A stretch of DNA of 64,000 nt from positions 12,010 to 76,009 of the forward strand of contig JAJYLN010000010.1 in assembly GCA_021787665.1 (NCBI GenBank), given 5' to 3'. Source of the DNA: a bacterium (GTDB lineage: Bacteria; JAMCPX01). A program made the position numbers and the translations under genes. Positions within the stretch are counted from its first letter, which is position 1. Every line of letters begins with the position of its first letter. The notes under the pieces are model-generated. The model had not been told where the DNA came from and did no database searches. It worked only from the letters and a program-made list of their open reading frames with translations. Positions 1-64,000 of this stretch are shown here, one piece after another.

Positions 1-1448
1 CCGGACTCATAGTGTACGAGGTCCGTATCTATGAACCTCTGCGCCGTGGAAAAGTCAGCAACCGCCCGCACGACCGGACAAGAGGACCGACTGTCGGCCA
101 AACAGACCTTCCCCTTCTCGAGGCAGTATTCACCGTACAAGGCCTTTGAGCACACGGCCGCGATGGTCAGGAACAGTATAAACGCCCCGGCGGCAATGGC
201 AACGCGCTGTCTTGTCGAAAGTTTCGTAAAGTAGTCGAGCGGTAACGCATGGCCATGGCTCTGTGCTACGGAAGCGGTGGCTGCCATCAGCAGGACCGCG
301 GATACGGCATTCGAGGGGACGAAAATCCCGAAGTCCACCATATTGTGGAATATCAGATAGAGCGAGGACGTCAGCCCGGCCCACAGCACCGCCTTTCTAA
401 GGCTCGACGATGCCCGTCTCAGGTCCTTCACTATGAGCGTGATCCATGCAACGATGAGCCACAGGAACAGGGCCAGCCCTACGATGCCTGTATCGTCAGC
501 GATCTCAAGGAAGATGTTGTGCGCATGGTTGACGAGGTTCAGGATGTCGGAAGGCCTGAACCTGTGGAACGCATCTTCGTAGGTGCCGATGCCCCAGCCG
601 AACACCGGGTGGAGCAGAAACATCCTGAGGGAACCCAGCCATATGCCGACCCTCTGCGAGGCACTAAGCAGGAACAGACTGCTGAAGATCCTGTGCGAAA
701 AAGTGTAGAGGTTCAAGACGAAGATGCCCAAAGCAATCGCGGCCCCGAACAGTGACAGAGCTGTCTTCCTGCTGTACACGCCGAGCCATGCGCCGGCAAG
801 GAGCGTCACCGAGATCGCCGCTATAAAGGACAGATAGCCGCCCCTGGATACCGAGAGCATGAATCCGGCAAGCAGGACGAACAGGGCACAGAGCCAGAGT
901 ACCCTATCCCTGCGACCCTGGTGGTTGTACGCGGCCATCGCCATCGGGAAGGGCATGAGCATGCCCGCGAGCATGGCCAGGTGATTGTGGTTGACGAGCC
1001 ATCCCGAGAACACGGCCCCCTGCCGTCTGATCAAGGCACTCCGTATCAGAAACACGAGCATCAGCGCCGCGTTCGTATAGACGACCGACTTTATAAGGGA
1101 GAGGCCGTTTTCCCTCTCCCCGTAGCCCGCATACAGGTAGACGAAGAACAACAACACCAGCGATCCCGCGAACAGCGCTTCGAGCGAGTATCTTTGGTTT
1201 GCCGGGCCGAGGAAGATCGTTCGCATGGATAGATAAAAAAGCAGGGCTGCTGCCGGCGCGTACACGGCCGGAACGAGCCGCGGAAACGTGAATACGCCGT
1301 CGTATACCCATACCGTGACGACCAGCGCGGCGAGCGCAGACACGGCAATCACGATCGCGAGCTTATCGATGAGGAATGGGGAACCGTAGTGCAGGGACGT
1401 ACCCAGAACCAGCGCTGCGCTTAATAAAATCAATATCTTCCTTACCAT
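1..1448 (-). CDS. O-antigen ligase (Wzy_C) family membrane protein, 3' end outside window
   Basis: At least 482 codons are open on the minus strand from the ATG at 1448 to the window edge; the stop lies outside. The protein is almost entirely hydrophobic helices with short loops, as in WaaL/Wzy-type ligases and polymerases. The large periplasmic loop and following helix near residue 300 read NLVNHAHNIFLEIADDTG, matching the Wzy_C signature H-x-H-N-x2-L-E. This family joins or transfers undecaprenyl-linked glycans in the inner membrane. The visible C-terminal part, after a last membrane segment, begins a soluble stretch that in relatives often carries TPRs. Divergent from dksA. Whether it is a ligase or a polymerase cannot be told from sequence alone. 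Confidence 0.85.
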   Translation of the reverse strand, partial: MVRKILILLSAALVLGTSLHYGSPFLIDKLAIVIAVSALAALVVTVWVYDGVFTFPRLVPAVYAPAAALLFYLSMRTIFLGPANQRYSLEALFAGSLVLLFFVYLYAGYGERENGLSLIKSVVYTNAALMLVFLIRSALIRRQGAVFSGWLVNHNHLAMLAGMLMPFPMAMAAYNHQGRRDRVLWLCALFVLLAGFMLSVSRGGYLSFIAAISVTLLAGAWLGVYSRKTALSLFGAAIALGIFVLNLYTFSHRIFSSLFLLSASQRVGIWLGSLRMFLLHPVFGWGIGTYEDAFHRFRPSDILNLVNHAHNIFLEIADDTGIVGLALFLWLIVAWITLIVKDLRRASSSLRKAVLWAGLTSSLYLIFHNMVDFGIFVPSNAVSAVLLMAATASVAQSHGHALPLDYFTKLSTRQRVAIAAGAFILFLTIAAVCSKALYGEYCLEKGKVCLADSRSSCPVVRAVADFSTAQRFIDTDLVHYES

Positions 1449-1494
1449 AATTTTTCTTTACAAGGTCCTTTGTTTATAGCATATATTATCCAAT

Positions 1495-1887
1495 ATGGAA
1501 AAAGAGAAACTGAGGGAGTTCAACCGGATCCTGCTGGGTATGAAGCGAAACATACTTGAAGCGTCCGGAAAGCTTTCCGACCATTTCCAGAGTGAGGGAA
1601 ACAAGAACCTGATGCTCTCCGATCCCAATGACAGGGCCTCGCAGGAGACGAACTCGAGCGTGATGCTGAGGCTCGGGGACAGGAACAGGAAGTTGCTGCT
1701 TAAGATAGAGGGGGCCCTGAAGAAGGTCAAGGACGGAACGTACGGACTGTGCGAGGTTTGTGGAGAGGAGATCTCCGAGGAGAGGCTGCGGCTCAGGCCG
1801 GTGACGACCCAGTGCATCAAGTGCAAGACCGAGCTCGAGAGCGAGGAGGACCTCGTACAGAAGAAGCTGAAACGATGGAGGCGATGA
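1495..1887 (+). CDS. dksA: DksA/TraR-type zinc-finger transcription factor
   Basis: 130 aa. An N-terminal coiled coil (residues about 1-75) carries DPNDRA, which fits the DxxDxA tip motif that DksA uses inside the RNA polymerase secondary channel. It is followed by a complete four-cysteine zinc finger, CEVC near residue 84 and CIKC about 20 residues later. It is therefore more likely a true DksA than a TraR fragment, although it is slightly shorter than the E. coli protein. Expected role: ppGpp-dependent control of transcription. There is no Shine-Dalgarno before the ATG, and AT-rich -10-like sequence lies within 15 nt of it, so a leaderless mRNA is possible. Confidence 0.9.
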   Translation: MEKEKLREFNRILLGMKRNILEASGKLSDHFQSEGNKNLMLSDPNDRASQETNSSVMLRLGDRNRKLLLKIEGALKKVKDGTYGLCEVCGEEISEERLRLRPVTTQCIKCKTELESEEDLVQKKLKRWRR

Positions 1888-1935
1888 GCCGATCTCGCCA
1901 CGGCTGTACTATAATGTTGAAAAGAAGGAGGTAGT

Positions 1936-2496
1936 ATGGGAACAGGCGCAATAATCGTGATCGTCCTGATCGTCGCATTGGTTTTCTGGTTTGTGGCGAT
2001 CTACAACAGCTTCGTGAGGATGAACGCGGGCATAGATAACGCCTATAAGCAGATAGATGTCCAATTGAAGAGACGGTATGATCTGATACCGAACCTCGTT
2101 GAGGCTGTGAGAGGGTATATGAAGTTCGAGAAGGAGACCCTCGAAGCCGTTATCAGTGCCCGCTCGAAGGCAATGTCTGCGCAGCCAGGCGCAGAGAAGT
2201 TCGCCGCTGAGGGCGCCCTCTCGGGTGTGCTCGGGAAGCTGATGGCAGTCGCAGAGAATTACCCGGACCTTAAGTCCAACCAGCAGGTTGCTACTTTGAT
2301 GGAAGAGCTGCGCACGACGGAGAACCAGCTCTCCTTTGCCCGGCAGTACTATAACGACAGCGTGATGACCCTGAACACGAAGGTAGGACAGTTCCCTTCG
2401 AACATCATTGCCGGGATGTTCAATTTCAGGGCCAAGACGTACTTCCAGATAGAGGAAGCAGCGCGGGCAACGCCGAAGGTGGACCTGAATCTATAG
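1936..2496 (+). CDS. lemA: LemA family membrane protein
   Basis: 186 aa with one N-terminal membrane helix (residues 4-24) followed by the LemA signature: YNSFVRMNAGIDNAYKQIDV, then a run of basic residues and DLIPNLVEAVRGY, then helical coiled-coil segments to the C-terminus. A good ribosome site (aaggaggt) precedes the ATG. The next gene, an M48 protease, begins at the base after its stop, the common lemA-htpX pairing. LemA proteins have an N-out single-pass topology; their biochemical role is not established, but the pairing suggests membrane quality control. Confidence 0.93.
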   Translation: MGTGAIIVIVLIVALVFWFVAIYNSFVRMNAGIDNAYKQIDVQLKRRYDLIPNLVEAVRGYMKFEKETLEAVISARSKAMSAQPGAEKFAAEGALSGVLGKLMAVAENYPDLKSNQQVATLMEELRTTENQLSFARQYYNDSVMTLNTKVGQFPSNIIAGMFNFRAKTYFQIEEAARATPKVDLNL

Positions 2497-3474
2497 ATGG
2501 ATTTCTTTGAGGAACAAAGGAAAAACAGAAGGACCACGGTCCTCCTCATTGCCTTTTTTATCACCATAGATCTGCTCATGGGTTACTTTATCGACCACGA
2601 GTATCTGGGGTTCAATATAAGGACGGGGCCGTTCCCCTTCGCCACGGCCGCTGCCCTCGTGATAGCAGTAAGCTGGTCGCTCATATCCTACTACAAAGGG
2701 AGTGGCATCGTGCTCGCGTCCGTTAACGCCGTGCCCGTTGACCCGGAGCACGAGGACGAGAAGACGAGGGTCCTCATGGACGTCGTGAGGGAGATGAGCA
2801 TAGCATCGGGCAACCGTATGCCCATCGTCTATGTGATACCGAGCGAGCAGCCAAACGCATTCGCGACGGGCAGGGATCCGGAGCACGCGAGCATAGCAGT
2901 GACGCAAGGCCTGCTCGATACGATGGACAGGGCGGAGTTGCAGGCCGTGATCGCGCACGAGATGGGGCATATCAAAAGTCACGACATGCAGACGATGACC
3001 GTCATCGCCGTGTTGCTGGGATTCATCGTGCTGATAAGCGATTGGCTCTGGCGCACCGCGCTGTACGCGCCGAGGAAGCGTGGAAGCAAGGACAACGACT
3101 TTCAGGGGACGATTATCCTTATGGTCGTGGCCTTCGCACTCGTGGTGGTCGCACCCATGGCCGGACAGATCATAGCGATGACCGTGTCCCGGGAACGCGA
3201 GTATGCTGCGGACGCCGCGTCCGTGGAGTTTACGAGAAACCCGCTGGCGCTTGCATCGGCCCTCGAAAAGATCAAAAAGAACTTCGTCCCTATGAGGAAT
3301 GCGACGCGGGGAACCGCTCATATGTTCATCATGGACCCGCTGGTCAAGACAATGGGAAACAAGGAGGGTTTCTTTGCGGACCTGTTCGCAACACACCCCC
3401 CTATTGACAAGCGCATAGCGCGGCTTAAATTTTCAGGGCACGTCGTGAGCGTAGAGGGGTACGGCCGGCGGTGA
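2497..3474 (+). CDS. htpX: M48 family (HtpX-like) membrane zinc metalloprotease
   Basis: 325 aa. Hydrophobic helices at about residues 15-33 and 45-65 precede the catalytic zinc motif HEMGH (VIAHEMGHIKSHD, near residue 154). Two further membrane helices follow (about 170-190 and 205-230), then EREYAADAASVEF, which supplies the third zinc ligand Glu typical of M48. HtpX-type enzymes cleave misfolded inner-membrane proteins on the cytoplasmic side. It starts directly after the lemA stop and is almost certainly co-transcribed and possibly translationally coupled. All catalytic residues are present. Confidence 0.93.
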   Translation: MDFFEEQRKNRRTTVLLIAFFITIDLLMGYFIDHEYLGFNIRTGPFPFATAAALVIAVSWSLISYYKGSGIVLASVNAVPVDPEHEDEKTRVLMDVVREMSIASGNRMPIVYVIPSEQPNAFATGRDPEHASIAVTQGLLDTMDRAELQAVIAHEMGHIKSHDMQTMTVIAVLLGFIVLISDWLWRTALYAPRKRGSKDNDFQGTIILMVVAFALVVVAPMAGQIIAMTVSREREYAADAASVEFTRNPLALASALEKIKKNFVPMRNATRGTAHMFIMDPLVKTMGNKEGFFADLFATHPPIDKRIARLKFSGHVVSVEGYGRR

Positions 3475-3528
3475 GTAACCCGAAGACGGGTAGGCGCCGT
3501 GACCGGAGACCCCGCGGCGGTTGACTTG

Positions 3529-3557
3529 TTGCGAATTCTATGGAACTGTTTTACTAT
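3529..3557 (+). promoter_or_regulatory. Predicted sigma70-type promoter of the parvulin-helicase operon
   Basis: TTGCGA (3529-3534) and TACTAT (3552-3557) are separated by 17 bp. Transcription would start about 15 nt before the aaaggaggc ribosome site of the parvulin gene. By eye only. Confidence 0.45.
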
Positions 3558-3578
3558 TAACACACTAAAGGAGGCTAC

Positions 3579-4643
3579 ATGTCTGATACAGAAACGAACA
3601 ATGAGACTAAGAACCAGGAGCAAGGCCCTCAGCCGAAGGATCGGACGACCTTTATCGTCCTGTCGAGCGTGCTGCTTGTCGTCGTGGTGGTTGCGGGCGT
3701 GCTGCTGTGGAAGACCAATATACTGAAAACGGGGCCAAAGCCTCTCGCACTCATCAGCGGGACCGGGCCTGCCATCATCATAGGCAATAAGACCATTTCC
3801 AAGGCAGAGCTGAACAGACAGATCAATCTTCAGGTCGCCCTGCTCAAGCAGTTCTTCGCCACACAGGGGAAACCCTTCGATCCCTACAGCAAGGCGAACG
3901 CCCGGATAATTGACCAATTGAAGCAGAACGTGATCCAGGGGCTTGTGACCTTGACCCTGCTCGTAGACTATGCAAAGCAGAAGGGCATTACCGTAAGTGA
4001 TGCGGAGGTAAACGCCACGCTCTCTGGACTCGAACAGAGGTTCGGCAAAGACAAATTCTCTGCCGTACTGAAAGAGTCAGGGATGACCATGGACGAGATC
4101 AAGCAGCAGATCAAGGCCCAGCTCATAGCGAAGGACATATTTACCGGTCTGGAGAAGGCGGTGAAGGTTACCGACGCGGATGAGAAGGCGTTCTACAACC
4201 AGCACAAGGACCAGTTCAATGTGCCCGAGGAGGTCAACGCGCGGCACATACTGGTCAAGACAAGGGCAGAGGCGGAAAAGATCGAGGGGCAGCTCAAGGC
4301 GGGCAAGTCCTTTACCGAGCTTGCGATGAAGGACTCCATTGACAAGGCAAGCGCTACGAAGGGTGGAGAGCTCGGATTCTTCAGCGCGAAACAGATGGTG
4401 CCGGCGTTCTCGAAAGCGGCGTTCGCCCTCAAAAGGCCGGGACAGATCAGCCCTATTGTCCAGACGCAGTACGGCTTCCACATCATCCAGCTCATTGCGA
4501 GAAAGCCAGGCAAGGTCATGACCTTCGCCCAGATCAAGCCGCAGCTCCAGCAGATCCTCCTCCAGCAGAATACCAAGGGCAGCTTCGAGAAGCTGATCAA
4601 CGACCTGAAGGCGAAAACGAAGATTGACATTAAAGTCCAATGA
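3579..4643 (+). CDS. SurA/PrsA-like parvulin peptidyl-prolyl isomerase, membrane anchored
   Basis: 354 aa. A charged cytoplasmic N-terminus (about 22 residues) is followed by one membrane helix (about 24-46), so the rest faces the periplasm. Residues about 60-190 resemble the SurA N-terminal chaperone region; residues about 205-310 form a PpiC rotamase domain with EEVNARHILVKT, GGELGFF and TQYGFHIIQL. It probably helps periplasmic or outer-membrane proteins fold. A strong ribosome site (aaaggaggc) precedes the ATG. The helicase gene downstream starts within or just beyond its stop codon. Confidence 0.9.
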   Translation: MSDTETNNETKNQEQGPQPKDRTTFIVLSSVLLVVVVVAGVLLWKTNILKTGPKPLALISGTGPAIIIGNKTISKAELNRQINLQVALLKQFFATQGKPFDPYSKANARIIDQLKQNVIQGLVTLTLLVDYAKQKGITVSDAEVNATLSGLEQRFGKDKFSAVLKESGMTMDEIKQQIKAQLIAKDIFTGLEKAVKVTDADEKAFYNQHKDQFNVPEEVNARHILVKTRAEAEKIEGQLKAGKSFTELAMKDSIDKASATKGGELGFFSAKQMVPAFSKAAFALKRPGQISPIVQTQYGFHIIQLIARKPGKVMTFAQIKPQLQQILLQQNTKGSFEKLINDLKAKTKIDIKVQ

Positions 4644-4644
4644 T

Positions 4645-6639
4645 GTGTACAGAGAATATCTTTCCAAAGAACCTCTCAACGATCGCGGCGTAGAGTTTGA
4701 AAAAGAGCTCAACGAGGAGCAGCTTCGGGTAGTCTTCTCGGAAGGCGGCCCGTGCCTCGTCATAGCGGGCGCTGGCAGCGGCAAGACCAGGACCCTCGTT
4801 TACAGGGTAGCAAAGCTCGTGCAGGACGGCGTTCCGCCGTCCGGCATCCTGCTGGTCACTTTCACGAACAAGGCGGCGCGGGAAATGCTCTCCCGGGTTG
4901 AGAGACTTCTGTCCATCGACGAGACGGGCGCGTGGGGCGGGACGTTCCATCATATCGCGAACCTCATCCTGCGCAGGCACATAGGACTCCTTGGATTCAG
5001 GAACAACTACACGATCCTTGACGAGGAGGACCGTGGGGATCTCGTCTCTATGGCGATCACGGAGTTCAGCCTGAACGAGAACAGGCGGTTCCCCAAGCCG
5101 GCCACGGTCTCCGCTATACTCAGCCTCGCTGCCAACCTCTCGGTAGGTATCGACCGAATTGTTGCTGACAGGTTCCCGTTCATGGCAGACCTGATCGACG
5201 ACCTTATGCTGATACACGAGCATATCACGGAAAGGAAGCTCAAGCTCAATGCGCTCGACTTCGACGACCTGCTCCTGTTTCTGAAGCGGCTCCTCGTCGA
5301 GCATGACGATGTGCGGACGCACTACGTGCAGCTCTTCAGACATATCCTTGTGGACGAGTATCAGGACACGAGTAAGCTGCAGGCGGACGTCGTAGATATT
5401 CTGGTAGGCGGGCAGAGGAACATCATGGTCGTTGGCGATGATGCACAGAGCATCTACGCGTTCCGTGGCGCCAACTACGAGAATATACTCGGATTCACCG
5501 ACCGGTACCCGGACGCGGCCGTGTACAAGCTCCAGACCAACTACAGGAGCACCCAATCGATACTCGATCTCGCGAACGTGAGCATCATGAGGAACAAGAA
5601 GCAGTACCTGAAGCAACTGACGGCAACGCGGGGGACCGGAGACCTGCCCGTCATCGTACGGTGTGCCAGCACCGAGGAGCAGGCGGGCTTTATCGCAAAG
5701 CACATACTCTCCGCGGACGCTGGCCTGGACGAGATCGCCGTGCTCTACAGGTCCCACTATCATTCGATGGAGATACAGATGGAGCTGACGCGGCGCGGCA
5801 TCCCGTACGAGGTGAGATCCGGCGTGAGATTCTTCGAGCAGGCGCACATCAAAGACATCCTCAGCTTCCTGAGGTTCGTAAACAACCCCAAGGACGAGCT
5901 CGCCTTCAAGAGGGCCCTGAAGCTGTACCCGGGCATAGGCATGAAGACGGCCGCATCTCTGTGGAGCGCCTTTACCATGCAGGAGTATCGCATTCCCTCT
6001 CTCGGTGCGGACGGGATCGTTCAGGAGCTGTCTTCCAGGGCGAAAAAAACCTTCCGCGACTTCTATGGCCTCCTATTCCTGCTGGCTGAGACGGGCGCGG
6101 ACGTCGGGTCAAAGCTGCCCTCCGATATGCTGATGATGATCCTGAAGTCGGAGTACGAGGAGTATATGAAGTTCACGTACACGAACTTCGAGTCCAGACT
6201 CGAGGACATAAAGCAGTTGATAAACTATTCGACGAGGTTCAAGACCTTGACGGAGTTTCTGAGTGAGATGGCGCTCGTGGCGGTCACGGTATCTCCCGGT
6301 ACCGGGGAGAGCGAAAAGGAGCGCGTTGTCCTCTCGAGCATCCATCAGGCAAAGGGCCTGGAGTGGAAGATCGTTTTTGTCCCCTGGCTTGTTGACGGGA
6401 AGTTTCCCGTCATCAGGAGCGGCAGGAACGATCCGAGCGACGCTACGCCTGATATAGACAGCGACGCGATAGAAGAAGAAAGGAGGCTGTTTTATGTGGC
6501 TGCTACCAGGGCGAAGGACCGGCTCTACCTGTCCTATCAGGGATGGCTGCCGGATAAGGGAAGCTACCGGAATGCCCTGATAAAACCTTCGAGGTTCTTA
6601 CGGGAGTTGCCTTCCTATGCCTACGAAACACAGGAATAA
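4645..6639 (+). CDS. UvrD/Rep/PcrA-family superfamily 1 DNA helicase
   Basis: About 664 aa, all SF1A motifs present: Walker A AGAGSGKT, motif Ia TFTNKAAREM, motif II DEYQD, motif III GDDAQSIYAFRGA, motif IV NYRST, motif V HQAKGLEW and motif VI YVAATRAKDRLYLS. It should be a 3'-5' ATP-dependent helicase for repair or replication restart. It is shorter than UvrD (about 720 aa) at the C-terminus. Start codon uncertain: a TTG at 4624 would overlap the parvulin gene by 20 nt, whereas the GTG at 4645 sits just after that gene's stop and is chosen here. The family is clear; UvrD versus Rep versus PcrA is not. Confidence 0.9.
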   Translation: MYREYLSKEPLNDRGVEFEKELNEEQLRVVFSEGGPCLVIAGAGSGKTRTLVYRVAKLVQDGVPPSGILLVTFTNKAAREMLSRVERLLSIDETGAWGGTFHHIANLILRRHIGLLGFRNNYTILDEEDRGDLVSMAITEFSLNENRRFPKPATVSAILSLAANLSVGIDRIVADRFPFMADLIDDLMLIHEHITERKLKLNALDFDDLLLFLKRLLVEHDDVRTHYVQLFRHILVDEYQDTSKLQADVVDILVGGQRNIMVVGDDAQSIYAFRGANYENILGFTDRYPDAAVYKLQTNYRSTQSILDLANVSIMRNKKQYLKQLTATRGTGDLPVIVRCASTEEQAGFIAKHILSADAGLDEIAVLYRSHYHSMEIQMELTRRGIPYEVRSGVRFFEQAHIKDILSFLRFVNNPKDELAFKRALKLYPGIGMKTAASLWSAFTMQEYRIPSLGADGIVQELSSRAKKTFRDFYGLLFLLAETGADVGSKLPSDMLMMILKSEYEEYMKFTYTNFESRLEDIKQLINYSTRFKTLTEFLSEMALVAVTVSPGTGESEKERVVLSSIHQAKGLEWKIVFVPWLVDGKFPVIRSGRNDPSDATPDIDSDAIEEERRLFYVAATRAKDRLYLSYQGWLPDKGSYRNALIKPSRFLRELPSYAYETQE

Positions 6640-6643
6640 AGAC

Positions 6644-6949
6644 ATGTTCAGGATCATAAAGTACATCATCCTCCTCCTGCTCGTGATTGCGCTCATCTAT
6701 TTCCTCAGGGTGAGCTTTCGGAACAACTCGATGGAGATAAAGCTGAAGAACCCCGGGAAGATCGAGGATCTGAAGCAGCGAACGATCAAGTTAAAAAACG
6801 AGTTTGACCTGTTCAAAAAGGAAGGGGAACAAGAGACGGAAACAGCACGTGAAAGGCGTCAGGCCCCGTTTGCCGGCGCCAAGGAAAGAAGCAGGCACGG
6901 GATGGACAAAGAGGAGCTCGACAAGTTCATACGGGAGCATTCGAACTGA
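6644..6949 (+). CDS. Small single-pass membrane protein, unknown function
   Basis: About 101 aa from the ATG at 6644; an alternative ATG at 6617 would overlap the helicase by 23 nt. One membrane helix lies at residues 3-20, followed by a charged, probably coiled-coil stretch (KLKNPGKIEDLKQRTIKLKN) and a Lys/Arg/Glu-rich tail. I recognise no family. Its position right after the helicase suggests co-transcription. Coding is supported by the clean membrane helix and operon spacing, not by homology. Confidence 0.55.
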   Translation: MFRIIKYIILLLLVIALIYFLRVSFRNNSMEIKLKNPGKIEDLKQRTIKLKNEFDLFKKEGEQETETARERRQAPFAGAKERSRHGMDKEELDKFIREHSN

Positions 6950-7025
6950 GCGTATCGTGCGCGGGTTCGATTCCCTCCGATTCGTTTGACTGTTGTTTCC
7001 GCGATGTGTTACCCACAGAATTACT

Positions 7026-7241
7026 TTGTTAGGGTTTAATCTCCAAAAGGTGGCGACGGTATTCGCCCTGAGTATTGAGGCGGGACTGTCTGTGGTGGTA
7101 GGCATCTTCATTGGGTATTATGCGGACAGGTACTTCCACACGACACCGTGGCTCATGCTTGCCTGTACCGGTCTCGGCTTTGTGGCAAGTATCATGAGGC
7201 TGCTGGAGATAAGCAAGCGTATAGGATCGGATAAAAAATGA
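7026..7241 (+). CDS. atpZ: AtpZ/AtpI-type ATP synthase-associated small membrane protein
   Basis: About 71 aa. Two membrane helices flank the typical AtpZ sequence: GLSVVVGIFIGYYADRYF, then TPWLMLACTGLGFVASIMRL. Family members accompany F-type ATP synthases and may aid c-ring assembly or Mg2+ handling. The start is unresolved: in-frame TTG at 6993, TTG at 7026 and GTG at 7050 all lack a good ribosome site; 7026 gives the usual family length. It overlaps the next gene, atpI, by 4 nt (ATGA). Confidence 0.75.
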   Translation: MLGFNLQKVATVFALSIEAGLSVVVGIFIGYYADRYFHTTPWLMLACTGLGFVASIMRLLEISKRIGSDKK

Positions 7242-7600
7242 ATCGCAAGGTATACAGGGTATGGACCGTTGCTGCGGCTCTGATCTTCTTTGCGGGGATT
7301 CTGCTGTTTGCGGCACACGGGGCCGATATCGTGTCATTCGTGGCAGGTGCCGGCATAGCGGCCGCGAACGTGCTGCTGCTCGGCAAGGGCGTGGCGGCGC
7401 TGTTCGGTTACACCGGGAAAAAAGCAGTCTACCTGTTTCTCCTGGTACTAAAATATGCATTTTTGTTGACAACACTTTATATAGCAATGGTAATAGTCAA
7501 GGTGAACCCTGTACCGTTTGTGTCTGGCATAACGGTACTGCCGCTGAGCAGCATGGCGATGGCGGTTTTTATGATGGTAAGGAGAGATGACGATGCATGA
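7238..7600 (+). CDS. atpI: ATP synthase subunit I family protein
   Basis: 120 aa with four predicted membrane helices and the short charged C-terminus (RRDDDA) seen in ATP-synt_I proteins. Located between atpZ and atpB, overlapping the first by 4 nt and the second by 14 nt, the conserved place for this subunit. Subunit I is not part of the catalytic complex; it assists assembly of the c-ring in several bacteria. Identification rests on topology, length and context more than on sequence motifs, because this family is poorly conserved. Confidence 0.75.
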   Translation: MNRKVYRVWTVAAALIFFAGILLFAAHGADIVSFVAGAGIAAANVLLLGKGVAALFGYTGKKAVYLFLLVLKYAFLLTTLYIAMVIVKVNPVPFVSGITVLPLSSMAMAVFMMVRRDDDA

Positions 7601-8294
7601 GCAATTGACATGGTTTAGCTTTATACCCGGATTACGGGACGTACCCAGCTACATGATAACATACCCTTTGACGGGCATGGTGCTGATTGTTTGCGCTCTG
7701 CTTGTCTCCAGGACGCTAAGGCGCAGGAACTACCCGGAAGTGCCTGATGAAGGGTTGACACTATCCTCGCTGTTCGATAGCATCTACGAGGCATTGTACA
7801 ACTTTACTGCCTCGGTCATTCCGGATGAGCCGGAGAGATACCTGCCCTTGATCGGTACCCTGTTTATACTGATATTTTTCTCAAACCTATGGGGCGTAAT
7901 ACCGGGGATGGCCCCTCCTACGGACAAGCTCGACACCAATGTTGCCATGGCGTTAACGGTATTTATGGCCTATAACTACTACGGGTTCAGGTCGCACGGG
8001 ATAAAGTATTTGAAGCATTTTATGGGGCCCATATGGTGGCTTGCACCTATCATGGTGGTCGTGGAGCTTATCAGCAATGCGGTCAGACCCGTATCTCTTT
8101 CCCTCAGGCTTTTCGGGAACATGCTCGGCGACCATACGGTACTTGGCATCTTCTCACACCTGCTCCCGATAATTGTTCCCATATTTTTTATGGCGCTCGG
8201 CATATTCGTGTCTTTTATTCAGGCTCTGATATTTTCGATACTAAGTGCAATTTACATCGCACTTGCAGTGGCACACGAAGAAGAAGAACATTAA
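7587..8294 (+). CDS. atpB: F0F1 ATP synthase subunit a
   Basis: 235 aa, five to six membrane helices. The signature around the essential stator arginine, [14 protein letters not shown] (about residues 168-181), is intact, as is the C-terminal helix with [20 protein letters not shown]. Subunit a carries the two ion half-channels and faces the c-ring. An ATG at 7587, inside the end of atpI, starts the gene; a second ATG two codons later is also possible. Co-transcribed with atpE, which follows after 20 nt with a strong ribosome site. Confidence 0.97.
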
Positions 8295-8314
8295 CTATAA
8301 AAGGAGGATTGAGG

Positions 8315-8644
8315 ATGGTGAGAAAGTTTTTGAGTATGGCTGCATCAACGATACTGCTGGTGCTGACAGCAATCCCTGCTTTCGCTGAGGCTACACCTGC
8401 CCAGGCACAGGGAACGGACGTTAAAGGGTGGCTCGCTATTGCGGCTGGCATAGGTATAGGCATAGCCGCGTTCGGCGGAGCACTCGGTCAGGGCAGGGCG
8501 ATCGCTGCTGCACTCGATGGGATAGCGAGAAACCCCGGGGCATCAGGTAAGATTGTGACGCCAATGATTATCGGTCTTGCCCTTGTAGAGTCCCTCGTTA
8601 TCTACGCCTTTGTCATAGCATTCTTGCTTCAAGGGAAGATATAG
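8315..8644 (+). CDS. atpE: F0F1 ATP synthase subunit c with signal-like N-terminus
   Basis: 109 aa, longer than the usual 75-90. The extra N-terminus (residues 1-25, ending AIPAFAEA) looks like a cleavable signal peptide. Two hairpin helices follow: helix 1 with [10 protein letters not shown] (Gln59), the polar loop ARNPGASGK, and helix 2 with ALVESLVIY carrying the ion-binding Glu92. Gln59, Glu92, Ser93 and Tyr97 have the same spacing as the Na+-site residues of Ilyobacter tartaricus (Gln32, Glu65, Ser66, Tyr70). The ATG at 8315 is preceded by aaggagg; upstream in-frame codons lie inside atpB and are not used. Confidence 0.95.
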
Positions 8645-8650
8645 TTGCAG

Positions 8651-8690
8651 GGGCGGGCGAAGGATTGCTGGGTGCCCGCCCTTTCCTTTT
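8651..8690 (+). terminator. Rho-independent terminator after atpE
   Basis: A perfect 8-bp stem GGGCGGGC (8651-8658) with GCCCGCCC (8674-8681), followed by tttccttttacctttt. It begins 7 nt after the atpE stop and closes the F0 operon, so the F1 genes are not immediately downstream. Confidence 0.85.
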
Positions 8691-8870
8691 ACCTTTTTAA
8701 CCAATAATGAGTCATCCTTTAATGATAAGGTTGGGTGAAAATGCGCACTATCTGTAGGCCTGTGGGTTAAAACACCCATACTGCCACCTTGGCACACGCC
8801 GTGGCCCTGATGTGTCACCGCGGTAACCTGGCATGATTCCTGATTAATTAATTATCTAAGGACATAAAAC

Positions 8871-9584
8871 ATGACAAATAGCGTTAAGTATTTGGCTATA
8901 CTGATGATGCTGGCACTGTACCCTGCCACGGGGTACGCTAAACAGAGCGCGTGTGTGGTCTGCCACAGCTCAATCTCTCAGGAAAAGGACAAGACCGTTA
9001 TGGACTGCTGGCTGCGCTCCATCCACAGACAGAACGGCGTGACGTGCGATGCGTGTCATGCGGGTAACCCGGACGTCCATGTGGGCAGTATAAAAGGCAT
9101 CTCGGCCAAACAGTTCGAAGCCTTAAAGTCGCTTTCCATGTCCAGGGCCAAAGGGTTCATCGGTATTCCCTCGCCTATGCAGATGTTCGATATGTGCGGC
9201 CAGTGTCACAGTGATTCGGTAAACCGGTACAAGGGCAGTATCATGGGCATCGCATTCCTCAATAAGAAGGGCGGCCCTTCCTGCACGGACTGTCATTCAG
9301 CACACTATGTCATCATCCCGGATGTCCCCAAGACGTGCGAGAAGTGTCACAAGGATACGACCGGGTTCGACCAGATAGACCCCATGAACGTCAACGATGC
9401 AACGGTAACAGAGCTCTCGAGGCTCAGAATAAAGATCGCCGAGGAGAAAATAAAGGGCAAAGAGCCACCCCTCTTTCCCGAAGAGCTGGGCTCGTTCCAG
9501 ATTGGGTTCGTGGCGTTCGGTGCTATTATTGTATTGTTCATCATCGCGTATATCCTGTACCTATTGATTGAGAGAAGGAGGTAA
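8871..9584 (+). CDS. Pentahaem c-type cytochrome with C-terminal membrane anchor
   Basis: 237 aa. A signal peptide (residues 1-23, ending TGYA) directs export. Five CxxCH haem-attachment sites are visible in order: CVVCH, CDACH, CGQCH, CTDCH and CEKCH. A C-terminal membrane helix (about residues 207-231) ends in ERRR, so the haem domain faces the periplasm and is anchored at its C-terminus. First gene of a five-gene run with a two-helix protein, Rieske protein, cytochrome b and a second pentahaem cytochrome, which indicates an electron-transfer role in a quinol-oxidising complex. Weak ribosome site (aaggac) before the ATG. Confidence 0.92.
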   Translation: MTNSVKYLAILMMLALYPATGYAKQSACVVCHSSISQEKDKTVMDCWLRSIHRQNGVTCDACHAGNPDVHVGSIKGISAKQFEALKSLSMSRAKGFIGIPSPMQMFDMCGQCHSDSVNRYKGSIMGIAFLNKKGGPSCTDCHSAHYVIIPDVPKTCEKCHKDTTGFDQIDPMNVNDATVTELSRLRIKIAEEKIKGKEPPLFPEELGSFQIGFVAFGAIIVLFIIAYILYLLIERRR

Positions 9585-9586
9585 CG

Positions 9587-9850
9587 ATGGGCTTTGAAGT
9601 CATCAACAGCAAAAGACCGTCCTATGCTATGGCAGCGGCCGTAGCCATAACGCTCCTGTCCGTCCTATCCCTCTGCATCAGCGTGCTGTTCGCCTATCTC
9701 TTCATAACGGGAAAGGGAAACAATCTGATAATGGGCACGATGGTCTCGGCGGAGTTTCTGATAGCGGCAGCCGTCGTCACGCTCTATATTCGGTATTTCC
9801 TCGAGTTCAGGGAGGTCTCCGAAGACAGAGAGGAGGAATTGCTATGGTAA
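9587..9850 (+). CDS. Two-helix membrane protein of the cytochrome b6/Rieske operon, unknown family
   Basis: 87 aa, two membrane helices (about residues 15-41 and 48-71) with a short GKGNN turn between them and an acidic C-terminus (REVSEDREEELLW). No cofactor motif is visible. It has its own strong ribosome site (agaaggagg), starts 2 nt after the cytochrome gene stop and overlaps the Rieske gene by 7 nt. Its place suggests a small structural subunit of the complex; I do not recognise the family. Confidence 0.8.
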   Translation: MGFEVINSKRPSYAMAAAVAITLLSVLSLCISVLFAYLFITGKGNNLIMGTMVSAEFLIAAAVVTLYIRYFLEFREVSEDREEELLW

Positions 9851-10464
9851 ACGAACCCGGAAAAACGGCGGACAGAGGGAACGAAACGGGCATAACGAGG
9901 AGACGGTTCATCCTGGGGACGATCGTCGTCGCCGTGATCGGCGCTTTCGGATCGCTGTTATCCATGCTGAAGCTGCTCTCGCCTTCAAAGAAGGGCAGCG
10001 GGTATATGTCCACTATCGCCCCGGGCGACGTCCTCGTCTATGCAGCGGGCAGCAATATCGGTACAGAGATAAAGGCAAGCTCGCTCAACGTCGGGGATGC
10101 CGAGCTCGTGTATCCAAAAGGCAAGTCATCGAATCCTGCAAACCTCGTACAATTGATAAAGCTGAACGAAGTGGACTTCAAGAAGCCGACCGACAGGAAG
10201 CTCACCGATAAAGGCTTCCTTGCCTACAGCGCCATATGCACGCACCTCGGCTGTACGGTCTCCTGGGTAAAGAATCCTGCCTCACCGGACTTATCCTACA
10301 CCGAGTGCTTCTGCCATAACAGTATCTTTAACCCCGCACGGGGGGAGATCGTCGAAGGCGGGCCAGCACCCATACCGCTCGCACAGATAGGGGTAAGGGT
10401 GAACGAAAACGATACGATCGTCTTCACCGGCACTTTTACGGGCCCGATCGGCCCACAGGTCTGA
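9844..10464 (+). CDS. Rieske [2Fe-2S] iron-sulfur protein with Tat-type N-terminus
   Basis: 206 aa. ITRRRFILG (residues 17-25) followed by a hydrophobic helix is a twin-arginine signal-anchor, as in bc1/b6f Rieske proteins that export folded. Cluster ligands are complete: box 1 CTHLGC (residues 132-137) gives Cys132 and His134 plus the disulfide Cys137; box 2 CFCH (155-158) gives Cys155 and His158 plus the disulfide Cys157. It would pass electrons from the Qo site of the downstream cytochrome b to the pentahaem cytochromes. Overlaps the preceding small gene by 7 nt; cytochrome b follows after 18 nt with a gggaaagggga ribosome site. Confidence 0.95.
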   Translation: MVNEPGKTADRGNETGITRRRFILGTIVVAVIGAFGSLLSMLKLLSPSKKGSGYMSTIAPGDVLVYAAGSNIGTEIKASSLNVGDAELVYPKGKSSNPANLVQLIKLNEVDFKKPTDRKLTDKGFLAYSAICTHLGCTVSWVKNPASPDLSYTECFCHNSIFNPARGEIVEGGPAPIPLAQIGVRVNENDTIVFTGTFTGPIGPQV

Positions 10465-10482
10465 GGGAAAGGGGAGCATACG

Positions 10483-11721
10483 ATGTTTTCATGGCTTGAC
10501 GAGAGACTCGAACTGAAAAAATTCAAGGAAAAGTTTTTGTCCAAGACCTTCCCGACGCACCCGACATTCCTGATCGGAGAGATAGCCCTGTTCTCCTTCA
10601 TCATACTCATCGTGACGGGAATATTCCTCGGCCTGCTCTACGAGCCGTCGACAAAGGCGGTCTCGCTGTTCGGTGCCATGGTTCCGGCGGCCTATGCGAG
10701 CGTGGTCAGAATAGATCTGATGTCCATGGGCATGCTCGTGCGACGCATCCACCACTGGAGCGCTATGATCATGATAGCTGCCGTGCTCGTCCACCTCATG
10801 AGGGTCTACTTTACGTCAGCGTACAGGAACCCCAGGGAGATAAACTGGTTCATCGGACTCGCCCTGTTCGGGATCTCGCTGTTCGCCGCGTTCACCGGCT
10901 ACCTGCTCCCGTACAGCAATTTCTCGGTGACCGCGACATCCATAGGATACTATATCGCAAAATCCGTGCCTTGGATCGGTAACTGGGTATCCAGACTCCT
11001 CTTTGCCGGGGACTTCCCCTCGAATGCAACGGTACCGCGATTCTTCTTCCTCCATGTTATGTTCATTCCGGTACTGCTCCTCGGCCTCATCGGGCTGCAC
11101 ATGGTCGTCCTGGTAAAACAGAAGCACACGGAACCGTCCTCCAATGAGGGAAGGCCGGAGGCGAAGCATGGAAAGCGCCTCATCGGCATACCTATCTGGC
11201 CGGAGCAGGCGCTCATCAGCACCGTATTCTTCTTCTTCCTGATCTTTATGGTCGTCCTGATAGCGACCTACATACCTTTAAACCCCATCGAAACCTATGG
11301 ACCGCCTTCCCCCGGAACACCCGTGATGAGACCGGACTGGTATTTTCTCGTCGTATACGGGTTCCTGAAGCTCATACCCGGCAATCTCTCGTTTTCCATT
11401 TTGGGGGGCAAGATTACGCCGGAGACCATCGGTGGAGTCATCTTCCCGACGTTTTTGATTCTCGTGTTTTTGCTCGTGCCACTGATAGACAGGGCGAAAG
11501 GGCCGCAGCACTACATCGTCAACCCCCTCCGGAGGCCCTTCATGACCTCGTTCGGTGTCACCGGCGGTGTCTTTCTGACCATGCTGGTAGTGTCGGGGTA
11601 TATCGACGTCCTCCATATCAAGCCGAAGACGATGATCGTCTACGTCGTCCTTGCGACAGCCATTGCCGCGGTCGTCTCGTACACGCTGCTCAGGCTCTAC
11701 AATAAAAAAGGGGAGGGATAA
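10483..11721 (+). CDS. Cytochrome b, b6-type haem spacing fused to a subunit IV-like half
   Basis: 412 aa, eight or so membrane helices. The four b-haem histidines read as His90/His104 in helix B (14 apart) and His191/His206 in helix D (15 apart); the 14/15 pattern is that of cytochrome b6, whereas bc1 cytochrome b has 14/14. The C-terminal half corresponds to subunit IV and holds the Qo motif as PDWY (284-287) rather than PEWY. No cysteine is seen near the N-terminal first helix where b6 attaches haem ci. Quinol oxidation at Qo and reduction at Qi are expected. The central gene of the five-gene operon. Confidence 0.95.
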   Translation: MFSWLDERLELKKFKEKFLSKTFPTHPTFLIGEIALFSFIILIVTGIFLGLLYEPSTKAVSLFGAMVPAAYASVVRIDLMSMGMLVRRIHHWSAMIMIAAVLVHLMRVYFTSAYRNPREINWFIGLALFGISLFAAFTGYLLPYSNFSVTATSIGYYIAKSVPWIGNWVSRLLFAGDFPSNATVPRFFFLHVMFIPVLLLGLIGLHMVVLVKQKHTEPSSNEGRPEAKHGKRLIGIPIWPEQALISTVFFFFLIFMVVLIATYIPLNPIETYGPPSPGTPVMRPDWYFLVVYGFLKLIPGNLSFSILGGKITPETIGGVIFPTFLILVFLLVPLIDRAKGPQHYIVNPLRRPFMTSFGVTGGVFLTMLVVSGYIDVLHIKPKTMIVYVVLATAIAAVVSYTLLRLYNKKGEG

Positions 11722-11722
11722 C

Positions 11723-12460
11723 ATGATGAGGTCCAGGTTTGCCGCAGTATTGTTCATGGTGGCTGCAACGTCTGTTTTTGGGGCACCGTCTGCCTTTGCC
11801 GTAAATTCGTGTGTCAGATGTCACTCCGCTCTTACCGGACAGAGCTTTGTAGGGACGAAATCGCATAGCTGGAAGGGCTCCGTACATCAAGAGCACGGCG
11901 TGACCTGTGATAAATGTCACGGAGGAGACCCGAAAGCAGTCATGGAGAAGCTTGCGCACATCGGCGTCTTCAGCTCGAGCAACCCGGACAGCAAGGTTTA
12001 CTACAAGAATATCCCTTCGACGTGCGGCAAATGTCATGGTGCGGAGTTCTATAAGTTTACACAAAGCTACCACTACAAAAAACTCGAGTCGACCGGACAG
12101 GGCCCCAATTGTGTGACATGCCACGGATCCATGGTGACGACGATCCTGAATCCGAACGATATGGCAAGCGTATGCGACCGGTGTCACAATAACAGGATGG
12201 GTGTCCTCCCCTACATACCCAAGAAAGCAAAGGCCGTACTTCTCCTCCTCCAGCAGGGGAACCTGCTCATGAAGGCCGACGGGAAACTCTACACCTCAAA
12301 GGCTGATGAGAAAGTACTCAGCGCGGCACGAGCAGACCTATCCTCGGCACGAATGGAATGGCATACCTTCGACCTCGACGTCATCGTCAAGGATTTAGAG
12401 GGAGCATACAACAACTTCCAGAAGCTGCCGGCACAGAGGCATGTACCAAAACAACAGTAA
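11723..12460 (+). CDS. Periplasmic pentahaem c-type cytochrome
   Basis: 245 aa from the ATG at 11723; a second ATG follows at once, at 11726. Signal peptide (about residues 1-25, ending SAFA), then five CxxCH sites: CVRCH, CDKCH, CGKCH, CVTCH and CDRCH, then a haem-free helical C-terminus (LLLLQQGNLLMKADGKLY and following). It lacks a C-terminal membrane anchor, unlike the first cytochrome of the operon. It starts 1 nt after the cytochrome b stop, behind ggggaggg. It is a likely soluble or subunit-bound electron acceptor of the b6/Rieske core. Confidence 0.92.
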   Translation: MMRSRFAAVLFMVAATSVFGAPSAFAVNSCVRCHSALTGQSFVGTKSHSWKGSVHQEHGVTCDKCHGGDPKAVMEKLAHIGVFSSSNPDSKVYYKNIPSTCGKCHGAEFYKFTQSYHYKKLESTGQGPNCVTCHGSMVTTILNPNDMASVCDRCHNNRMGVLPYIPKKAKAVLLLLQQGNLLMKADGKLYTSKADEKVLSAARADLSSARMEWHTFDLDVIVKDLEGAYNNFQKLPAQRHVPKQQ

Positions 12461-12502
12461 CATCATTAGCGGCCGGAAAGACGATCCGCAGGGAAGAGTG
12501 CC

Positions 12503-12976
12503 TTAATAGGACTTGTTTATCTCTTCCTTCCTGAGGATTTGCACGATGTCCATATGCTTTTCCCCTGCTGCCCATGACAGGGCACTGTCTCCGTACTTAT
12601 CAATGACATTGATAGAGGCACCGTGCCGTATCAGGAGCTTAACCGTGTCTATGTGGCCGCTGTACGCCGCAAGCATCAGCGCTGTCTGGCCATCGTTGTT
12701 CTTAACGTTCGGATCCATACCCGCCTGAAGGAACAGCGCAACGACCTTCGTGTTGCCCTCCTTTGCGCTGGTGAGGAATTGCTTCTGGGTGTACGGTACG
12801 TTCAGGGTGGTCAGCTCCCGGCGCGCACTGCCCTGACTTTTGGTGCAGCCTATCAGGGGAATCAGCACGAAGATAAGCGAAAGCATGATCGCAAGGCGAA
12901 ACACCGCTGTTGGTTGCCACGTATACCCGGTCATGTCCGCGGGTCCCATGAAAGATACAGTATCTTTTTGTTTCAT
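12503..12976 (-). CDS. Ankyrin-repeat lipoprotein
   Basis: 157 aa. A hydrophobic segment (about residues 27-43) ends in a lipobox LIGC (Cys44), preceded by an unusually long hydrophilic N-terminus of about 25 residues; in-frame ATGs at codons 10 and 15 are alternatives, but the best ribosome site (aaggggggc) precedes codon 1. The mature part holds about three ankyrin units: KVVALFLQAGMDPNVKNNDG, TALMLAAYSGHIDTVKLLI and SALSWAAGEKHMDIVQIL. A periplasmic protein-protein interaction role is likely. Convergent with the cytochrome operon. Confidence 0.85.
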   Translation of the reverse strand: MKQKDTVSFMGPADMTGYTWQPTAVFRLAIMLSLIFVLIPLIGCTKSQGSARRELTTLNVPYTQKQFLTSAKEGNTKVVALFLQAGMDPNVKNNDGQTALMLAAYSGHIDTVKLLIRHGASINVIDKYGDSALSWAAGEKHMDIVQILRKEEINKSY

Positions 12977-13002
12977 TTTATGCCCCCCCTTTTATACGTC
13001 CT

Positions 13003-13031
13003 TTGTATCCATAATATTTTATAAATGTCAA
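13003..13031 (-). promoter_or_regulatory. Predicted promoter of the ankyrin lipoprotein gene
   Basis: On the minus strand a perfect TTGACA (13026-13031) lies 17 bp before ATACAA (13003-13008). The start would be about 20 nt before the ATG. The -10 is imperfect. Confidence 0.4.
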
Positions 13032-13088
13032 TAGTATAGAGTGGCTTGCACGGTCGATGTATCTCTCTTCCTTTACGGTAATAATATC

Positions 13089-13118
13089 TTGACTACAGGC
13101 AAGGAGGTGCAATAGAGT
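13089..13118 (+). promoter_or_regulatory. Predicted promoter of the MFS transporter gene
   Basis: TTGACT (13089-13094) and TAGAGT (13113-13118) with an 18-bp spacer, followed by a clear aggagg ribosome site before the ATG at 13144. Confidence 0.4.
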
Positions 13119-13143
13119 TATCTTAACATGACAGGAGGACTCT

Positions 13144-14367
13144 ATGGAACAGGTCAGGTACAGTTCTTACAGGTGGCTGGTTCTTGTTGTATTCATGTTT
13201 CAGGTCGTACTCACGCAGTTTCTCTGGTTGAACTTCGCTCCGATACAGCCCACGATTGAAAGGTTGCTGAACATATCGGATTTCCAGTTCGTCCTGCTCT
13301 TGTCTGTCTTCAATATATTCAACCTGCTCCTTTCCTTGCCTGTGGGCGCCATTCTTGACTCCAAAGGCTTCAGGTTTACCGTGGGACTCGGATCGATCAT
13401 CATGGCACTCGCCGTACTGATCAGACTCAAGTCCAACAGCTATTCATGGATCCTTGCGGGGCAACTTGGTGTCGCCGTGGCCCAGCCCTTTATCGTGAAT
13501 AGCGGGGCAAAGCTCGCTTCCACGTGGTTCAATAAGAATGAAGAGGCCCTCGCAAACGGATTCGCATCGATGGCGATGTTCATCGGTATGATAGCAGCAC
13601 TCATCATTACGCCCATCATCATCCAGTACACAAGCCTGTTCCACATCATGGCACTATATGCCGGCGTGACCCTCGTGGGGTCCACGATGTTCCTCGTATG
13701 TGCCCGGGACAACCCTTCGCTGCTCACGACCCTGAAAAGCGAGGGGCAGGGATACCACCCTGTACAGGCATACAAGCAGCTTTTAAAAAGGAAAGATATG
13801 CTCTTGCTCGCATCGATTATGTTTATAGGCGTCGGCTTCTTTAACGGCATCACGAACTGGCTGGACAAGCTCCTGGGGCCGCAGGGGTTTTCTGAACAGC
13901 AAAGCGGCGTGATCGTCGGCCTCCTGATAGCCGGGGGCATTGCCGGTGCCATCGTCATGCCGCTCCTGTCCGATCTCATAAAAAGGAGAAAGCCGTTTCT
14001 TATCATAGGGACGATCTCGGCCGGGATCTTCCTGTATCCGCTCATACGGACAAAGGACTACGCCACGGCAATCATACTGGCCGTTATCCTCGGGTTCATG
14101 GTAATATCACTGCTCCCGATCCTGTTTCAGATGGTCATAGAGGTCGTCGGCGAAAGATTGACCGGCAGTGCAACCGGTATGATGTGGGTGTTCGGCGCGA
14201 CGGGTGCCATCATCACGATCTACGGCATGGAGGTTATCGGAGAGTCGACAGCAGACTACCGCAACGGCATATGGCTGCTCATGGGTATGTTCGTCGTTGC
14301 ATTTCTTTTTTCTCTGGCCTTACCGGAGACCTACGGCAGAACGACAGGCAGGCCGTCAGGGAACTAA
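13144..14367 (+). CDS. Major facilitator superfamily transporter
   Basis: 407 aa with 12 predicted membrane helices in two halves. The loop between helices 2 and 3 reads LPVGAILDSKGFR, the MFS motif A (G-x3-D-R/K-x-G-R/K-R). The central loop, about residues 190-220, is basic (KQLLKRKD). The substrate cannot be read from the sequence; small organic anions are plausible. An excellent ribosome site (acaggagga) precedes the ATG. The following lipid kinase gene starts 13 nt after the stop, so the two may be co-transcribed. Confidence 0.85.
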   Translation: MEQVRYSSYRWLVLVVFMFQVVLTQFLWLNFAPIQPTIERLLNISDFQFVLLLSVFNIFNLLLSLPVGAILDSKGFRFTVGLGSIIMALAVLIRLKSNSYSWILAGQLGVAVAQPFIVNSGAKLASTWFNKNEEALANGFASMAMFIGMIAALIITPIIIQYTSLFHIMALYAGVTLVGSTMFLVCARDNPSLLTTLKSEGQGYHPVQAYKQLLKRKDMLLLASIMFIGVGFFNGITNWLDKLLGPQGFSEQQSGVIVGLLIAGGIAGAIVMPLLSDLIKRRKPFLIIGTISAGIFLYPLIRTKDYATAIILAVILGFMVISLLPILFQMVIEVVGERLTGSATGMMWVFGATGAIITIYGMEVIGESTADYRNGIWLLMGMFVVAFLFSLALPETYGRTTGRPSGN

Positions 14368-14380
14368 CAGGTATGCACGC

Positions 14381-15313
14381 ATGAAAGCGCATCCGAAGAC
14401 CTTTGCTGTCGTCAACCCGAACTCCGCAAACAGAAGGACCAAAAAGCTCTGGCCCGAAATACACAAGGCATTGTCGGAGGCCATCGGCACGTTCGAGACC
14501 GCTTTCACGACCGGTCCGTACACCGCGCCGGACATCACCAGGCAGGCCCTGAACAACGGGTTCGACTGCATCGTCTCCATAGGGGGAGATGGGACCCTGA
14601 ACGAGGTCGTGAACGGCTTTTTTGAGAACGACAAACCCTTAAATACCGAGGCAATGCTGGGAGTCATATCGATGGGTACCGGTGCAGACTTTATAAAGAC
14701 GGTCGGTGTGCCGAAGCCCTATCAGGAAGCGGTAACGACGATAGCGCGGGCAAAGACCAGGACGCTCGATGTCGGGAAGATACAGTTCTCGTCGCACGCC
14801 GGCAGAGAGACGATTCGGTACTTCATAAACATTGCGGATGCGGGGATCGGGGGAGAGACAGTCGACAAGGTGAACCGGACGACAAAAGTGTTCGGCGGTT
14901 TTGTGTCTTTTCTCTGGGGGACTGTCGCCACGCTGCTCACCTATAAAAACAAGCATATCACCATAACCCTGGACAGCAGCGAGCCTTATGTAGCCGAAAT
15001 CAACATGCTCGCCATAGCGAACTGCCAGTTCTTCGGCGGCGGCATGCACATTGCACCCCGGGCAGACCCGTGCGATGGTACCTTCGACATCGTGACAATC
15101 GGCAAGGCGGGGTTTATCGACTTTCTCAGAAACTCATCGAAGATTTACAAGGGCACCCATATCGATGACCCCCTGGTCGGGTACACGCATGCACGCCACG
15201 TGGAGCTTGTATCGAAAGACAGGGTACTCCTCGATGTCGACGGGGAGCAGCCGGGTATGCTGCCCGCGATCTTCGATCTTCTGCCTGCAAGCATAAAGGT
15301 GATTGTACCGTAG
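14381..15313 (+). CDS. YegS/DgkB-type lipid (diacylglycerol) kinase
   Basis: 310 aa from the ATG at 14381; longer frames upstream run through the MFS gene and are not credible. The N-terminal catalytic domain has TFAVVNPNSANRRT and the nucleotide-binding SIGGDGTLNEVVNGF, then GTGADFIKT, all typical of DAGK_cat enzymes. The C-terminal beta domain has NIADAGIGGETV and FFGGGMHIAPRADPCDGTFD. It phosphorylates diacylglycerol, ceramide or a related lipid at the membrane. It lies between a transporter and an acyl-CoA dehydrogenase, in a lipid-flavoured neighbourhood. Confidence 0.9.
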   Translation: MKAHPKTFAVVNPNSANRRTKKLWPEIHKALSEAIGTFETAFTTGPYTAPDITRQALNNGFDCIVSIGGDGTLNEVVNGFFENDKPLNTEAMLGVISMGTGADFIKTVGVPKPYQEAVTTIARAKTRTLDVGKIQFSSHAGRETIRYFINIADAGIGGETVDKVNRTTKVFGGFVSFLWGTVATLLTYKNKHITITLDSSEPYVAEINMLAIANCQFFGGGMHIAPRADPCDGTFDIVTIGKAGFIDFLRNSSKIYKGTHIDDPLVGYTHARHVELVSKDRVLLDVDGEQPGMLPAIFDLLPASIKVIVP

Positions 15314-15381
15314 GCGCCCTGCGCCCCTCAACAACACTTTCGTTTTTTCTATTTCTGTGCATAAGAAAGAACAGAGGGACT

Positions 15382-16536
15382 ATGCCAGAGACACGGAACA
15401 TGACATTTGCGGATAGAGAAGAATACGGAAAACTCAGGGACGCGGTAAGGAGGTTCAACCTCAAGGAGCTCTCCCCGGTTGCGTCCGACTGCGACGAGAG
15501 AGAAGCTTTCCCTGTCGATGTGCTGAGGAAGGCCGCTTCGCTCGGCTACGTCGGCCCCCATCTCCCGGAACAGTACGGAGGCTCGGGCGATTACTACGCG
15601 AAGGCCGTCGTCTACGAGGAGAACTGCAGGGTGTCATTCGGCTACAACCTGTCGTTGAATGCGTCCGACCTGCTCTTTGCAAACAACGTGGCCAGGCACG
15701 GCAGCGAGGAACAAAAGCAGCGCTATCTCCCGCCGGTGATACGGGGTGAGAAGATAGGGTGCTGGGCACTGACAGAGCCGGATGCGGGCTCCGACGCCCT
15801 GTCCATCACGACGACATGGCAGAAGGACGGCAGCAATTACCTCATCCAGGGGAGGAAGACCTTTATAACGAATGCGCCCATAGCCGATTTCTTTATCGTA
15901 ATCGCCCGGAAGCCAGGCTCCTCCAAGGTGGACGGAGGTTGCGCCTTCATTCTGGAGAGGGGTATGAAGGGACTGGAGACCGGCAAGCCCTTCAAGAAGC
16001 TGGGGGGCAGGTGCTCTCCCACCGGAGAAATCGTGCTCGATGGCGTGAGGATCCCGAAGGACCAGCTCCTCGGCACAGAGGGTAGCGGATTCAGGGACAT
16101 GTTTTTATCGCTCGATGTTGAGAGGTCGTACACGCCGCTCTCGAGCATCGGGCTCGCACAGGCCTGTCTCGACGAGGCGGTCGAATACGCCAAGCAGAGA
16201 AAGCAGTTCGGGAAGTCCATAGCCGAGTTCCAGCTCATCAAGGAAAAGCTCGCTGTCATGTCCGCCGAGCTCGAGGTCGCCCGCCGATACGTATACTACC
16301 TCATTGAGCTCGTGGCCCAGGGCAAGAGGGTGTCGAAGGAGGCCTCCATTGCGAAGCTCTTTGCATCGAACATGGTGAACAAGGCAGCGAGAGAAACCAT
16401 CCAGATTATGGGCGGGTACGGCTACATGCGCGAGTACAAGGTGGAGAGATACTTCAGGGACGCAAAGCTGCTCGAGATAGGGGCTGGCACCTCAGAGATC
16501 CAGAAGCTGATCATAGCGAAGGAATTGCTGAAGTAA
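15382..16536 (+). CDS. Acyl-CoA dehydrogenase, isovaleryl/long-chain-type catalytic base
   Basis: 384 aa, full acyl-CoA dehydrogenase fold: N-terminal helical domain, beta domain with CWALTEPDAGSDA and KTFITNAPIADFFIV, and C-terminal helical domain with MGGYGYMREY and RDAKLLEIGAGTSEIQ. The position that holds the catalytic Glu in short- and medium-chain enzymes is Ala here (GAGT). A Glu is present instead in LDVERS, the place of Glu254 in isovaleryl-CoA dehydrogenase. An FAD-dependent alpha,beta-dehydrogenation is expected, perhaps of a branched or long acyl-CoA. A GlcD-like flavoprotein gene follows after 6 nt. Confidence 0.92.
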   Translation: MPETRNMTFADREEYGKLRDAVRRFNLKELSPVASDCDEREAFPVDVLRKAASLGYVGPHLPEQYGGSGDYYAKAVVYEENCRVSFGYNLSLNASDLLFANNVARHGSEEQKQRYLPPVIRGEKIGCWALTEPDAGSDALSITTTWQKDGSNYLIQGRKTFITNAPIADFFIVIARKPGSSKVDGGCAFILERGMKGLETGKPFKKLGGRCSPTGEIVLDGVRIPKDQLLGTEGSGFRDMFLSLDVERSYTPLSSIGLAQACLDEAVEYAKQRKQFGKSIAEFQLIKEKLAVMSAELEVARRYVYYLIELVAQGKRVSKEASIAKLFASNMVNKAARETIQIMGGYGYMREYKVERYFRDAKLLEIGAGTSEIQKLIIAKELLK

Positions 16537-16542
16537 CGCGAG

Positions 16543-17913
16543 ATGATCCTGGCAAGAGATGTCATCTCGGCATTGGATCGCATCTGTACCAACCGGTGCT
16601 TTACAGACCCGGAGTCTCTGGCCCTGTATGGCTACGACGCGACGAGGATAAGCCATACGCCGGACGCGGTCGTGTTCCCGCAAAATACTGCAGAGATAGC
16701 CGACATCGTAAAGCTTGCGGGAACCCGTGCGATTCCCCTTATTGCGAGGGGGGCCGGCACCGGGCTCTCCGGTGGCTCGGTGCCGATCAGCGGAGGCATC
16801 GTCGTGTCCATGGAGAAGATGGACAGGATCGTGTCTATCAGCAGGACGGACCTCATAGCAGAAGTGGAACCGGGCGTCATTACCGGTGAGCTCAAAAGGC
16901 GGGTGTCCGAGGTAGGCCTCTTCTATCCGCCGGACCCGGCAAGTAGCGAATTCTCCAGTATCGGCGGTAACATCTCCGAGAATGCCGGTGGCCTGAGGGC
17001 AATCAAATACGGGTCAACCTCCAACTACGTACTCGGACTCGAGGTCGTACTGCCCACCGGCGCGGTCCTGTGGATCGGCAGGCACACGCACAAGGGCGTC
17101 GTCGGGTTTAGCCTGAAGGACCTCTTCATCGGCGCGGAAGGCACCCTCGGCATCATTACGAGAGCCGTGCTCCGGCTCATCCCCAGGCCACGGACATCGT
17201 CGGTGTTGTTCGCGACCTTCCGTGACGCTGTCGCGTCGGCGTCTGCCGTCGAGGATATACTCGGCACCGGTATCCTGCCTTCAGCGCTCGAGTTCATGGA
17301 CCATGCTTCCATGAGCGCCGTTGCAGCTTATATGGGTACCGGGGTTTTCGGCGATGGGGCAGGAGCGGCCCTGCTCATTGAGGTCGACGGTATAGAAGAA
17401 GAGACAGCGAGGGCCATCGATACGATGCGGGCGGCGTGCGGGAAGGAAGCCGTATCTACAGAGGTTGCGCACGGTCAGGACGCTGAAAGGCTCTGGACGG
17501 CGAGGAGGGCCCTGTCCCCGGCACTGACGAAGATAAAACCCTTCAGACTCAACGAGGACGTCGTCGTGCCACTCTCCAAGCTACCGGATCTCGTTGCCGG
17601 CGTACACCGGATCGCGATGTCCCTAAACCTGAGCTACGCGAACTTCGGACATGCCGGTGACGGCAATATCCATGTCAACGTGCTCTACGACGAGAAAGAT
17701 GCCGACGAGCACAAGAGGGCGCTGATGGCGGTGGACCTCCTGTTCGACCTCGTGATAGGCCTCGGCGGTACCCTGTCCGGTGAGCACGGCGTGGGGATCA
17801 CAAAGCTCATGTACATTACGAAGGAGCTTTCGCCTGCGGCACACGGGCTCATGAAGGAGATCAAGAGACTCGTTGACCCGAACAACATTATGAACCCCGG
17901 CAAGGCGATTTAG
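16543..17913 (+). CDS. FAD-binding (S)-2-hydroxy-acid / D-lactate dehydrogenase family protein (GlcD-like)
   Basis: 456 aa. The N-terminal FAD_binding_4 (PCMH) domain has PLIARGAGTGLSGGSVP and GGNISENAGGLRAIKYGSTS; the C-terminal FAD-oxidase_C domain has NFGHAGDGNIHVNVLYD and GEHGVGITK. These match GlcD and D-lactate dehydrogenases, which oxidise 2-hydroxy acids and pass electrons to quinone or an electron-transfer flavoprotein. Adjacent to the acyl-CoA dehydrogenase with only 6 nt between. No GlcE or iron-sulfur GlcF gene is beside it, so the electron acceptor is unclear. Confidence 0.9.
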   Translation: MILARDVISALDRICTNRCFTDPESLALYGYDATRISHTPDAVVFPQNTAEIADIVKLAGTRAIPLIARGAGTGLSGGSVPISGGIVVSMEKMDRIVSISRTDLIAEVEPGVITGELKRRVSEVGLFYPPDPASSEFSSIGGNISENAGGLRAIKYGSTSNYVLGLEVVLPTGAVLWIGRHTHKGVVGFSLKDLFIGAEGTLGIITRAVLRLIPRPRTSSVLFATFRDAVASASAVEDILGTGILPSALEFMDHASMSAVAAYMGTGVFGDGAGAALLIEVDGIEEETARAIDTMRAACGKEAVSTEVAHGQDAERLWTARRALSPALTKIKPFRLNEDVVVPLSKLPDLVAGVHRIAMSLNLSYANFGHAGDGNIHVNVLYDEKDADEHKRALMAVDLLFDLVIGLGGTLSGEHGVGITKLMYITKELSPAAHGLMKEIKRLVDPNNIMNPGKAI

Positions 17914-17926
17914 CCACTCGGGTCAT

Positions 17927-18208
17927 CTACCTGACTATCAAAAAGTCCTGCGGGCCCGCCCCCTGCCCGAGCTCCTTGATATCCGTCCTCGTGACACGGG
18001 CGCCCGGCGGGCCATGGGAGCACCATCCGATGAAACTTTCCACGGCCTCCGCTCCTCCCCAGGCATCGATCTCTACGCCCCCTTCGGGCAGGTTCTTTAC
18101 CCAGCCCTTCACGCCGAGCTGGTCCGCTGTCTCCTTTGCGCTTGCCCGGAACCAGACACCCTGGACCTTCCCCTGCACCGAAAGGCGGACGTGTCTCATC
18201 CCGTCCAT
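17927..18208 (-). CDS. acyP: Acylphosphatase
   Basis: 93 aa from the ATG at 18208 (another start, ATG 18199, is three codons on). The two family signatures are present: GKVQGVWFRASAKETADQLG with the catalytic Arg, and GWVKNLPEGGVEIDAWG with the catalytic Asn. It hydrolyses acyl phosphates such as acetyl phosphate. Longer upstream frames would run into the membrane-protein gene that ends 4 nt before. Convergent with the GlcD-like gene. Confidence 0.93.
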   Translation of the reverse strand: MDGMRHVRLSVQGKVQGVWFRASAKETADQLGVKGWVKNLPEGGVEIDAWGGAEAVESFIGWCSHGPPGARVTRTDIKELGQGAGPQDFLIVR

Positions 18209-18212
18209 GACA

Positions 18213-18668
18213 TCAGACAGCGCCGTGCTGCGTCTGTTCCCGGGACTCGTTCTTGACGGGCAGATAGAACGCAAGGACGATGACGACGATGGAGCCGTCT
18301 ATGAGAAAGTTGGAGAAGTAGAGCAGGGACCTCTGGTACGCTATGAAACTCACCAGGGATATCAGTGATGAAGTAACCTTGCCGACGATGAGCACAGGCG
18401 TCAGGTTCAGATTCTTCCTCACGTCCTTCTGGATCAGGTATGCGATCGCCGTGACACACGCCATATACGCGACAGCGAGGTCGATAAAAAACTTCTCCGT
18501 ACTCGGCGGGGTGGCCTGGAAATGGCCCACTTTTGCTGCTATCAGGTTGAACAGGTTTATCATCTGGTTCGGCACGATATAGAACAATGCACCGACGACG
18601 AGGAACGTCCAGAACAGCAGAATCATGAGTACCCTGTAGTTACCCTGTCTGTTTGTGAGGGCTTCCAT
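18213..18668 (-). CDS. Four-helix integral membrane protein, unknown function
   Basis: 151 aa. Hydrophobic segments at about residues 14-34, 63-82, 89-109 and 117-137 predict four membrane helices with short loops and a hydrophilic C-terminal tail. A strong ribosome site (aaggagg) sits before the ATG. Between sir2 and acyP on the same strand, 28 nt from sir2 and 4 nt from acyP, so probably in one operon running from the acyl-CoA synthetase to acyP. I recognise no family. Confidence 0.75.
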   Translation of the reverse strand: MEALTNRQGNYRVLMILLFWTFLVVGALFYIVPNQMINLFNLIAAKVGHFQATPPSTEKFFIDLAVAYMACVTAIAYLIQKDVRKNLNLTPVLIVGKVTSSLISLVSFIAYQRSLLYFSNFLIDGSIVVIVLAFYLPVKNESREQTQHGAV

Positions 18669-18696
18669 AAAACCTCCTTGGTTATTGTTGTGACGA

Positions 18697-19500
18697 TCAG
18701 AGGAGGGCCCTGACCTCCTCCATGAGCTGCGGTATGACCGCGCCTGCCGGGCCTTTCAGGAAGTAGTCATCGATGTCCGCGTAGAAGGTCTCCCTGGGGT
18801 TCACATCGATGACGAGAGCGCCTGATTTTTTGCCGTACCGCGGAATCTCGGACGCCGGATAGACCGTACCCGAGGTACCCACGATGAGCACTACCTTCGC
18901 CCCTTCAATCCTGCGGTAGGACTCCGGGATCATCTGGACCTGCTCGCCAAACATCACGATATCGAGTCTGGCCTTGCCTCCGCATTTGCATGAGGGCATC
19001 GCCTCGATGAGGTTCTCGAACGAGTGCGAGGTCAGTCCGGTCACGGCCCTGCCCAGAAATTCAAGGAAGTCGTGTCTTGAAAACTTCATCCTCTCGCCGC
19101 ACTGCGTGCATTTGAACCTATAAACGTTCCCATGCAACTCTATCACGCTTTCGCTGCCGGCGAGCTGGTGCAGGTTGTCCACGTTCTGTGTAATCACAGC
19201 GTCGAGCAGGCCCAGCCTCTCCATCTCCGCTATCGCGAAGTGCGCCGGGTTCGGGGAGGCTTTGCTCAGAGTGGCTATGGTATCGTTGATGAAGCTGATG
19301 AGCTTCTCGGGGCTTCGTGTTACGACCTCGATGATGCCCTGCACCGTGCCAAACTCAGCCGGGCTGAACCTGTCCCACAGCCCTCCGGGGTCCCTGAACG
19401 TGGCAATCCCGCTTTCCTGCGATATGCCCGCACCCGTGAAGGCAACGACGTGTTTCCTCCTGACGATTTCTCTCGCCGCATGTTTCAGCGCGTCTCTAAT
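18697..19500 (-). CDS. Sir2-type NAD-dependent protein deacylase with an apparent AUU start
   Basis: 267 aa if started at 19500. Sirtuin motifs are all present in one frame: VAFTGAGISQESGIATFR, QNVDNLHQ, the catalytic-His ELHG, a zinc site CTQC plus CKC, and IVGTSGTVYPASEIPR. The first ATG/GTG/TTG in frame is the GTG at 19344, which would delete the entire NAD-binding GAGIS motif. Reading upstream, the coding signal reaches ATT at 19500, which overlaps the stop of the acyl-CoA synthetase gene (TGATT). CTG at 19503 is another candidate. Expected role: removal of acetyl or longer acyl groups from lysines, for example on acyl-CoA synthetase next door. Confidence 0.85.
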   Translation of the reverse strand: MRDALKHAAREIVRRKHVVAFTGAGISQESGIATFRDPGGLWDRFSPAEFGTVQGIIEVVTRSPEKLISFINDTIATLSKASPNPAHFAIAEMERLGLLDAVITQNVDNLHQLAGSESVIELHGNVYRFKCTQCGERMKFSRHDFLEFLGRAVTGLTSHSFENLIEAMPSCKCGGKARLDIVMFGEQVQMIPESYRRIEGAKVVLIVGTSGTVYPASEIPRYGKKSGALVIDVNPRETFYADIDDYFLKGPAGAVIPQLMEEVRALL

Positions 19501-21059
19501 CAGACTTTTCTTTCCTTTATCGCCCGTTCTTTTTCTTTTGCCCTCAGTTCTTTCTTCAAGACCTTTCCTATAATGTTCTTCGGCAGATCGTCAATGAATT
19601 CGATGTACTTGGGGACCTTGAACTCGGCAAGCCTTGACTTCGTGTACGCCCGTATCTCGTCCTCCGTGGCCTTTTCCCCGGGCTTCAGAACGACGAAGGC
19701 CTTTGCCTCCTCGCCCATGACCTTGTCCGGGACGCCGATGACCGCTGCATCCATGACCTTCGGGTGTTCGTAGAGGACGTTCTCTATCTCCTTCGGGTAT
19801 ATGTTCTCTCCCCCGCGTATGACCATATCCTTTTTCCGGTCCACGATAAAGTAATAGCCGTCCGCGTCGAAATAGCCTATGTCGCCGGTGTGGAGCCAGC
19901 CGTCGATCACGGTCTGCGAGGTCTCTTCCGGCCTGTTGTGGTAGCGTTTCATGATCGCGCCGCCCTTGATGACCAACTCGCCTGTCTCGTTGACGCCGAG
20001 CTGTTTCCCGTTATCGTCCACGATTTTTACTTCCTGTCCGGGCAGGGACTTTCCTATGGAGCCGATCTTCCGAACGCCGTCCAGCGGGTTGAGCGTACTT
20101 ACCACGGTCCCCTCAGTGAGACCGTAGCCCTCGACGATCTTTATACCGTACGTCTCCTCGAACTTCCTGAAAGTCTCCTCCGCGAGGGGTGCTGCGCCGC
20201 AGACACCGAACTTCAGACTGCTCAGGTCGTGCTTCTTCACGTCGTCCGCGATGAGAATCAGGATGTTGTAGACCGCGGGCACGCCGCTGAAGAACGTGAC
20301 CTTGTATCTCTCGACGACCTCCCCGAACTCAGAGGCGGAGAAGGTAAGTCGCAGCGCGACCGTGACGCCGGAGTACAGCGCGCTGACCATGGACATCATG
20401 GCGTTGACATGGAACAGCGGAAGGAAGATCAGGGCGACCTCGTCTCCCCTCTCCTCGTCCGAGTGCAGCACGGACCTCACTCCCATGACTGCGTACAGGG
20501 CATTCGAGTGGGTCAGCAGCGCCCCCTTCGGCTTGCCGGTGGTGCCCGACGTGTAGAAGAGGTACGCGTCGTCGCCCGGGGCTATGGCCACGGGACCGAG
20601 CACGTCCGAAGACTTCATGAGCTCCGCAAAGGGTATCGTTTCTTTGGGAGGGTCGTCGCCTAGGAAGACGATCTTCTTCAGGGTCTTCAGGGAGGGCCTC
20701 ATGGTCTCAATGTTCGAGTAATAGGCCGACTCGACGATGAGGTATGTGCCCCCGGAATCGTTCAGCAGGAATTTCACCTCGTCCGGGCTCCACCAGCAGT
20801 TAATGGGCCCGGCGATGGCCCCGAGCTTGTTCACGGCGAGCGCCGCGTACAGGAACTCCGGCGAGTTGTTCATATAGATGTGGACGGTGTCCCCCTTCTT
20901 CACCCCTATGGACTTCAGCCCGTTGGCGAAGCGGTTGATCCGCTCGTTAAACTGCTTGAACGTCACCGCTTCGTCGTAAAAGTGGATGTAGATCTTGTCC
21001 TTGCTCTCCTCCGCCCTTTTCTCGACCATGTCCCTCAGATCTTTGTACGCCAGCTCCAT
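19500..21059 (-). CDS. AMP-forming acyl-CoA synthetase (FadD-like)
   Basis: 519 aa. The ANL-superfamily signatures are intact: P-loop YTSGTTGKPKGALLTHSN, EGYGLTEGTV, the hinge region GWLHTGDIGYFDADGYYFIVDRKKD and the C-terminal FVVLKPGEKATEDE to NIIGKVLKKELR with the catalytic Lys. It activates a carboxylic acid, most likely a medium or long fatty acid, to its CoA ester. The catalytic lysine is a classic target of acetylation reversed by sirtuins, and a Sir2 gene follows with overlapping ends. Good ribosome site (aaggagggc). Confidence 0.92.
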   Translation of the reverse strand: MELAYKDLRDMVEKRAEESKDKIYIHFYDEAVTFKQFNERINRFANGLKSIGVKKGDTVHIYMNNSPEFLYAALAVNKLGAIAGPINCWWSPDEVKFLLNDSGGTYLIVESAYYSNIETMRPSLKTLKKIVFLGDDPPKETIPFAELMKSSDVLGPVAIAPGDDAYLFYTSGTTGKPKGALLTHSNALYAVMGVRSVLHSDEERGDEVALIFLPLFHVNAMMSMVSALYSGVTVALRLTFSASEFGEVVERYKVTFFSGVPAVYNILILIADDVKKHDLSSLKFGVCGAAPLAEETFRKFEETYGIKIVEGYGLTEGTVVSTLNPLDGVRKIGSIGKSLPGQEVKIVDDNGKQLGVNETGELVIKGGAIMKRYHNRPEETSQTVIDGWLHTGDIGYFDADGYYFIVDRKKDMVIRGGENIYPKEIENVLYEHPKVMDAAVIGVPDKVMGEEAKAFVVLKPGEKATEDEIRAYTKSRLAEFKVPKYIEFIDDLPKNIIGKVLKKELRAKEKERAIKERKV

Positions 21060-21087
21060 ACGCCCTCCTTTTTGATTATAATGTCAA

Positions 21088-21116
21088 TTTTTAAGGCTGC
21101 GCGGCGCAAATGTCAA
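21088..21116 (-). promoter_or_regulatory. Predicted promoter of the acyl-CoA synthetase operon
   Basis: On the minus strand TTGACA (21111-21116) and TAAAAA (21088-21093) are 17 bp apart; the leader to the ATG at 21059 would be about 22 nt and contains aaggaggg. Confidence 0.5.
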
Positions 21117-21182
21117 ATGGTTTTTATAGGCGGTCTTTCTTCTTTAAATCAGTCACGATGCTGGTGTCGGGAAGGGTGACGC

Positions 21183-21300
21183 TTATCGGTAACGATAACA
21201 TCAAATGTTTCTAGAGGGATTGAAGGATTGTATGAAACCTGCAAGGGCGATCCCTGAATCGCTCCGCCGTTGAACAATGACTGTTCTTCGGGTTTCATGC
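21183..21300 (+). ncRNA. Candidate structured RNA leader upstream of the ArgD-like gene
   Basis: The 379-nt gap 21060-21438 has no gene. It contains a perfect hairpin TTATCG-GTAA-CGATAA (21183-21198) with a GNRA tetraloop. A possible three-way junction follows: outer stem 21230-21239 with 21291-21300 (10 pairs, one G-U), arm 21245-21251 with 21258-21264 (7 pairs, one G-U; loop ccctga), and arm 21272-21276 with 21282-21286 (5 pairs; loop atgac). No known riboswitch class is recognised. The strand is assumed from the downstream gene. Confidence 0.35.
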
Positions 21301-21438
21301 ATGGACTATGAGCATATCTGGCTCTGTTTTTCCATTAATAACAGCTCAAGGTCGTGTACTACGGACAAAGAGTATGCTACACTTCTGACGATCCGCCTCG
21401 GGAAGGGGGGCGAAAGAAACAGAAGGAGTGAAACGACG

Positions 21439-22647
21439 ATGGCGAAAGACAAGACCATAACACTTACCGACGAGTTCATCATGCACACCTACAAGAGGGT
21501 GCCCCTCGTCATAATCAAGGGCAAGGGCATATACCTGTGGGACAGCAGGGGAAGAAAGTACATCGATTTCCTCGGGGCGCGGGGTGCGGCGAACATGGGA
21601 TACTCGGACCCGGAAGTTGTAAGGGCCATAACAACCCAGGCAAGGGAACTCATACTCGTTACAAACGATTTTTATACCCGGCCGCAGGCAGAGCTTGCGC
21701 GGCTGCTGGTAAAGTACTCCTTTGCCAAAAAGGTCTTCTTCTGCAATAGCGGTGCTGAGGCGAACGAGGCCGCCATCAAGCTCGCGAGGCTCTCCTCGTA
21801 CCGGAAGCACGGCCCCGGGAGGTACGTCGTCGTGAGTGCGATCAATTCCTTCCACGGGAGGACCTATGGGGCACTGTCCGCTACCGCGCAGAAGAAGTAT
21901 CAGGCGGGGTTCGAGCCGATGGTGCCGGGCTTCCGGTACGTGCCGTTCAACGATACGGACAGCATGAGAGCTGCACTGGGAGACGACGTCTGCGCGGTTA
22001 TACTCGAGCCGGTTCAGGGCGAGGGCGGCGTATACCCTGCCACCGCGGAGTACATGGAGTCCGTTCGGGATCTGACGCGCAGAAAGGATATCCTCTTCAT
22101 CGTGGACGAGGTGCAGGTGGGGCTCGGCAGGACCGGCAGGCTGTTCGCGTACGAGAGCTACGGCATTGAGCCGGACATCGTTACTGTGGCAAAGTCGATC
22201 GCAGGCGGCGTACCGATGGGTGCCGTGCTTGCGACCGGACCCGTGGCCGGCGTGTTCGACCATGGGACGCACGGGACCACCTTCGGGGGAGCGCCGATCG
22301 CCGCGGCAGCAGGGCTGGCGGCAATGGGCGCCATCATCAGACGCAGGCTGCCCGCCAACGCAAAACGTCTCGGGGACATCGCGCTCAGGAGACTTTCGAA
22401 GCTCAAGGAGACGTACGGCACGATCATAAAAGATGTCAGAGGCATAGGGCTGATCATCGGTATAGAGTTCCACGACGCCGCGTTCGCGGCCGCTGTATAT
22501 GACCGGTGTCTGGAGGACGGCCTTCTCACCAACCTCACCAACGGTACCATCATCCGCTTTCTTCCGCCCCTCATCATAACGGTGCAGGAATTGGCCCGCG
22601 GCCTGGACATATTCGAAGGCGCGTTAGCTCACAGGCACTTCGAGTAG
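21439..22647 (+). CDS. argD: Class III aminotransferase, acetylornithine/succinylornithine type
   Basis: 402 aa from the ATG at 21439, which follows agaaggagtg; upstream in-frame codons belong to the leader. Fold-type I PLP motifs: FCNSGAEANEAAIKLAR, SFHGRTYGALSATAQ, IVDEVQVGLGRTGR with the cofactor Asp, and TVAKSIAGGVPMGAV with the Schiff-base Lys, then THGTTFGGAPIAAAA. Closest in pattern to ArgD (N-acetylornithine aminotransferase), but 4-aminobutyrate or other omega-aminotransferases share these motifs and no other arg gene lies nearby, so the symbol is tentative. Its 3' end overlaps that of nrdJ, which is convergent, by 19 nt. Confidence 0.85.
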   Translation: MAKDKTITLTDEFIMHTYKRVPLVIIKGKGIYLWDSRGRKYIDFLGARGAANMGYSDPEVVRAITTQARELILVTNDFYTRPQAELARLLVKYSFAKKVFFCNSGAEANEAAIKLARLSSYRKHGPGRYVVVSAINSFHGRTYGALSATAQKKYQAGFEPMVPGFRYVPFNDTDSMRAALGDDVCAVILEPVQGEGGVYPATAEYMESVRDLTRRKDILFIVDEVQVGLGRTGRLFAYESYGIEPDIVTVAKSIAGGVPMGAVLATGPVAGVFDHGTHGTTFGGAPIAAAAGLAAMGAIIRRRLPANAKRLGDIALRRLSKLKETYGTIIKDVRGIGLIIGIEFHDAAFAAAVYDRCLEDGLLTNLTNGTIIRFLPPLIITVQELARGLDIFEGALAHRHFE

Positions 22648-25004
22648 CCGCAGCTCGGGCACGTGTAGCACCCCTCGGTCGGCATCATGACGCTGCCGCA
22701 CTCCGGGCACGACGGATAGAGCGTGTCCCCCTCCAGGACATAGGGGGTCTCCTTGATGTTGTGTTTGGGACTGACGTTGGCAGAGCCGGCCGCTTCGAGG
22801 GAGAACGTGGGCTTGTCCGCGGAACGGTCGCTCTGCTTCTCCTCGAGGTGCCTCTCGATCGCTTTCGCGATGGCGTCGGCGCAGGAAAGTATGACGCCCC
22901 CTCCCCGCTCCCTGGCGGGCGCAGGGCACCGCACGCCTTTTAACTGCTTTACAATCGTCTCCCGGTCGACCCCGGACCTCAACGCGAGCGATATAAGTCT
23001 TGAGATGGCCTCGGTCTGGGACGAACTGCACCCCCCGGCCTTGCCCATGGCGGCAAACACCTCGAAGGGTCCGTCCGCGTCTTCGTTGATCGTCACATAG
23101 AGGTTGCCGCAGCCCGTGATCATCCTTCTCGTGGTACCGGATATGACCTCCGGCCTTGGCTTTGGTCCGGGCGAGGTCCTTGCCTGCTCTGCCACTGCCT
23201 TCTGCTTACGGCTGTCGCCCATGATCGTAAGTACCTGGCTTTCCCTGCTGCCGTCCCGGTACACGGTGACGCCCTTGCACCCGAGCTTGTAGGCGAGCCC
23301 GTACACTTCCTCCACGTCATGCTCGGTCGCGTCCCGGTGAAAATTGACCGTCTTGCTGACCGCATTGTCCACGTACTTCTGAAACGCAGCCTGCATCTTG
23401 ATGTGCCAGACGGGCGTAATGTCGTGGGCCACGCCGAAGATCTGCTGCCAGCCCGCCGGTACCTCTGCAAGGCCGCGCACGCTACCCTTTTCGAGCACCT
23501 TCTTAACGAGGGCGTCCGAATAGAAATGCTTCCGCTTCGCTATATCGAAGAACAGCGGGTGTACCTCGGGCAGCTCGGTATTATCGAGAACGTTCCTCAT
23601 GTAGGCGAGTGCGAAGATGGGTTCTATGCCGCTCGATACGCCGGCGATGATGCTCAGTGTGCCCGTGGGCGCAATCGTGGTGATCGTCGCGTTGCGTAAA
23701 GGCCTGGCTCCAGCGGTATCGTAGATGCTGCCCTTGAAGTTCGGGAAGGAGCCCCTCTTTTCGGCAAGCACGTGCGACTCCTCTTTTCCCGCATCGAGGA
23801 CGGTCTTCATGACCCTCCCGGCGATTTCGATGGCCCCATCGGAGTCGTAGGGTATCCCGAGCATGATAAGCATATCGGCAAACCCCATGACCCCGAGCCC
23901 TATCTTTCTGTTCGCTTTCGTTATCTGTCCTATCCTCGGGAGCGGGAACCTGTTGGCATCAATCACGTTGTCGAGGAAGTGGACGGCGTCCCGTGCCATC
24001 TGCTCGAGCCTGTGCCAGTCGACCTCATGGGTCTGGACTTCCGACCCGCCGTCCCGCTGTCTCTGCGTCTCATGCACCATCCGGGCAAGGTTTATTGAGC
24101 CCAGGTTGCACGACTCGTAGGGTAGCAGCGGCTGCTCGCCGCAGGGGTTCGTGCTCTCTATCTCGCCGATGTGCGGGGTAGGGTTGGCCCTGTTGATCCT
24201 GTCGAGGAATATGATGCCCGGCTCTCCGGTAAGCCATGCGTGATGCACGATGCTGTCGAAGACCTTCCTCGCGTTCAGTTTGCCGGCCGCCTGTCTCGTC
24301 CTTGGGTTCAGGAGGTCGTAGTCTCCGTTGTCCTCCACGGCCTTCATGAAGGCATCCGTCAGTGCAACGGATATGTTGAAGTTGTTGAGCCTGTCGGTCT
24401 TTTCCTTCGCATGGATGAACTCAAGGATGTCCGGATGATCGACGCGGAGGATGCCCATGTTCGCACCCCTCCTCGTGCCGCCCTGTTTTATCGTCTCCGT
24501 GGCTGCATCGAATACGGTCATAAAAGATATCGGTCCGCTCGATATGCCCTTTGTGGACAGAACGACGTCGTTTTTCGGCCTTACCTTCGAGAAGGAGAAG
24601 CCGGTGCCCCCGCCGCTCTTGTGGATGAGGGCGGTGTTCTTGATGGTCTCGAAGATACTTTCCATCGAGTCTTCCACGGGCAGGACAAAACACGCCGATA
24701 GCTGTCCGAGCTCCCTTCCCGCGTTCATGAGCGTGGGAGAGTTGGGCAGGAACTCGAGGTTAGCCATCATCCCGTAAAACCGCTGCGCAAGTTCCTCTAT
24801 GTCCACAGCAGGGTCGTATGCGGCATCTACGCCGGCTATCGTGGAGGCCACCCTCATAAACATCTGCTCGCTCGTTTCCACGGGAACGCCGGCCTCGTCC
24901 CTTTTCAGGTATCTCTTCTCGAGCACTTTTATTGCGTTGTCGGTCAGCCTGGGCTCGAATGGGGGCACCGCTCCCCTTAGCGCTACGGTAGTATGCTTCG
25001 CCAT
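22629..25004 (-). CDS. nrdJ: Adenosylcobalamin-dependent (class II) ribonucleoside-diphosphate reductase
   Basis: 791 aa from the ATG at 25004, which has gggaggg in front; an ATG four codons upstream lies inside that ribosome site. Visible: the Cys pair and active-site regions LGQLSACFVLPVEDSM and NPCGEQPLLPYESCNLGSIN (radical-site Cys and Glu), PTGTLSIIAGVSSGIEP, and a C-terminal zinc-ribbon CPECGS-x8-CYTCPSCGYSKC for re-reduction. It makes deoxyribonucleotides with a B12 radical and needs no oxygen. The allosteric ATP-cone domain is not obvious at the N-terminus. The upstream region has two NrdR boxes over the promoter. Confidence 0.96.
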   Translation of the reverse strand: MAKHTTVALRGAVPPFEPRLTDNAIKVLEKRYLKRDEAGVPVETSEQMFMRVASTIAGVDAAYDPAVDIEELAQRFYGMMANLEFLPNSPTLMNAGRELGQLSACFVLPVEDSMESIFETIKNTALIHKSGGGTGFSFSKVRPKNDVVLSTKGISSGPISFMTVFDAATETIKQGGTRRGANMGILRVDHPDILEFIHAKEKTDRLNNFNISVALTDAFMKAVEDNGDYDLLNPRTRQAAGKLNARKVFDSIVHHAWLTGEPGIIFLDRINRANPTPHIGEIESTNPCGEQPLLPYESCNLGSINLARMVHETQRQRDGGSEVQTHEVDWHRLEQMARDAVHFLDNVIDANRFPLPRIGQITKANRKIGLGVMGFADMLIMLGIPYDSDGAIEIAGRVMKTVLDAGKEESHVLAEKRGSFPNFKGSIYDTAGARPLRNATITTIAPTGTLSIIAGVSSGIEPIFALAYMRNVLDNTELPEVHPLFFDIAKRKHFYSDALVKKVLEKGSVRGLAEVPAGWQQIFGVAHDITPVWHIKMQAAFQKYVDNAVSKTVNFHRDATEHDVEEVYGLAYKLGCKGVTVYRDGSRESQVLTIMGDSRKQKAVAEQARTSPGPKPRPEVISGTTRRMITGCGNLYVTINEDADGPFEVFAAMGKAGGCSSSQTEAISRLISLALRSGVDRETIVKQLKGVRCPAPARERGGGVILSCADAIAKAIERHLEEKQSDRSADKPTFSLEAAGSANVSPKHNIKETPYVLEGDTLYPSCPECGSVMMPTEGCYTCPSCGYSKCL

Positions 25005-25011
25005 AAACCCT

Positions 25012-25025
25012 CCCATATATAGTAT
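25012..25025 (-). promoter_or_regulatory. NrdR box 1 (promoter-distal to box 2, near the ribosome site of nrdJ)
   Basis: On the plus strand the sequence is cccatatatagtat. Its ATATATAGT core (25015-25023) is identical to that of box 2 and lies exactly 31 bp away, the three-helical-turn spacing known for paired NrdR boxes. Confidence 0.65.
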
Positions 25026-25041
25026 CAGGCGATACAGGAGT

Positions 25042-25055
25042 AACTATATATAGTT
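25042..25055 (-). promoter_or_regulatory. NrdR box 2, overlapping the nrdJ -10
   Basis: AACTATATATAGTT is a perfect 14-bp palindrome that fits the NrdR box core. It covers the -10 TATATA (25045-25050), so NrdR binding would block RNA polymerase. Confidence 0.75.
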
Positions 25056-25073
25056 ATTTCTGCCCGTTGTCAA
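25045..25073 (-). promoter_or_regulatory. Predicted sigma70 promoter of nrdJ
   Basis: On the minus strand a perfect TTGACA (25068-25073), a 17-bp spacer and TATATA (25045-25050). The leader would be about 35 nt and includes NrdR box 1 and the gggaggg ribosome site. Confidence 0.75.
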
Positions 25074-25175
25074 TAATAATTTAGTGCCAAAACAGGCGCT
25101 CAAAAATAACCAATTTTTATAGTATGTTACCAATAAATGCTTGCAGGTCGAAGCCTTTTATACTATTCGTCTTCT

Positions 25176-27650
25176 ATGAAGAAGATATACACTGTTGTGC
25201 TGATCGCCACCATGGTTCTGGGGTGTCAGAGGAAAGCGCCGGTAGTGATCTCTTCTTCCGTTTCCCTGACGCCCCCACCCGGCGTGTATAACCATCCGAT
25301 AGTCATCTCGATGGCGAGCGCTTCGGGCAGGGCCATTTTCTATGCGGTAAACGGTCAGCCGGTCAGGCGATTCTCAGCGCCTTTCACCGAAGGTCAGCAG
25401 GGCACGTACGATATACGGTACGGCGCGAGTGACGGGCTCTCCCTGCCAACACGCTGGTCGTACGCCGTGTTCACGATCGACACGGTACCGCCTGTCGTCT
25501 CGCTGAGTCCGGTCCCGGGTACGTACGCCGCGCCCGTAACCGTTACGATCGTGTCCGACAAGCCCGCGACCATCTATGTCAGTACCGGGGCGTCTCCGTT
25601 CAGCGTCTACACATCTCCGATCGCGGTTCCTTTGTCGGCATACTTTACGGTCGAGGCGTACGCCGTGGATATAGCGGGCAACCGCAGCGCCATTACCGGC
25701 GGCACATACCTGGTCGATATGCCGTTCGTCAGCGTCACATCGCCGGCAGACGGCAGCGCTTTGCCATCGGGTATTCCTATCCCGTTCTCCGCAACCGCGT
25801 ATGACCTCAACGGCGCACTGACCGGGAGCGAGGTAACGTGGTATACCTCGGATAATGCCTTTCTTGGGTACGGCACGGCAGTCTCGGAGAGTTTCTCCGA
25901 CGGCACCTATGCCGTGTACGCTGTCGCCAGGAACGGTACCGGTGCCTACAACACGGCTTCTGTACGGATAACCGCGTCCTCGACCCTGTTCTCATCGCTG
26001 ACAAACCCCAATATTCTGCTCGATGTGTGCTCCGACGGCCCGTACCTCTACGCTACCGGGAGCGGGGGGCTCGCCATTTTCGACACGGCCAGCGGTAGCC
26101 CGGTCTCATTTCTGACGGTGGATCAGGGCCTGCCCACGAACGACCTGTCCCACTGCGCCTTCGAAAGCGGCAGCCTCTTCATAAGCTCCGACCGGGGTCT
26201 GATTGTCTCGTCATCATCAGGCATAGCGGTGTCTGACACCACGAACAGCGCCATCCTGTCGGACCAGATCGGCACTCTGTACCCAGCACCGGACGGCAAC
26301 CTATGGATCGGCTCGCCGGCCGGCGATATGTACCTCGACGGCAGCGGGTTCCACGCATGGCCGGTACCGCTGCTCTTCACGTACAGCTTCCTGACGGACA
26401 TGACCGATAGCACCATGTGGTTCGGCGGTTTTACCGGCCTCGTGCACTCGACGTCCACGGGCTGGGTGACCTACACGACATCGGACAGCGGCATGCCATC
26501 CGATGCCGCGCTGTCGTTGACCCAGGACGCGGCAGGGGACATCGCGGTTGCCGGGTTCCCGGCCCTGGGTGTTTCGGGCGGTGTGGGTGTCTTTACCCCG
26601 ACGACGAACACGTGGATGACCATAACGACCGCGGACGGGCTCCTGACTGACACCGTATCGTCGGTCCTGTACGATCAGGACAACAGGCTCATTATCGGTA
26701 CGGGCAGCGGCGTATCCGTGTTTACCAATGGCACGGTCGCACAGAGCTTTACAACGCAGGCCCCGGTATTGTTCGGCACGACGATGTCCGGCACCTCATG
26801 GCTCGCGACCTCAGGGCAGGGGGCCCTGAAGTATGATGGCTCGTCCGTCACGGCCCTTGCCATACCCGGCAGCTTCCCGATCAGCAATGATGTCCGCTCG
26901 GTGTGCATCAATCCCGACGGTACCGTATTCATCGGCACAGACCGGGGCATCAATGGGATAGGGGGAGCAGGCATAGCATTTACCGTAGGGTCCCCTTCTA
27001 TCATAGATACGCTCGAGTACACAGACGGCTGCCTGTGGGCTGGCATGGCTTCCGGGCTCTTCAGCGAATGCTCTACCCAGCATCCGATATACCTGTCGGA
27101 CACGCAGGTCAATGCCCTCCTGATCCCGTGGGTGGGCACGAGCTCAGGCCTGTATTATTGGACCGGCAGCGGGTTTTCCGAGTTTACCTATGCAAACACT
27201 TCCGGCGGACTTCTGAGCGATACCATAAACGGCCTTGCGTACGACGCCAGCGATGGCGTCCTGTACATAGGCACACAGGAAGGCTTGTCTGCCTTCAACG
27301 GGGCGCAGTTTTATCCGGCACCAGCCCCCTATAGCCAGGTCGGAACGATGGCGTCCGCAGGGGGAAACGGGGTTTGGATGCTGACGGACCAGGGGCTGTG
27401 CCTGTACAGGAACACGGTATCGGTATGCTACTCGCTGCCGCAGTCTCCTACCGGCATAGCTGTTGACGGCAAGGGGTCCGTCTGGGTGTCCACCGGCAAC
27501 GGGTTCTACAGGTACGACGGGTATACGTGGCTGTACTATCCTCCGACACTCCCACTGCCGGACAGCTTCATCAACACCATAGCGGTCGCACCGAACGGTA
27601 CAAAGTATATCGGTACCCGTGCGGGCCTCGGTATCTACCGGGGCGACTGA
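25176..27650 (+). CDS. Lipoprotein with Ig-like/chitobiase-type repeats and a two-component-regulator-type beta-propeller
   Basis: 824 aa from the ATG at 25176, chosen because it starts a lipoprotein signal MKKIYTVVLIATMVLGC; the frame opens 13 codons earlier. Residues about 30-185 contain two CHB_HEX_C-like beta-sandwich repeats (TPPPGVYNHPIVISM; SPVPGTYAAPVTVTI), then an Ig-like unit (SVTSPADGSALPSG). The rest is a series of propeller blades with the recurring pattern G-x-L-x-I-G-T-x2-G (NRLIIGTGSGVSVF, GTVFIGTDRGI, GVLYIGTQEGLSAF, GSVWVSTGNGFYRY, GTKYIGTRAGLGIY). These blades are those of hybrid two-component sensors, but no kinase or output domain follows. Probably a surface or periplasmic binding protein. 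Confidence 0.85.
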   Translation: MKKIYTVVLIATMVLGCQRKAPVVISSSVSLTPPPGVYNHPIVISMASASGRAIFYAVNGQPVRRFSAPFTEGQQGTYDIRYGASDGLSLPTRWSYAVFTIDTVPPVVSLSPVPGTYAAPVTVTIVSDKPATIYVSTGASPFSVYTSPIAVPLSAYFTVEAYAVDIAGNRSAITGGTYLVDMPFVSVTSPADGSALPSGIPIPFSATAYDLNGALTGSEVTWYTSDNAFLGYGTAVSESFSDGTYAVYAVARNGTGAYNTASVRITASSTLFSSLTNPNILLDVCSDGPYLYATGSGGLAIFDTASGSPVSFLTVDQGLPTNDLSHCAFESGSLFISSDRGLIVSSSSGIAVSDTTNSAILSDQIGTLYPAPDGNLWIGSPAGDMYLDGSGFHAWPVPLLFTYSFLTDMTDSTMWFGGFTGLVHSTSTGWVTYTTSDSGMPSDAALSLTQDAAGDIAVAGFPALGVSGGVGVFTPTTNTWMTITTADGLLTDTVSSVLYDQDNRLIIGTGSGVSVFTNGTVAQSFTTQAPVLFGTTMSGTSWLATSGQGALKYDGSSVTALAIPGSFPISNDVRSVCINPDGTVFIGTDRGINGIGGAGIAFTVGSPSIIDTLEYTDGCLWAGMASGLFSECSTQHPIYLSDTQVNALLIPWVGTSSGLYYWTGSGFSEFTYANTSGGLLSDTINGLAYDASDGVLYIGTQEGLSAFNGAQFYPAPAPYSQVGTMASAGGNGVWMLTDQGLCLYRNTVSVCYSLPQSPTGIAVDGKGSVWVSTGNGFYRYDGYTWLYYPPTLPLPDSFINTIAVAPNGTKYIGTRAGLGIYRGD

Positions 27651-27764
27651 TCCGCGGCTTTCTGGTCTGAAAATCCCCGGCCCATTCTTTCGGGTGGACA
27701 CCCCGTCCCTCTGTGTCAAAGCGGGGAAAAGGAGGTATTCATGTTTGTGCGGATGAACGGCGAC

Positions 27765-30700
27765 TTAAGGATAGAGGTATGTGCTGTAGACCTTGCGTAT
27801 CATGGACGTCTTTGCCATGAGGGTATCGAGGATTTCCTTACCGCAGCCCCCGTTCTTGAGGCCCATCCTCAGGGCGATGGGGTAGAGGTCCTTCTCGTTC
27901 CTGGCTACCTTTTCCACGGAGAAATCCCTGTCTATCCTCATCCGGTTTTCGATCTTCCTCAGAAACATGTAGCCGTCCTTCAGTCTGTCCATGTCCTTCT
28001 TGCTGATGTATCCCTTCTCCATGAGCACCTCGATCGCCAAAAAGGTGTTCTTCTCGTAGAGGGAAGGGTCCTGGGCACCGTAGAGCAGCTCGAGGTACTG
28101 CACGATGAACTCGATGTCCATCAGGCCGCCGACGCCCTTCTTGAAGTTGAAGTTGGCCGTATCATCCTGCACGCTCTTCTCGAGACGCATGCGCATATCG
28201 TGGATGTCCTTCCGGAGGAGATCGTCCTTCTCCACGGAGGCGAGGACATCGTTTATGGCCGAAGAAAACCTGCGTAACAGCCCGTCCGGGCCGAAGACCC
28301 CCCTCGCCTTTAACAACGCCTGCTTCTCCCAGAGCATCGAGCTCTCCTTATGGTACCGGACAAAGGAGTCGATGTGTGCGACGAGCGGACCGAGATTGCC
28401 GGAGGGCCTGAGACGCGTGTCTATGTTGTAAGCGTGTCCGCTCTCCGTGGACACGCTGATGGCGGTTATGAACCGCTGCACCACTTTGGAAAAGTACTCC
28501 TGCGCGGACATCTGCTTCGTCGTTTGCCGGTCGCTGCCGTAGATGAAGATGAGGTCCAGGTCGGAGTTGTAGTTGAGCTCCCTGCTCCCGAGCTTTCCCA
28601 TGCCGATGACGGCGATGCCGTTCTCTTTTATGTCCGGCAGGGTGCCGTACGCGGGCTCGAGTTCCTCGATAACGGACTCCAGGGTTATGTTGATGATAAC
28701 GTCCGCGAGCATGCTGAGCTGCTCCGATACCTCCACGATGTTCAGGTCGCCGTTTATATCGTTGATGCCGATCCGCAGCGTCTCTTTGATCCGAAACTCC
28801 CTGATCAGGCGCAGCCTGTCCTCGTAGTCGGTAAGCTGGCGGTAGGCGTTGCGGAGCTCGTCCTCCATGTCCTGATAGGTCCGCTCGAGCGAGACATAGC
28901 GTGCGAGTACGAGCGAGTCCAGATACTCCGGGTAGTTTATCAGCAGGTGCGACAGGTAGTCGGACATGCTGAAGAACTTGATGAGGGTCGACAGGGTCTT
29001 GGGGTTCTCCTTGAGCAGGGAGAAGAAGATTCCCCGGGCCCCGATCTTCTTCATGAACTCAACGAGGTGCTCCAGGGCTGCATCCGGGTCCGTGGTCTCG
29101 GAAGCGCTCTTGAGGAAAACCGGGGCGAGCCAGTTGAACATGCGCTTCGTCCTCTCACTGTAGCGGGTGTTCGGCACGCCGTCTCTCAGGAACTTCATGT
29201 ATTCGATGGCCCGGTCGATGTCTCTGAACCCCATGGACGAAAGCTTCTCCCGTATCGGAGATTCAGGGGTGTCAGTGAGGAACAACTGGACGATGTCTCT
29301 AGGCCTCTGCGTCTCGATGAGCCTCTCCTGCTCGTAGAACATCTCCTCGAAAAAGCCGTGCACGGCATCTTTCGCCCGGGAGAGCCGTGCAGAGGCCGTG
29401 CTCTGGGCGTCCGGCTGGAGACGTTCCTTCGGCGTCATGATGCCTCTCAGGACCCTCCTCTCGTCCTTGCGGTCCGCCGGCATCCGGTGGCTCTGGATCA
29501 TCTGGTATTGCTGGATCCTGTGCTCCAGTGTCCTGAGCAGGATGTACGATTGCATGAGCTCCGCAGCGCGGTTGTCCTCCAGCATACCATAACGGTTGAG
29601 TGTCTCGATGGTCTTCAAGGAAGGTCTTACCCTCAGGCCTTTCTCCTTGCCCCCCCGGATCAACTGCATGACCTGGATGGAGAACTCCAGCTCCCGTATG
29701 CCGCCCTCCCCGAGCTTGACGTCCCACGTCTGCTCCAGTCCTTTGATGAGGGAGAGCTGGATGCGCTGCTTGATATCCTTGAGCGCATCTATCGTGGAAA
29801 AGTCCAGGTACCTCCTGAAGACGAACGGCTCGACTCCCCTGAGGAAGGCAGACGATACCGTGTCATCGCCGGCACAGTGCGAGGCCTTTATCAGGGCCAG
29901 CCTCTCCCATGTCTCTCCCCAGGACTCGTAATATGTCAGCATCCGCGAGAGCGAGGGCACGAGCATGCCGTGCCTGCCGTCAGGCCTGAGGTCCAGGTCT
30001 ATCCTGTAAAGAAGGCCACCGGACATCTGGGATGAGAGAAAAGAGGTGAGCTGCTCCGCAAATCTCGTTATCTTCTGTACGCCGACGCGCTCGTAGAGGT
30101 GGTCCGACGCGGTGTAGATGATGTCAAGGTCAGAAGAATAGTTGAGCTCGTCCGCGCCGAGCTTGCCCATCCCGATGACCGCAAAGCCTTGCGCGATATC
30201 CGTGCCTGTCGCGGAGGCCGTATACCCCACGGAGTACCGCAGTACCTCCCGTGCGAGAGAGGATATGCCGCTGACCGTCGTGGCGAAGTCCGCCAGTCCG
30301 GCGACGTCCCTGAGCGCGATCTGCGCGATCAGGCCATTCTTGAGCTGCCTCAGCAGCAGCGGGGTGTCCTGCTGGTGAGGTATCGACGAACACGCCTTCA
30401 GGTATTCCTCCTCGGCCAGCGGCTGGTCGCCGGGGTGTCCATCGTTCTGCGCCAGGTAGCCCGCGAGAAGCGGGCTTGCGCCTGCCAGTCGTATGACATC
30501 GGGCGCTGCCTTCAGCGCGGGGGGAAAGCCGTCCTCCAGATGGGTCTGGGCGAACTCGGCCGCGCCGAGCTCGTCGGGTGCAGACAGGACTGCGGTCACG
30601 AATGCCTCCAGGGGCATCCGCCGGCTCATGCTGATGGCGGTTTCTATGAATTTCGATGCCCATCCGTCGGACACGTCCGCGTCATCGATGCCCCTCTCCA

Positions 30701-30776
30701 TCATGGCGCTCCGTACGGTGTTCCGATCCCTTTCCTTTATGGCCTTGATCAGGACGGCCGTCTGATCTCTTTCCAT
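27765..30776 (-). CDS. glnE: Bifunctional glutamine-synthetase adenylyltransferase/deadenylase
   Basis: 1003 aa, the usual length. Two nucleotidyltransferase domains are visible: N-terminal with GMGKLGADELNYSSDLDIIY near residue 200 and C-terminal with GMGKLGSRELNYNSDLDLIF near residue 720, each keeping the G-S/x-DxD metal site. Conserved helical linkers include LGEGGIRELEFSIQVMQLIRG and KKGVGGLMDIEFIVQYLELL. GlnE adds AMP to, and removes it from, glutamine synthetase in response to PII and glutamine. No glnA or glnB gene is nearby. Convergent with the propeller lipoprotein gene. Confidence 0.96.
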   Translation of the reverse strand: MERDQTAVLIKAIKERDRNTVRSAMMERGIDDADVSDGWASKFIETAISMSRRMPLEAFVTAVLSAPDELGAAEFAQTHLEDGFPPALKAAPDVIRLAGASPLLAGYLAQNDGHPGDQPLAEEEYLKACSSIPHQQDTPLLLRQLKNGLIAQIALRDVAGLADFATTVSGISSLAREVLRYSVGYTASATGTDIAQGFAVIGMGKLGADELNYSSDLDIIYTASDHLYERVGVQKITRFAEQLTSFLSSQMSGGLLYRIDLDLRPDGRHGMLVPSLSRMLTYYESWGETWERLALIKASHCAGDDTVSSAFLRGVEPFVFRRYLDFSTIDALKDIKQRIQLSLIKGLEQTWDVKLGEGGIRELEFSIQVMQLIRGGKEKGLRVRPSLKTIETLNRYGMLEDNRAAELMQSYILLRTLEHRIQQYQMIQSHRMPADRKDERRVLRGIMTPKERLQPDAQSTASARLSRAKDAVHGFFEEMFYEQERLIETQRPRDIVQLFLTDTPESPIREKLSSMGFRDIDRAIEYMKFLRDGVPNTRYSERTKRMFNWLAPVFLKSASETTDPDAALEHLVEFMKKIGARGIFFSLLKENPKTLSTLIKFFSMSDYLSHLLINYPEYLDSLVLARYVSLERTYQDMEDELRNAYRQLTDYEDRLRLIREFRIKETLRIGINDINGDLNIVEVSEQLSMLADVIINITLESVIEELEPAYGTLPDIKENGIAVIGMGKLGSRELNYNSDLDLIFIYGSDRQTTKQMSAQEYFSKVVQRFITAISVSTESGHAYNIDTRLRPSGNLGPLVAHIDSFVRYHKESSMLWEKQALLKARGVFGPDGLLRRFSSAINDVLASVEKDDLLRKDIHDMRMRLEKSVQDDTANFNFKKGVGGLMDIEFIVQYLELLYGAQDPSLYEKNTFLAIEVLMEKGYISKKDMDRLKDGYMFLRKIENRMRIDRDFSVEKVARNEKDLYPIALRMGLKNGGCGKEILDTLMAKTSMIRKVYSTYLYP

Positions 30777-30883
30777 GCGCCTAACCGATGTTCCGGTCTT
30801 TACCGGTCATAGGTGTGATGTCTCCCTCTGGACCCGGGAAGCTGCATACGGGCGCGGCCTCTCGCGACGGACAGGCGCACGAA

Positions 30884-30920
30884 AAGGAGCGGACCAGGGA
30901 TTCCTGGGGGCCCGCTCCCT
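30884..30920 (-). terminator. Rho-independent terminator after ssb
   Basis: On the minus strand GGAGCGG (30912-30918 complement) pairs with CCGCTCC (30886-30892 complement), with inner complementarity ccagg/cctgg, followed by TTTTC. It lies about 30 nt after the ssb stop. Confidence 0.65.
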
Positions 30921-30950
30921 TACAAACTTCTCGTCGCATCCCCGGACCAA

Positions 30951-31385
30951 TCAGAACGGCACGTCGTCGTCCTGCCCGGCGCGCGCCGTATCATCGCCGG
31001 TTACCGGCTCTGCCGGCGGCTCCGCATATTCTTCCTGGGCGGGCGCGCCTTGCGCTGCCTGACCGAGCATCTGAAGTGTAAACGCCACGATCTCCGTGGT
31101 GCTGTGCTTTTGGTTGTTGTTGTCCTCCCACTGTCTCGTCCTGAGCTTGCCCTCGATATACACCTGCTTGCCCTTATGCAGATACTTGCCAGCGATGTCG
31201 GCGATCTTTCCGAAGGCCGTAATACGGTGCCATTCTGTTTGCTTGATCTTCTCTCCTGCCTTGTTGATGTAGTTCTCGCTCGTTGCGAGCGTAAACGATG
31301 CGACGTTTTGTCCGCTCGGGAGCTGTCTGATCTCCGGGTCCCTGCCGAGGTTCCCGATCAAAATCACCTTGTTCACATACCCCAT
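30951..31385 (-). CDS. ssb: Single-stranded DNA-binding protein
   Basis: 144 aa. OB-fold starts [21 protein letters not shown], then [32 protein letters not shown] and [14 protein letters not shown] disordered Ala/Glu/Pro-rich linker leads to the acidic tail DDDVPF, the protein-docking tip used by SSB partners (the usual form is DDDIPF). It binds ssDNA as a tetramer in replication and repair. Strong ribosome site (aaaggaggt). It follows uppP by 16 nt on the same strand. Confidence 0.97.
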
Positions 31386-31401
31386 ACAACCTCCTTTCTG
31401 G

Positions 31402-32235
31402 CTATCTCGTCCATCTCGTAAGATACATGAAGATCAGAAAACTTCCAAATAATACCCGATACCATACGAAGGGAACGAAGCTGTGCTTCTTCAGATACTG
31501 CAGCAGTACGCCGATGACGACGTAGCTGACGAGGGCGGAGCCGGCGATGCCCCACAGGAAGGGAGCGACTTCCGAGGCAGGGAAATGATGCACCAGCCGG
31601 GGTAGCTTGAGCACAGAGGCCCCGAGCAGTATCGGCAGGGCAAGGAGGAAGGAGAAGTGCGCTGACGTCTCGCGGTCGAGCCCGAGGAACAGGGCCGCGG
31701 TCATGGTTATGCCGGACCTCGAGACGCCAGGGACCAGTGCTAGGGCCTGCGCCGTCCCCACGGCGACACTGTCCTTCAGACCCACCTGCCCGTAGTTCCG
31801 CGTGTTCGAGCGGGCCCTTCTGTCGGCGAAATAGAGGACGATGCCGAAGACAATCAGCGCGACCCCCACGTTCAGCGGGTTCCTCAATACCTCTTTGACC
31901 TGCCGCTCGAAAAGATAGCCCAGCAATGAGCCGGGTATCGTAGCTATAACGACATACCACACGAGCCTTCTCTGAAAATTGTCAGAGATGCGCCTCTCCA
32001 GTAAACCCAGGATGAACTCCTTTATCAGCGTATGCCACTCCTTCCAGTAAAAGCCGATCAGGGCAATCACGGAGCCGAGCTGGAGGGCCACCTGGAACGT
32101 CAGACTGTTCAGGAATGTGTTGTTCCAGTGCAGCAGCCAGGGAACGACTATCAGATGTGACCAACTGCTGACCGGCAGAAATGCGGTAAGCCCCTGGACC
32201 GCACCGAGGATAAAGGCATGAATGGACTGTGTCAT
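31402..32235 (-). CDS. uppP: Undecaprenyl-diphosphatase (BacA/UppP) with altered first motif
   Basis: 277 aa, about eight membrane helices. The family motifs are recognisable: [16 protein letters not shown] near the N-terminus (His27) and [10 protein letters not shown] (PGxSRSxxT) in the middle. The enzyme dephosphorylates undecaprenyl pyrophosphate to recycle the lipid carrier for cell-wall synthesis. In the usual (E/Q)xxxE motif the second Glu, important in E. coli, is Ala18 here (Gln14-x3-Ala18). Activity may therefore differ. A TTGACA promoter places the transcription start at the ATG itself. Confidence 0.88.
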
Positions 32236-32241
32236 GGGCAG

Positions 32242-32270
32242 AACGTACGGATAAAACGCGTGCCTGTCAA
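32242..32270 (-). promoter_or_regulatory. Predicted uppP promoter, giving a leaderless start
   Basis: Minus strand TTGACA (32265-32270), 17-bp spacer, TACGTT (32242-32247). A start 7 nt downstream coincides with the ATG at 32235; no ribosome site is present. Confidence 0.55.
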
Positions 32271-32291
32271 TGTGTTTTTACAGCGCGGACG

Positions 32292-33557
32292 CTACCACAC
32301 GAACCTGAACTGCACGCCCGCATCGAAGACCTGGCCGCCGAACGAGTAGCCCTGCTGGTACTGGTCCACGGGCTGCGTCTTTTGGACGTCCCTCGTCTGG
32401 AAGATCGTGTCTTGCGCGTACGCGCTCAGCGTAATCGGGTTCTTCCAGAACCCTGCCTTCCCGAAGGTATAGCTCCCGCCCACGGACACAAGGTCCTTGT
32501 TGCTGTCCATGAAGTTCGTCACGCCGGTCTGGTCCCGCACCGGGCTCCTCAGGAACGCGTACCCGGCCGACACGTTTGCGTTGTTGTTGATCGAGTACCG
32601 GAAGCCGACCCTCGGCACGACGGTGTCGAACAGCCTCGTCTGGGGCCTGCCGTCTCCCTCTTCATCGACGTAAGCGGACCAGTTGATGTAGGTCGCATCT
32701 GCGCTCAGCAGGAGGGCCTTGACTATCGGGTACGAGAACCCGATCGCATATTGCTGGGGATAGAAAAACTTCATCCAGTCGAACGACTCCGTTATCAACT
32801 GGTTGCCGGAGGCGTAGAGAGCCACCTTGCCGTAGTCGTTGAACTTGATCTCTCCCCGGTAGGTGAATCCGATCTTCAGGTCGCTGAAGTCCAGCATGAG
32901 TCCGGCCACCGGCGCAGCCTGGATGATGATCACGCTCGACTCGTTGTGGGTGAAGCCGCCCTGACCGAAGTCGACGTTCGTGTCCGTGTTCGCGCCTGCA
33001 AGCACGTTCGCTCCTGCGCCGAGCGACACGTACTTGCTGAACTTGTACGCGACATCGGCAAGGAAGCCGAACTTCCTGTTTTCGTTGTCGTAGAAGACGA
33101 AGAACCTGTCGATGGACGAGTTACGCATCCTGTAGCCTATCAGCTCGTCCGTGGGGGAGTAGAGCGCGAAGCCAAAGTAGACCCGCCGCTCAGGGAGGAT
33201 GCCGCCGAGCGCGGATGGGCCTATCGTCATGCCGAGCTGCGCAAAAGACAGAAGCGGGATGGGCTGGTACGCGGAGGAGGAACCCGGGTCCTTCACCCAC
33301 AGTCTCGAATCGGCGATGCCCACGCCGAAATAGGCGGCGGTGCCCTTTCGGTCGTGCGCAAACACAGGCCTCTGCTGATAGGCGAGCCCGGCCGGGTTGT
33401 AGTAGCACGCCGAGAAGTCGTCCGCAAGGCCCGTGTAAGCGCCGGCCTGGGCCAGGGCATTTGCGCCGAGCCCGAAGTTGGACGCCATGTCGCCCAGGGC
33501 CGTGCCTGCTGTCCAGAAAAAGACAAACGCAATGATAAGTGTCCGCTGTATCTTCAT
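32292..33557 (-). CDS. OmpP1/FadL/TodX family outer-membrane channel 1
   Basis: 421 aa from the ATG at 33557, which overlaps the stop of the second FadL-type gene by 4 nt (ATGA). Signal peptide (residues 1-22). The mature N-terminus carries NFGLGANALAQAGAYTGLADD and YYNPAGLAYQQ; the NPAGL motif is the FadL hallmark. The remainder shows alternating amphipathic beta strands, including TFRYG-like and FTYRGEIKF stretches, and ends in Trp (VQFRFVW) as many barrels do. It takes up long-chain fatty acids or other hydrophobics across the outer membrane. Confidence 0.9.
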   Translation of the reverse strand: MKIQRTLIIAFVFFWTAGTALGDMASNFGLGANALAQAGAYTGLADDFSACYYNPAGLAYQQRPVFAHDRKGTAAYFGVGIADSRLWVKDPGSSSAYQPIPLLSFAQLGMTIGPSALGGILPERRVYFGFALYSPTDELIGYRMRNSSIDRFFVFYDNENRKFGFLADVAYKFSKYVSLGAGANVLAGANTDTNVDFGQGGFTHNESSVIIIQAAPVAGLMLDFSDLKIGFTYRGEIKFNDYGKVALYASGNQLITESFDWMKFFYPQQYAIGFSYPIVKALLLSADATYINWSAYVDEEGDGRPQTRLFDTVVPRVGFRYSINNNANVSAGYAFLRSPVRDQTGVTNFMDSNKDLVSVGGSYTFGKAGFWKNPITLSAYAQDTIFQTRDVQKTQPVDQYQQGYSFGGQVFDAGVQFRFVW

Positions 33558-34804
33558 AGCTTGAATGTCAACGCTATCCCCATGCTCCACACCGAGCCGC
33601 CGCTCGAATAGCTCTCGTACGCGGGCTGTTTTGCGTTGTTCCTGCCGGTGAGCTGCTGAAGCTGGACGAACAGGTCCAGCACCGACCGTATATTCGGGCT
33701 GAACCATCCGAACCCGTACCCGGCCCCCAGCGAGATGATGTGCCGGTCGCTGTCGATGAAGTTTGTCTGTCCGGTCTGTGCCGGGAGTGGCGAGGGCGCA
33801 TACCGGTACCCTCCCCTCAGCGCCCAGTCTTTGGTGAGCTGGTACTGTACGCCAATGGATGGCTCGAGAGTATCGGTTGCGCTGAGAGGATCGCCCTCGG
33901 TGTCCGTCACGTCACTATCTGACCATAGGCTGTAGGTGAGGTCCGCATTGATGCGGAGTCTGGCAGACGGCTTTACGGAGACGCCTGCGACAATCTGCGA
34001 GGGCGTCGTGACGACCTTCTCGTCGTTGGTCTCCGAAGTGATCTGCTTCCCGTTCAGCGAGAACGTGGTGACCCCCTTCAGTCCTGAGGCGTTACGCGCC
34101 CGGTACGCGAGGCCGATGTCCACCATGCGCGAGGGCTTCCCGATGATGCCGATCTCAGGTGTCGCCATGATGACGAGCCCCCGGTCCACCTTTCCGATCG
34201 TCTGGATGGGGTTCTGGCTCGTATCGACGTAGTAATCGGTCCTCATCGTGCCGGGCATGTACAGGAGCGAAGACACGCCGATCTGGAGGTAGTCCGTGAT
34301 TCTGTACCCGATCCCCAGCAGGAGCATGAGCTGGGAAGCGGTGTCCTTGTACAGAGGGAACGACGGCGTATCAGGGGGTATCGCGTGTACGGTGTATGCC
34401 CTGTCCGGCGGCGTATAAAGCAGGATGCCGATGGAGAAGTCCGAGAGCTGATGGTAGCCGGTCAGGTGCCCGAGGTTGCTCGCTATGCCGAGCGTCAAGC
34501 CAACCACTTTGTCGTTATCGATATACTGTTTTTTGCCGTCGATGCCCTGCATCCAGAGTGCCGGATAGTAGTAGGACAGGCCGAGCGATATCCTGTTGCC
34601 CCTCTCAAGGGCGAGCCCGGCCGGGTTGTAATACGTCGCCGAGGGATCGTCCGGGTGGGCAGTGAACGCGCTGCCCATCGCTATCGCCTTGTTGCCGATC
34701 CCGTAGATGCTGGCAAGGTTGGCGTACGTCACGGTGCTCAAGGAAAGGATGAGCGCTATGGAGACAAAGCACAGGAACCCTCTCCCCAGCCCCTTCAAGC
34801 TCAT
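33554..34804 (-). CDS. OmpP1/FadL/TodX family outer-membrane channel 2
   Basis: 416 aa from the ATG at 34804, chosen because a signal peptide begins there (residues 1-29, ending TYA); the open frame runs 29 codons further upstream. Mature N-terminus: IYGIGNKAIAMGSAFTAHPDDPSATYYNPAGLALERG (split here as IYGIGNKAIAMG, then NPAGL), the FadL signature. Amphipathic strands follow and the chain ends SMGIALTFKL. Related to the gene behind it, so the pair probably arose by tandem duplication. It is divergent from the lipase-like gene across a palindromic promoter region. Confidence 0.9.
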   Translation of the reverse strand: MSLKGLGRGFLCFVSIALILSLSTVTYANLASIYGIGNKAIAMGSAFTAHPDDPSATYYNPAGLALERGNRISLGLSYYYPALWMQGIDGKKQYIDNDKVVGLTLGIASNLGHLTGYHQLSDFSIGILLYTPPDRAYTVHAIPPDTPSFPLYKDTASQLMLLLGIGYRITDYLQIGVSSLLYMPGTMRTDYYVDTSQNPIQTIGKVDRGLVIMATPEIGIIGKPSRMVDIGLAYRARNASGLKGVTTFSLNGKQITSETNDEKVVTTPSQIVAGVSVKPSARLRINADLTYSLWSDSDVTDTEGDPLSATDTLEPSIGVQYQLTKDWALRGGYRYAPSPLPAQTGQTNFIDSDRHIISLGAGYGFGWFSPNIRSVLDLFVQLQQLTGRNNAKQPAYESYSSGGSVWSMGIALTFKL

Positions 34805-34881
34805 TTTGCAGGCCCCGAGCTTTCCGAATGTACCTTCGCGGTCATGTCCACGTCCCCTCCACCATGTCCCTGATGGGTACA

Positions 34882-34911
34882 GGTACACCATAGATTGACG
34901 CGGTTGTCAAT
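34882..34911 (-). promoter_or_regulatory. Palindrome overlapping the -35 of the FadL pair
   Basis: ATTGAC (34894-34899), six bases, then GTCAAT (34906-34911) form a perfect inverted repeat. On the minus strand its right arm supplies TTGACA (34905-34910) 17 bp before a poor -10 TGTACC (34882-34887). Confidence 0.4.
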
Positions 34912-34977
34912 ACCCTGGCACGGAGATGCAACTACTTGGTGACAGGTGAAGGGAGAACGTGTATTCTCTCGCCATAT

Positions 34978-35802
34978 ATGAAAAGATCTCGGGTGATACT
35001 CGGTGACATAGGCGGCGCCGCCGTACGTGCGGGTGAGTCCCTGGGCAGGGAGATCGTACGGAACTACCGCAAGATAGATCCGGACGTGGTGCGACATCTC
35101 GCACAGCTTCCCCTGCTGAGCTGCTCGCTGTTCGTCTCGAAGCACGAGCGGATCGATCCCGGCACGCCGGACGGTCACCCGCCGCTCATATTCGTTCATG
35201 GGCTCGGCGGCAACAGGGGAAACTTCCTGCTCATGGCCTGGTACCTGTGGCTGCTCGGCAGAAGGCGCAGCTACCGGGTGCACTTCGATGCCGGACAGTC
35301 CATCGGAGACATGACCGACGTGCTGGCCCGCTTTATTCGCGATGTGCGGAAGGCCACCGGCGAGGATCGGGTGGACATCGTGGCCCACAGCCTCGGCGGT
35401 ATTGTCGTCAGGCTCGCTCTGGATAAGTACAGGCTCGCGCGCCGCGTGGGCACGTTCGTCACGCTGGGTACCCCGCACCACGGCACGTATTCCGCGCGCT
35501 ACGCCAATACGACCATTACCAGAGAGATCCGGCCCGGCAGTGGGCTGATCAGGAGGCTGGAGCGAAAGCCCTGGCCTGCCGGCGTGCGCGGGGTGACGTT
35601 CTGGAGCCGCAGCGACCTCATGGTTTTGCCTCCCCAGTCCGCGGCCATGGAGGGGACTGAACGGATCGAGGTAACGCCGTTCACGCACTACAGCTACCTC
35701 ATCGACCCGAAGAGCTGGGCTGCCGTGGGAAGCGCTCTTGGGGCGGGTGCCGGCACAACGGCAAGACGTAAAGGGCATCGGCGGGCTGGGGAACGGCCAT
35801 GA
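34978..35802 (+). CDS. Alpha/beta hydrolase, PGAP1/lipase-like
   Basis: About 274 aa from the ATG at 34978; a GTG at 34936 would add 14 residues. Catalytic features: oxyanion-side LIFVHGLGGNRGNF (about residue 68), nucleophile elbow DIVAHSLGGIVVRLAL with Ser, then LGTPHHGTYSA and a late His in FTHYSYL. These resemble the GPI inositol-deacylase-like/triacylglycerol-lipase group. No signal peptide is obvious, so it is cytoplasmic or exported by an unseen route. The PilZ gene overlaps its stop by 4 nt (ATGA). Confidence 0.85.
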   Translation: MKRSRVILGDIGGAAVRAGESLGREIVRNYRKIDPDVVRHLAQLPLLSCSLFVSKHERIDPGTPDGHPPLIFVHGLGGNRGNFLLMAWYLWLLGRRRSYRVHFDAGQSIGDMTDVLARFIRDVRKATGEDRVDIVAHSLGGIVVRLALDKYRLARRVGTFVTLGTPHHGTYSARYANTTITREIRPGSGLIRRLERKPWPAGVRGVTFWSRSDLMVLPPQSAAMEGTERIEVTPFTHYSYLIDPKSWAAVGSALGAGAGTTARRKGHRRAGERP

Positions 35803-36533
35803 GTAAGGATTTCGAGATCGCCCTGATCGTGCCCTATGTGTCCGGAAAGGTAGAGTCAGTTGAGGGCTTTTTAACAGGATTGAGGAGGGAGTATGCGCCG
35901 TCTGTGCTGAAATCGATCAGCCTGTACTGCTGGTCAGCGAGCGATTCCCTGGGCATCATCTTGTCGTTCGATTTCTATTCCTTTCTTCCCAGCTCCTTCG
36001 ACGCGATCAGGCGATGGGCAGAAAAGGCGGAAGCGAAGATCTTCGAGCTCATGGCGTCCGTGGAAGAGCAAAGGAAAGAGTTCAAGGCCAAGTTCATGTT
36101 GACCTCGGATCTGAAGTTCACCGGCGCTTTCGATATCTCCCGTGCACTCGAGAGTATCCTGAAGAGGATTGGTACGACGACCGGCAGGAAGTCTCCGCGG
36201 TATGTTGCGACCATCGAGGTCAGGTTTAAGACCAAAGAGGAGTTCGTAAAGGAATATACCAAGGACATCTCCAAGGGCGGGATATTCGTTGCCACGGAGA
36301 AGCCCCTGCCGGTGAAAACGCGGGCTGAGCTCGTCCTGATCCTCCCGGACTCCCCTGAAGAGGTAAAGGTCACGGGCGAGATAGTGCACGCCGTGGGCCC
36401 GGAGCAGGCAAGGCTTGCCGGCCACGGAAACACGTCCGGCATGGGCATCCAGTTCATAGAGTTCCAGAAGGACGGAGCAAAGATCCTGGAGAGCTATTTC
36501 AAGTCCATCGTGGGCAATCCACAAGGTCACTGA
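35799..36533 (+). CDS. PilZ-domain protein (predicted c-di-GMP receptor)
   Basis: 244 aa. The C-terminal half is a PilZ domain: RKSPR (RxxxR) followed about 30 residues on by DISKGGIFV (D/NxSxxG), the two halves of the c-di-GMP site, then the barrel with VTGEIVHAV and SGMGIQFIEF. The N-terminal half (about residues 1-140) is helical and I do not recognise it. Located directly ahead of the Tad pilus locus and translationally coupled to the hydrolase, so it may tie c-di-GMP to surface behaviour. Confidence 0.88.
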   Translation: MSKDFEIALIVPYVSGKVESVEGFLTGLRREYAPSVLKSISLYCWSASDSLGIILSFDFYSFLPSSFDAIRRWAEKAEAKIFELMASVEEQRKEFKAKFMLTSDLKFTGAFDISRALESILKRIGTTTGRKSPRYVATIEVRFKTKEEFVKEYTKDISKGGIFVATEKPLPVKTRAELVLILPDSPEEVKVTGEIVHAVGPEQARLAGHGNTSGMGIQFIEFQKDGAKILESYFKSIVGNPQGH

Positions 36534-36575
36534 ACCGCCTCTCCCTGCAATAATATACCCGTCCGTAAAAAGTGC

Positions 36576-36605
36576 TTGACAAGCGTTTGCGCAGTGCAGT
36601 ATACG
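36576..36605 (+). promoter_or_regulatory. Predicted promoter of the Tad pilus operon
   Basis: TTGACA (36576-36581), 18-bp spacer, TATACG (36600-36605). It lies in the 100-nt gap between the PilZ gene and the first pilin. Confidence 0.55.
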
Positions 36606-36617
36606 ATAGTATATCGT
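36603..36617 (+). promoter_or_regulatory. Operator-like palindrome over the Tad promoter -10/start
   Basis: ACGATA, gta, TATCGT is a perfect inverted repeat (6-bp arms, 3-bp gap) running from the -10 to the expected transcription start. A regulator-binding site is inferred. Confidence 0.4.
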
Positions 36618-36633
36618 TTGTATGGAGGATAGT

Positions 36634-36864
36634 ATGGTTTATATCAATGTAGCCCGCGCAGAGACTAAAAGGCCTGGACAAAGGGGACAAAGCATGACGG
36701 AGTATATTCTGATCGTGCTGCTCGTCGCTATAGCGCTCATCGCTGTGTTTGGTGTATTCCGTAATAAGCTCATCAAAGGGGTCAAGACCGCGGGTCAGCA
36801 GATAGAGAACGTAACGAACCAAAGCAACGAGACCGCGCCGGACAAAGAAAGCGCCGGTCAATAG
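36634..36864 (+). CDS. flp: Flp-type pilin precursor 1
   Basis: 76 aa from the ATG at 36634, set by ggagg seven nt before it; an ATG at 36622 contains that ribosome site. A type IVb prepilin peptidase site is seen as RG/QSMTEY, with the invariant Glu at +5 and Tyr at +6, then a hydrophobic stretch ILIVLLVAIALIAVFGVF. The mature protein would be about 53 residues with a Gln/Asn-rich tail. It is the first gene of the Tad locus, as expected for the major pilin. Confidence 0.85.
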   Translation: MVYINVARAETKRPGQRGQSMTEYILIVLLVAIALIAVFGVFRNKLIKGVKTAGQQIENVTNQSNETAPDKESAGQ

Positions 36865-36872
36865 GCAGGCAC

Positions 36873-37649
36873 ATGAATCACCCAGATCTTGAGCGCGGCC
36901 AGGCAATGACCGAATTCATAATTGCCTTTCCGCTCGTGCTGATAGCGGTGCTCTCGATCGTACAGATTTCACTGCTTGCGCAGGCAAAGCTGTTCGTGGA
37001 GTACGCTGCCTTCACTGCTGCACGCGTTGCCGTTGTCCAGCCAGACAACCCGGACGACATCGCAGAGGCGGCAAAACTGTCCATGACCCCGGTGTCCCCG
37101 CGTATCGATGCCCTGGCGGGACTGTCCGTTCTTTCAAGTGCCGTGAACACCATTGCCGGTCTGTTCGGAGACGCCGGGGCGCTGGTAGTACGGTACGCCT
37201 ATGCGCGGGAGTTTACGAACGCAAAGATCGTGGTGAACCCCCGACAATCGGATGATGATATCACGGTCCATGTGGATTATCTTGCCCTGCTCTCCATCCC
37301 CTTTGTGAACAGGCTCATAGGCACAAGGGGGTCTGGCGTTCTGCGCGTGTTGTCATCGTATACGGATGGCGACAACGATTGGATAAACGCCATTGCATCC
37401 ATTGTCGGCAACGATTATTTTTACCCGCTGTCCTCGGAAGCGACGCTCACGGTGGAAACGCTCGGCGGACGGGCCCCGGAAGACCCATCGAAGTGTATCT
37501 ACACCTATGTGGATAACCAGGGGGTGAGGCATACCTATACCAACGGCGAGGTGTATCAATCGGGAACCTATAAGAACGGCAGGCCGCAGTATCACACGGA
37601 CAAAGACAAGACCGGCATAAGCAGGATCGTACACCAGGAGTGCCCATGA
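36873..37649 (+). CDS. TadE-like pseudopilin
   Basis: 258 aa. Near the N-terminus ERGQAMTEFIIAFPLVLIAV gives a prepilin-like G/QAMTE processing site and one hydrophobic helix, then AAFTAARVAVV, typical of TadE/TadF. The long C-terminal periplasmic part contains CIYTYVDNQGVRHTYTNGEV, with a few cysteines near the end (HQEC). It begins 8 nt after the pilin and overlaps the next gene by 4 nt. TadE proteins are minor pseudopilins needed for Flp pilus assembly. Confidence 0.8.
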   Translation: MNHPDLERGQAMTEFIIAFPLVLIAVLSIVQISLLAQAKLFVEYAAFTAARVAVVQPDNPDDIAEAAKLSMTPVSPRIDALAGLSVLSSAVNTIAGLFGDAGALVVRYAYAREFTNAKIVVNPRQSDDDITVHVDYLALLSIPFVNRLIGTRGSGVLRVLSSYTDGDNDWINAIASIVGNDYFYPLSSEATLTVETLGGRAPEDPSKCIYTYVDNQGVRHTYTNGEVYQSGTYKNGRPQYHTDKDKTGISRIVHQECP

Positions 37650-39097
37650 GCATACGGGCTTTCCGGTATGGGGGCGGCGGGGACACGGGGCAGGCCGCAG
37701 TGTTCGTGGTGATCACTCTCGTGACCCTGCTTGTGTTTGTTGCCACCGTGGCCAATGTGGGAAGGGAACTCTCCTATAAGATGGAGATGCAGAATACAGC
37801 AGACAGCGCATCGATGGCTGGCGCTGTATGGGAGGCGCGAGGATTGAACCTTATAGCCGGCCTGAATCAGGGCATTGTATTGTGCATTGAATTGATTATC
37901 ATCATTGTGGCAGCCATCGCGATATTGGGGGTGTGTGCGGGCACGCTATGGTGGGCCGGCATAGGCGAGGCGTGCGCGAGCGCGTTACCGGTTGTTATAA
38001 ATTTTGCGAACAAGGTAATACGGCGTCTTTGGAACACCGCCGTGGAGATGTCCAAGTTAGAAAAAAAGATAGCCGAAATAGTTCCTTTCATAGTGCCTGT
38101 TGCCGTTGGTCTGGCCGGCGGTGCAAACCCGCATAGTCCGGTGGCCATTCCCTATCCCTATCAGCCGTCCGACAAGGTACCACCTCCGCTTAAACCGCAG
38201 GAAATTTCACTGAACGTAGACAAAGGTGGCTTCCAGGACCTTATTAAGGCCATTATGGAGGACATCAGCAAAACGCTCGATAAGGTCTTTCCCCTGTTGT
38301 CCAAGGCCCTTGGCTTGCTTGGGAGTGCGATACAGCCGGGCAGTCTATCATCATCCGGGTCCATAACGACGACGTTTAAGGACAGCCACAGCTACGATAA
38401 GTATCCTGAGGCCGTTGACGCAAACAAGAAAGCACATGAGCCTGCTGCCCCGGCAAACGACGTTAGCAGTACAAAGAAAACCCAGGCGCGCTGGTTTTAT
38501 ATGACCACAACCTACCACATGCCGGACCCCTGTGATTATTGCTCAACCGCCTTGAAAGATCGGCATCCCTGTAGCGATATCGCATGGTCAAAGAAAGAAG
38601 AGCCACCGGAGGTGATGAAATCGGCCTTTGTAAGCTGTTCTCCGAAAGATTGTACCGGAGGCGCCGGGAGTGGCGCTGGCGGTACGGTATCCGTCCCTCT
38701 CAAAGAAGAGACGTTTTGCAGGCTTGATTTATCAGTGGACACGACGACCAAGACTAGTCCACCGTCACAACTGCCCTTTCCGATGAAGCTTCACCCGAGA
38801 TCGGATGAATTCCTTTACCTTGCAGTCGCCACTACCGATCTGGGGAGAAAAAGGTCCCCGATATTTATAAACAATAAGAGCCTGCTTCCTGAAGACAAAA
38901 ACCCATGGGGCTTTCTTGCGCTTTCTCAGGCAAGGCCACAAAGTCCGAGTACCAGACCGGGTGACATTCTGCTCGAAATGGACTGGGACGCACATCTTAC
39001 ACGGTTTACAGCATTAAAGGCCATAGCTGAGCAGCTTGGCATAAAATCAACGAACAAAGTGATCGAGTGGATAGATGATAAACTTATACTCCATTGA
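37646..39097 (+). CDS. TadG-like protein with N-terminal Tad domain
   Basis: 483 aa from the ATG at 37646 (ATGA overlap with the TadE-like gene); a GTG two codons upstream is an alternative. The N-terminal region GQAAVFVVITLVTLLVFVATV with NTADSASMAGA is the Tad (TadG) membrane-anchor signature. A second hydrophobic stretch (about residues 75-105) is unusual for TadG. The C-terminal two thirds are periplasmic, with a cysteine-rich part (DPCDYCSTALKDRHPC; SCSPKDC; FCRL) that may form disulfides. No von Willebrand A domain is evident. Confidence 0.75.
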   Translation: MSIRAFRYGGGGDTGQAAVFVVITLVTLLVFVATVANVGRELSYKMEMQNTADSASMAGAVWEARGLNLIAGLNQGIVLCIELIIIIVAAIAILGVCAGTLWWAGIGEACASALPVVINFANKVIRRLWNTAVEMSKLEKKIAEIVPFIVPVAVGLAGGANPHSPVAIPYPYQPSDKVPPPLKPQEISLNVDKGGFQDLIKAIMEDISKTLDKVFPLLSKALGLLGSAIQPGSLSSSGSITTTFKDSHSYDKYPEAVDANKKAHEPAAPANDVSSTKKTQARWFYMTTTYHMPDPCDYCSTALKDRHPCSDIAWSKKEEPPEVMKSAFVSCSPKDCTGGAGSGAGGTVSVPLKEETFCRLDLSVDTTTKTSPPSQLPFPMKLHPRSDEFLYLAVATTDLGRKRSPIFINNKSLLPEDKNPWGFLALSQARPQSPSTRPGDILLEMDWDAHLTRFTALKAIAEQLGIKSTNKVIEWIDDKLILH

Positions 39098-39154
39098 TGC
39101 GTTACGATATTCACGAGCCATAAGGTTCAATATAGCAGAAGGCAGGGGAGCTTT

Positions 39155-39730
39155 ATGAATCTATGCAACAGAGAAGGTCAGGCCTTCACGGAATTTATCA
39201 TCATCTTTCCTGTCCTCGTACTCATGCTGAGCAGCGTCATATTCTTTGCGAGGCTGCTCATTTTAAAAGAACGTACTGTTATGGCGACACGGTATGTTGC
39301 ATGGTATGCCGGCAGGCATGAAGAGCATGAGCCGTCCAAAGATACGATCAGAGCCCTGTTCTTTAATCATGATTCCGCGCTTGGCATAAGTCACCCGGAT
39401 CCCTCTCTGGGATTTGCAGGCGTTACGCTGGGAGATCTCGGGGGCGTGTTAGGCGCGGTTACGGGTATAAAAGGCACCGCTCTTGATGTGTCCGGTTATA
39501 CCTATCCTTTTTCCTCTGAAATCGCCCATACGGGTGCACAGCATTTCGTGTTCATGGGTACATGGAAAGGGAGCAGTGTTACGGGGAAGCTATTGAAATA
39601 TGGACTGTGGTCTATTGCAATTGCAAAAGGCTTTAAAAACAGCGGTGGTAGCAGCGGAGATAGTGAAGGGAGTGACAGCGGCAGTAGCTCAACTATTGAT
39701 CTCACCAATCCATCGATCTTAGGCAAGTAA
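39155..39730 (+). CDS. Second TadE-like pseudopilin
   Basis: 191 aa. EGQAFTEFIIIFPVLVLML gives the G/QAFTE processing site with Glu at +5 and one membrane helix; the rest is periplasmic and ends in a Gly/Ser-rich stretch (about residues 165-180) and TNPSILGK. A ggggag ribosome site precedes the ATG. Less GC-rich than most of the window. It lies 57 nt after the TadG-like gene. Confidence 0.75.
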   Translation: MNLCNREGQAFTEFIIIFPVLVLMLSSVIFFARLLILKERTVMATRYVAWYAGRHEEHEPSKDTIRALFFNHDSALGISHPDPSLGFAGVTLGDLGGVLGAVTGIKGTALDVSGYTYPFSSEIAHTGAQHFVFMGTWKGSSVTGKLLKYGLWSIAIAKGFKNSGGSSGDSEGSDSGSSSTIDLTNPSILGK

Positions 39731-39731
39731 C

Positions 39732-40454
39732 ATGCGCAGAAGTCACAAAAAGCGTTTACTGTTCATACTTTCAGCGTCTCTGCTGGTACTATTATTTTTT
39801 GTGTCCATCGGCAGGGGGACGGTCTATGATCTGTTTTCCTATAGAGACATCCTCGGCAGCGTGGCCCAGGAAGCACTGCATTTTAAGGTGAATGATCAAG
39901 ATATGGATATGTTTATCGGAAAGCAAGATGACGGCGGTGCCCTCCTTACGATGGCACGTAACGACCGGTCACTTCCGTTTTATCGTGATAAAAACGGGGG
40001 GCTGGCAGTGCATCTCCACGGGCAAATTGGCAAGGCGAGTGTATCGGCACCGGGCACGCTCATGTCCATGATTGAGCCTTTGCTTGGCTTTAATAATGGG
40101 AGCAACCGCACCACAAAGTACGTAGCCGTAAGGCTTCAGAAAGGGTTTGATATCAACAAGTTTATGGATGAAACCGTTCATGACTCAAAGGACCTCCCGG
40201 TTTACCCATCTGCTATTAAAATTAATACCATGCAGACAATGAAATTTTCCCTTGGGCACTATAAGGCGGAAGCTACCATGGATGCAGTAAAGCTTTATTA
40301 TAACGCGAGGCTTCAATCGGAAGGGTACAAAAAAGTGCATGAAGAAAAGGGACTGACAGCATATCAGACACGCACACAACTATGTATCGTGGATGTTGAA
40401 GAAAAGGAGCCGGGGCATGTTTCGATTATTACCTATACAGTTACAAATAAATAA
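39732..40454 (+). CDS. Tad-locus periplasmic protein of unknown family
   Basis: 240 aa. A basic N-terminus (MRRSHKKR) and one hydrophobic helix (residues 9-26) anchor it in the inner membrane; the rest is periplasmic. The C-terminal part contains ATMDAVKLYYNARLQSEGYKK, a pattern (xDAVxxYYxxxLxxxGWxx) seen in small putative lipoproteins, then a beta-rich end. It begins 1 nt after the stop of the second TadE-like gene and overlaps the second pilin gene by 38 nt. AT-richer than neighbouring core genes. Function unknown. Confidence 0.65.
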   Translation: MRRSHKKRLLFILSASLLVLLFFVSIGRGTVYDLFSYRDILGSVAQEALHFKVNDQDMDMFIGKQDDGGALLTMARNDRSLPFYRDKNGGLAVHLHGQIGKASVSAPGTLMSMIEPLLGFNNGSNRTTKYVAVRLQKGFDINKFMDETVHDSKDLPVYPSAIKINTMQTMKFSLGHYKAEATMDAVKLYYNARLQSEGYKKVHEEKGLTAYQTRTQLCIVDVEEKEPGHVSIITYTVTNK

Positions 40455-40593
40455 AGGACAGGCCATGGTCGAATATCTTATAGTGACTGCCGTATTTGCA
40501 ATAAGCGCCGCTCTTGCCGTCAGATTGCTTGGCAGCGCGATGAGCAGGTATTTTGGATTTCTCATCGCCTTTATAGCACTGCCGATGCCCTAG
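40417..40593 (+). CDS. Flp-type pilin precursor 2
   Basis: 58 aa from the ATG at 40417, behind aaaggag; another ATG at 40393 lies inside that ribosome region. It has the prepilin site KG/QAMVEYLIV (Glu at +5, Tyr at +6) followed by a hydrophobic helix AVFAISAALAVRLL and a short tail ending PMP. The cleaved product would be only about 44 residues. It overlaps the preceding gene by 38 nt and stands directly before cpaB. Confidence 0.75.
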   Translation: MFRLLPIQLQINKGQAMVEYLIVTAVFAISAALAVRLLGSAMSRYFGFLIAFIALPMP

Positions 40594-40601
40594 GAGACCC
40601 T

Positions 40602-41390
40602 ATGAAGCTGGATAGAAACAAAAAGTTGATCATTGGTATCGCAAGCGGAGTCGTAGCAATCGTGCTGATACAGCTTTATCTGGCTGCATTCAGGCATGCT
40701 GTTTACAGCGAACTGGAGACCGTTGATGTGCTTATTGCAAAAGCGGACATAAAGCCCGGCACGGTCATCACCCCGGACCATCTTACCTCGGTGCCGCAGC
40801 CGAAGCGGTATCTTTCCCACAATACAATCCTGCAGAAGAACGAGGACGCGGTCGTGGGACACAGGGCCGTGATGCAGATAGAGAAAGGAGAACCTCTTCA
40901 ATGGACCATGCTCGGAGCCGCAAGAGGCTCAGGTTTTACCTCCTTGATAAAGGAAGGTGAAAGGGCAATATCCATTGCAGTCGATAACCAGACGAGCGTG
41001 TCCGGCCTCATAAGGCCCGGGGATCACGTGGACATACTCGGTACGTTTTCACTTCCGGGTCCGGGCGGGGCGATGAGGCTCGCGACGATCACGCTGCTCC
41101 AGAACGTTACCGTGCTTGCGACCGGCGGTATATGGGGCAGGGGGCTGCAGGAGTCGGAGCCTTACAGCTACCATGGCCTGACGCTCGCCGTATCGCTGGT
41201 AGAGGCGGAACTGCTCACCTTTGCCTCCGAGCGGGCCAGGCTGAACTTCGTCCTGAGAAACGTGGACAACATACGAACGGAAGAAGACCTCCCCGTCATA
41301 GGTTGGGAAGACATCATGAGGATCGGCAACCTGAAACAGATCCAGCACGAGCGCAACATCAGGATCATAAAAGGCAAGGGCGGAGAATAG
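40602..41390 (+). CDS. cpaB: Flp pilus assembly protein CpaB/RcpC
   Basis: 262 aa. One N-terminal membrane helix (residues 9-28), then an SAF domain (VDVLIAKADIKPGTVITPDHL) and the RcpC region with GERAISIAVDNQTSVSGLIRPGDHVDIL, the most conserved part of CpaB. The C-terminal part VEAELLTFASERARLNFVLR matches the family. It is a periplasmic partner of the secretin. It begins 8 nt after the second pilin and 5 nt separate it from cpaC. Confidence 0.92.
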   Translation: MKLDRNKKLIIGIASGVVAIVLIQLYLAAFRHAVYSELETVDVLIAKADIKPGTVITPDHLTSVPQPKRYLSHNTILQKNEDAVVGHRAVMQIEKGEPLQWTMLGAARGSGFTSLIKEGERAISIAVDNQTSVSGLIRPGDHVDILGTFSLPGPGGAMRLATITLLQNVTVLATGGIWGRGLQESEPYSYHGLTLAVSLVEAELLTFASERARLNFVLRNVDNIRTEEDLPVIGWEDIMRIGNLKQIQHERNIRIIKGKGGE

Positions 41391-41395
41391 GAAAG

Positions 41396-42697
41396 ATGAG
41401 GCAGCGCCGGGGGCATAGGACCGGAAAGTCTTATAAGGCCCATAAGACCTGTTTTCTTCTGAGGGCTTGTTTTCTTTTACTGCTTGCCTTTTCCATGCCG
41501 CACGTCGTACAGGCGGGCCAGGACATCATCTCGCTTGTTCAGGGTCAGAGCAGGGTTATAGAGCAGCCGAACCTGTCGAAGGTCGCTATCGGTGATGCGA
41601 CGATCGCGAGCGTAAAGGTGATCAACGGCAGCCAGCTCATGGTCACGGGCATCTCGAGGGGCATAACGAACCTCTCCGTCTGGCAGATTTCCGGCAAAAA
41701 AAGAGACTATGCCATACGGGTGACCGTGGAGGACCTGAAACTCGTCGCTCTGGATATCCGGGAGCTCCTGCACGACGTCGAAGGGGTGAGCGTGAACGTC
41801 ATCGGCAACAGGGTCGTGCTCGAGGGGCAGGTGATACGGGCCGACGACTACGACAAGCTGGACAAGGTGATAGCTCTGTACCCCCAGGCGATCAACTTCG
41901 TGAGAAAGAACGAAGTTCGTCTGGACAAGATGGTACAGATCGACGTCAAAATGATGGAGGTCGATAAGGGGTTTGCAAAGAACATTGGCATCGGCTGGCC
42001 GCAGACCCTGCCGCTGTCGGCACAGTTCAAGGGCTCTTATCCGGCGATGGAAGGCCAGTCAAAGATCGGCGCATTATCGGCCGGCGGCTCGATTCTCACC
42101 GGCTTCGACTTCATCTTCAACATGATGGTCACCGATAACTTGGGCAGGGTCCTGAGCAACCCGGTGCTCGTCTGCCGCTCCGGAGACAAGGCGAGCTTCA
42201 TAGGAGGCGGCGAGATACCGATACCCACGACTTCTTCGCTCGGACAGACGAACGTCAACTGGAAGGAGTTCGGCATTATCATCAACATCGAGCCTGCCAC
42301 CGATGAGTTCAACAACATAAGCTTGAAGATACACGCAGAGACGAGCGATATCGACATGAGCAACGCTGTCTCTACAAACGGGATAAACTTGCCCGCGTTC
42401 GTGACGCGGAAGACCGAGACCGTCGTCAACATGGCGCAGGGCGAGACACTGGTACTGTCTGAGCTCCTGAACGAAAAAGGTACCAAGAGCGTCGTCAAGT
42501 TTCCCCTGATCGGCAGCATCCCCATTATCGGTGAACTCTTCAAATCGAGGAAGTATCAGCAATCGCAATCGCAGTTCCTCGTGTTCATAACGCCGGTAAT
42601 CATACGGCCGGGCAGCATCGACGGTACGAAGATCAAAGAGATGAAGAGGCGGTACAGCGGCACGGGCGAGTCGATAGGCTATGATCCGATGGATTGA
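41396..42697 (+). CDS. cpaC: Flp pilus outer-membrane secretin CpaC/RcpA
   Basis: 433 aa from the ATG at 41396; the frame is open further upstream inside cpaB. A signal peptide of about 40 residues (basic start, ending VVQA) is followed by a secretin N-domain (VEQPNLS-like IEQPNLSKVAIGD, YAIRVTVED), a BON-like part (LLHDVEGVSVNVIGNRVVLEG) and the secretin core with FNMMVTDNLGRVLSNPVLVC and ETLVLSELLNEKGTKSV, then FPLIGSIPIIGELFKSR. It forms the outer-membrane channel of the Tad machine. Confidence 0.92.
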   Translation: MRQRRGHRTGKSYKAHKTCFLLRACFLLLLAFSMPHVVQAGQDIISLVQGQSRVIEQPNLSKVAIGDATIASVKVINGSQLMVTGISRGITNLSVWQISGKKRDYAIRVTVEDLKLVALDIRELLHDVEGVSVNVIGNRVVLEGQVIRADDYDKLDKVIALYPQAINFVRKNEVRLDKMVQIDVKMMEVDKGFAKNIGIGWPQTLPLSAQFKGSYPAMEGQSKIGALSAGGSILTGFDFIFNMMVTDNLGRVLSNPVLVCRSGDKASFIGGGEIPIPTTSSLGQTNVNWKEFGIIINIEPATDEFNNISLKIHAETSDIDMSNAVSTNGINLPAFVTRKTETVVNMAQGETLVLSELLNEKGTKSVVKFPLIGSIPIIGELFKSRKYQQSQSQFLVFITPVIIRPGSIDGTKIKEMKRRYSGTGESIGYDPMD

Positions 42698-42699
42698 CC

Positions 42700-44367
42700 A
42701 TGCTTGAAATAGAAATTGTCAAACAGGGTGAACAGGTGCGTAGGGCCACCGTCGAGGTCCAGTGCATCGTCGGCAGGTCGCCGGACGCAGACGTCAGGAT
42801 CGACGACGGCTTGTGCTCGAGGAGACACCTCAGGCTCTACAGACAGGGCGGAGCGTGGCTGGCGCTTGATCTGAACAGTTCGAATGGCACGACGTACAAT
42901 GAACGGCCTCTTTCCGGGCCTACGGTCCTCACTGCAGGCGACAGATTGAGGATAGGCACCCACGAGATCCTCGTACGAGGTGACACGATCGGCGGTCAGG
43001 GCCATGAGACACCGCAGGATCAGGGGGGGCATGCAGCCGGCCACGACAGCTTCGGGGGGCCGGGAAGTCAGCACGCCCTGTCCCCGGCACTGGATGCAGA
43101 GGAACAGGACGGAATAAAGCGGGAGATACACAAACAACTGCTCGATGAGCTCGACCTTAAAAGCATCGACCTTTCGAAATTAGATACCGAGGAGGTGCGA
43201 CACAAGGCCGGTGATGCTGTGCGAGGAATTATAGCAGGACTGAAGGCCCACGGTACGCTCGATGCGCAGGCAGACGAGACCGGCCTGCTCAAGGAAGTGA
43301 TCGACGAGGCACTCGGGCTCGGCCCCTTGGAGCCGCTGCTCGAAGATGCGACGGTAAGCGAGGTCATGGTGAACGCGAAGGATCAGATATACATAGAGAG
43401 GGACGGCAGGATCGAGAGGACGCCGCTGCGGTTCTCGTCCGACAGGGCAATGCTGAACGTTGTCGAGAGGATCGTTTCCCCGATCGGGAGGAGGATAGAC
43501 GAGGGCTCACCGACCGTGGATGCCCGCCTGAGGGACGGATCGCGTGTCCATGTCATCATCCCGCCCCTCGCGATAAAGGGCCCTACAATCACGATACGAA
43601 AGTTTTCAAGGAGGCCGTACACCATCGACGACCTGATCCGGTTCGGGACCATGACTGAGAAGATGTCCCAGTTTTTGAGGATAGCGATAGAGACAAGGAA
43701 AAACATCGTCGTTTCCGGCGGGACCGGTTCCGGCAAGACGACGCTGCTCAATGTGCTCTCGGGCTTTATCCCGGGAGACGAGCGCATCCTTACCATCGAG
43801 GACGCTGCAGAACTGAAGCTGGTCCAGCCGCATGTCGTTTCGCTCGAGGCAAGGCCCGCGAACATCGAGGGCAGGGGCGCGATAACGATACGGGAGCTCG
43901 TGCGTAACGCCCTGCGGATGAGGCCGGACAGGATCATCGTCGGTGAGTGCAGGGGAGGCGAGGCGCTCGATATGCTTCAGGCGATGAACACCGGACACGA
44001 CGGATCGCTCACCACCCTCCACGCTAACGGCCCCAGGGACGCCCTGTCGAGGCTCGAGACGATGGTACTGATGTCCGGCATGGAGCTTCCGGTGAGGGCA
44101 ATACGAGAGCAGATCTGGTCGGCCCTGGACCTCATCGTACAACAGACGAGGTTCAGGGACGGCTCGCGGCGCATAGCGGCCATAACGGAGGTGCAGGGCA
44201 TGGAGGGCGATACCATCGTGCTGCAGGACGTCTTTTCGTTCGAAATGTCCGGGACCGATTCAGCCGGCAAGGTGCTCGGCGTGTTCAGGCCAACCGGCTT
44301 CGTTCCCCGGTTCGTTGAGGAGCTCAGGGCGCACCACATGGAAGTACCGCAGGACATCTTCACATGA
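42700..44367 (+). CDS. cpaF: FHA domain fused to CpaF/TadA-type pilus assembly ATPase
   Basis: 555 aa from the ATG at 42700; a TTG two codons earlier overlaps the cpaC stop. Residues about 1-95 are a forkhead-associated domain: VGRSPDADVRI, GLCSRRHL and NSSNGTTYNERPL, the phosphothreonine-binding core. A Gly/His-rich linker (about 100-130) leads to a full CpaF ATPase: N-terminal helical part, VSEVMVNAKDQIYIER, Walker A SGGTGSGKTT, Asp box ILTIEDAAELKL, Walker B-side MRPDRIIVGECRGGEA and His box TLHANGPRDAL. CpaF is normally preceded by CpaE rather than fused to FHA. The ATPase powers pilus assembly at the inner membrane. Confidence 0.93.
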   Translation: MLEIEIVKQGEQVRRATVEVQCIVGRSPDADVRIDDGLCSRRHLRLYRQGGAWLALDLNSSNGTTYNERPLSGPTVLTAGDRLRIGTHEILVRGDTIGGQGHETPQDQGGHAAGHDSFGGPGSQHALSPALDAEEQDGIKREIHKQLLDELDLKSIDLSKLDTEEVRHKAGDAVRGIIAGLKAHGTLDAQADETGLLKEVIDEALGLGPLEPLLEDATVSEVMVNAKDQIYIERDGRIERTPLRFSSDRAMLNVVERIVSPIGRRIDEGSPTVDARLRDGSRVHVIIPPLAIKGPTITIRKFSRRPYTIDDLIRFGTMTEKMSQFLRIAIETRKNIVVSGGTGSGKTTLLNVLSGFIPGDERILTIEDAAELKLVQPHVVSLEARPANIEGRGAITIRELVRNALRMRPDRIIVGECRGGEALDMLQAMNTGHDGSLTTLHANGPRDALSRLETMVLMSGMELPVRAIREQIWSALDLIVQQTRFRDGSRRIAAITEVQGMEGDTIVLQDVFSFEMSGTDSAGKVLGVFRPTGFVPRFVEELRAHHMEVPQDIFT

Positions 44368-45215
44368 TGGCCCTGATGCTCGGTGCGACCGTGTTCGCGG
44401 CTATCGGGGCGTTCGTCATCGTCTTCGAAGGCATGGCCTTCCTCGGACAGGGCGTTGACGCGTATAGAGGGAAGGTCGCTGACCAGGTCAGGCAGCTCGA
44501 TGGGCTCTATGTTAAGGCGGAGCCACACAAGTTGTTCTTCCTGAACATCGTCTCCTCGTTCGTGATGTTCGTCGTCGTGTTCGTATCGACCGGGAGCGCC
44601 GTCGTGAGCCTCGCCGTCTGTCCGATCGGCATGTTTGTCTCAAAGCTGTGGATAGGCCTGGCGAGAAAAAGGCGGCTGCGCCTGTTCGATGAGCAGTTCG
44701 TCGATGCGGTGGGCGTCATCAGCAGTGCCCTGAAGTCCGGACTTTCCCTCCAGCAGGCGATCGCACGGGTAGCTGCGCAGTATCCACCGCCCCTGTCGCA
44801 GGAGCTCTCCATGGTGGGTAAGGAAGCTGCGCTCGGGGTGCCGCTGGAACAGGCGCTCATAAACCTGGGCAGGAGGGTCGGGAGTCAGGACCTGGACCTG
44901 TTCGTGACGGCGACGAACGTGGTCAGGGACGTCGGGGGCAACCTGTCCGAGATGTTCGACACCATCGCGGACACGCTCAGGGAGCGGAATACCATCCAGG
45001 GAAAGATCAGGGCATTGACATCGCAGGGCCGCATGCAGGGGATCGTGATCGGGCTTATGCCCGTGGCGCTCGGCGTTATTCTGTACCGGCTCGATCCGAA
45101 CCTGGTCGCTCCCCTGTTCAATGACCCCATCGGCTGGACGATACTGTTCGTGATCGTGCTGTTCGAGGCCATCGGTGCCTTCGTTATAGCGAAGATCGTC
45201 AGGATCGACGTATGA
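44364..45215 (+). CDS. tadB: Tad pilus inner-membrane platform protein TadB
   Basis: 283 aa. Membrane helices lie at the N-terminus (residues 5-27, then 52-88) and at the C-terminus (about 222-240 and 255-278). Between them is a T2SSF domain: QFVDAVGVISSALKSGLSLQ, ALINLGRRVGSQDLDLFVTA and VRDVGGNLSEMFDTIADTLR. This is the TadB platform protein that pairs with TadC and CpaF. It overlaps cpaF by 4 nt and tadC by 4 nt, so the three are translationally coupled. Confidence 0.9.
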   Translation: MMALMLGATVFAAIGAFVIVFEGMAFLGQGVDAYRGKVADQVRQLDGLYVKAEPHKLFFLNIVSSFVMFVVVFVSTGSAVVSLAVCPIGMFVSKLWIGLARKRRLRLFDEQFVDAVGVISSALKSGLSLQQAIARVAAQYPPPLSQELSMVGKEAALGVPLEQALINLGRRVGSQDLDLFVTATNVVRDVGGNLSEMFDTIADTLRERNTIQGKIRALTSQGRMQGIVIGLMPVALGVILYRLDPNLVAPLFNDPIGWTILFVIVLFEAIGAFVIAKIVRIDV

Positions 45216-46087
45216 GCTCTGTTTATACCATGCTCTCGAGCCTGTTCGCAGGCGTGTGCGGATACATGGTGGCAGCGGCGCTGCTCGACGGGCGCGCGGT
45301 GGAGGGGCAGGCGAGGGCAAGGCCGGCCCGGGAGGCACTCATGAGATCGCCACTGTACCGGCTCTTCGTGGCGGCAGCCGCTCTTCTTATAAACGTACAC
45401 CCCAAAAAGGACAGCCTCGCAGGCTATTTCAACAGGGCACGCAAGAGACTCCTGCTTGCAGGTGGCCCGCTCTGCCTGTCGCCGGAGGAATTCCTTGCGT
45501 TGAAGGAACTCGCGTGTCTGTGCATGTTCGTTGTCTCGCTGGTACTCGGGCTTTCGGCTACCGTTATCCTGATACTTTCTACGGCAGGATTCCTGTATCC
45601 TGACCTCTGGCTCAGGGAGCTTTACCGGAAGAGAAGGCTCGCGATTCTCAGGGAGCTACCTTACGTTCTCGATCTCCTGACCCTGTCTATCGAGGCCGGG
45701 CTCGATCTCACCGGTAGCATGAGCAGGGTTGCCGGGAAGTCGAAGGAAGGCATCCTGCGCAGCGAGCTCCTGCAGTTCTTACAGGAGCTGAAGATGGGCA
45801 AAGCACGCAGACAGGCCCTGACGGACATGGCGAGTCGCGTCGGTGTACCGGAAATCACCTCGATCGTAAACGCTATCATACAGTGTGACGAGCTCGGGTC
45901 CGGTCTCGCGAGGACCCTGCGGGTGCAGTCGCAGGAGTACAGGACAAAGCGGTTTCAGAGGGCGGAAAAACTCGCTATGGAGGCGCCGGTGAAGATGACC
46001 TTTCCCCTGCTCTTCATCTTCGTGTCCGTGTTTCTTCTCCTTTTTGGTCCCTTCGCGGTCCAGGCGCTCAGAGGCAGGCTTTTCTGA
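45212..46087 (+). CDS. tadC: Tad pilus inner-membrane platform protein TadC
   Basis: 291 aa with membrane helices near both ends (about residues 5-25, 105-135, 265-285) around a T2SSF domain: LPYVLDLLTLSIEAGLDLTG, LLQFLQELKMGKARRQALTD and VNAIIQCDELGSGLARTLR, the classic TadC signature. Forms the inner-membrane base with TadB. It is the last recognisable gene of the Tad locus; no TadD, CpaE/TadZ or prepilin peptidase gene follows within the window. Confidence 0.9.
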   Translation: MSSVYTMLSSLFAGVCGYMVAAALLDGRAVEGQARARPAREALMRSPLYRLFVAAAALLINVHPKKDSLAGYFNRARKRLLLAGGPLCLSPEEFLALKELACLCMFVVSLVLGLSATVILILSTAGFLYPDLWLRELYRKRRLAILRELPYVLDLLTLSIEAGLDLTGSMSRVAGKSKEGILRSELLQFLQELKMGKARRQALTDMASRVGVPEITSIVNAIIQCDELGSGLARTLRVQSQEYRTKRFQRAEKLAMEAPVKMTFPLLFIFVSVFLLLFGPFAVQALRGRLF

Positions 46088-46173
46088 GAGGGTGTCGGTC
46101 GTCGTTCGGGGCCTTGCCTTGTGGACATTTCCGAAATACTAGTGTATAGAAGGTGTCGAAGGAGGAAATCTAT

Positions 46174-46692
46174 ATGAAGCTGACCCCGCTCGATATCCAG
46201 CAGCAGCGGTTCAGGAAAAAGCTGTTGAAGGGCTACGATAGAAGGGAAGTCGACATGTTCATGGAACTCATCCGCAACGAGATGGAGGAGCTCATCACCG
46301 ACAATATGGACATGAAACAGCAGCTCAAAGAGAAGAACGAGAGCCTTGACGGGTACAAGGACAGGGAGCAAACTATAAAGGAGACCATGATCACCACCCA
46401 GCAACTGAAAGACGATATCCATTCCAATGCGCTCAAAGAGGCTCAGCTCATCATCGCGGACGCAAAGATAAAAGCCGAAGAAATTGTCAACAGCTCACAG
46501 AACAGGTACATGGAGATCGCCAATGATATCAAGGAGCTGAAGAAGCAAAAGATTCAGCTCGAGGCGAACCTGAAGGCCGTGCTCGAGACGCACCTGAAGA
46601 TACTCGATACCGAATCCGTACAGAGACAAAAGGACATCGACGACACGCTGGCGGTCATCGCGGGCAAGTCGAAGAGCTCCAATGGCAAATAG
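46174..46692 (+). CDS. DivIVA-domain coiled-coil protein
   Basis: 172 aa from the ATG at 46174, which follows aaggaggaaa; an in-frame GTG at 46153 is less likely. The N-terminal membrane-curvature motif reads MKLTPLDIQQQRFRKKLLKG and YDRREVDMFM, which is DivIVA. A long coiled coil fills residues about 30-160. In Gram-negatives such proteins sit at poles or division sites, or scaffold other machines; it stands right behind the Tad genes, so a polar role in pilus placement is possible but unproven. Confidence 0.85.
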   Translation: MKLTPLDIQQQRFRKKLLKGYDRREVDMFMELIRNEMEELITDNMDMKQQLKEKNESLDGYKDREQTIKETMITTQQLKDDIHSNALKEAQLIIADAKIKAEEIVNSSQNRYMEIANDIKELKKQKIQLEANLKAVLETHLKILDTESVQRQKDIDDTLAVIAGKSKSSNGK

Positions 46693-46924
46693 CAGGCAGA
46701 GCATGTATGTCCAGGTCAGGCCTTCATCAAACACGAGCGAGGTACGACAGGAAGAGGACAGCCTGAAGGCCTATCTCAAGTCCCCCCCCATTGACGGGAG
46801 GGCAAATGAAGAATTAATATATCTATTGAGCCGCTATTTCCACGTTCGGAGGTCCGCTATTACGATAAAGAGCGGCAGATATGCAAAGAAGAAGCTTATA
46901 CAGATTAGCAGGAAGGTAGAATGA
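46682..46924 (+). CDS. DUF167 (YggU/UPF0235) family protein
   Basis: 80 aa. The family pattern is clear: VQVRPSSNTSEV, then LKAYLKSPPIDGRANEELI and SGRYAKKKLIQI. DUF167 proteins are small alpha/beta proteins of unknown function, often next to divIVA and yggT in bacteria. Here the gene overlaps the DivIVA gene by 11 nt and starts at ATG 46682, matching that common pairing. Confidence 0.88.
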   Translation: MANSRQSMYVQVRPSSNTSEVRQEEDSLKAYLKSPPIDGRANEELIYLLSRYFHVRRSAITIKSGRYAKKKLIQISRKVE

Positions 46925-46927
46925 GCG

Positions 46928-47185
46928 ATGCCGACATACGAATATGAGTGCACCACATGCGGGTACCGGTTCGAGATGCTCCAGAAGATATCCGAAAACC
47001 CCATCTCCGCGTGTCCTAAGTGCAGCGGAAAGGTCAAGAGATTGATATCCGACAGCAGTTCCTTTATTCTCAAGGGCAGCGGCTGGTACGAGACGGACTA
47101 TGTCAAACACGATAAACCGCAGACCAAGAGCGGGGGCAAGTCGGCCGGTCAGCCCGCTGACAAGGCGCCGCCCGGCAATAAATAA
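46928..47185 (+). CDS. FmdB family zinc-ribbon protein
   Basis: 85 aa. [16 protein letters not shown], then [20 protein letters not shown] and GSGWYETDY: the N-terminal two-CxxC zinc ribbon and Ser-rich core of the FmdB regulatory family. The C-terminal tail is Lys/Gly/Pro-rich. Function of the family is uncertain, possibly regulatory. It begins 3 nt after the DUF167 stop. Confidence 0.92.
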
Positions 47186-48128
47186 GCCCTTCAACAGGGC
47201 CCCTTTCTTCGGGGGGCGACCTCTGCCCTCCGTACCCATCGTGCTCGTGGCGGTAGTGCTGGTACTGCTTTTCCCCACCACAGGCCTGTGCTGGGGACCG
47301 ATCTCCCATATCGATATTGCAACCGAGGTGCTGAACTACGCGCAACTGCTCGCGCCCCAGGTCATGGATCTTGTCCGCAACTTTCCCTACGACTATCTGT
47401 ATGGCAACATCGGCGCCGATATCGTCATCGGGAAGAACTTTACCGAGTACGAGTACCACTGCCACAACTGGCTCGTGGCCGATCAGGTGTTCAGGTCAGC
47501 GCGGAACGAACACCAGCGGGCCTTTGCGTACGGGTACCTGAGCCACCTCGCGTCCGATGTCATAGCGCACAACTACTTTGTCCCCCGCATGATCATCACG
47601 ATGTACAGGAAAAGGGTATTTTCCCACACGTACTGGGAGATGAGGTTCGATAAGCTGGTGAACGAGCGGACTGCCGCCGTTCTGGGAAAGACCCTGAAGC
47701 TGCGGCACAGGGACGACAACGAGATATTGAAACACACCCTGGAGAAGACGCTGTTCTCTTTCTCGACAAACAAGAACATCTTCAACGGCATGATGCTCAT
47801 GAACAGAAGGAGGCTGCTGAGAAATATCTACAACGGCTTTACGTCCGAGAGGAAGTGGCTGCTCTCCCGCGAAGAGTTCGAAAGCTACAGGAGCCGGGCC
47901 GTGGATGCGGTGTTCGATGTCCTCAACGAGGGGGACAAGTCCTCCTATACCAGATTCGACCCGACCGGCCGTGAGGCCCTGCGGATAGCATCGGGTGTGC
48001 GCAAAGAGCTGAACAAACTGCACGCGAGAAAGCGCATAGCGCAGAGGGACATCTCCGAGATAGCTCAGACGATAGTGCCGCCTATCGGTGCCGGGATCTA
48101 CACCCGCGTACGCGGCTCGCAGCCATAA
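47100..48128 (+). CDS. Zinc-dependent phospholipase C-like protein
   Basis: 342 aa if begun at the ATG at 47100, which overlaps fmdB by 86 nt; a GTG near 47241 would give a 296-residue protein that starts with a short hydrophobic signal. The hydrophobic stretch [19 protein letters not shown] ends as an export signal and is followed directly by GPISHIDIA, then [12 protein letters not shown] and [20 protein letters not shown], matching Zn_dep_PLPC with its metal-binding His/Asp residues (the N-terminal Trp of the mature enzyme is present, W in CWG). Probably an exported lipid hydrolase. Start unresolved. Confidence 0.8.
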
Positions 48129-48132
48129 TCAC

Positions 48133-48149
48133 GAAGAAAGGGTTTCTTC
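48133..48149. terminator. Weak bidirectional hairpin between convergent genes
   Basis: GAAGAAA (48133-48139), GGG, TTTCTTC (48143-48149): a 7-bp A/T-rich stem in the 41-nt gap between the phospholipase-like gene and the TonB receptor gene. No good U-tract on either side. Confidence 0.3.
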
Positions 48150-48169
48150 TCCCATTCTTTCCTTGCTGC

Positions 48170-50497
48170 TCAGAACTTCACGCTGACCCATCCCATGATC
48201 CTTCTGTCGATCTGCTCTCCTCCGAAGGCTTCCTGGTCGCCGTAGGGGTTGTTCTGTGTCCACATGATGCCCGGGAACTCGTAGTGGACGTCGTTGAAGA
48301 GATTGAAGAAGGAAATGCCGGCCTGAAAGATGTCTTTCACGAAGGCGTATTTGAGCTGTCCGTTGACCGTGGTGTACGGGGCGAGGGTCATCTGCTTCGA
48401 CTGTTGGAGGAGGATGTTCGTCGTGTTCGGATCTACGATGGTCCTTTTGGTCTTTGAGACGAAGTCGGCCCACATCATCAGGGTCAGACGGTCGAAGAGC
48501 CTCAGGGTGAAGCCGGCGTTTACCTTATGCTTGGGGAACAGCGCGGAGAGGTCATAGCTGTACGAGCCCAGCGGGCGCGCTTCTAGGTACGAGTAGTTTG
48601 CAAAGAGACTGAGCTGCTGCATAGGGATGTATTCTAGCGCGAGCTCGCCGCCCATGCTGTCCGAGCCGTTGGTCGTAGTCGTGTACGATTCCGTGGCCGC
48701 ATCGAAGTCGATGTAGTTCCTGAACTGCTCATAGAAGAGGTCCGCGGTGATCTTCAGGGGCCTGGCGGGTCTCGTGGTGTAGCCGAGTTCATAGTCGGTC
48801 ACGTACTCGTTGTCCAGGTTCCTGTTGCCGATCTTGAACCCATACGGCGCCAGCGAGGCGATCTGGAAGCCATACTCGAGGAATGACGGCTTTCGGAACG
48901 CCCTCGCGATGGAGAGCCTCAGGGTGTTGGTCGGATTGATATCATAGACAATCGCGCCCCGCGGGCTCAGTGCCGGCTTGGTAACGGAGTTGTAGTCGTA
49001 CCGTGCCCCGATCGTCAGGATCAGCGGGTCTACCGGTCTTAGCTCGTCCTGCATATAGCCGCTGGCCCTGTACTCCTGCGTGTGCGGTTGTGTCAGGATC
49101 GGTACGGAGTAGACGTTGGCCAGCCCTTCCAGCCCCACGATGAGCCTGTTCAGGTCCCCGTTGACCAGGGTGTACTGCCCGTTGAAGTCGTAGGTGTTCG
49201 TATTGCCGCTGACCGATGAGACGAGGTTCAGGAACTGGGGAGGGATCCCCGGCATATGGAAGTTGACCGTGGTGTCCATACCGACCCAGTACAGGGTAAA
49301 CCGCCACGGCTTGGCGTTCCAGTCGATTCTGGCATAGTTCTCCTCGGCGTCGAACAAAATGTTCCCGAACGTCGAGAATGCGGTCCCGGTGCCCGCGGCG
49401 TCGAAATAATTTAGCGTGAGGGCCCTGTCTTTTCCGGGGCTGTAGATGAACGTCATGTCCGCCTTTCGGTCGTTCAGGGCGGAGGATTCCGAATTATACC
49501 AATGCCCGACCTTCGTGGTATTGGCGGACACCATATAAGACAGCTCGCCGCTGTGACCGGCGGCAAGTCCGGTGAGGTAGAGCAGGGCCGGGTCGCTCGT
49601 GGTCTGGTTCGAGTAGAAGCCAGGCTCGGCCTTGACATATCCCTCTTTCATATGCTGCGGGGACTTGGTCGTGATGTTGATGACACCGGAGTAGGCGTTC
49701 GCACCGTACAGCGCCGAGCCTGGCCCCCGGATGATCTCTATCCTGTCGATGTCCTCGAGCGAGATAGGGAAGAGCTCGTAGAACGGCAGGCCGGCCAGCT
49801 CGACGTCTGCAAGCATACCGTCTATCAGGACGAGCATGGTCGTATTGGACTCGTATGCGTACCCTCGCGCGCTGACCACGTCGTAGGAGGGGTTTACCTG
49901 CAGCACGTCCAGTCCGGGAACGGTCCTGAGGATGTCCGTAATCGAGAGCGCGCCGGAATCCTCTATCGTCTCGCTCGTTATGACGGAGATGGCCGACGGC
50001 GACTCCTTTGCCTTTTGCGCATGCTTCGCAGCGGAATAGACGATGTCCTCGGAGCCGAACAGCGCAAGCTCCTGCTCGAGTTCGGACGACTCCTCAGCGG
50101 CCTTGATGTTCGCGGTACCGACGTCGATGGCCTGCGGGTCGTTCGCTCCCATGAACAGCACGTGGGTCTGGCCCTCCGTGTCCATGACGGTTATATAGTA
50201 CTGCAGCCGGGGAGGGACGACATACTTGGCAGGTATCGTGCCAACGAAGACGTCCTCTTTCCCCTTCTTCAGGAAGGCGGTCCTGTAGAACTTATCGGAC
50301 GGAGCTTTGTATAATACCGATGCGTAAGCCACTTCATTGGCAGGGTCTATCGTTGCAGAGACGGTGATGGACGTACCCTGTTTCACGCTGAGGATGGGCT
50401 TATGAAAGAATTGGAATGATATAAGGCGTTGCGAAGCAAGCGTATTGCCAGCGGCCGCCAGAACAAGGCATAGCGCAACAAGTATGCGTGGTCTCAT
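48170..50497 (-). CDS. TonB-dependent outer-membrane receptor with N-terminal Ig-like extension
   Basis: 775 aa. Signal peptide (residues 1-21). Residues about 25-125 form a beta-rich domain (SVKQGTSITVSATIDPANEV, RLQYYITVMDTEGQTHV) not usual in TonB receptors. The plug follows: KESPSAISVITSETIEDSG, ITDILRTVPGLDV, SARGYAYESNTTMLVLIDGM and IDRIEIIRGPGSALYGANAYSGVINITTK (read as separate pieces). The 22-strand barrel ends in a C-terminal aromatic-type strand WVSVKF. Substrate unknown; the fold suits siderophores, cobalamin or nickel. An excellent ribosome site (aaggaggt). Confidence 0.92.
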   Translation of the reverse strand: MRPRILVALCLVLAAAGNTLASQRLISFQFFHKPILSVKQGTSITVSATIDPANEVAYASVLYKAPSDKFYRTAFLKKGKEDVFVGTIPAKYVVPPRLQYYITVMDTEGQTHVLFMGANDPQAIDVGTANIKAAEESSELEQELALFGSEDIVYSAAKHAQKAKESPSAISVITSETIEDSGALSITDILRTVPGLDVLQVNPSYDVVSARGYAYESNTTMLVLIDGMLADVELAGLPFYELFPISLEDIDRIEIIRGPGSALYGANAYSGVINITTKSPQHMKEGYVKAEPGFYSNQTTSDPALLYLTGLAAGHSGELSYMVSANTTKVGHWYNSESSALNDRKADMTFIYSPGKDRALTLNYFDAAGTGTAFSTFGNILFDAEENYARIDWNAKPWRFTLYWVGMDTTVNFHMPGIPPQFLNLVSSVSGNTNTYDFNGQYTLVNGDLNRLIVGLEGLANVYSVPILTQPHTQEYRASGYMQDELRPVDPLILTIGARYDYNSVTKPALSPRGAIVYDINPTNTLRLSIARAFRKPSFLEYGFQIASLAPYGFKIGNRNLDNEYVTDYELGYTTRPARPLKITADLFYEQFRNYIDFDAATESYTTTTNGSDSMGGELALEYIPMQQLSLFANYSYLEARPLGSYSYDLSALFPKHKVNAGFTLRLFDRLTLMMWADFVSKTKRTIVDPNTTNILLQQSKQMTLAPYTTVNGQLKYAFVKDIFQAGISFFNLFNDVHYEFPGIMWTQNNPYGDQEAFGGEQIDRRIMGWVSVKF

Positions 50498-50621
50498 GGT
50501 TACCTCCTTGGCCCACGATGTAGCATGGATATGCCGGCTTTACAAGAAACCCTTGAGCGGGCCTGTTTTGTGGCCGACGTGCCTGCAAAAGCTGTCCCAC
50601 AGCCACAATCAAACTTTTATA

Positions 50622-50649
50622 TTGACATGCGTATTATATGTGCTATAAA
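50622..50649 (+). promoter_or_regulatory. Predicted sigma70 promoter of the 50.7-kb lipoprotein gene
   Basis: TTGACA (50622-50627), 16-bp spacer, TATAAA (50644-50649). About 30 nt of leader with gggag before the ATG at 50684. Confidence 0.6.
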
Positions 50650-50683
50650 GAGGACTCATCAACTTAAAAAGGGAGAAAATGTC

Positions 50684-51883
50684 ATGAAAAAGTTAGCTTT
50701 GCTTCTCAGTCTCGCGCTGATAGCGGGGATGTTCGCCGACTGTGGTTCGAAGAACACCACGAACACGGCAGCCACGAATACCATCCAGTATTATAACGTC
50801 ACTGGTACGCTGCAGGGGAGGATCATGGACGCCGTTACCGGCGCGCCCATTGGGGGCAGCGACCTGAAGGTGTTCCTGATCCAGGGGACGTCTGACCGCT
50901 CGCCGAACAAGCTGATAACGAGCGTGAGCGACCCGCTGGTCGGTGAGTACGCCTTCAGCGGCATCCCGGCAGAGATATACAACGGCGATATTACCTTCGA
51001 GGTCGTCGTCGTGAAGCCCGGGTACCAGGGGTTCGAGGCCGATGTGCACTTGAACGCAGATAGCAGTTGGTTTTATTACGGTATACCGCTTGTCGACAAT
51101 ACCATTAACTTTATCAAGAACATCTACCTCTTTCCGCTGGGGACTGCGCCCGGCGATGCAAACATATATGTATACGACCCCAATGGCCTGCCCATTCCGA
51201 ATGCGGAGGTCATGCTTGAGCAGAACGTGAACAACAACACAGCCACTGCACTCCGGGGAGACACGCTCTATCCGGCGACTGGTCTGTATCCGAATCTGAT
51301 GGCAACTACCAACGCCTCGGGTCTGGCGACATTTACCGCCGGGAGCCTGACGCTCGGTGGCTACTACAATATCGCAGTTCCGGCCCTGACCTTCAATGGC
51401 GAATATCTTCAGACTTTCATCTCTGCTCCAGGGTTTGTCGTCGGCACAGACTCCTCGACACAGTATGTATACATGTCGACTGTCAACGCCCTCAATACGC
51501 TCTACGTCGTCTCCGCATCCAACCAGGCACCGGGCACGATCACCCCGAGCGGGGTCCTGACGATCACCTTTAGCCAGCCCATCACCGTGAGTACCGGGAC
51601 CTTCGGCGTGGCCCTGTCCAACGGAGGTACCGGCGCAGTCGCACCGACGACCAGCGCGGTCATCTCGAACAACGATACTACGCTCACGATTACGCCGATC
51701 TTCACGACCGCGGTACCGTCAACACAGGTAGACGCGTACATCACCTACTCATTCGGCGGAACGATCATCCTGAAGAACTCGCAGACACCGACCACGTACA
51801 CCATGTTCATCGGTTTCAACGCGGTGCAAGACATAGCCACAGGCGGGAATGTCAACAATGTGGTGCAGTTGACGAGCTACTGA
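50684..51883 (+). CDS. Exported protein with carboxypeptidase-regulatory-like and Big_5-like domains
   Basis: 399 aa from the ATG at 50684 (gggag ribosome site). Signal LLLSLALIAGMFADC ends at a cysteine, but with Asp at -1, so the lipobox is atypical and lipoprotein status is doubtful. Residues about 35-115 resemble a CarboxypepD_reg fold (GTLQGRIMDAVTGAPIGGSD); a similar domain with PNGLPIPNAEVMLEQN follows; residues about 275-375 look like a bacterial Ig (Big_5) domain (ITPSGVLTITFSQPITVS). Divergent from the TonB receptor gene. A periplasmic or surface role is likely. Confidence 0.75.
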   Translation: MKKLALLLSLALIAGMFADCGSKNTTNTAATNTIQYYNVTGTLQGRIMDAVTGAPIGGSDLKVFLIQGTSDRSPNKLITSVSDPLVGEYAFSGIPAEIYNGDITFEVVVVKPGYQGFEADVHLNADSSWFYYGIPLVDNTINFIKNIYLFPLGTAPGDANIYVYDPNGLPIPNAEVMLEQNVNNNTATALRGDTLYPATGLYPNLMATTNASGLATFTAGSLTLGGYYNIAVPALTFNGEYLQTFISAPGFVVGTDSSTQYVYMSTVNALNTLYVVSASNQAPGTITPSGVLTITFSQPITVSTGTFGVALSNGGTGAVAPTTSAVISNNDTTLTITPIFTTAVPSTQVDAYITYSFGGTIILKNSQTPTTYTMFIGFNAVQDIATGGNVNNVVQLTSY

Positions 51884-51919
51884 TAGACACAGGCCCACAT
51901 CATAGATATAGAATGTTCA

Positions 51920-51950
51920 GGGGCCCCGCCTTCGGCGGGGCCCCTTTTTT
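51920..51950 (+). terminator. Strong Rho-independent terminator
   Basis: Perfect 11-bp stem GGGGCCCCGCC (51920-51930) and GGCGGGGCCCC (51934-51944) with a TTC loop, then six T. It ends the lipoprotein transcript. Confidence 0.92.
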
Positions 51951-52023
51951 ATCACACTGTCGTAACCCCCTTCCCTCATCTATTGCTTTTCCCTGACCGA
52001 TATAATAGAACAAACGGCATCGT

Positions 52024-53478
52024 ATGCCCCGGAGATTCAAAATACTATTCAAGATACTACTGCTCTTCTGCGCACTGGCCCTTGCCGTCGATGCCCGTGC
52101 GTTCGATGTCTCCACGACAGGCACCGTCAGCCTGCGGTACCAGTCCGGCGCCGACCTTGCGCTGCTGAACCCGGGCGTGCAGTACCCGGACTACGGGTTT
52201 GCCGCGGCGTACCTCATGCCGGAGCTGGACTTCAACCAGGGGGAATGGCTGAACGGCACGATCGAGCTCTACACTGGCGAGCTCTCCACGCGGACCTTCT
52301 CCTCAGACAGCCTCGACCTGTACGGCGTCGAGAGTGCCAAAAACTACTTCAACGACACCTACTTCGTGCGCCAGGCGTATCTGGACTTCAGCCCGGACGA
52401 GTCCATAAACATCTATGTAGGCCAGCGGGAGATCGTCGGCGGCTCGAAGCTCCTGTTCGATAACTACCAGCCGTCCTTCACCTTCGACTACGATATGACG
52501 GACGCCCTGGGCGTGCCGCTGTCTCTCGATCTCAATGTCGTGAAGGTGGAGCCCTACAAGCTCTACGACCCTTCGAGGACGAGCATGTTCTACGACGCGG
52601 AGCTGAGCTACAGCTTCTCCCTGTTCGAGTACGTTACCCTGTTCTATTCCAACTTCGAGGACACGGACAACACGCTCGCGCCTCTGCTCGACAACATCGT
52701 CTACACATCGCTCTTCAACCGCGCCACGTACAACACCCTCGTCAGCCGGTACGGCAGACTGAAAGCCGCGCAGATCATGGCGTGCCTCCAGAAGGAGTAT
52801 GCGAGCGGCGGGCCCGTCCGCTCGTCGTCCACCAGCATCAACTGGACCGGTATCACCGGGGACAGGTACTTCGGTCGCTTCGAGCTGGGCGCGACTGGCA
52901 TACTCGAGTTCGGCAGCGGCACCGTAGACGGCGACAACTGCTTCGCGAACAGCGCGCCCTTTACCCGCAGCTTCGGGACGTACGGCTACCTCGCGGACGT
53001 GAAGCTGAAATACCATGTTCGGCACCTCGCAACGCTCGGCATATTCTTCAACCTTTCGTCCGGGGACAAGGCGCCCGCTGACGCCATCATCAAGCAGCAG
53101 ACCCTGAACAGCTTCCTGGCCATCTTCCCGTACAACACCGAGACCAACCTGTTCTTCAACGGCGGCATAAACCAGGACATCAACACCGGCAGCCTCGCGA
53201 TGGCCGGCCGGCGGGGGCTCGGGGACGTGGCCTACGGCGCTGACCTCGATTTCTACCCTGTAAAGCCCATAGAGTTTGCGGTCGTCCCGGCGATCATATA
53301 TCCGGAGGTGGGAGACTCCGACTACGGCTTCGAGACCGACTTCACCTTCACCTATACCCTGAACAAACACGCCTCGTTTCCCTTCGAGCTCGACTACTTC
53401 TGGCCAGGCGAGTTCTTCCAGGGTCAAAACATCTCGAGCATCGTCCAGGTCCTGTCCGGCGCCGATATATCGTGGTAG
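52024..53478 (+). CDS. Predicted outer-membrane beta-barrel (porin-like) protein
   Basis: 484 aa. Signal peptide (residues 1-26, ending ARA). The mature protein is a run of short amphipathic beta strands with many aromatic residues (TVSLRYQSG, GTIELYTGEL, VRQAYLDFSPDESINIYVGQ and so on), the pattern of DcaP/alginate-export-type barrels. It ends in VQVLSGADISW with the terminal aromatic residue expected for outer-membrane insertion. A TATAAT lies at 52001-52006, giving a leader of about 12 nt and no ribosome site. No firm family. Confidence 0.75.
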   Translation: MPRRFKILFKILLLFCALALAVDARAFDVSTTGTVSLRYQSGADLALLNPGVQYPDYGFAAAYLMPELDFNQGEWLNGTIELYTGELSTRTFSSDSLDLYGVESAKNYFNDTYFVRQAYLDFSPDESINIYVGQREIVGGSKLLFDNYQPSFTFDYDMTDALGVPLSLDLNVVKVEPYKLYDPSRTSMFYDAELSYSFSLFEYVTLFYSNFEDTDNTLAPLLDNIVYTSLFNRATYNTLVSRYGRLKAAQIMACLQKEYASGGPVRSSSTSINWTGITGDRYFGRFELGATGILEFGSGTVDGDNCFANSAPFTRSFGTYGYLADVKLKYHVRHLATLGIFFNLSSGDKAPADAIIKQQTLNSFLAIFPYNTETNLFFNGGINQDINTGSLAMAGRRGLGDVAYGADLDFYPVKPIEFAVVPAIIYPEVGDSDYGFETDFTFTYTLNKHASFPFELDYFWPGEFFQGQNISSIVQVLSGADISW

Positions 53479-53512
53479 CCCGAAACTTTTTATAGAGTGG
53501 GCGGTTTAATCT

Positions 53513-54046
53513 ATGAGAGACGTGATGGACGATGATACGAAGACGATGCTCAGACTTAAAAATGGCGAGCGGTCGGCGTTCGACGAGCTGTACGGCAGGT
53601 TCAGCAGGAAGATCTACAACTACGTCCTTCGGCTCGCGGGCAGCGCGGAGGTATCGGAGGACATCACGCAGGAGGTATTTGTAAAGATGTATACGGCGGC
53701 GAGGACGTATGAGCCGGAAGCGAAATTCTCGACATGGCTCTTCACGATTGCGACGAACCTCGCAATTAACGAGTACCACAGGGGCAGGAGGCTCGAGCCT
53801 CTCGAACCGGATGCGGCGCACGATGATGCGCTTCTGCCGGACGACCGTACGATCCTGAGCGACCGTGAGCAGCGTATAATGAACTGCATGCGGAACTTGC
53901 CGGCAGGCCAGCGGACTGCGATACTCCTGAGGGCCTACGAGGACATGGACTATTCGGACATAGCACGGGTATTGCATACGAGCGAAAAGGCAGTGAAGTC
54001 GCTTCTGAGCAGGGCGCGGGAAAAGTTGATGAAGGTGGATATATGA
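53513..54046 (+). CDS. ECF-type RNA polymerase sigma factor
   Basis: 177 aa (173 if started at ATG 53525). Sigma region 2: AFDELYGRFSRKIYNYVLRL, ITQEVFVKMYTAARTY and WLFTIATNLAINEYHRGRR; sigma region 4: LPAGQRTAILLRAYEDMDYSDIARVL and SEKAVKSLLSRAREKL. Regions 1.1 and 3 are absent, as in ECF factors. The next gene, overlapping by 4 nt, encodes the membrane anti-sigma. GAAACTT (53482-53488) upstream resembles an ECF-type -35, so it may drive its own transcription. Confidence 0.92.
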   Translation: MRDVMDDDTKTMLRLKNGERSAFDELYGRFSRKIYNYVLRLAGSAEVSEDITQEVFVKMYTAARTYEPEAKFSTWLFTIATNLAINEYHRGRRLEPLEPDAAHDDALLPDDRTILSDREQRIMNCMRNLPAGQRTAILLRAYEDMDYSDIARVLHTSEKAVKSLLSRAREKLMKVDI

Positions 54047-54564
54047 GGACAAAAGGGATCATAGCAAGGATCAGGCTGTATTTCTCCATGAGAAGCATGT
54101 CCGCCTACATGGACAACGAGCTCGACCGGTCGTCGAGTAACAGTCTCCAAAGGCTCCTGGAAGGGTCTTCTGAGGCGCGGGCATACTACGATCGCATGGT
54201 CAGGATCCGCGACATCATGAAGTCCCTGCCGGAGCGTCGGCCGCCGGAGGGGCTCAAACAGAGGATCGACGATGTCATCGTCCATGCGCAGGTCCCATCG
54301 CGATACCCGGGGCCGGCATTCGCACGGCGTCCCCTGGCGTGGGTATATGCCGGGACCCTCGCCGCTGTCCTGCTCGCCGTGATTACGGTGTTCGGCGTCC
54401 GCAAGCTCAGGACGCACGCCGGCGTACCGGCGGACAGCATGCTCGCATCGATCGACATGTATCGGAACATGGGGCTCTACGAGCACATAGACATGATAGA
54501 GCACCTCGACGAGGTCATGGCGGTAGGCCAGCCGGTAAACACCCCGGGGGGCGGTGCGCAATGA
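54043..54564 (+). CDS. Membrane anti-sigma factor without a zinc-binding motif
   Basis: 173 aa. The N-terminal cytoplasmic part has MSAYMDNELDRSSSNSLQRLL, the anti-sigma (ZAS/RsgI-like) helix pattern, but lacks the HxxxCxxC zinc motif. A membrane helix is at about residues 97-118 and a periplasmic C-terminus with IDMYRNMGLYEHIDMIEHLD follows. It presumably sequesters the upstream ECF factor until an envelope signal releases it. Overlaps both neighbours by 4 nt. Confidence 0.82.
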   Translation: MRTKGIIARIRLYFSMRSMSAYMDNELDRSSSNSLQRLLEGSSEARAYYDRMVRIRDIMKSLPERRPPEGLKQRIDDVIVHAQVPSRYPGPAFARRPLAWVYAGTLAAVLLAVITVFGVRKLRTHAGVPADSMLASIDMYRNMGLYEHIDMIEHLDEVMAVGQPVNTPGGGAQ

Positions 54565-54797
54565 GGCTCACGACCGTACTCATCATGATAAGCCTGGGCA
54601 TGCCCTCCATGATGTCTGCGACCCCGATTACCGGCACGACGGCTCTCCCCCCCACGGTGGCCGGGACTGTTCGTGTCAGCCGTGGAGGAGACCGGGAGGT
54701 CATAAAGCACCTCGATATGCTGAAGTGTATGGACATGTACGAGCACATGGACCTCTACCGGTACATGAATGTCTTTGAGCAGGAGGACAAACAATGA
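54561..54797 (+). CDS. Small exported protein of the ECF operon
   Basis: 78 aa from the ATG at 54561 (ATGA overlap with the anti-sigma gene). Signal peptide (residues about 1-20, ending SATP), then a Thr/Val-rich part and a C-terminal repeat LDMLKCMDMYEHMDLYRYMN that resembles the tail of the anti-sigma protein. One Cys. No family recognised. The next gene begins inside its stop codon. Confidence 0.7.
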   Translation: MRLTTVLIMISLGMPSMMSATPITGTTALPPTVAGTVRVSRGGDREVIKHLDMLKCMDMYEHMDLYRYMNVFEQEDKQ

Positions 54798-55294
54798 AGG
54801 TACTCAAGGGTGCAGTCATTATCGGTATGATCGTCATGATCCCTGCGCTGTCGATGGCACAGTCAGCGGACAGGGCAGGAGGCGGTGCAGAGGAGCAGTG
54901 GAGCAAGATGAGCCCTGCGGAAAAGCAGGAACTGCGGGACGTGTACAGGAAATGGCAGTCCCTGCCGCAACAGAAGCGCGCTCGGATCATGCACAACTAC
55001 CTGCTGTTCAGGTCCCTGTCCGGGGCAGAGCAGGAAAAGATTATAAAGAACTTCACGATATTTCAAGGCTTGCCGAAGGTGCAGAAGGGCCGGATTGTCC
55101 GTGCGTACCACACATGGCTGTCGCTCCGGCCGGCGAATAGGGCCAGGATCCTCAGGAACTACAAGATCTATCAGTCCCTGCCGCCACGGGAGAAAGAGGC
55201 GATTCGGAAGAAATACCTGCTATGGAAGCGCATGAGCCCTGAGCAGAGGCAGAGGCTGCTGAAGGTCATCAGGGAGCGCAGAGAGGGCAGATAG
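54794..55294 (+). CDS. DUF3106-type periplasmic helical-repeat protein
   Basis: 166 aa with signal peptide (residues 1-23, ending SMAQ). The rest is a series of about five 24-residue helical repeats, each with W/F-x2-L/M-x-P/A-x7-I-x2-N/K-Y (KWQSLPQQKRARIMHNYLLF; TWLSLRPANRARILRNYKIY and others), the DUF3106 pattern. The protein is strongly basic. DUF3106 proteins often follow an ECF sigma/anti-sigma pair, and this gene overlaps the small exported gene by 4 nt. Function unknown; envelope-stress related by context. Confidence 0.85.
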   Translation: MKVLKGAVIIGMIVMIPALSMAQSADRAGGGAEEQWSKMSPAEKQELRDVYRKWQSLPQQKRARIMHNYLLFRSLSGAEQEKIIKNFTIFQGLPKVQKGRIVRAYHTWLSLRPANRARILRNYKIYQSLPPREKEAIRKKYLLWKRMSPEQRQRLLKVIRERREGR

Positions 55295-55443
55295 CGGCCC
55301 GGGCTGCAGGCCTCATTCAGATCCTTCACCCCCGGGGGGAATGAGGGAGCCAAATCTTCCTCTTTGACCATGCAGCAAGCACCCCTCCCATTCTTGATGT
55401 ATCACAGGTAAAGATGTGATCCCACGGATCCTTCGTGAGATAC

Positions 55444-55472
55444 TTTTCAATTCCGCACGAAGGTGGTATACT
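55444..55472 (+). promoter_or_regulatory. Predicted promoter of paaK
   Basis: TTTTCA (55444-55449), 17-bp spacer, TATACT (55467-55472), in the 297-nt gap before paaK. The leader is about 110 nt and includes aggagg 9 nt before the ATG; nothing else is seen in the gap. Confidence 0.5.
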
Positions 55473-55591
55473 GGCGACCGATAGACATTCAGGGGCCCGA
55501 TTCCTGAAAGGGATCCATGATATGGGCGGGCTTGCGCGACTGAGACGTTCCCCGCCGGCGAAGGGCCCGCCGGCAGGAAGAGGAGGGTTTT

Positions 55592-56896
55592 ATGATCCTG
55601 AGAGATATTGAGCGCTCCACGAGACAGCAGCTCGACGAGATCGAGCTCGACCGGTTCAAATGGGCAGTCGGCCAGGCCTATGACAGGGTCCCCTTTTACA
55701 AAGAAAGGTTCGATACGGTAGGCTTGAGGCCACATCATATAAAGTCTCTGGAAGACATAAAGCACGTGCCATTCACGACGAAAAACGACCTGCGGAACAA
55801 CTATCCGTTCGGCATGCTTGCCGTGGCCATGGACGATGTCGTCAGGATCCATGCCTCGTCCGGGACTACCGGCAAATCCATCGTTACCGGCTATACGCAC
55901 AACGACATACAGATGTGGTCGGAGGTCATGGCGAGATCGCTCGCATCAGCCGGGATACACAGAGGAGATGTGCTCCAGAACGCTTACGACTATGGTCTGT
56001 TCACGGGGGGCCTCGGTGTTCATTACGGCGCTGAGATGCTCGGGGCCGCCGTTATTCCCCTATCAGGCGGCAACACCCAGAAGCAACTGCTGTTTATGCA
56101 GGACTTTGGCTCGACCGCACTGACCTGTACGCCCTCGTATGCGCTTTTCCTGATCGAGACGGCAAAGGAGATGGGCATGGAACGGTCTGCCCTGCGGCTG
56201 AGGGTCGGACTGTTCGGGGCAGAGCCGTGGACAGAAGGCATGAGACAGGAGATCGAGGAGAGGCTCGGTATAGACGCCCTCGACATATATGGGCTCTGCG
56301 AGATTATCGGTCCGGGCGTATCAGTCGAGTGCCTCGAGGGGAAAAACGGCCTGCACGTCTATGAGGACCACTTCCTGCCTGAGGTCATCGATACCCAGAC
56401 GTTACTGCCTGTCGTGCCCGGCGAAAAGGGCGAGCTTGTCATAACAACGCTCACCAAGGAAGCGATGCCCCTGATACGGTACAGGACCGGGGACATAACC
56501 GCGCTTCACATCGATCCGTGCGTGTGCGGGAGGACCATGGTGCGTATGGAAAAGGTCATGGGAAGGACCGACGACATGCTAATCATCAGGGGCATGAATG
56601 TCTTTCCGTCGCAGATCGAGAGTATCATTCTGAGAATAGACGGACTGGAGCCGTACTACCAGCTTATCGTCGACAAGAAGGGCCCTCTCGATACGCTGGA
56701 GGTGCAGATAGAGGTGAACGCCCAGATGCCGTTCGATAATATCAGGATGCTCGAGGTCCTGGAAGCAAAGATCGCAGAGCAGATAGAGGACCACCTCGAT
56801 GTGAAGGCCCAGGTAACGCTGCTACCGCCCCGGGTCATCGATCGGGGAGAGGACGGCAAGATGGTACGGGTAATAGACAGACGGAAGAAGCGCTGA
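55592..56896 (+). CDS. paaK: Phenylacetate-CoA ligase
   Basis: 434 aa. AMP-binding motifs: HASSGTTGKSIVTGYTHNDI (P-loop), FGAEPWTEGMRQEIE, IYGLCEIIGPGVSVEC, LIRYRTGDIT and the C-terminal MGRTDDMLIIRGMNVFPSQIE with GEDGKMVRVIDRR. It activates phenylacetate or a related aryl acid to its CoA thioester. In anaerobes PaaK is often tied to indolepyruvate oxidoreductase, but no such genes are here. Strong aggagg ribosome site. Convergent with thrC, whose stop is 7 nt away. Confidence 0.95.
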   Translation: MILRDIERSTRQQLDEIELDRFKWAVGQAYDRVPFYKERFDTVGLRPHHIKSLEDIKHVPFTTKNDLRNNYPFGMLAVAMDDVVRIHASSGTTGKSIVTGYTHNDIQMWSEVMARSLASAGIHRGDVLQNAYDYGLFTGGLGVHYGAEMLGAAVIPLSGGNTQKQLLFMQDFGSTALTCTPSYALFLIETAKEMGMERSALRLRVGLFGAEPWTEGMRQEIEERLGIDALDIYGLCEIIGPGVSVECLEGKNGLHVYEDHFLPEVIDTQTLLPVVPGEKGELVITTLTKEAMPLIRYRTGDITALHIDPCVCGRTMVRMEKVMGRTDDMLIIRGMNVFPSQIESIILRIDGLEPYYQLIVDKKGPLDTLEVQIEVNAQMPFDNIRMLEVLEAKIAEQIEDHLDVKAQVTLLPPRVIDRGEDGKMVRVIDRRKKR

Positions 56897-56903
56897 AATC
56901 CCT

Positions 56904-57965
56904 TCACTCGAACTTCATGATCTTCAGGACATCATCCAGTACAGGGTCCGTTACGACTGGTTTCTGGAACGCCCTCAGCGCTGTATCCGGGTCCTTCAGC
57001 CCGTGACCGGTCAACGTGCAGACGATGCAGGAGTCCGGCTTGAAGTAACCCCTGGCGTTCAGCTTGATCAGCCCGGCGATGGACGCGGCCGAGGCCGGCT
57101 CGCAGAACACCCCTTCCATTCGTGCGACGAGCTTGTACGCGTCGAGTATCTCCCTGTCCGCGACCATGTCGATGACACCGCCTGACTCGTCCCTTGCCTG
57201 TTCTGCTTTCTTCCAGCTCGCAGGGTTGCCGATCCGTATAGCCGTGGCAACGGTCTCCGGGTTCTTTATGGCATAGCCCCTGACTATGGGTGCAGCGCCC
57301 TCGGCCTGGAACCCGGCCATGACCGGGAGCTTATCAGTGTAGCCTTGGTTCCTGTACTCCCGGTAGCCCATCCAGTATGCCGTAATGTTGCCCGCGTTGC
57401 CTACCGGCAGGCAATGGTAGTCCGGAACACGGGCGAGCTGGTCGCATACCTCGAAGGCAGCGGTCTTTTGCCCTTGCAGCCGGTATGGGTTCACGGAGTT
57501 GACGAGCGTTACGGGATACTTTTGCGATATCTCACGCACGAGTTTGAGCGCCTCGTCGAAGTTACCCCTTACCTGAATCACCATAGCGTCGTGCACGATA
57601 GCCTGCGAGAGCTTGCCGAGCGCTATCTTGCCCTCCGGTATGATCACGTAGGCCTTGATGTTTGCAGCCGCCGCGTACGCGGATGCGGATGCGGATGTAT
57701 TGCCGGTCGATGCGCAGATGATGGCCCTGGAGCTCTGCTGCTTCGCCATCGAGACGGCGACCGTCATACCCCTGTCCTTGAAGGAGCCCGTGGGGTTCAG
57801 CCCTTCGTATTTCAGGTAGATGTGCAGGGAGGGGTTGATGAACGAGCTGAGGTTCTTTGCATAGACGAGCGGGGTGTTCCCCTCGTGTATCGAGACGATG
57901 TTGTCCTCCGCTATGTCCGGAAGGAACTGCCGGTATTTCCGCATTACTCCTCTGTATACTGTCAT
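56904..57965 (-). CDS. thrC: Threonine synthase
   Basis: 353 aa, the short class of threonine synthase. PLP motifs: NPTGSFKDRGMTVAVSMA with the Schiff-base Lys, ASTGNTSASASAYAA, and PVGNAGNITAYWMGY for phosphate binding. It converts O-phospho-L-homoserine to threonine. It follows hom by 2 nt on the same strand (start of thrC at 57965, hom stop at 57968), forming the threonine-branch pair. A homoserine kinase gene is not present in the window. Confidence 0.95.
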   Translation of the reverse strand: MTVYRGVMRKYRQFLPDIAEDNIVSIHEGNTPLVYAKNLSSFINPSLHIYLKYEGLNPTGSFKDRGMTVAVSMAKQQSSRAIICASTGNTSASASAYAAAANIKAYVIIPEGKIALGKLSQAIVHDAMVIQVRGNFDEALKLVREISQKYPVTLVNSVNPYRLQGQKTAAFEVCDQLARVPDYHCLPVGNAGNITAYWMGYREYRNQGYTDKLPVMAGFQAEGAAPIVRGYAIKNPETVATAIRIGNPASWKKAEQARDESGGVIDMVADREILDAYKLVARMEGVFCEPASAASIAGLIKLNARGYFKPDSCIVCTLTGHGLKDPDTALRAFQKPVVTDPVLDDVLKIMKFE

Positions 57966-57967
57966 CG

Positions 57968-59278
57968 CTAAAGTACCTCTTCCTCTATTCTGATGAACTG
58001 TGTCTTTTCTTTTACGACCTCGAGCCGGTCTATGATCTTCAGCGCCCTCACGAGGCTTGCCTCGGCCGCTGCATGTGTCATGACGACGATGGGCACGAAC
58101 TCTTCGGCACTGCGTGCTTTCTGTATGACGGATTCTATACTGATGTCGTGTGCGCCCAGGACCCTTGCAATGCGCGCGAGCACGCCCGGCCTGTCGAGTA
58201 CCGTAAACCGCAGGTAGTACCGCGTCGTTATCCTGCCGATGGGTATGATCTTCAACGCCTTCTTGTCGGTGAAGATGTTGTGCTTCGGTTGCGATACACC
58301 CTTCTCGCTTATTTTTTTTGCCATGGCAACAATATCGCTCATGACCGCGCTCGCCGTGGGCATCATGCCAGCGCCCTTGCCGACGAACAACTGGGAGCCC
58401 ACCGCGTCGCCGACCACGTGGATGCCGTTGTACACGTCGTTAATCATGGAGATGATCGTGCCCTTGGCCACCATGGCGGGATGTACCCGCGCGCTGACAT
58501 CCCGGCCCTCGGACTTGGCGATGGCGAGATGTTTGATAACGTACCCGAGCTCGTCCGCAAAGCTTATGTCGAGCTGCGTGATGCCCCGGATGCCCTCGAC
58601 ATGGATGTCATCCATGGACACGGCACCGCGGTAGGCGAGGACGAGCAGGATGACGAGCTTGTGTGCTGCATCGATGCCGTCGACGTCGAAGGATGGGTCG
58701 GCCTCGGCGTAGCCGTGCGCCTTCGCCTCGGCAAGCACGTCCGCGAACTCTCCGCCCCCCTGCGTCATCCTCGACAGGATATAGTTCGATGTCCCGTTGA
58801 TGATGGCGGAGATGGAAAGGAACCTGTTTGCGACAAGGCCGCTCGTGATCGCATTGATGATGGGTATGCCGCCGCCCACGGATGCCTCGAACCCGATATG
58901 TACGCCCTTGCGCTCCGCTGTCCGGAAGAGTTCCGCGCCATGACCTGCGAGGAGTGCCTTGTTTGCAGTGACCACGCTCTTCCCACGCTCCATCGCCTGG
59001 ACGAGAAACTCCTTTGCCGGGTGGATGCCGCCCATGAGCTCGACGGCAATATCGATGGAGCTGTCTTCGAGGATAACGTTCATGTTCCTGGTCAGGACAG
59101 ATGGCCCGAGTCTGACCCCGCGGTCCCTCATGGTATCGATGTCAGCTACCCGTGCGAGCTCGAACCTGTACCCGGTCCTGTCCGCCAGCATGCCGACCTT
59201 GTCGAGCAGCATCTTCACGACGCCGGTACCGATGATCCCGAAGCCCACGATCCCTATCCTGATATTCCGGTCCTTCAT
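57968..59278 (-). CDS. hom: Homoserine dehydrogenase with C-terminal ACT domain
   Basis: 436 aa from the ATG at 59278, chosen because the Rossmann motif [16 protein letters not shown] begins at residue 8; the frame runs on upstream through another gene. Middle: [20 protein letters not shown] with the catalytic Lys region and [18 protein letters not shown]-like [14 protein letters not shown]-terminal [23 protein letters not shown], which binds threonine for feedback inhibition. It overlaps the upstream aminotransferase by 4 nt (ATGA). Confidence 0.95.
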
Positions 59279-60462
59279 TTGCTGTGCAACACTTTTTTTA
59301 TACCCCGCACCGCCTGCTGGGTGCGTTCCTCGTTCTCGATGAGGGAGAACCTCACAAAACCTTCTCCGTAGTCGCCGAAGCCGATACCCGGAGAGACCGC
59401 GACCTTGCTCTCGCTCAGCAGCAGCTTCGTGAACTCGAGGGACCCGAGCTTCCTGTACTGTTCCGGTATGGAGGCCCACACGAACATGGTGGCCCTGGGC
59501 TTTTCGATGTGCCACCCGACCCTCCCGAGCCCGTCTATCAGGACGTCGCGCCTGCACCTGTAAAGGCCGGCTATCTCTTCGACCGGGCCGTAGGGGCCGT
59601 TGAGCGCCGTTATCGCGGCGATCTGGATCGGCTGGAACATACCATAGTCGAGGTAACTCTTGATCCTCGAGAGCGCGTAGATCATCTTCTGGTTGCCGAC
59701 GGCAAAGCCCACGCGCCACCCGGGCATGTTGTAGCTCTTGGACAGGGTAAAGAACTCCACGGCAACGTCCTTTGCCCCGGCTATCTCGAGTATACTCGGG
59801 GCCCTGTAGCCGTCGAACACGAGGTCTGCGTAGGCCAGGTCGTGGATCACGTAGAGCTTGTTCTCCCGCGCGAACGCGATGACCTTCTCGAAGAACTCGC
59901 GGTCCACCACCGCAGTCGTCGGGTTGTGCGGAAACGAGATGATGAGCAGTTTGGGTTTGGGCCAGTTGTTCTTGATCGCCCGTTCGAGCTCGTCGAAGAA
60001 TCCCTGGTCTGTTGCGAGAGGGACCGTCCTCACGTCGCCACCGGCGATGATTACCGAGTAGGGATGGATGGGGTACGCAGGGCCGGGCACAATCGCCACG
60101 TCGCCCTTGTCCAGCATCGCAAGCACGAGGTGAGCAATGCCTTCCTTCGCGCCGAGTGTCACGATCGCCTCTGCTTCCGGGTCGATGTAGGTGTCGTATC
60201 TGCGCTTGTACCAGTCGCTGATGGCTACCCTGAGCTTATAGATGCCCCTCGATACGGAATACCGGTGGTTCTTACCGTTCTGAGCGGCTTCGATGAGTTT
60301 GCTCACGATGTGCGCCGGGGTAGGCTGGTCCGGGTTGCCCATGCCGAGGTCGATGATATCCTCCCCGGCCCTGCGCGCCTTTATCTTGAGCTCGTTCACG
60401 ATATTGAATACGTAGTACGGTAGTCGCGTGATCCTCGGAAAATCGCCCATATCTAAGTCCAT
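59275..60462 (-). CDS. Class I/II aminotransferase, AlaC/alanine-transaminase-like
   Basis: 395 aa. Fold-type I motifs: [42 protein letters not shown], and the PLP-Lys [19 protein letters not shown]. It aligns best by pattern to the AlaC / LL-DAP-aminotransferase-like group that transaminates alanine or glutamate; a methionine or aspartate role is also possible. First gene of the operon with hom and thrC, with an overlapping promoter palindrome upstream. A strong ribosome site (ggagga). Confidence 0.9.
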
Positions 60463-60481
60463 CCAGACTCCTCCGTAGCTT

Positions 60482-60510
60482 GTTTAAACAAAAACACGGC
60501 CGGAATTCAA
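60482..60510 (-). promoter_or_regulatory. Predicted promoter of the aminotransferase-hom-thrC operon with operator palindrome
   Basis: Minus strand TTGAAT (60505-60510), 17-bp spacer, TTAAAC (60482-60487). The perfect palindrome TTGTTTAAACAA (60480-60491) covers the -10. Confidence 0.45.
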
Positions 60511-60534
60511 CATTTATTGCCGGAGACAGAAAGG

Positions 60535-60562
60535 TTTACAAAACAGCCACACAGCTTATATT
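60535..60562 (+). promoter_or_regulatory. Predicted promoter of wrbA
   Basis: TTTACA (60535-60540), 16-bp spacer, TATATT (60557-60562), followed by aaaggaggt and the ATG at 60582. Confidence 0.5.
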
Positions 60563-60581
60563 TTAAAGAAAGGAGGTACCT

Positions 60582-61172
60582 ATGACGAAGATAGCTGTTG
60601 TTTACTACTCTGCGTATGGTCATACCTTTGACCTTGCAGCGGCGATCGAAAAGGGAGCACAGGAGGCAGGCGCCGAGACGAGGCTGCGGAAGGTGAGGGA
60701 CCTGGTTCCGGAGGAGGTACTGCGGTCGAACAAGGGCCTTGCACACGGTGGCGAGATCCAGAAGGACGTCAAAGAGGCGGTGCTGGACGACCTTACCTGG
60801 GCGGACGGTATCGCATTCGGAACACCCACGCGGTTCGGCAATACCACGGCCCAGCTCAGAAACTTCCTGGACCAGACCGGGCCGCTGTGGGCCAAGGGCG
60901 CGCTCGCAGGCAAGGTAGCGGCCTTTTTTACCGGCGCGTCTACGCCACACGGCGGGCACGAGACGACGATACTCACCCTGAGCACGTTCGCGTACCACCA
61001 CGGTATGCTCATCATGCCGATGGGCTACACGATAACCGGATCGGTGGACCCGTACGGGCCGACCTACATCTCCGGGGACGGCTCCAGAGCCGTGGGTGAA
61101 GAGGAGAAGCGGCTCGCCCGTGAGTTCGGCAGCGCCCTTGCCAGGGTTGCGCAGAAACTGGCGGCCAGATAA
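60582..61172 (+). CDS. wrbA: NAD(P)H:quinone oxidoreductase, WrbA family flavodoxin-like
   Basis: 196 aa. FMN site VVYYSAYGHTFDLAAAIEKG near the N-terminus, then DGIAFGTPTRFGNTTAQLRNFLD and FTGASTPHGGHETTILTL, and HGMLIMPMGYTITG: the WrbA family. It reduces quinones by two electrons with NAD(P)H, avoiding semiquinones, a useful trait in anaerobes. It has its own promoter and strong ribosome site. Confidence 0.95.
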   Translation: MTKIAVVYYSAYGHTFDLAAAIEKGAQEAGAETRLRKVRDLVPEEVLRSNKGLAHGGEIQKDVKEAVLDDLTWADGIAFGTPTRFGNTTAQLRNFLDQTGPLWAKGALAGKVAAFFTGASTPHGGHETTILTLSTFAYHHGMLIMPMGYTITGSVDPYGPTYISGDGSRAVGEEEKRLAREFGSALARVAQKLAAR

Positions 61173-61220
61173 GCCCTGCTCAACTGACGGCGGGAGGGTA
61201 CTGTTGATTCGTGGTACGCC

Positions 61221-62057
61221 TCAGACGACGGCGTAAAGGCCACGGTCCTTTTTAATGAACCCCTCGCTTTCAAGCCGCGTGAGAATGTTCCTGATGTGTG
61301 CGGGATCGGGCGCAAGCATCTTCGAGAGCGCGGCAGGTGTCTTGGGGCCTCCGATAAGCGCCTTGAGTACCTGGCCTCTCATCTGCCTGTTCGATCCCTG
61401 AAAAGGGCTCTGCGTTTGATAATGGGCGCTCCTCTTGTTGAGGCCGGGTACATGCTTCTTCAGCATGACCCCGTAATCCATGAGCGCATAATACCACTGC
61501 CGGTGATTACGCCGGGGGAGGGTCTTTTCGACGAGGGACGCGATGTCCGCGTCGGTAATCCGCTGTCTGCCCTGAAAGAGGAAATAGATGAAGACCGTCC
61601 TGATATTGGTCTCTATAAAGACAACCGGACGGTCAAAGGCGAAGGCACAGATTGCAGAGGCGGTCGCCCGGCCGATACCGGGGAGGGTTGCAAGCGTATC
61701 GATGGAATCAGGAAGCGCGCCGTTGAAATCGCGCACCACCCTTTCCGCTATCTCTTTCAGGGCGATGGCGCGCCGGTTGTAACCTAAGCCCTGCCACGTG
61801 CACAGTACATCCCTGAGCCGGGCCCTGGCGAGCGACGCAAAATCAGGGAATGCTGCGATGAACTCCGCGTACTTCAGCATGACCCGCTGCACCTGCGTCT
61901 GCTGGAGCATGATCTCGGAAACGAGGATGCGATAAGGGTCTCTTGTCCTTCTCCACGGCAGGTCACGACCATGCCTCCTGAAGTTGCCCCAAATGGTTTC
62001 CTGAAACCGGCGTATCTTGTCGGATGAGAGCCCGGCTGTCGGGTCTTTGCGCTTCAT
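61221..62057 (-). CDS. MutY-like HhH-GPD DNA glycosylase without iron-sulfur cluster, with C-terminal winged helix
   Basis: 278 aa from the ATG at 62057; an upstream ATG at 62105 adds 16 residues but lies inside the promoter. The glycosylase domain has DPYRILVSEIMLQQTQV with the catalytic Glu, and LPGIGRATASAICAFA, the helix-hairpin-helix. The usual catalytic Asp in the VLDGNV motif is Glu here (FIETNIRTV). None of the four cysteines of the MutY 4Fe-4S cluster is present. The C-terminus is a winged helix (LKALIGGPKTPAALSKML; IRNILTRLESEGFI), not the NUDIX-like 8-oxoG-recognition domain. It may act on adenine or other bases. Confidence 0.85.
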   Translation of the reverse strand: MKRKDPTAGLSSDKIRRFQETIWGNFRRHGRDLPWRRTRDPYRILVSEIMLQQTQVQRVMLKYAEFIAAFPDFASLARARLRDVLCTWQGLGYNRRAIALKEIAERVVRDFNGALPDSIDTLATLPGIGRATASAICAFAFDRPVVFIETNIRTVFIYFLFQGRQRITDADIASLVEKTLPRRNHRQWYYALMDYGVMLKKHVPGLNKRSAHYQTQSPFQGSNRQMRGQVLKALIGGPKTPAALSKMLAPDPAHIRNILTRLESEGFIKKDRGLYAVV

Positions 62058-62063
62058 GCGCCT

Positions 62064-62092
62064 ACGATAAGGGCAAGATACCGGGCTGTCAA
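62064..62092 (-). promoter_or_regulatory. Predicted promoter of the MutY-like gene, leaderless
   Basis: Minus strand TTGACA (62087-62092), 17-bp spacer, TATCGT (62064-62069). A start about 7 nt downstream falls on the ATG at 62057; no ribosome site is present. Confidence 0.55.
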
Positions 62093-62105
62093 CAGCACGG
62101 TTCAT

Positions 62106-62531
62106 GCGGAAATGAGAACTGTATGGCGGCCAAAGTATTTTTCGATAAGATCCCGGGTCGTCATGACTGCTTCAACACCTCGGTATAAAATAGTACCGAT
62201 CCTCCAAGTTGTCCGGCCTCTGCACGGTTCTATTCTTTTTCAAACTGGCGGAACACCGTGAACAGTGTTAGAATCATAATCCAGCAATCAAACGACTATA
62301 TCTATATACCTGATTTGAGCCAAAAGGCAATAGAACATAGGTAATGTCTTACAATCCATAATTCCTCTCAGAATTGTCATTTCAAGCGTCTGGGGTGCAT
62401 TTTTAAAGCGGTGTCCGAAGTGGCTGGCAAAGAAAACCAAGAACGTCGGTATCTCTATCTTCTTCCAGTGGCTAATTTGTTAATAATTCGGTAGCAGAAA
62501 AATCATCGCTTTCGCACTAATGTGTATTCAA
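62106..62531. other. AT-richer intergenic region between the glycosylase gene and the IS1380 element
   Basis: No credible gene seen. It holds a small open frame on the minus strand (about 20 codons, MTTRDLIEKYFGRH and on, 62107-62169), preceded by gaggtg and ending just before the glycosylase, too short to judge. AACAC-n8-GTGTT near 62254 is a weak inverted repeat. Confidence 0.4.
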
Positions 62532-62558
62532 CCTGAAACCTGCGTGAAAATGTACCAT

Positions 62559-63856
62559 TTAGACCTTCAACTGGTCAATTCTTTTCAAGGCGTATTCAAA
62601 GACATCTTTATAGATGAAACTGGCTGGTAGCTTTAGAGTAGGTCTATTGTTTGTTCTTGTGAGTTCACCAGGGATCAAAAGTAACCGAGTCCTCAAAGTC
62701 CTGAGTGTTAAGTTCTGAAACTGATTCGGCAGACATAATCGCTTGAACCAGTTTATCAGATTGTAAGAAAACAATAAGATATGGAAGTACGCTTCATTGG
62801 CTGCAAAATACTTTGTCGGTATCTTTCCGAGAGAGTAATCTTCCTTGAGTTCTTTGATGATAAGCTCAATGCCAGCCCTCTTGTTGTAAAACTTCCATGT
62901 GTTTAAGGGATTGAGATTCATGTTTGTTACAATAACCTGATAGCTGTATCTTCCTATGGTGAAAAGAGTGAGCTGTGTGGACGGCTCTTCCTCGATAGGC
63001 CGTCTTATTACGATAAAGCGGTAGTGTTTGTCCCAGTTCACTGGCTGATAGGAAAACTCTGAGGTCTCAATGCCGGATGTATATTTCTGATATGAGAGAC
63101 GGGAAAGCTTTTTCTTCAATGGCTTCGTGAGTCGGGCGACAATGACAAAATAAGCGTTGTTCGCTTCGAGATATTCTATTATCTTATGATCGTAAAAGCC
63201 TTTGTCTGCTCTGACAAGAACGCTTTCCATTGATGGCGGTAACTTATCAAAACATCCCTTCAGAAGCTCAATAGCCCCTGTTGCTGTATGACTATCTCCA
63301 GGCCGAAGTTCACCCTGCCAGAAATCCTTTGTTATGCCGTTGAAACATACCAGGGGATGATACGATGGCCTGCCTCGTTTTACAGGATTATACCCTATCT
63401 CTGCTCCTTCCTGGTTCCCATACAGAGTAAGCACCGTAGAGTCCAGATCAAAGATTACCCGTGTGGGAGGTACAGGTTTTACAATCATCACTACGAGTAA
63501 TTTATCATGCAGTTTTCTCAACTTCGGCAGGGCCAACGGCGCCATCCGCAAAAGAAAGCGCCTCAATGTTGTCGGGTTAGGATACGTTGGCAGACCAGTA
63601 AGATACTGGAATACGCCATTGTGTTTTAAGAGATTGGCCGTTTCGAGTCGCCCGAAGCCAAGTGAAATCGGATAAAGGATAGACAGTATCTCTTCCGACA
63701 TACTATAGCGATTATTGCGTTGCTGGAATTGAACATAATGGGATAGCAGGTACCGTAAATTAAGTTTCTGAAAAAATCGAGAAGATATGCACCACCGAAA
63801 TGAGTTAGAGCATTGCTATTAAAGGATACTTGTAAATTTTTAGGGCCTTTTCTCAT
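62559..63856 (-). CDS. IS1380-family transposase split by a -1 frame change
   Basis: The catalytic part (62559-63701 and upstream in that frame) carries the DDE residues: IFDLDSTVL, ELRPGDSH, VRADKGFYD and IKELKEDY, matching the IS1380 family. The first about 26 codons, from the ATG at 63856 (LQVSFNSNALTHFGGAYLLDF), are in another frame. The change of frame falls at TTTTTTC (63776 down to 63770), a slippery heptamer in the right phase for a -1 shift. Together the pieces make about 432 aa, the usual length. Either it is translated by frameshifting or it has lost one T. Confidence 0.8.
63770..63776 (-). promoter_or_regulatory. Slippery heptamer T-TTT-TTC at the transposase frame junction
   Basis: Read on the minus strand the zero frame is GAT TTT TTC; a -1 slip gives TTT TTT CAG and continues in the long catalytic frame (QKLNLRYLLSHYVQFQQRNN). 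Confidence 0.5.
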
Positions 63857-63895
63857 GTCTGCCGATAACCTAATTTTTAATGTCCTCTTCGGGGA

Positions 63896-64000
63896 TGGTT
63901 GAAATCCCTCGCCTTTAGGCGAAGAGAAGAATGTGCTAATGTGGTTGCATGCGACAATATCGTACAGGGACGCACACGAAATACGATATCAAGGTACATC
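63896..64000 (+). mobile_element. Left end of an IS200/IS605-family element, cut by window edge
   Basis: The sequence gttgaaatccctcgcctttaggcg is like IS200/IS605 ends, which have a conserved hairpin: TCGCC (63909-63913), TTTA, GGCGA (63918-63922). The tnpA start follows about 30 nt later. The precise left boundary is uncertain. Confidence 0.6.
63949..64000 (+). CDS. tnpA: IS200/IS605-family TnpA (Y1 transposase), first 17 codons only
   Basis: From the ATG at 63949 the reading is MRQYRTGTHTKYDIKVH, matching the N-terminus of TnpA proteins (typically xYRxGxHTxYDIKxHxVW). These are HUH single-strand transposases. The rest, including HUH and the Tyr, lies beyond the window. Confidence 0.7.
   Translation, partial: MRQYRTGTHTKYDIKVH

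Follow-up and report, generated by a model that had tools for sequence, protein, structure and literature searches.

In most multihaem respiratory exits, those of the NapC/CymA type, the quinol step does not conserve energy. In Methanoperedens, a Rieske/cytochrome b cluster with paired pentahaem cytochromes (MPEBLZ_00816-00823) was published in 2015, with menaquinol proposed as the donor (Arshad et al. 2015, PMC4683180); L143, L146 and L149-L151 are similar archaeal loci. Anammox bacteria have complexes, encoded by Kustd1480-1485 and Kuste4569-4574, in which multihaem cytochromes take the place of cytochrome f; they belong to the b6/subunit IV type and contain haem cN, hexa-/octahaem proteins and a subunit that is an NAD(P) oxidoreductase (PMC12954380). 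Actinobacteria carry QcrCAB, the bcc part of the bcc-aa3 supercomplex, where the Rieske protein has three helices, a twin-arginine motif between helices 2 and 3, and a loop with a conserved Glu and Arg-His (PMC5449189). Rieske/cytochrome b clusters also occur in haloarchaea, some of them adjoining molybdopterin oxidoreductases. Here we describe a bacterial operon that, like those of the anammox complexes, substitutes multihaem cytochromes for cytochrome f, and that most likely encodes a proton-pumping menaquinol enzyme feeding two pentahaem cytochromes instead of cytochrome c1 or f.

The arrangement of five genes given in the preliminary description was confirmed: all five open reading frames lie on one strand of the window, that is, the whole 64,000-nt stretch of DNA analysed, at the positions listed in Table 1. 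Only the start of the last gene was moved, from TTG 11651 in the raw ORF list to ATG 11723, the one of the two that yields an N-terminal signal peptide. The ten CxxCH sites counted earlier are likewise present, five in PHCm (residues 28, 59, 109, 138 and 156) and five in PHCs (residues 30, 62, 101, 130 and 151). Neither a cytochrome c1 gene nor a cytochrome f-like gene is present within the operon.

Table 1. Genes of the Rieske/cytochrome b operon, with positions in the window.
Product	Position	Strand	Features
PHCm, exported pentahaem cytochrome c with C-terminal transmembrane helix	8871..9584	+	Kept in 33/33 relatives
87-aa two-helix protein, DUF7318-like	9587..9850	+	C-terminus ...REVSEDREEELLW; stop overlaps Rieske start
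Rieske [2Fe-2S] protein, twin-arginine signal/anchor	9844..10464	+	
Fused cytochrome b, 412 aa	10483..11721	+	His 90/104 and 191/206; PDWY 284-287; no cysteine
PHCs, exported pentahaem cytochrome c without C-terminal membrane helix	11723..12460	+	

Comparison of gene order across genomes showed that the arrangement is not unique to one genome. The order PHCm, two-helix protein, Rieske protein and cytochrome b recurs in all 33 relatives (L026-L058), which belong to several phyla, and the operon is found in six of the nine genomes examined from the window's own phylum; a gene order confined to a single genome is thereby ruled out, and so is a chance assembly of genes. The operon is thus real and fairly widespread. 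Collinearity of all five genes extends to 25 of the 33 loci, and in one subclade (L047/L051/L052/L054/L057) the PHCs gene is on the opposite strand or unlinked. Many of the relatives are metagenome bins, with names that point to sediment from mine drainage and to hydrothermal samples.

The sequence traits first noted for cytochrome b, namely histidine spacings of 14 and 15 in the two pairs, a fused subunit IV half, PDWY and the lack of the haem-ci Cys, all hold, and the entire chain is devoid of cysteine. Its designation as b6-type does not: the 14/15 spacing is common to haloarchaeal and actinobacterial cytochromes b, and the best matches of the complex are to QcrB and QcrA. The top family match of cytochrome b is actinobacterial QcrB (QcrB_actin, 300.9 bits versus a cut-off of 500), and the nearest solved structure, 7q21_B, is also actinobacterial (E 7.6e-59). 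PDWY, a motif reported in menaquinol-using lineages, is present in 34 of 34 cytochrome b sequences, and is found in several actinobacterial QcrCAB systems. In the phylogenetic tree, the window-type sequences are monophyletic (100/99) and join those of Gemmatimonadota, haloarchaea and actinobacteria (QcrB) (100/99), with the window protein and QcrB sharing this larger clade but occupying separate subclades, and starred branches divide the window clade from the c1-type bc1 complexes. The tree and the gene content together rule out an ordinary bc1 complex, where a c1 gene lies beside that of cytochrome b, whereas b6f, with its split b6/subunit IV, cytochrome f and haem-ci Cys, is ruled out by the absence of that cysteine and by the fused chain. 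Haloarchaeal cytochromes b are 38-47% identical to the window protein, but mostly carry PDWF, and in the two annotated haloarchaeal plasmid loci the neighbour is a molybdopterin oxidoreductase and pentahaem cytochromes are absent, unlike in the window.

The Rieske protein contains a twin-arginine sequence (ITRRRF) and the cluster motif CTHLGC...CFCHNS and is closest to QcrA, which is its best NCBIfam match, although the alignment covers only model positions 115-316 of 319 and does not reach the curated QcrA cut-off. QcrA is a single chain with three helices, whereas in the window two genes with overlapping stop and start appear together to correspond to it. The 87-aa protein encoded upstream, with two predicted helices, had been regarded as having no known role, a view superseded by its matches to QcrA transmembrane helices 1-2 and to haloarchaeal DUF7318-like proteins. 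DUF7318 was matched by 32 of 34 small-protein sequences, and a literature search on this domain found no paper. Haloarchaeal clusters encode a DUF7318-like protein with two C-terminal helices directly before the Rieske protein, as in the window (profile E 4.6e-6), and the Methanoperedens-type clusters have a two-helix protein of about 90 aa at the same place (profile E 1.3e-5); the position is fixed in bacteria and archaea. A merged small-protein profile matched QcrA helices 1-2 with a probability of 94.5 (E 7.7e-8) versus 51 or less for decoys, the reversed QcrA decoy scoring 51; the bacterial family alone gave 56, and a PDB search with the small-protein profile returned no QcrA chain and nothing useful. 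A loop after helix 2 is common to the bacterial (FREVSEDR), haloarchaeal (PHVEVAERR) and QcrA (IPEEISIQERH) sequences. Given the profile match and the overlap of the small-protein stop with the Rieske start (ATGGTAR or GTGGTAG), which is found in 32 of 33 loci, the two-helix protein is probably one half of a split Rieske anchor, equivalent to the front half of an actinobacterial-type Rieske protein. This kinship with QcrA, probable on the strength of a remote profile match, is new here.

Comparison of PHCm with PHCs by hhalign showed that the two are homologues (probability 99.8, E 1.5e-29); they differ in their predicted attachment, PHCm having a signal peptide and a single C-terminal helix. 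Five conserved residues in each family are candidate distal haem ligands: H52, M90, M125, H145 and M172 in PHCm and H48, H55, H79, H117 and H214 in PHCs. Searching PDB sequences with PHCm yielded nothing useful. AlphaFold2 models were of medium quality (mean pLDDT 79 for PHCm and 74 for PHCs), and Foldseek found no match below E 0.001 for either; in VIA-align, the PHCm model showed a weak resemblance to the hydrazine dehydrogenase/HAO/NrfB group (best Z 6.3, with an rmsd of 2.5 over 120 residues), and the PHCs model matched solely via its C-terminal three-helix bundle. Homologues of PHCs occur in archaeal clusters of both Rieske/b and NrfD type, including the Methanoperedens-type pentahaem cytochromes (E down to 1e-47 with phmmer and to 1e-54 with profiles), which in Rieske/b clusters sit as adjacent gene pairs. 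In both the window and the Methanoperedens-type loci, a Rieske/cytochrome b operon is thus accompanied by two pentahaem cytochromes. The loci differ in that the archaeal cytochrome b consists of separate b6 and subunit IV chains, belongs to another lineage and carries the haem-ci Cys (YCLGG) and PEWY, and that a further membrane cytochrome with one or two haems is encoded in the archaeal loci, whereas the window has the separate, C-terminally anchored PHCm family. The window also differs from QcrCAB, with its dihaem QcrC, and from the anammox complexes in their b6/subunit IV type, haem cN, NAD(P) subunit and hexa-/octahaem proteins.

Taken together, the gene order, the tree and two futalosine-pathway menaquinone genes in the genome (MqnA/MqnD family) support the earlier proposal of a menaquinol-type Rieske/b complex with ten exit-side c haems in place of c1 or f. 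Our preferred reading, which we hold to be reasonably likely from these sequence data, is a membrane menaquinol:multihaem-cytochrome c oxidoreductase that runs a Q cycle and uses the two-helix protein as half of its Rieske anchor. For such a cycle, the b-haem ligands and the Rieske motif are in place, and the genome has menaquinone genes. Menaquinol would be oxidised at the PDWY Qo site, with one electron travelling via haems bL and bH towards the Qi site, while the Rieske cluster would relay the other to PHCm, the proposed Rieske electron acceptor replacing c1/f, from which it would move on to PHCs, proposed as a second exit carrier. From there, electrons could reach an anaerobic acceptor through the large multihaem cytochromes of the genome, which holds many with 7-17 haems. 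The two-helix protein would be synthesised on its own and inserted through Sec, supplying one half of the three-helix Rieske anchor, and its translation would be kept in step with that of the Rieske protein by the overlapping start codon.

One challenge to this reading concerns PHCs: in one subclade its gene either lies on the other strand or is not linked to the operon, so that the protein may be a freely diffusing partner and not part of the complex. The core would then comprise PHCm, the small protein, the Rieske protein and cytochrome b, with PHCs as a soluble periplasmic shuttle analogous to cytochrome c2/c6. Its lack of a membrane anchor fits such a role, as does the proximity of archaeal homologues to NrfD-type complexes, expected of a general adaptor, but its collinearity in most loci and the two adjacent pentahaem genes of archaeal Rieske/b clusters make us consider the shuttle rather unlikely, though the strongest of the alternatives. 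Slightly less probable still is that the two-helix protein is an unrelated accessory or assembly subunit of the PetG/L/M/N kind whose resemblance to QcrA reflects general membrane-helix similarity. The match is indeed remote, and no QcrA chain came up when the profile was run against the PDB; yet the score stands above the decoys, the loop is shared, and both the place before the Rieske gene and the stop/start overlap are conserved.

A third alternative concerns direction: the complex might use the proton-motive force to reduce menaquinone with electrons from periplasmic donors, such as sulfur compounds or Fe(II), that arrive by way of multihaem cytochromes. Reversed bc1 operation occurs in iron oxidisers, the genome is rich in multihaem cytochromes, and the bin names of relatives would suit such a metabolism. 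A search of the genome for a haem-copper oxidase (COX1), the partner of QcrCAB in the form of aa3, found none, and a bd-like oxidase gave only a weak match; there is therefore no obvious high-potential sink for a donor of this kind, and we regard reverse operation as improbable. Nor did any DsrA of dissimilatory sulfite reductase exceed the cut-off in the genome.

If the preferred menaquinol-oxidising reading is true, a Rieske/b complex that feeds multihaem cytochromes directly would be an energy-conserving entry to multihaem or extracellular respiration in uncultured anaerobes. More tentatively, and with rather less than even confidence, we propose a bacterial family of menaquinol oxidoreductases that unites a three-helix Rieske anchor of two chains coupled in translation, one inserted by Sec and the other by Tat, a pentahaem exit module that methanotrophic archaea also have and that is set on two different cytochrome b lineages, and a proton-pumping Q cycle wired directly to multihaem or extracellular electron transfer. 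Such a module, common to two lineages, would bear on subunit exchange among these complexes. A split Rieske protein would naturally separate the Sec and Tat steps that are combined in one chain in actinobacteria, so that the question of Rieske assembly would become directly testable. The window genome also carries a second Rieske/b cluster (L169), which resembles the anammox type, unlike the operon described here.

An ORF check bore out the five same-strand genes of the preliminary description (see table), namely, a pentahaem cytochrome c with a C-terminal membrane helix (PHCm, 237 aa), an 87-aa two-helix protein, a Rieske protein, a fused cytochrome b and an exported pentahaem cytochrome c lacking such a helix (PHCs, 245 aa; true start, ATG 11723). 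PHCm and PHCs each combine a signal peptide with five CxxCH motifs. The finding is real, and its distribution is wider than the single sequence could reveal. Three relatives from the family (L004, L006 and L007) have lipobox ORFs resembling the adjacent ankyrin-repeat lipoprotein in the same position.

Features of the operon, its surroundings and related loci (G000, window genome; C, contig; L, locus)
Feature	Location	Strand	Remark
Five-gene operon	window 8871–12460	all one strand	ORFs checked
ATP synthase F0 genes	window 6993–8644	operon's strand	directly upstream of operon
Ankyrin-repeat lipoprotein gene	window 12503–12976	minus	convergent with operon
DOMON + two-helix fusion	L059, about 6350–7388		directly before Rieske
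DOMON + two-helix fusion	L060, about 6340–7350		directly before Rieske
Tandem operons	L036, 3965–7577 and 7905–10778		match scores identical
Second Rieske/cytochrome b cluster	L169 (G000:C5), 4255–9708		outside window
bd-oxidase-like match	L170 (G000:C6), 4954–6477		PF01654
Multihaem cytochrome cluster	L163 (G000:C15), 4562–12597		

One scan of named species genomes yielded 33 loci (L026–L058), nearly all from metagenome bins and titled Nitrospirae/Nitrospirota, Deltaproteobacteria, Syntrophobacteraceae, Acidobacteriota or Deferribacteres; their cytochromes b are 67–90% identical, followed by a sharp fall to 49%. The first four genes are collinear in all 33, from PHCm through the 87-aa protein and Rieske to cytochrome b, so that the gene order, which the preliminary description proposed comparing, is not a one-genome peculiarity. 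PHCs comes next on the same strand in 25 of the 33, and follows in inverted orientation in L047, L051 and L052; it does not adjoin the operon in L038, L054 and L057, and a contig end cuts off the region in L055 and L058. Among the genomes examined for the window's own phylum, 6 of 9 carry the operon, all belonging to one family. Of 395 genomes in the phylum to which one of the Nitrospirae loci belongs, 16 carry the 87-aa protein (every match at E 6e-39 or better), and the operon is therefore patchy. The tandem copies in L036 either arose by duplication recently or reflect an assembly error.

In a 65-row tree, the 33 sampled window-type cytochromes b form a single clade (100/99), nested within a larger one (100/99) that adds Gemmatimonadota (L059, L060), haloarchaea and actinobacteria, with a branching order that is not firm (86/52). 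Four proteobacterial bc1-type sequences and the window genome's second cytochrome b fall outside, which tells against a grouping with c1-type bc1 complexes; among solved structures, the Corynebacterium bcc cytochrome b is the closest. The PDWY motif (at 284) and the lack of any cysteine in the window chain were both confirmed. PDWY occurs in every window-type sequence, PDWF in most haloarchaeal ones compared, and PEWY in three of the four proteobacterial ones, the Legionella protein having PVWY. The 14/15 His spacing is present (90/104 and 191/206), but the label 'b6-like' does not hold, because haloarchaea and actinobacteria share this spacing.

The small protein, previously assigned no known role, has a profile counterpart in helices 1–2 of QcrA, the Rieske protein of the actinobacterial QcrCAB (bcc) complex. 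All 34 members are 87 aa long and align without gaps, most ending in REVSEDREEELLW or a near variant. With E values of up to 1 accepted, 32 of the 34 match Pfam DUF7318; the window copy scores above the cut-off (E 9e-7). The family profile also matches a haloarchaeal protein directly before Rieske (77 of 87 columns, E 4.6e-6) and an archaeal protein of ~90 aa in the same position (66 columns, E 1.3e-5), and in Gemmatimonadota-type loci the two helices form the C-terminus of a DOMON-domain protein. The Rieske proteins of actinobacteria possess three helices, the second and third of which flank the twin-arginine motif; a Glu and an Arg-His of the loop are conserved (PMC5449189). QcrA helices 1–2 matched the bacterial profile alone at E 1.2e-4, and the profile merged with haloarchaeal and Gemmatimonadota sequences at probability 94.5 (E 7.7e-8, 110 columns), compared with at most 51 for reversed and cytochrome b decoys. 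The Rieske start overlaps the small-gene stop (ATGGTAR in 29 loci, GTGGTAG in three), which partly explains the invariant terminal Leu-Trp. The simplest reading of these sequence comparisons is that the Rieske membrane anchor would be made in two chains, one being the two-helix protein.

PHCm and PHCs are homologous, and each family has five conserved residues as candidate distal haem ligands. PHCs His 79 and 117 align with invariant Met 90 and 125 of PHCm, suggesting that PHCm haems may be of higher potential. The pentahaem tree places PHCs with Gemmatimonadota-type copies, PHCm in a family apart and the archaeal copies in a group of their own. Of 392 genomes from the archaeal phylum sampled, 5 encode PHCs homologues. 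In five archaeal loci (L143, L146, L149, L150, L151) these are accompanied by a protein with one or two haems, a two-helix protein and Rieske; loci on a complete contig also encode b6 and subunit IV as separate chains. By gene order, the five loci are Methanoperedens-like, sharing the layout described by Arshad et al., with two pentahaem cytochromes and the unassigned hypothetical protein MPEBLZ_00819 (PMC4683180). The exit module is thus shared, but the cytochromes b differ, the archaeal loci having YCLGG and PEWY. In the archaeal loci L144, L145, L147, L148 and L151, PHCs homologues adjoin 9–10-helix NrfD-type proteins, Tat FeS proteins and 12-haem cytochromes. It looks as if the pentahaem module might serve several quinol-oxidising complexes.

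The complex is of a kind already known, and pentahaem cytochromes next to a Rieske/b operon are already published for archaea. The novelty lies in the bacterial PDWY family, in the split-Rieske assignment with its coupling, and in the exit module common to two cytochrome b lineages. No description of this bacterial operon was found in the open-access papers searched (subscription papers not covered); priority is not proven.

The window genome (93% complete) encodes two MqnA/MqnD-family proteins and many 7–17-haem cytochromes, with no match to COX1, no DsrA over the cut-off, and only a weak bd-oxidase-like match (29 bits over 224 positions) in a protein bearing one CxxCH motif. This combination fits an anaerobic menaquinone chain with multihaem cytochromes at its end. 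The cluster in L163 encodes cytochromes of 17, 9, 7 and 11 haems and a four-helix cytochrome-b561-like protein, possibly a periplasmic or extracellular electron outlet. The second Rieske/cytochrome b cluster, made up of a monohaem c, a 649-aa NAD(P)H/FeS flavoprotein, Rieske, an APWY cytochrome b and a pentahaem c, is similar to the anammox complexes that include an NAD(P) oxidoreductase (PMC12954380).
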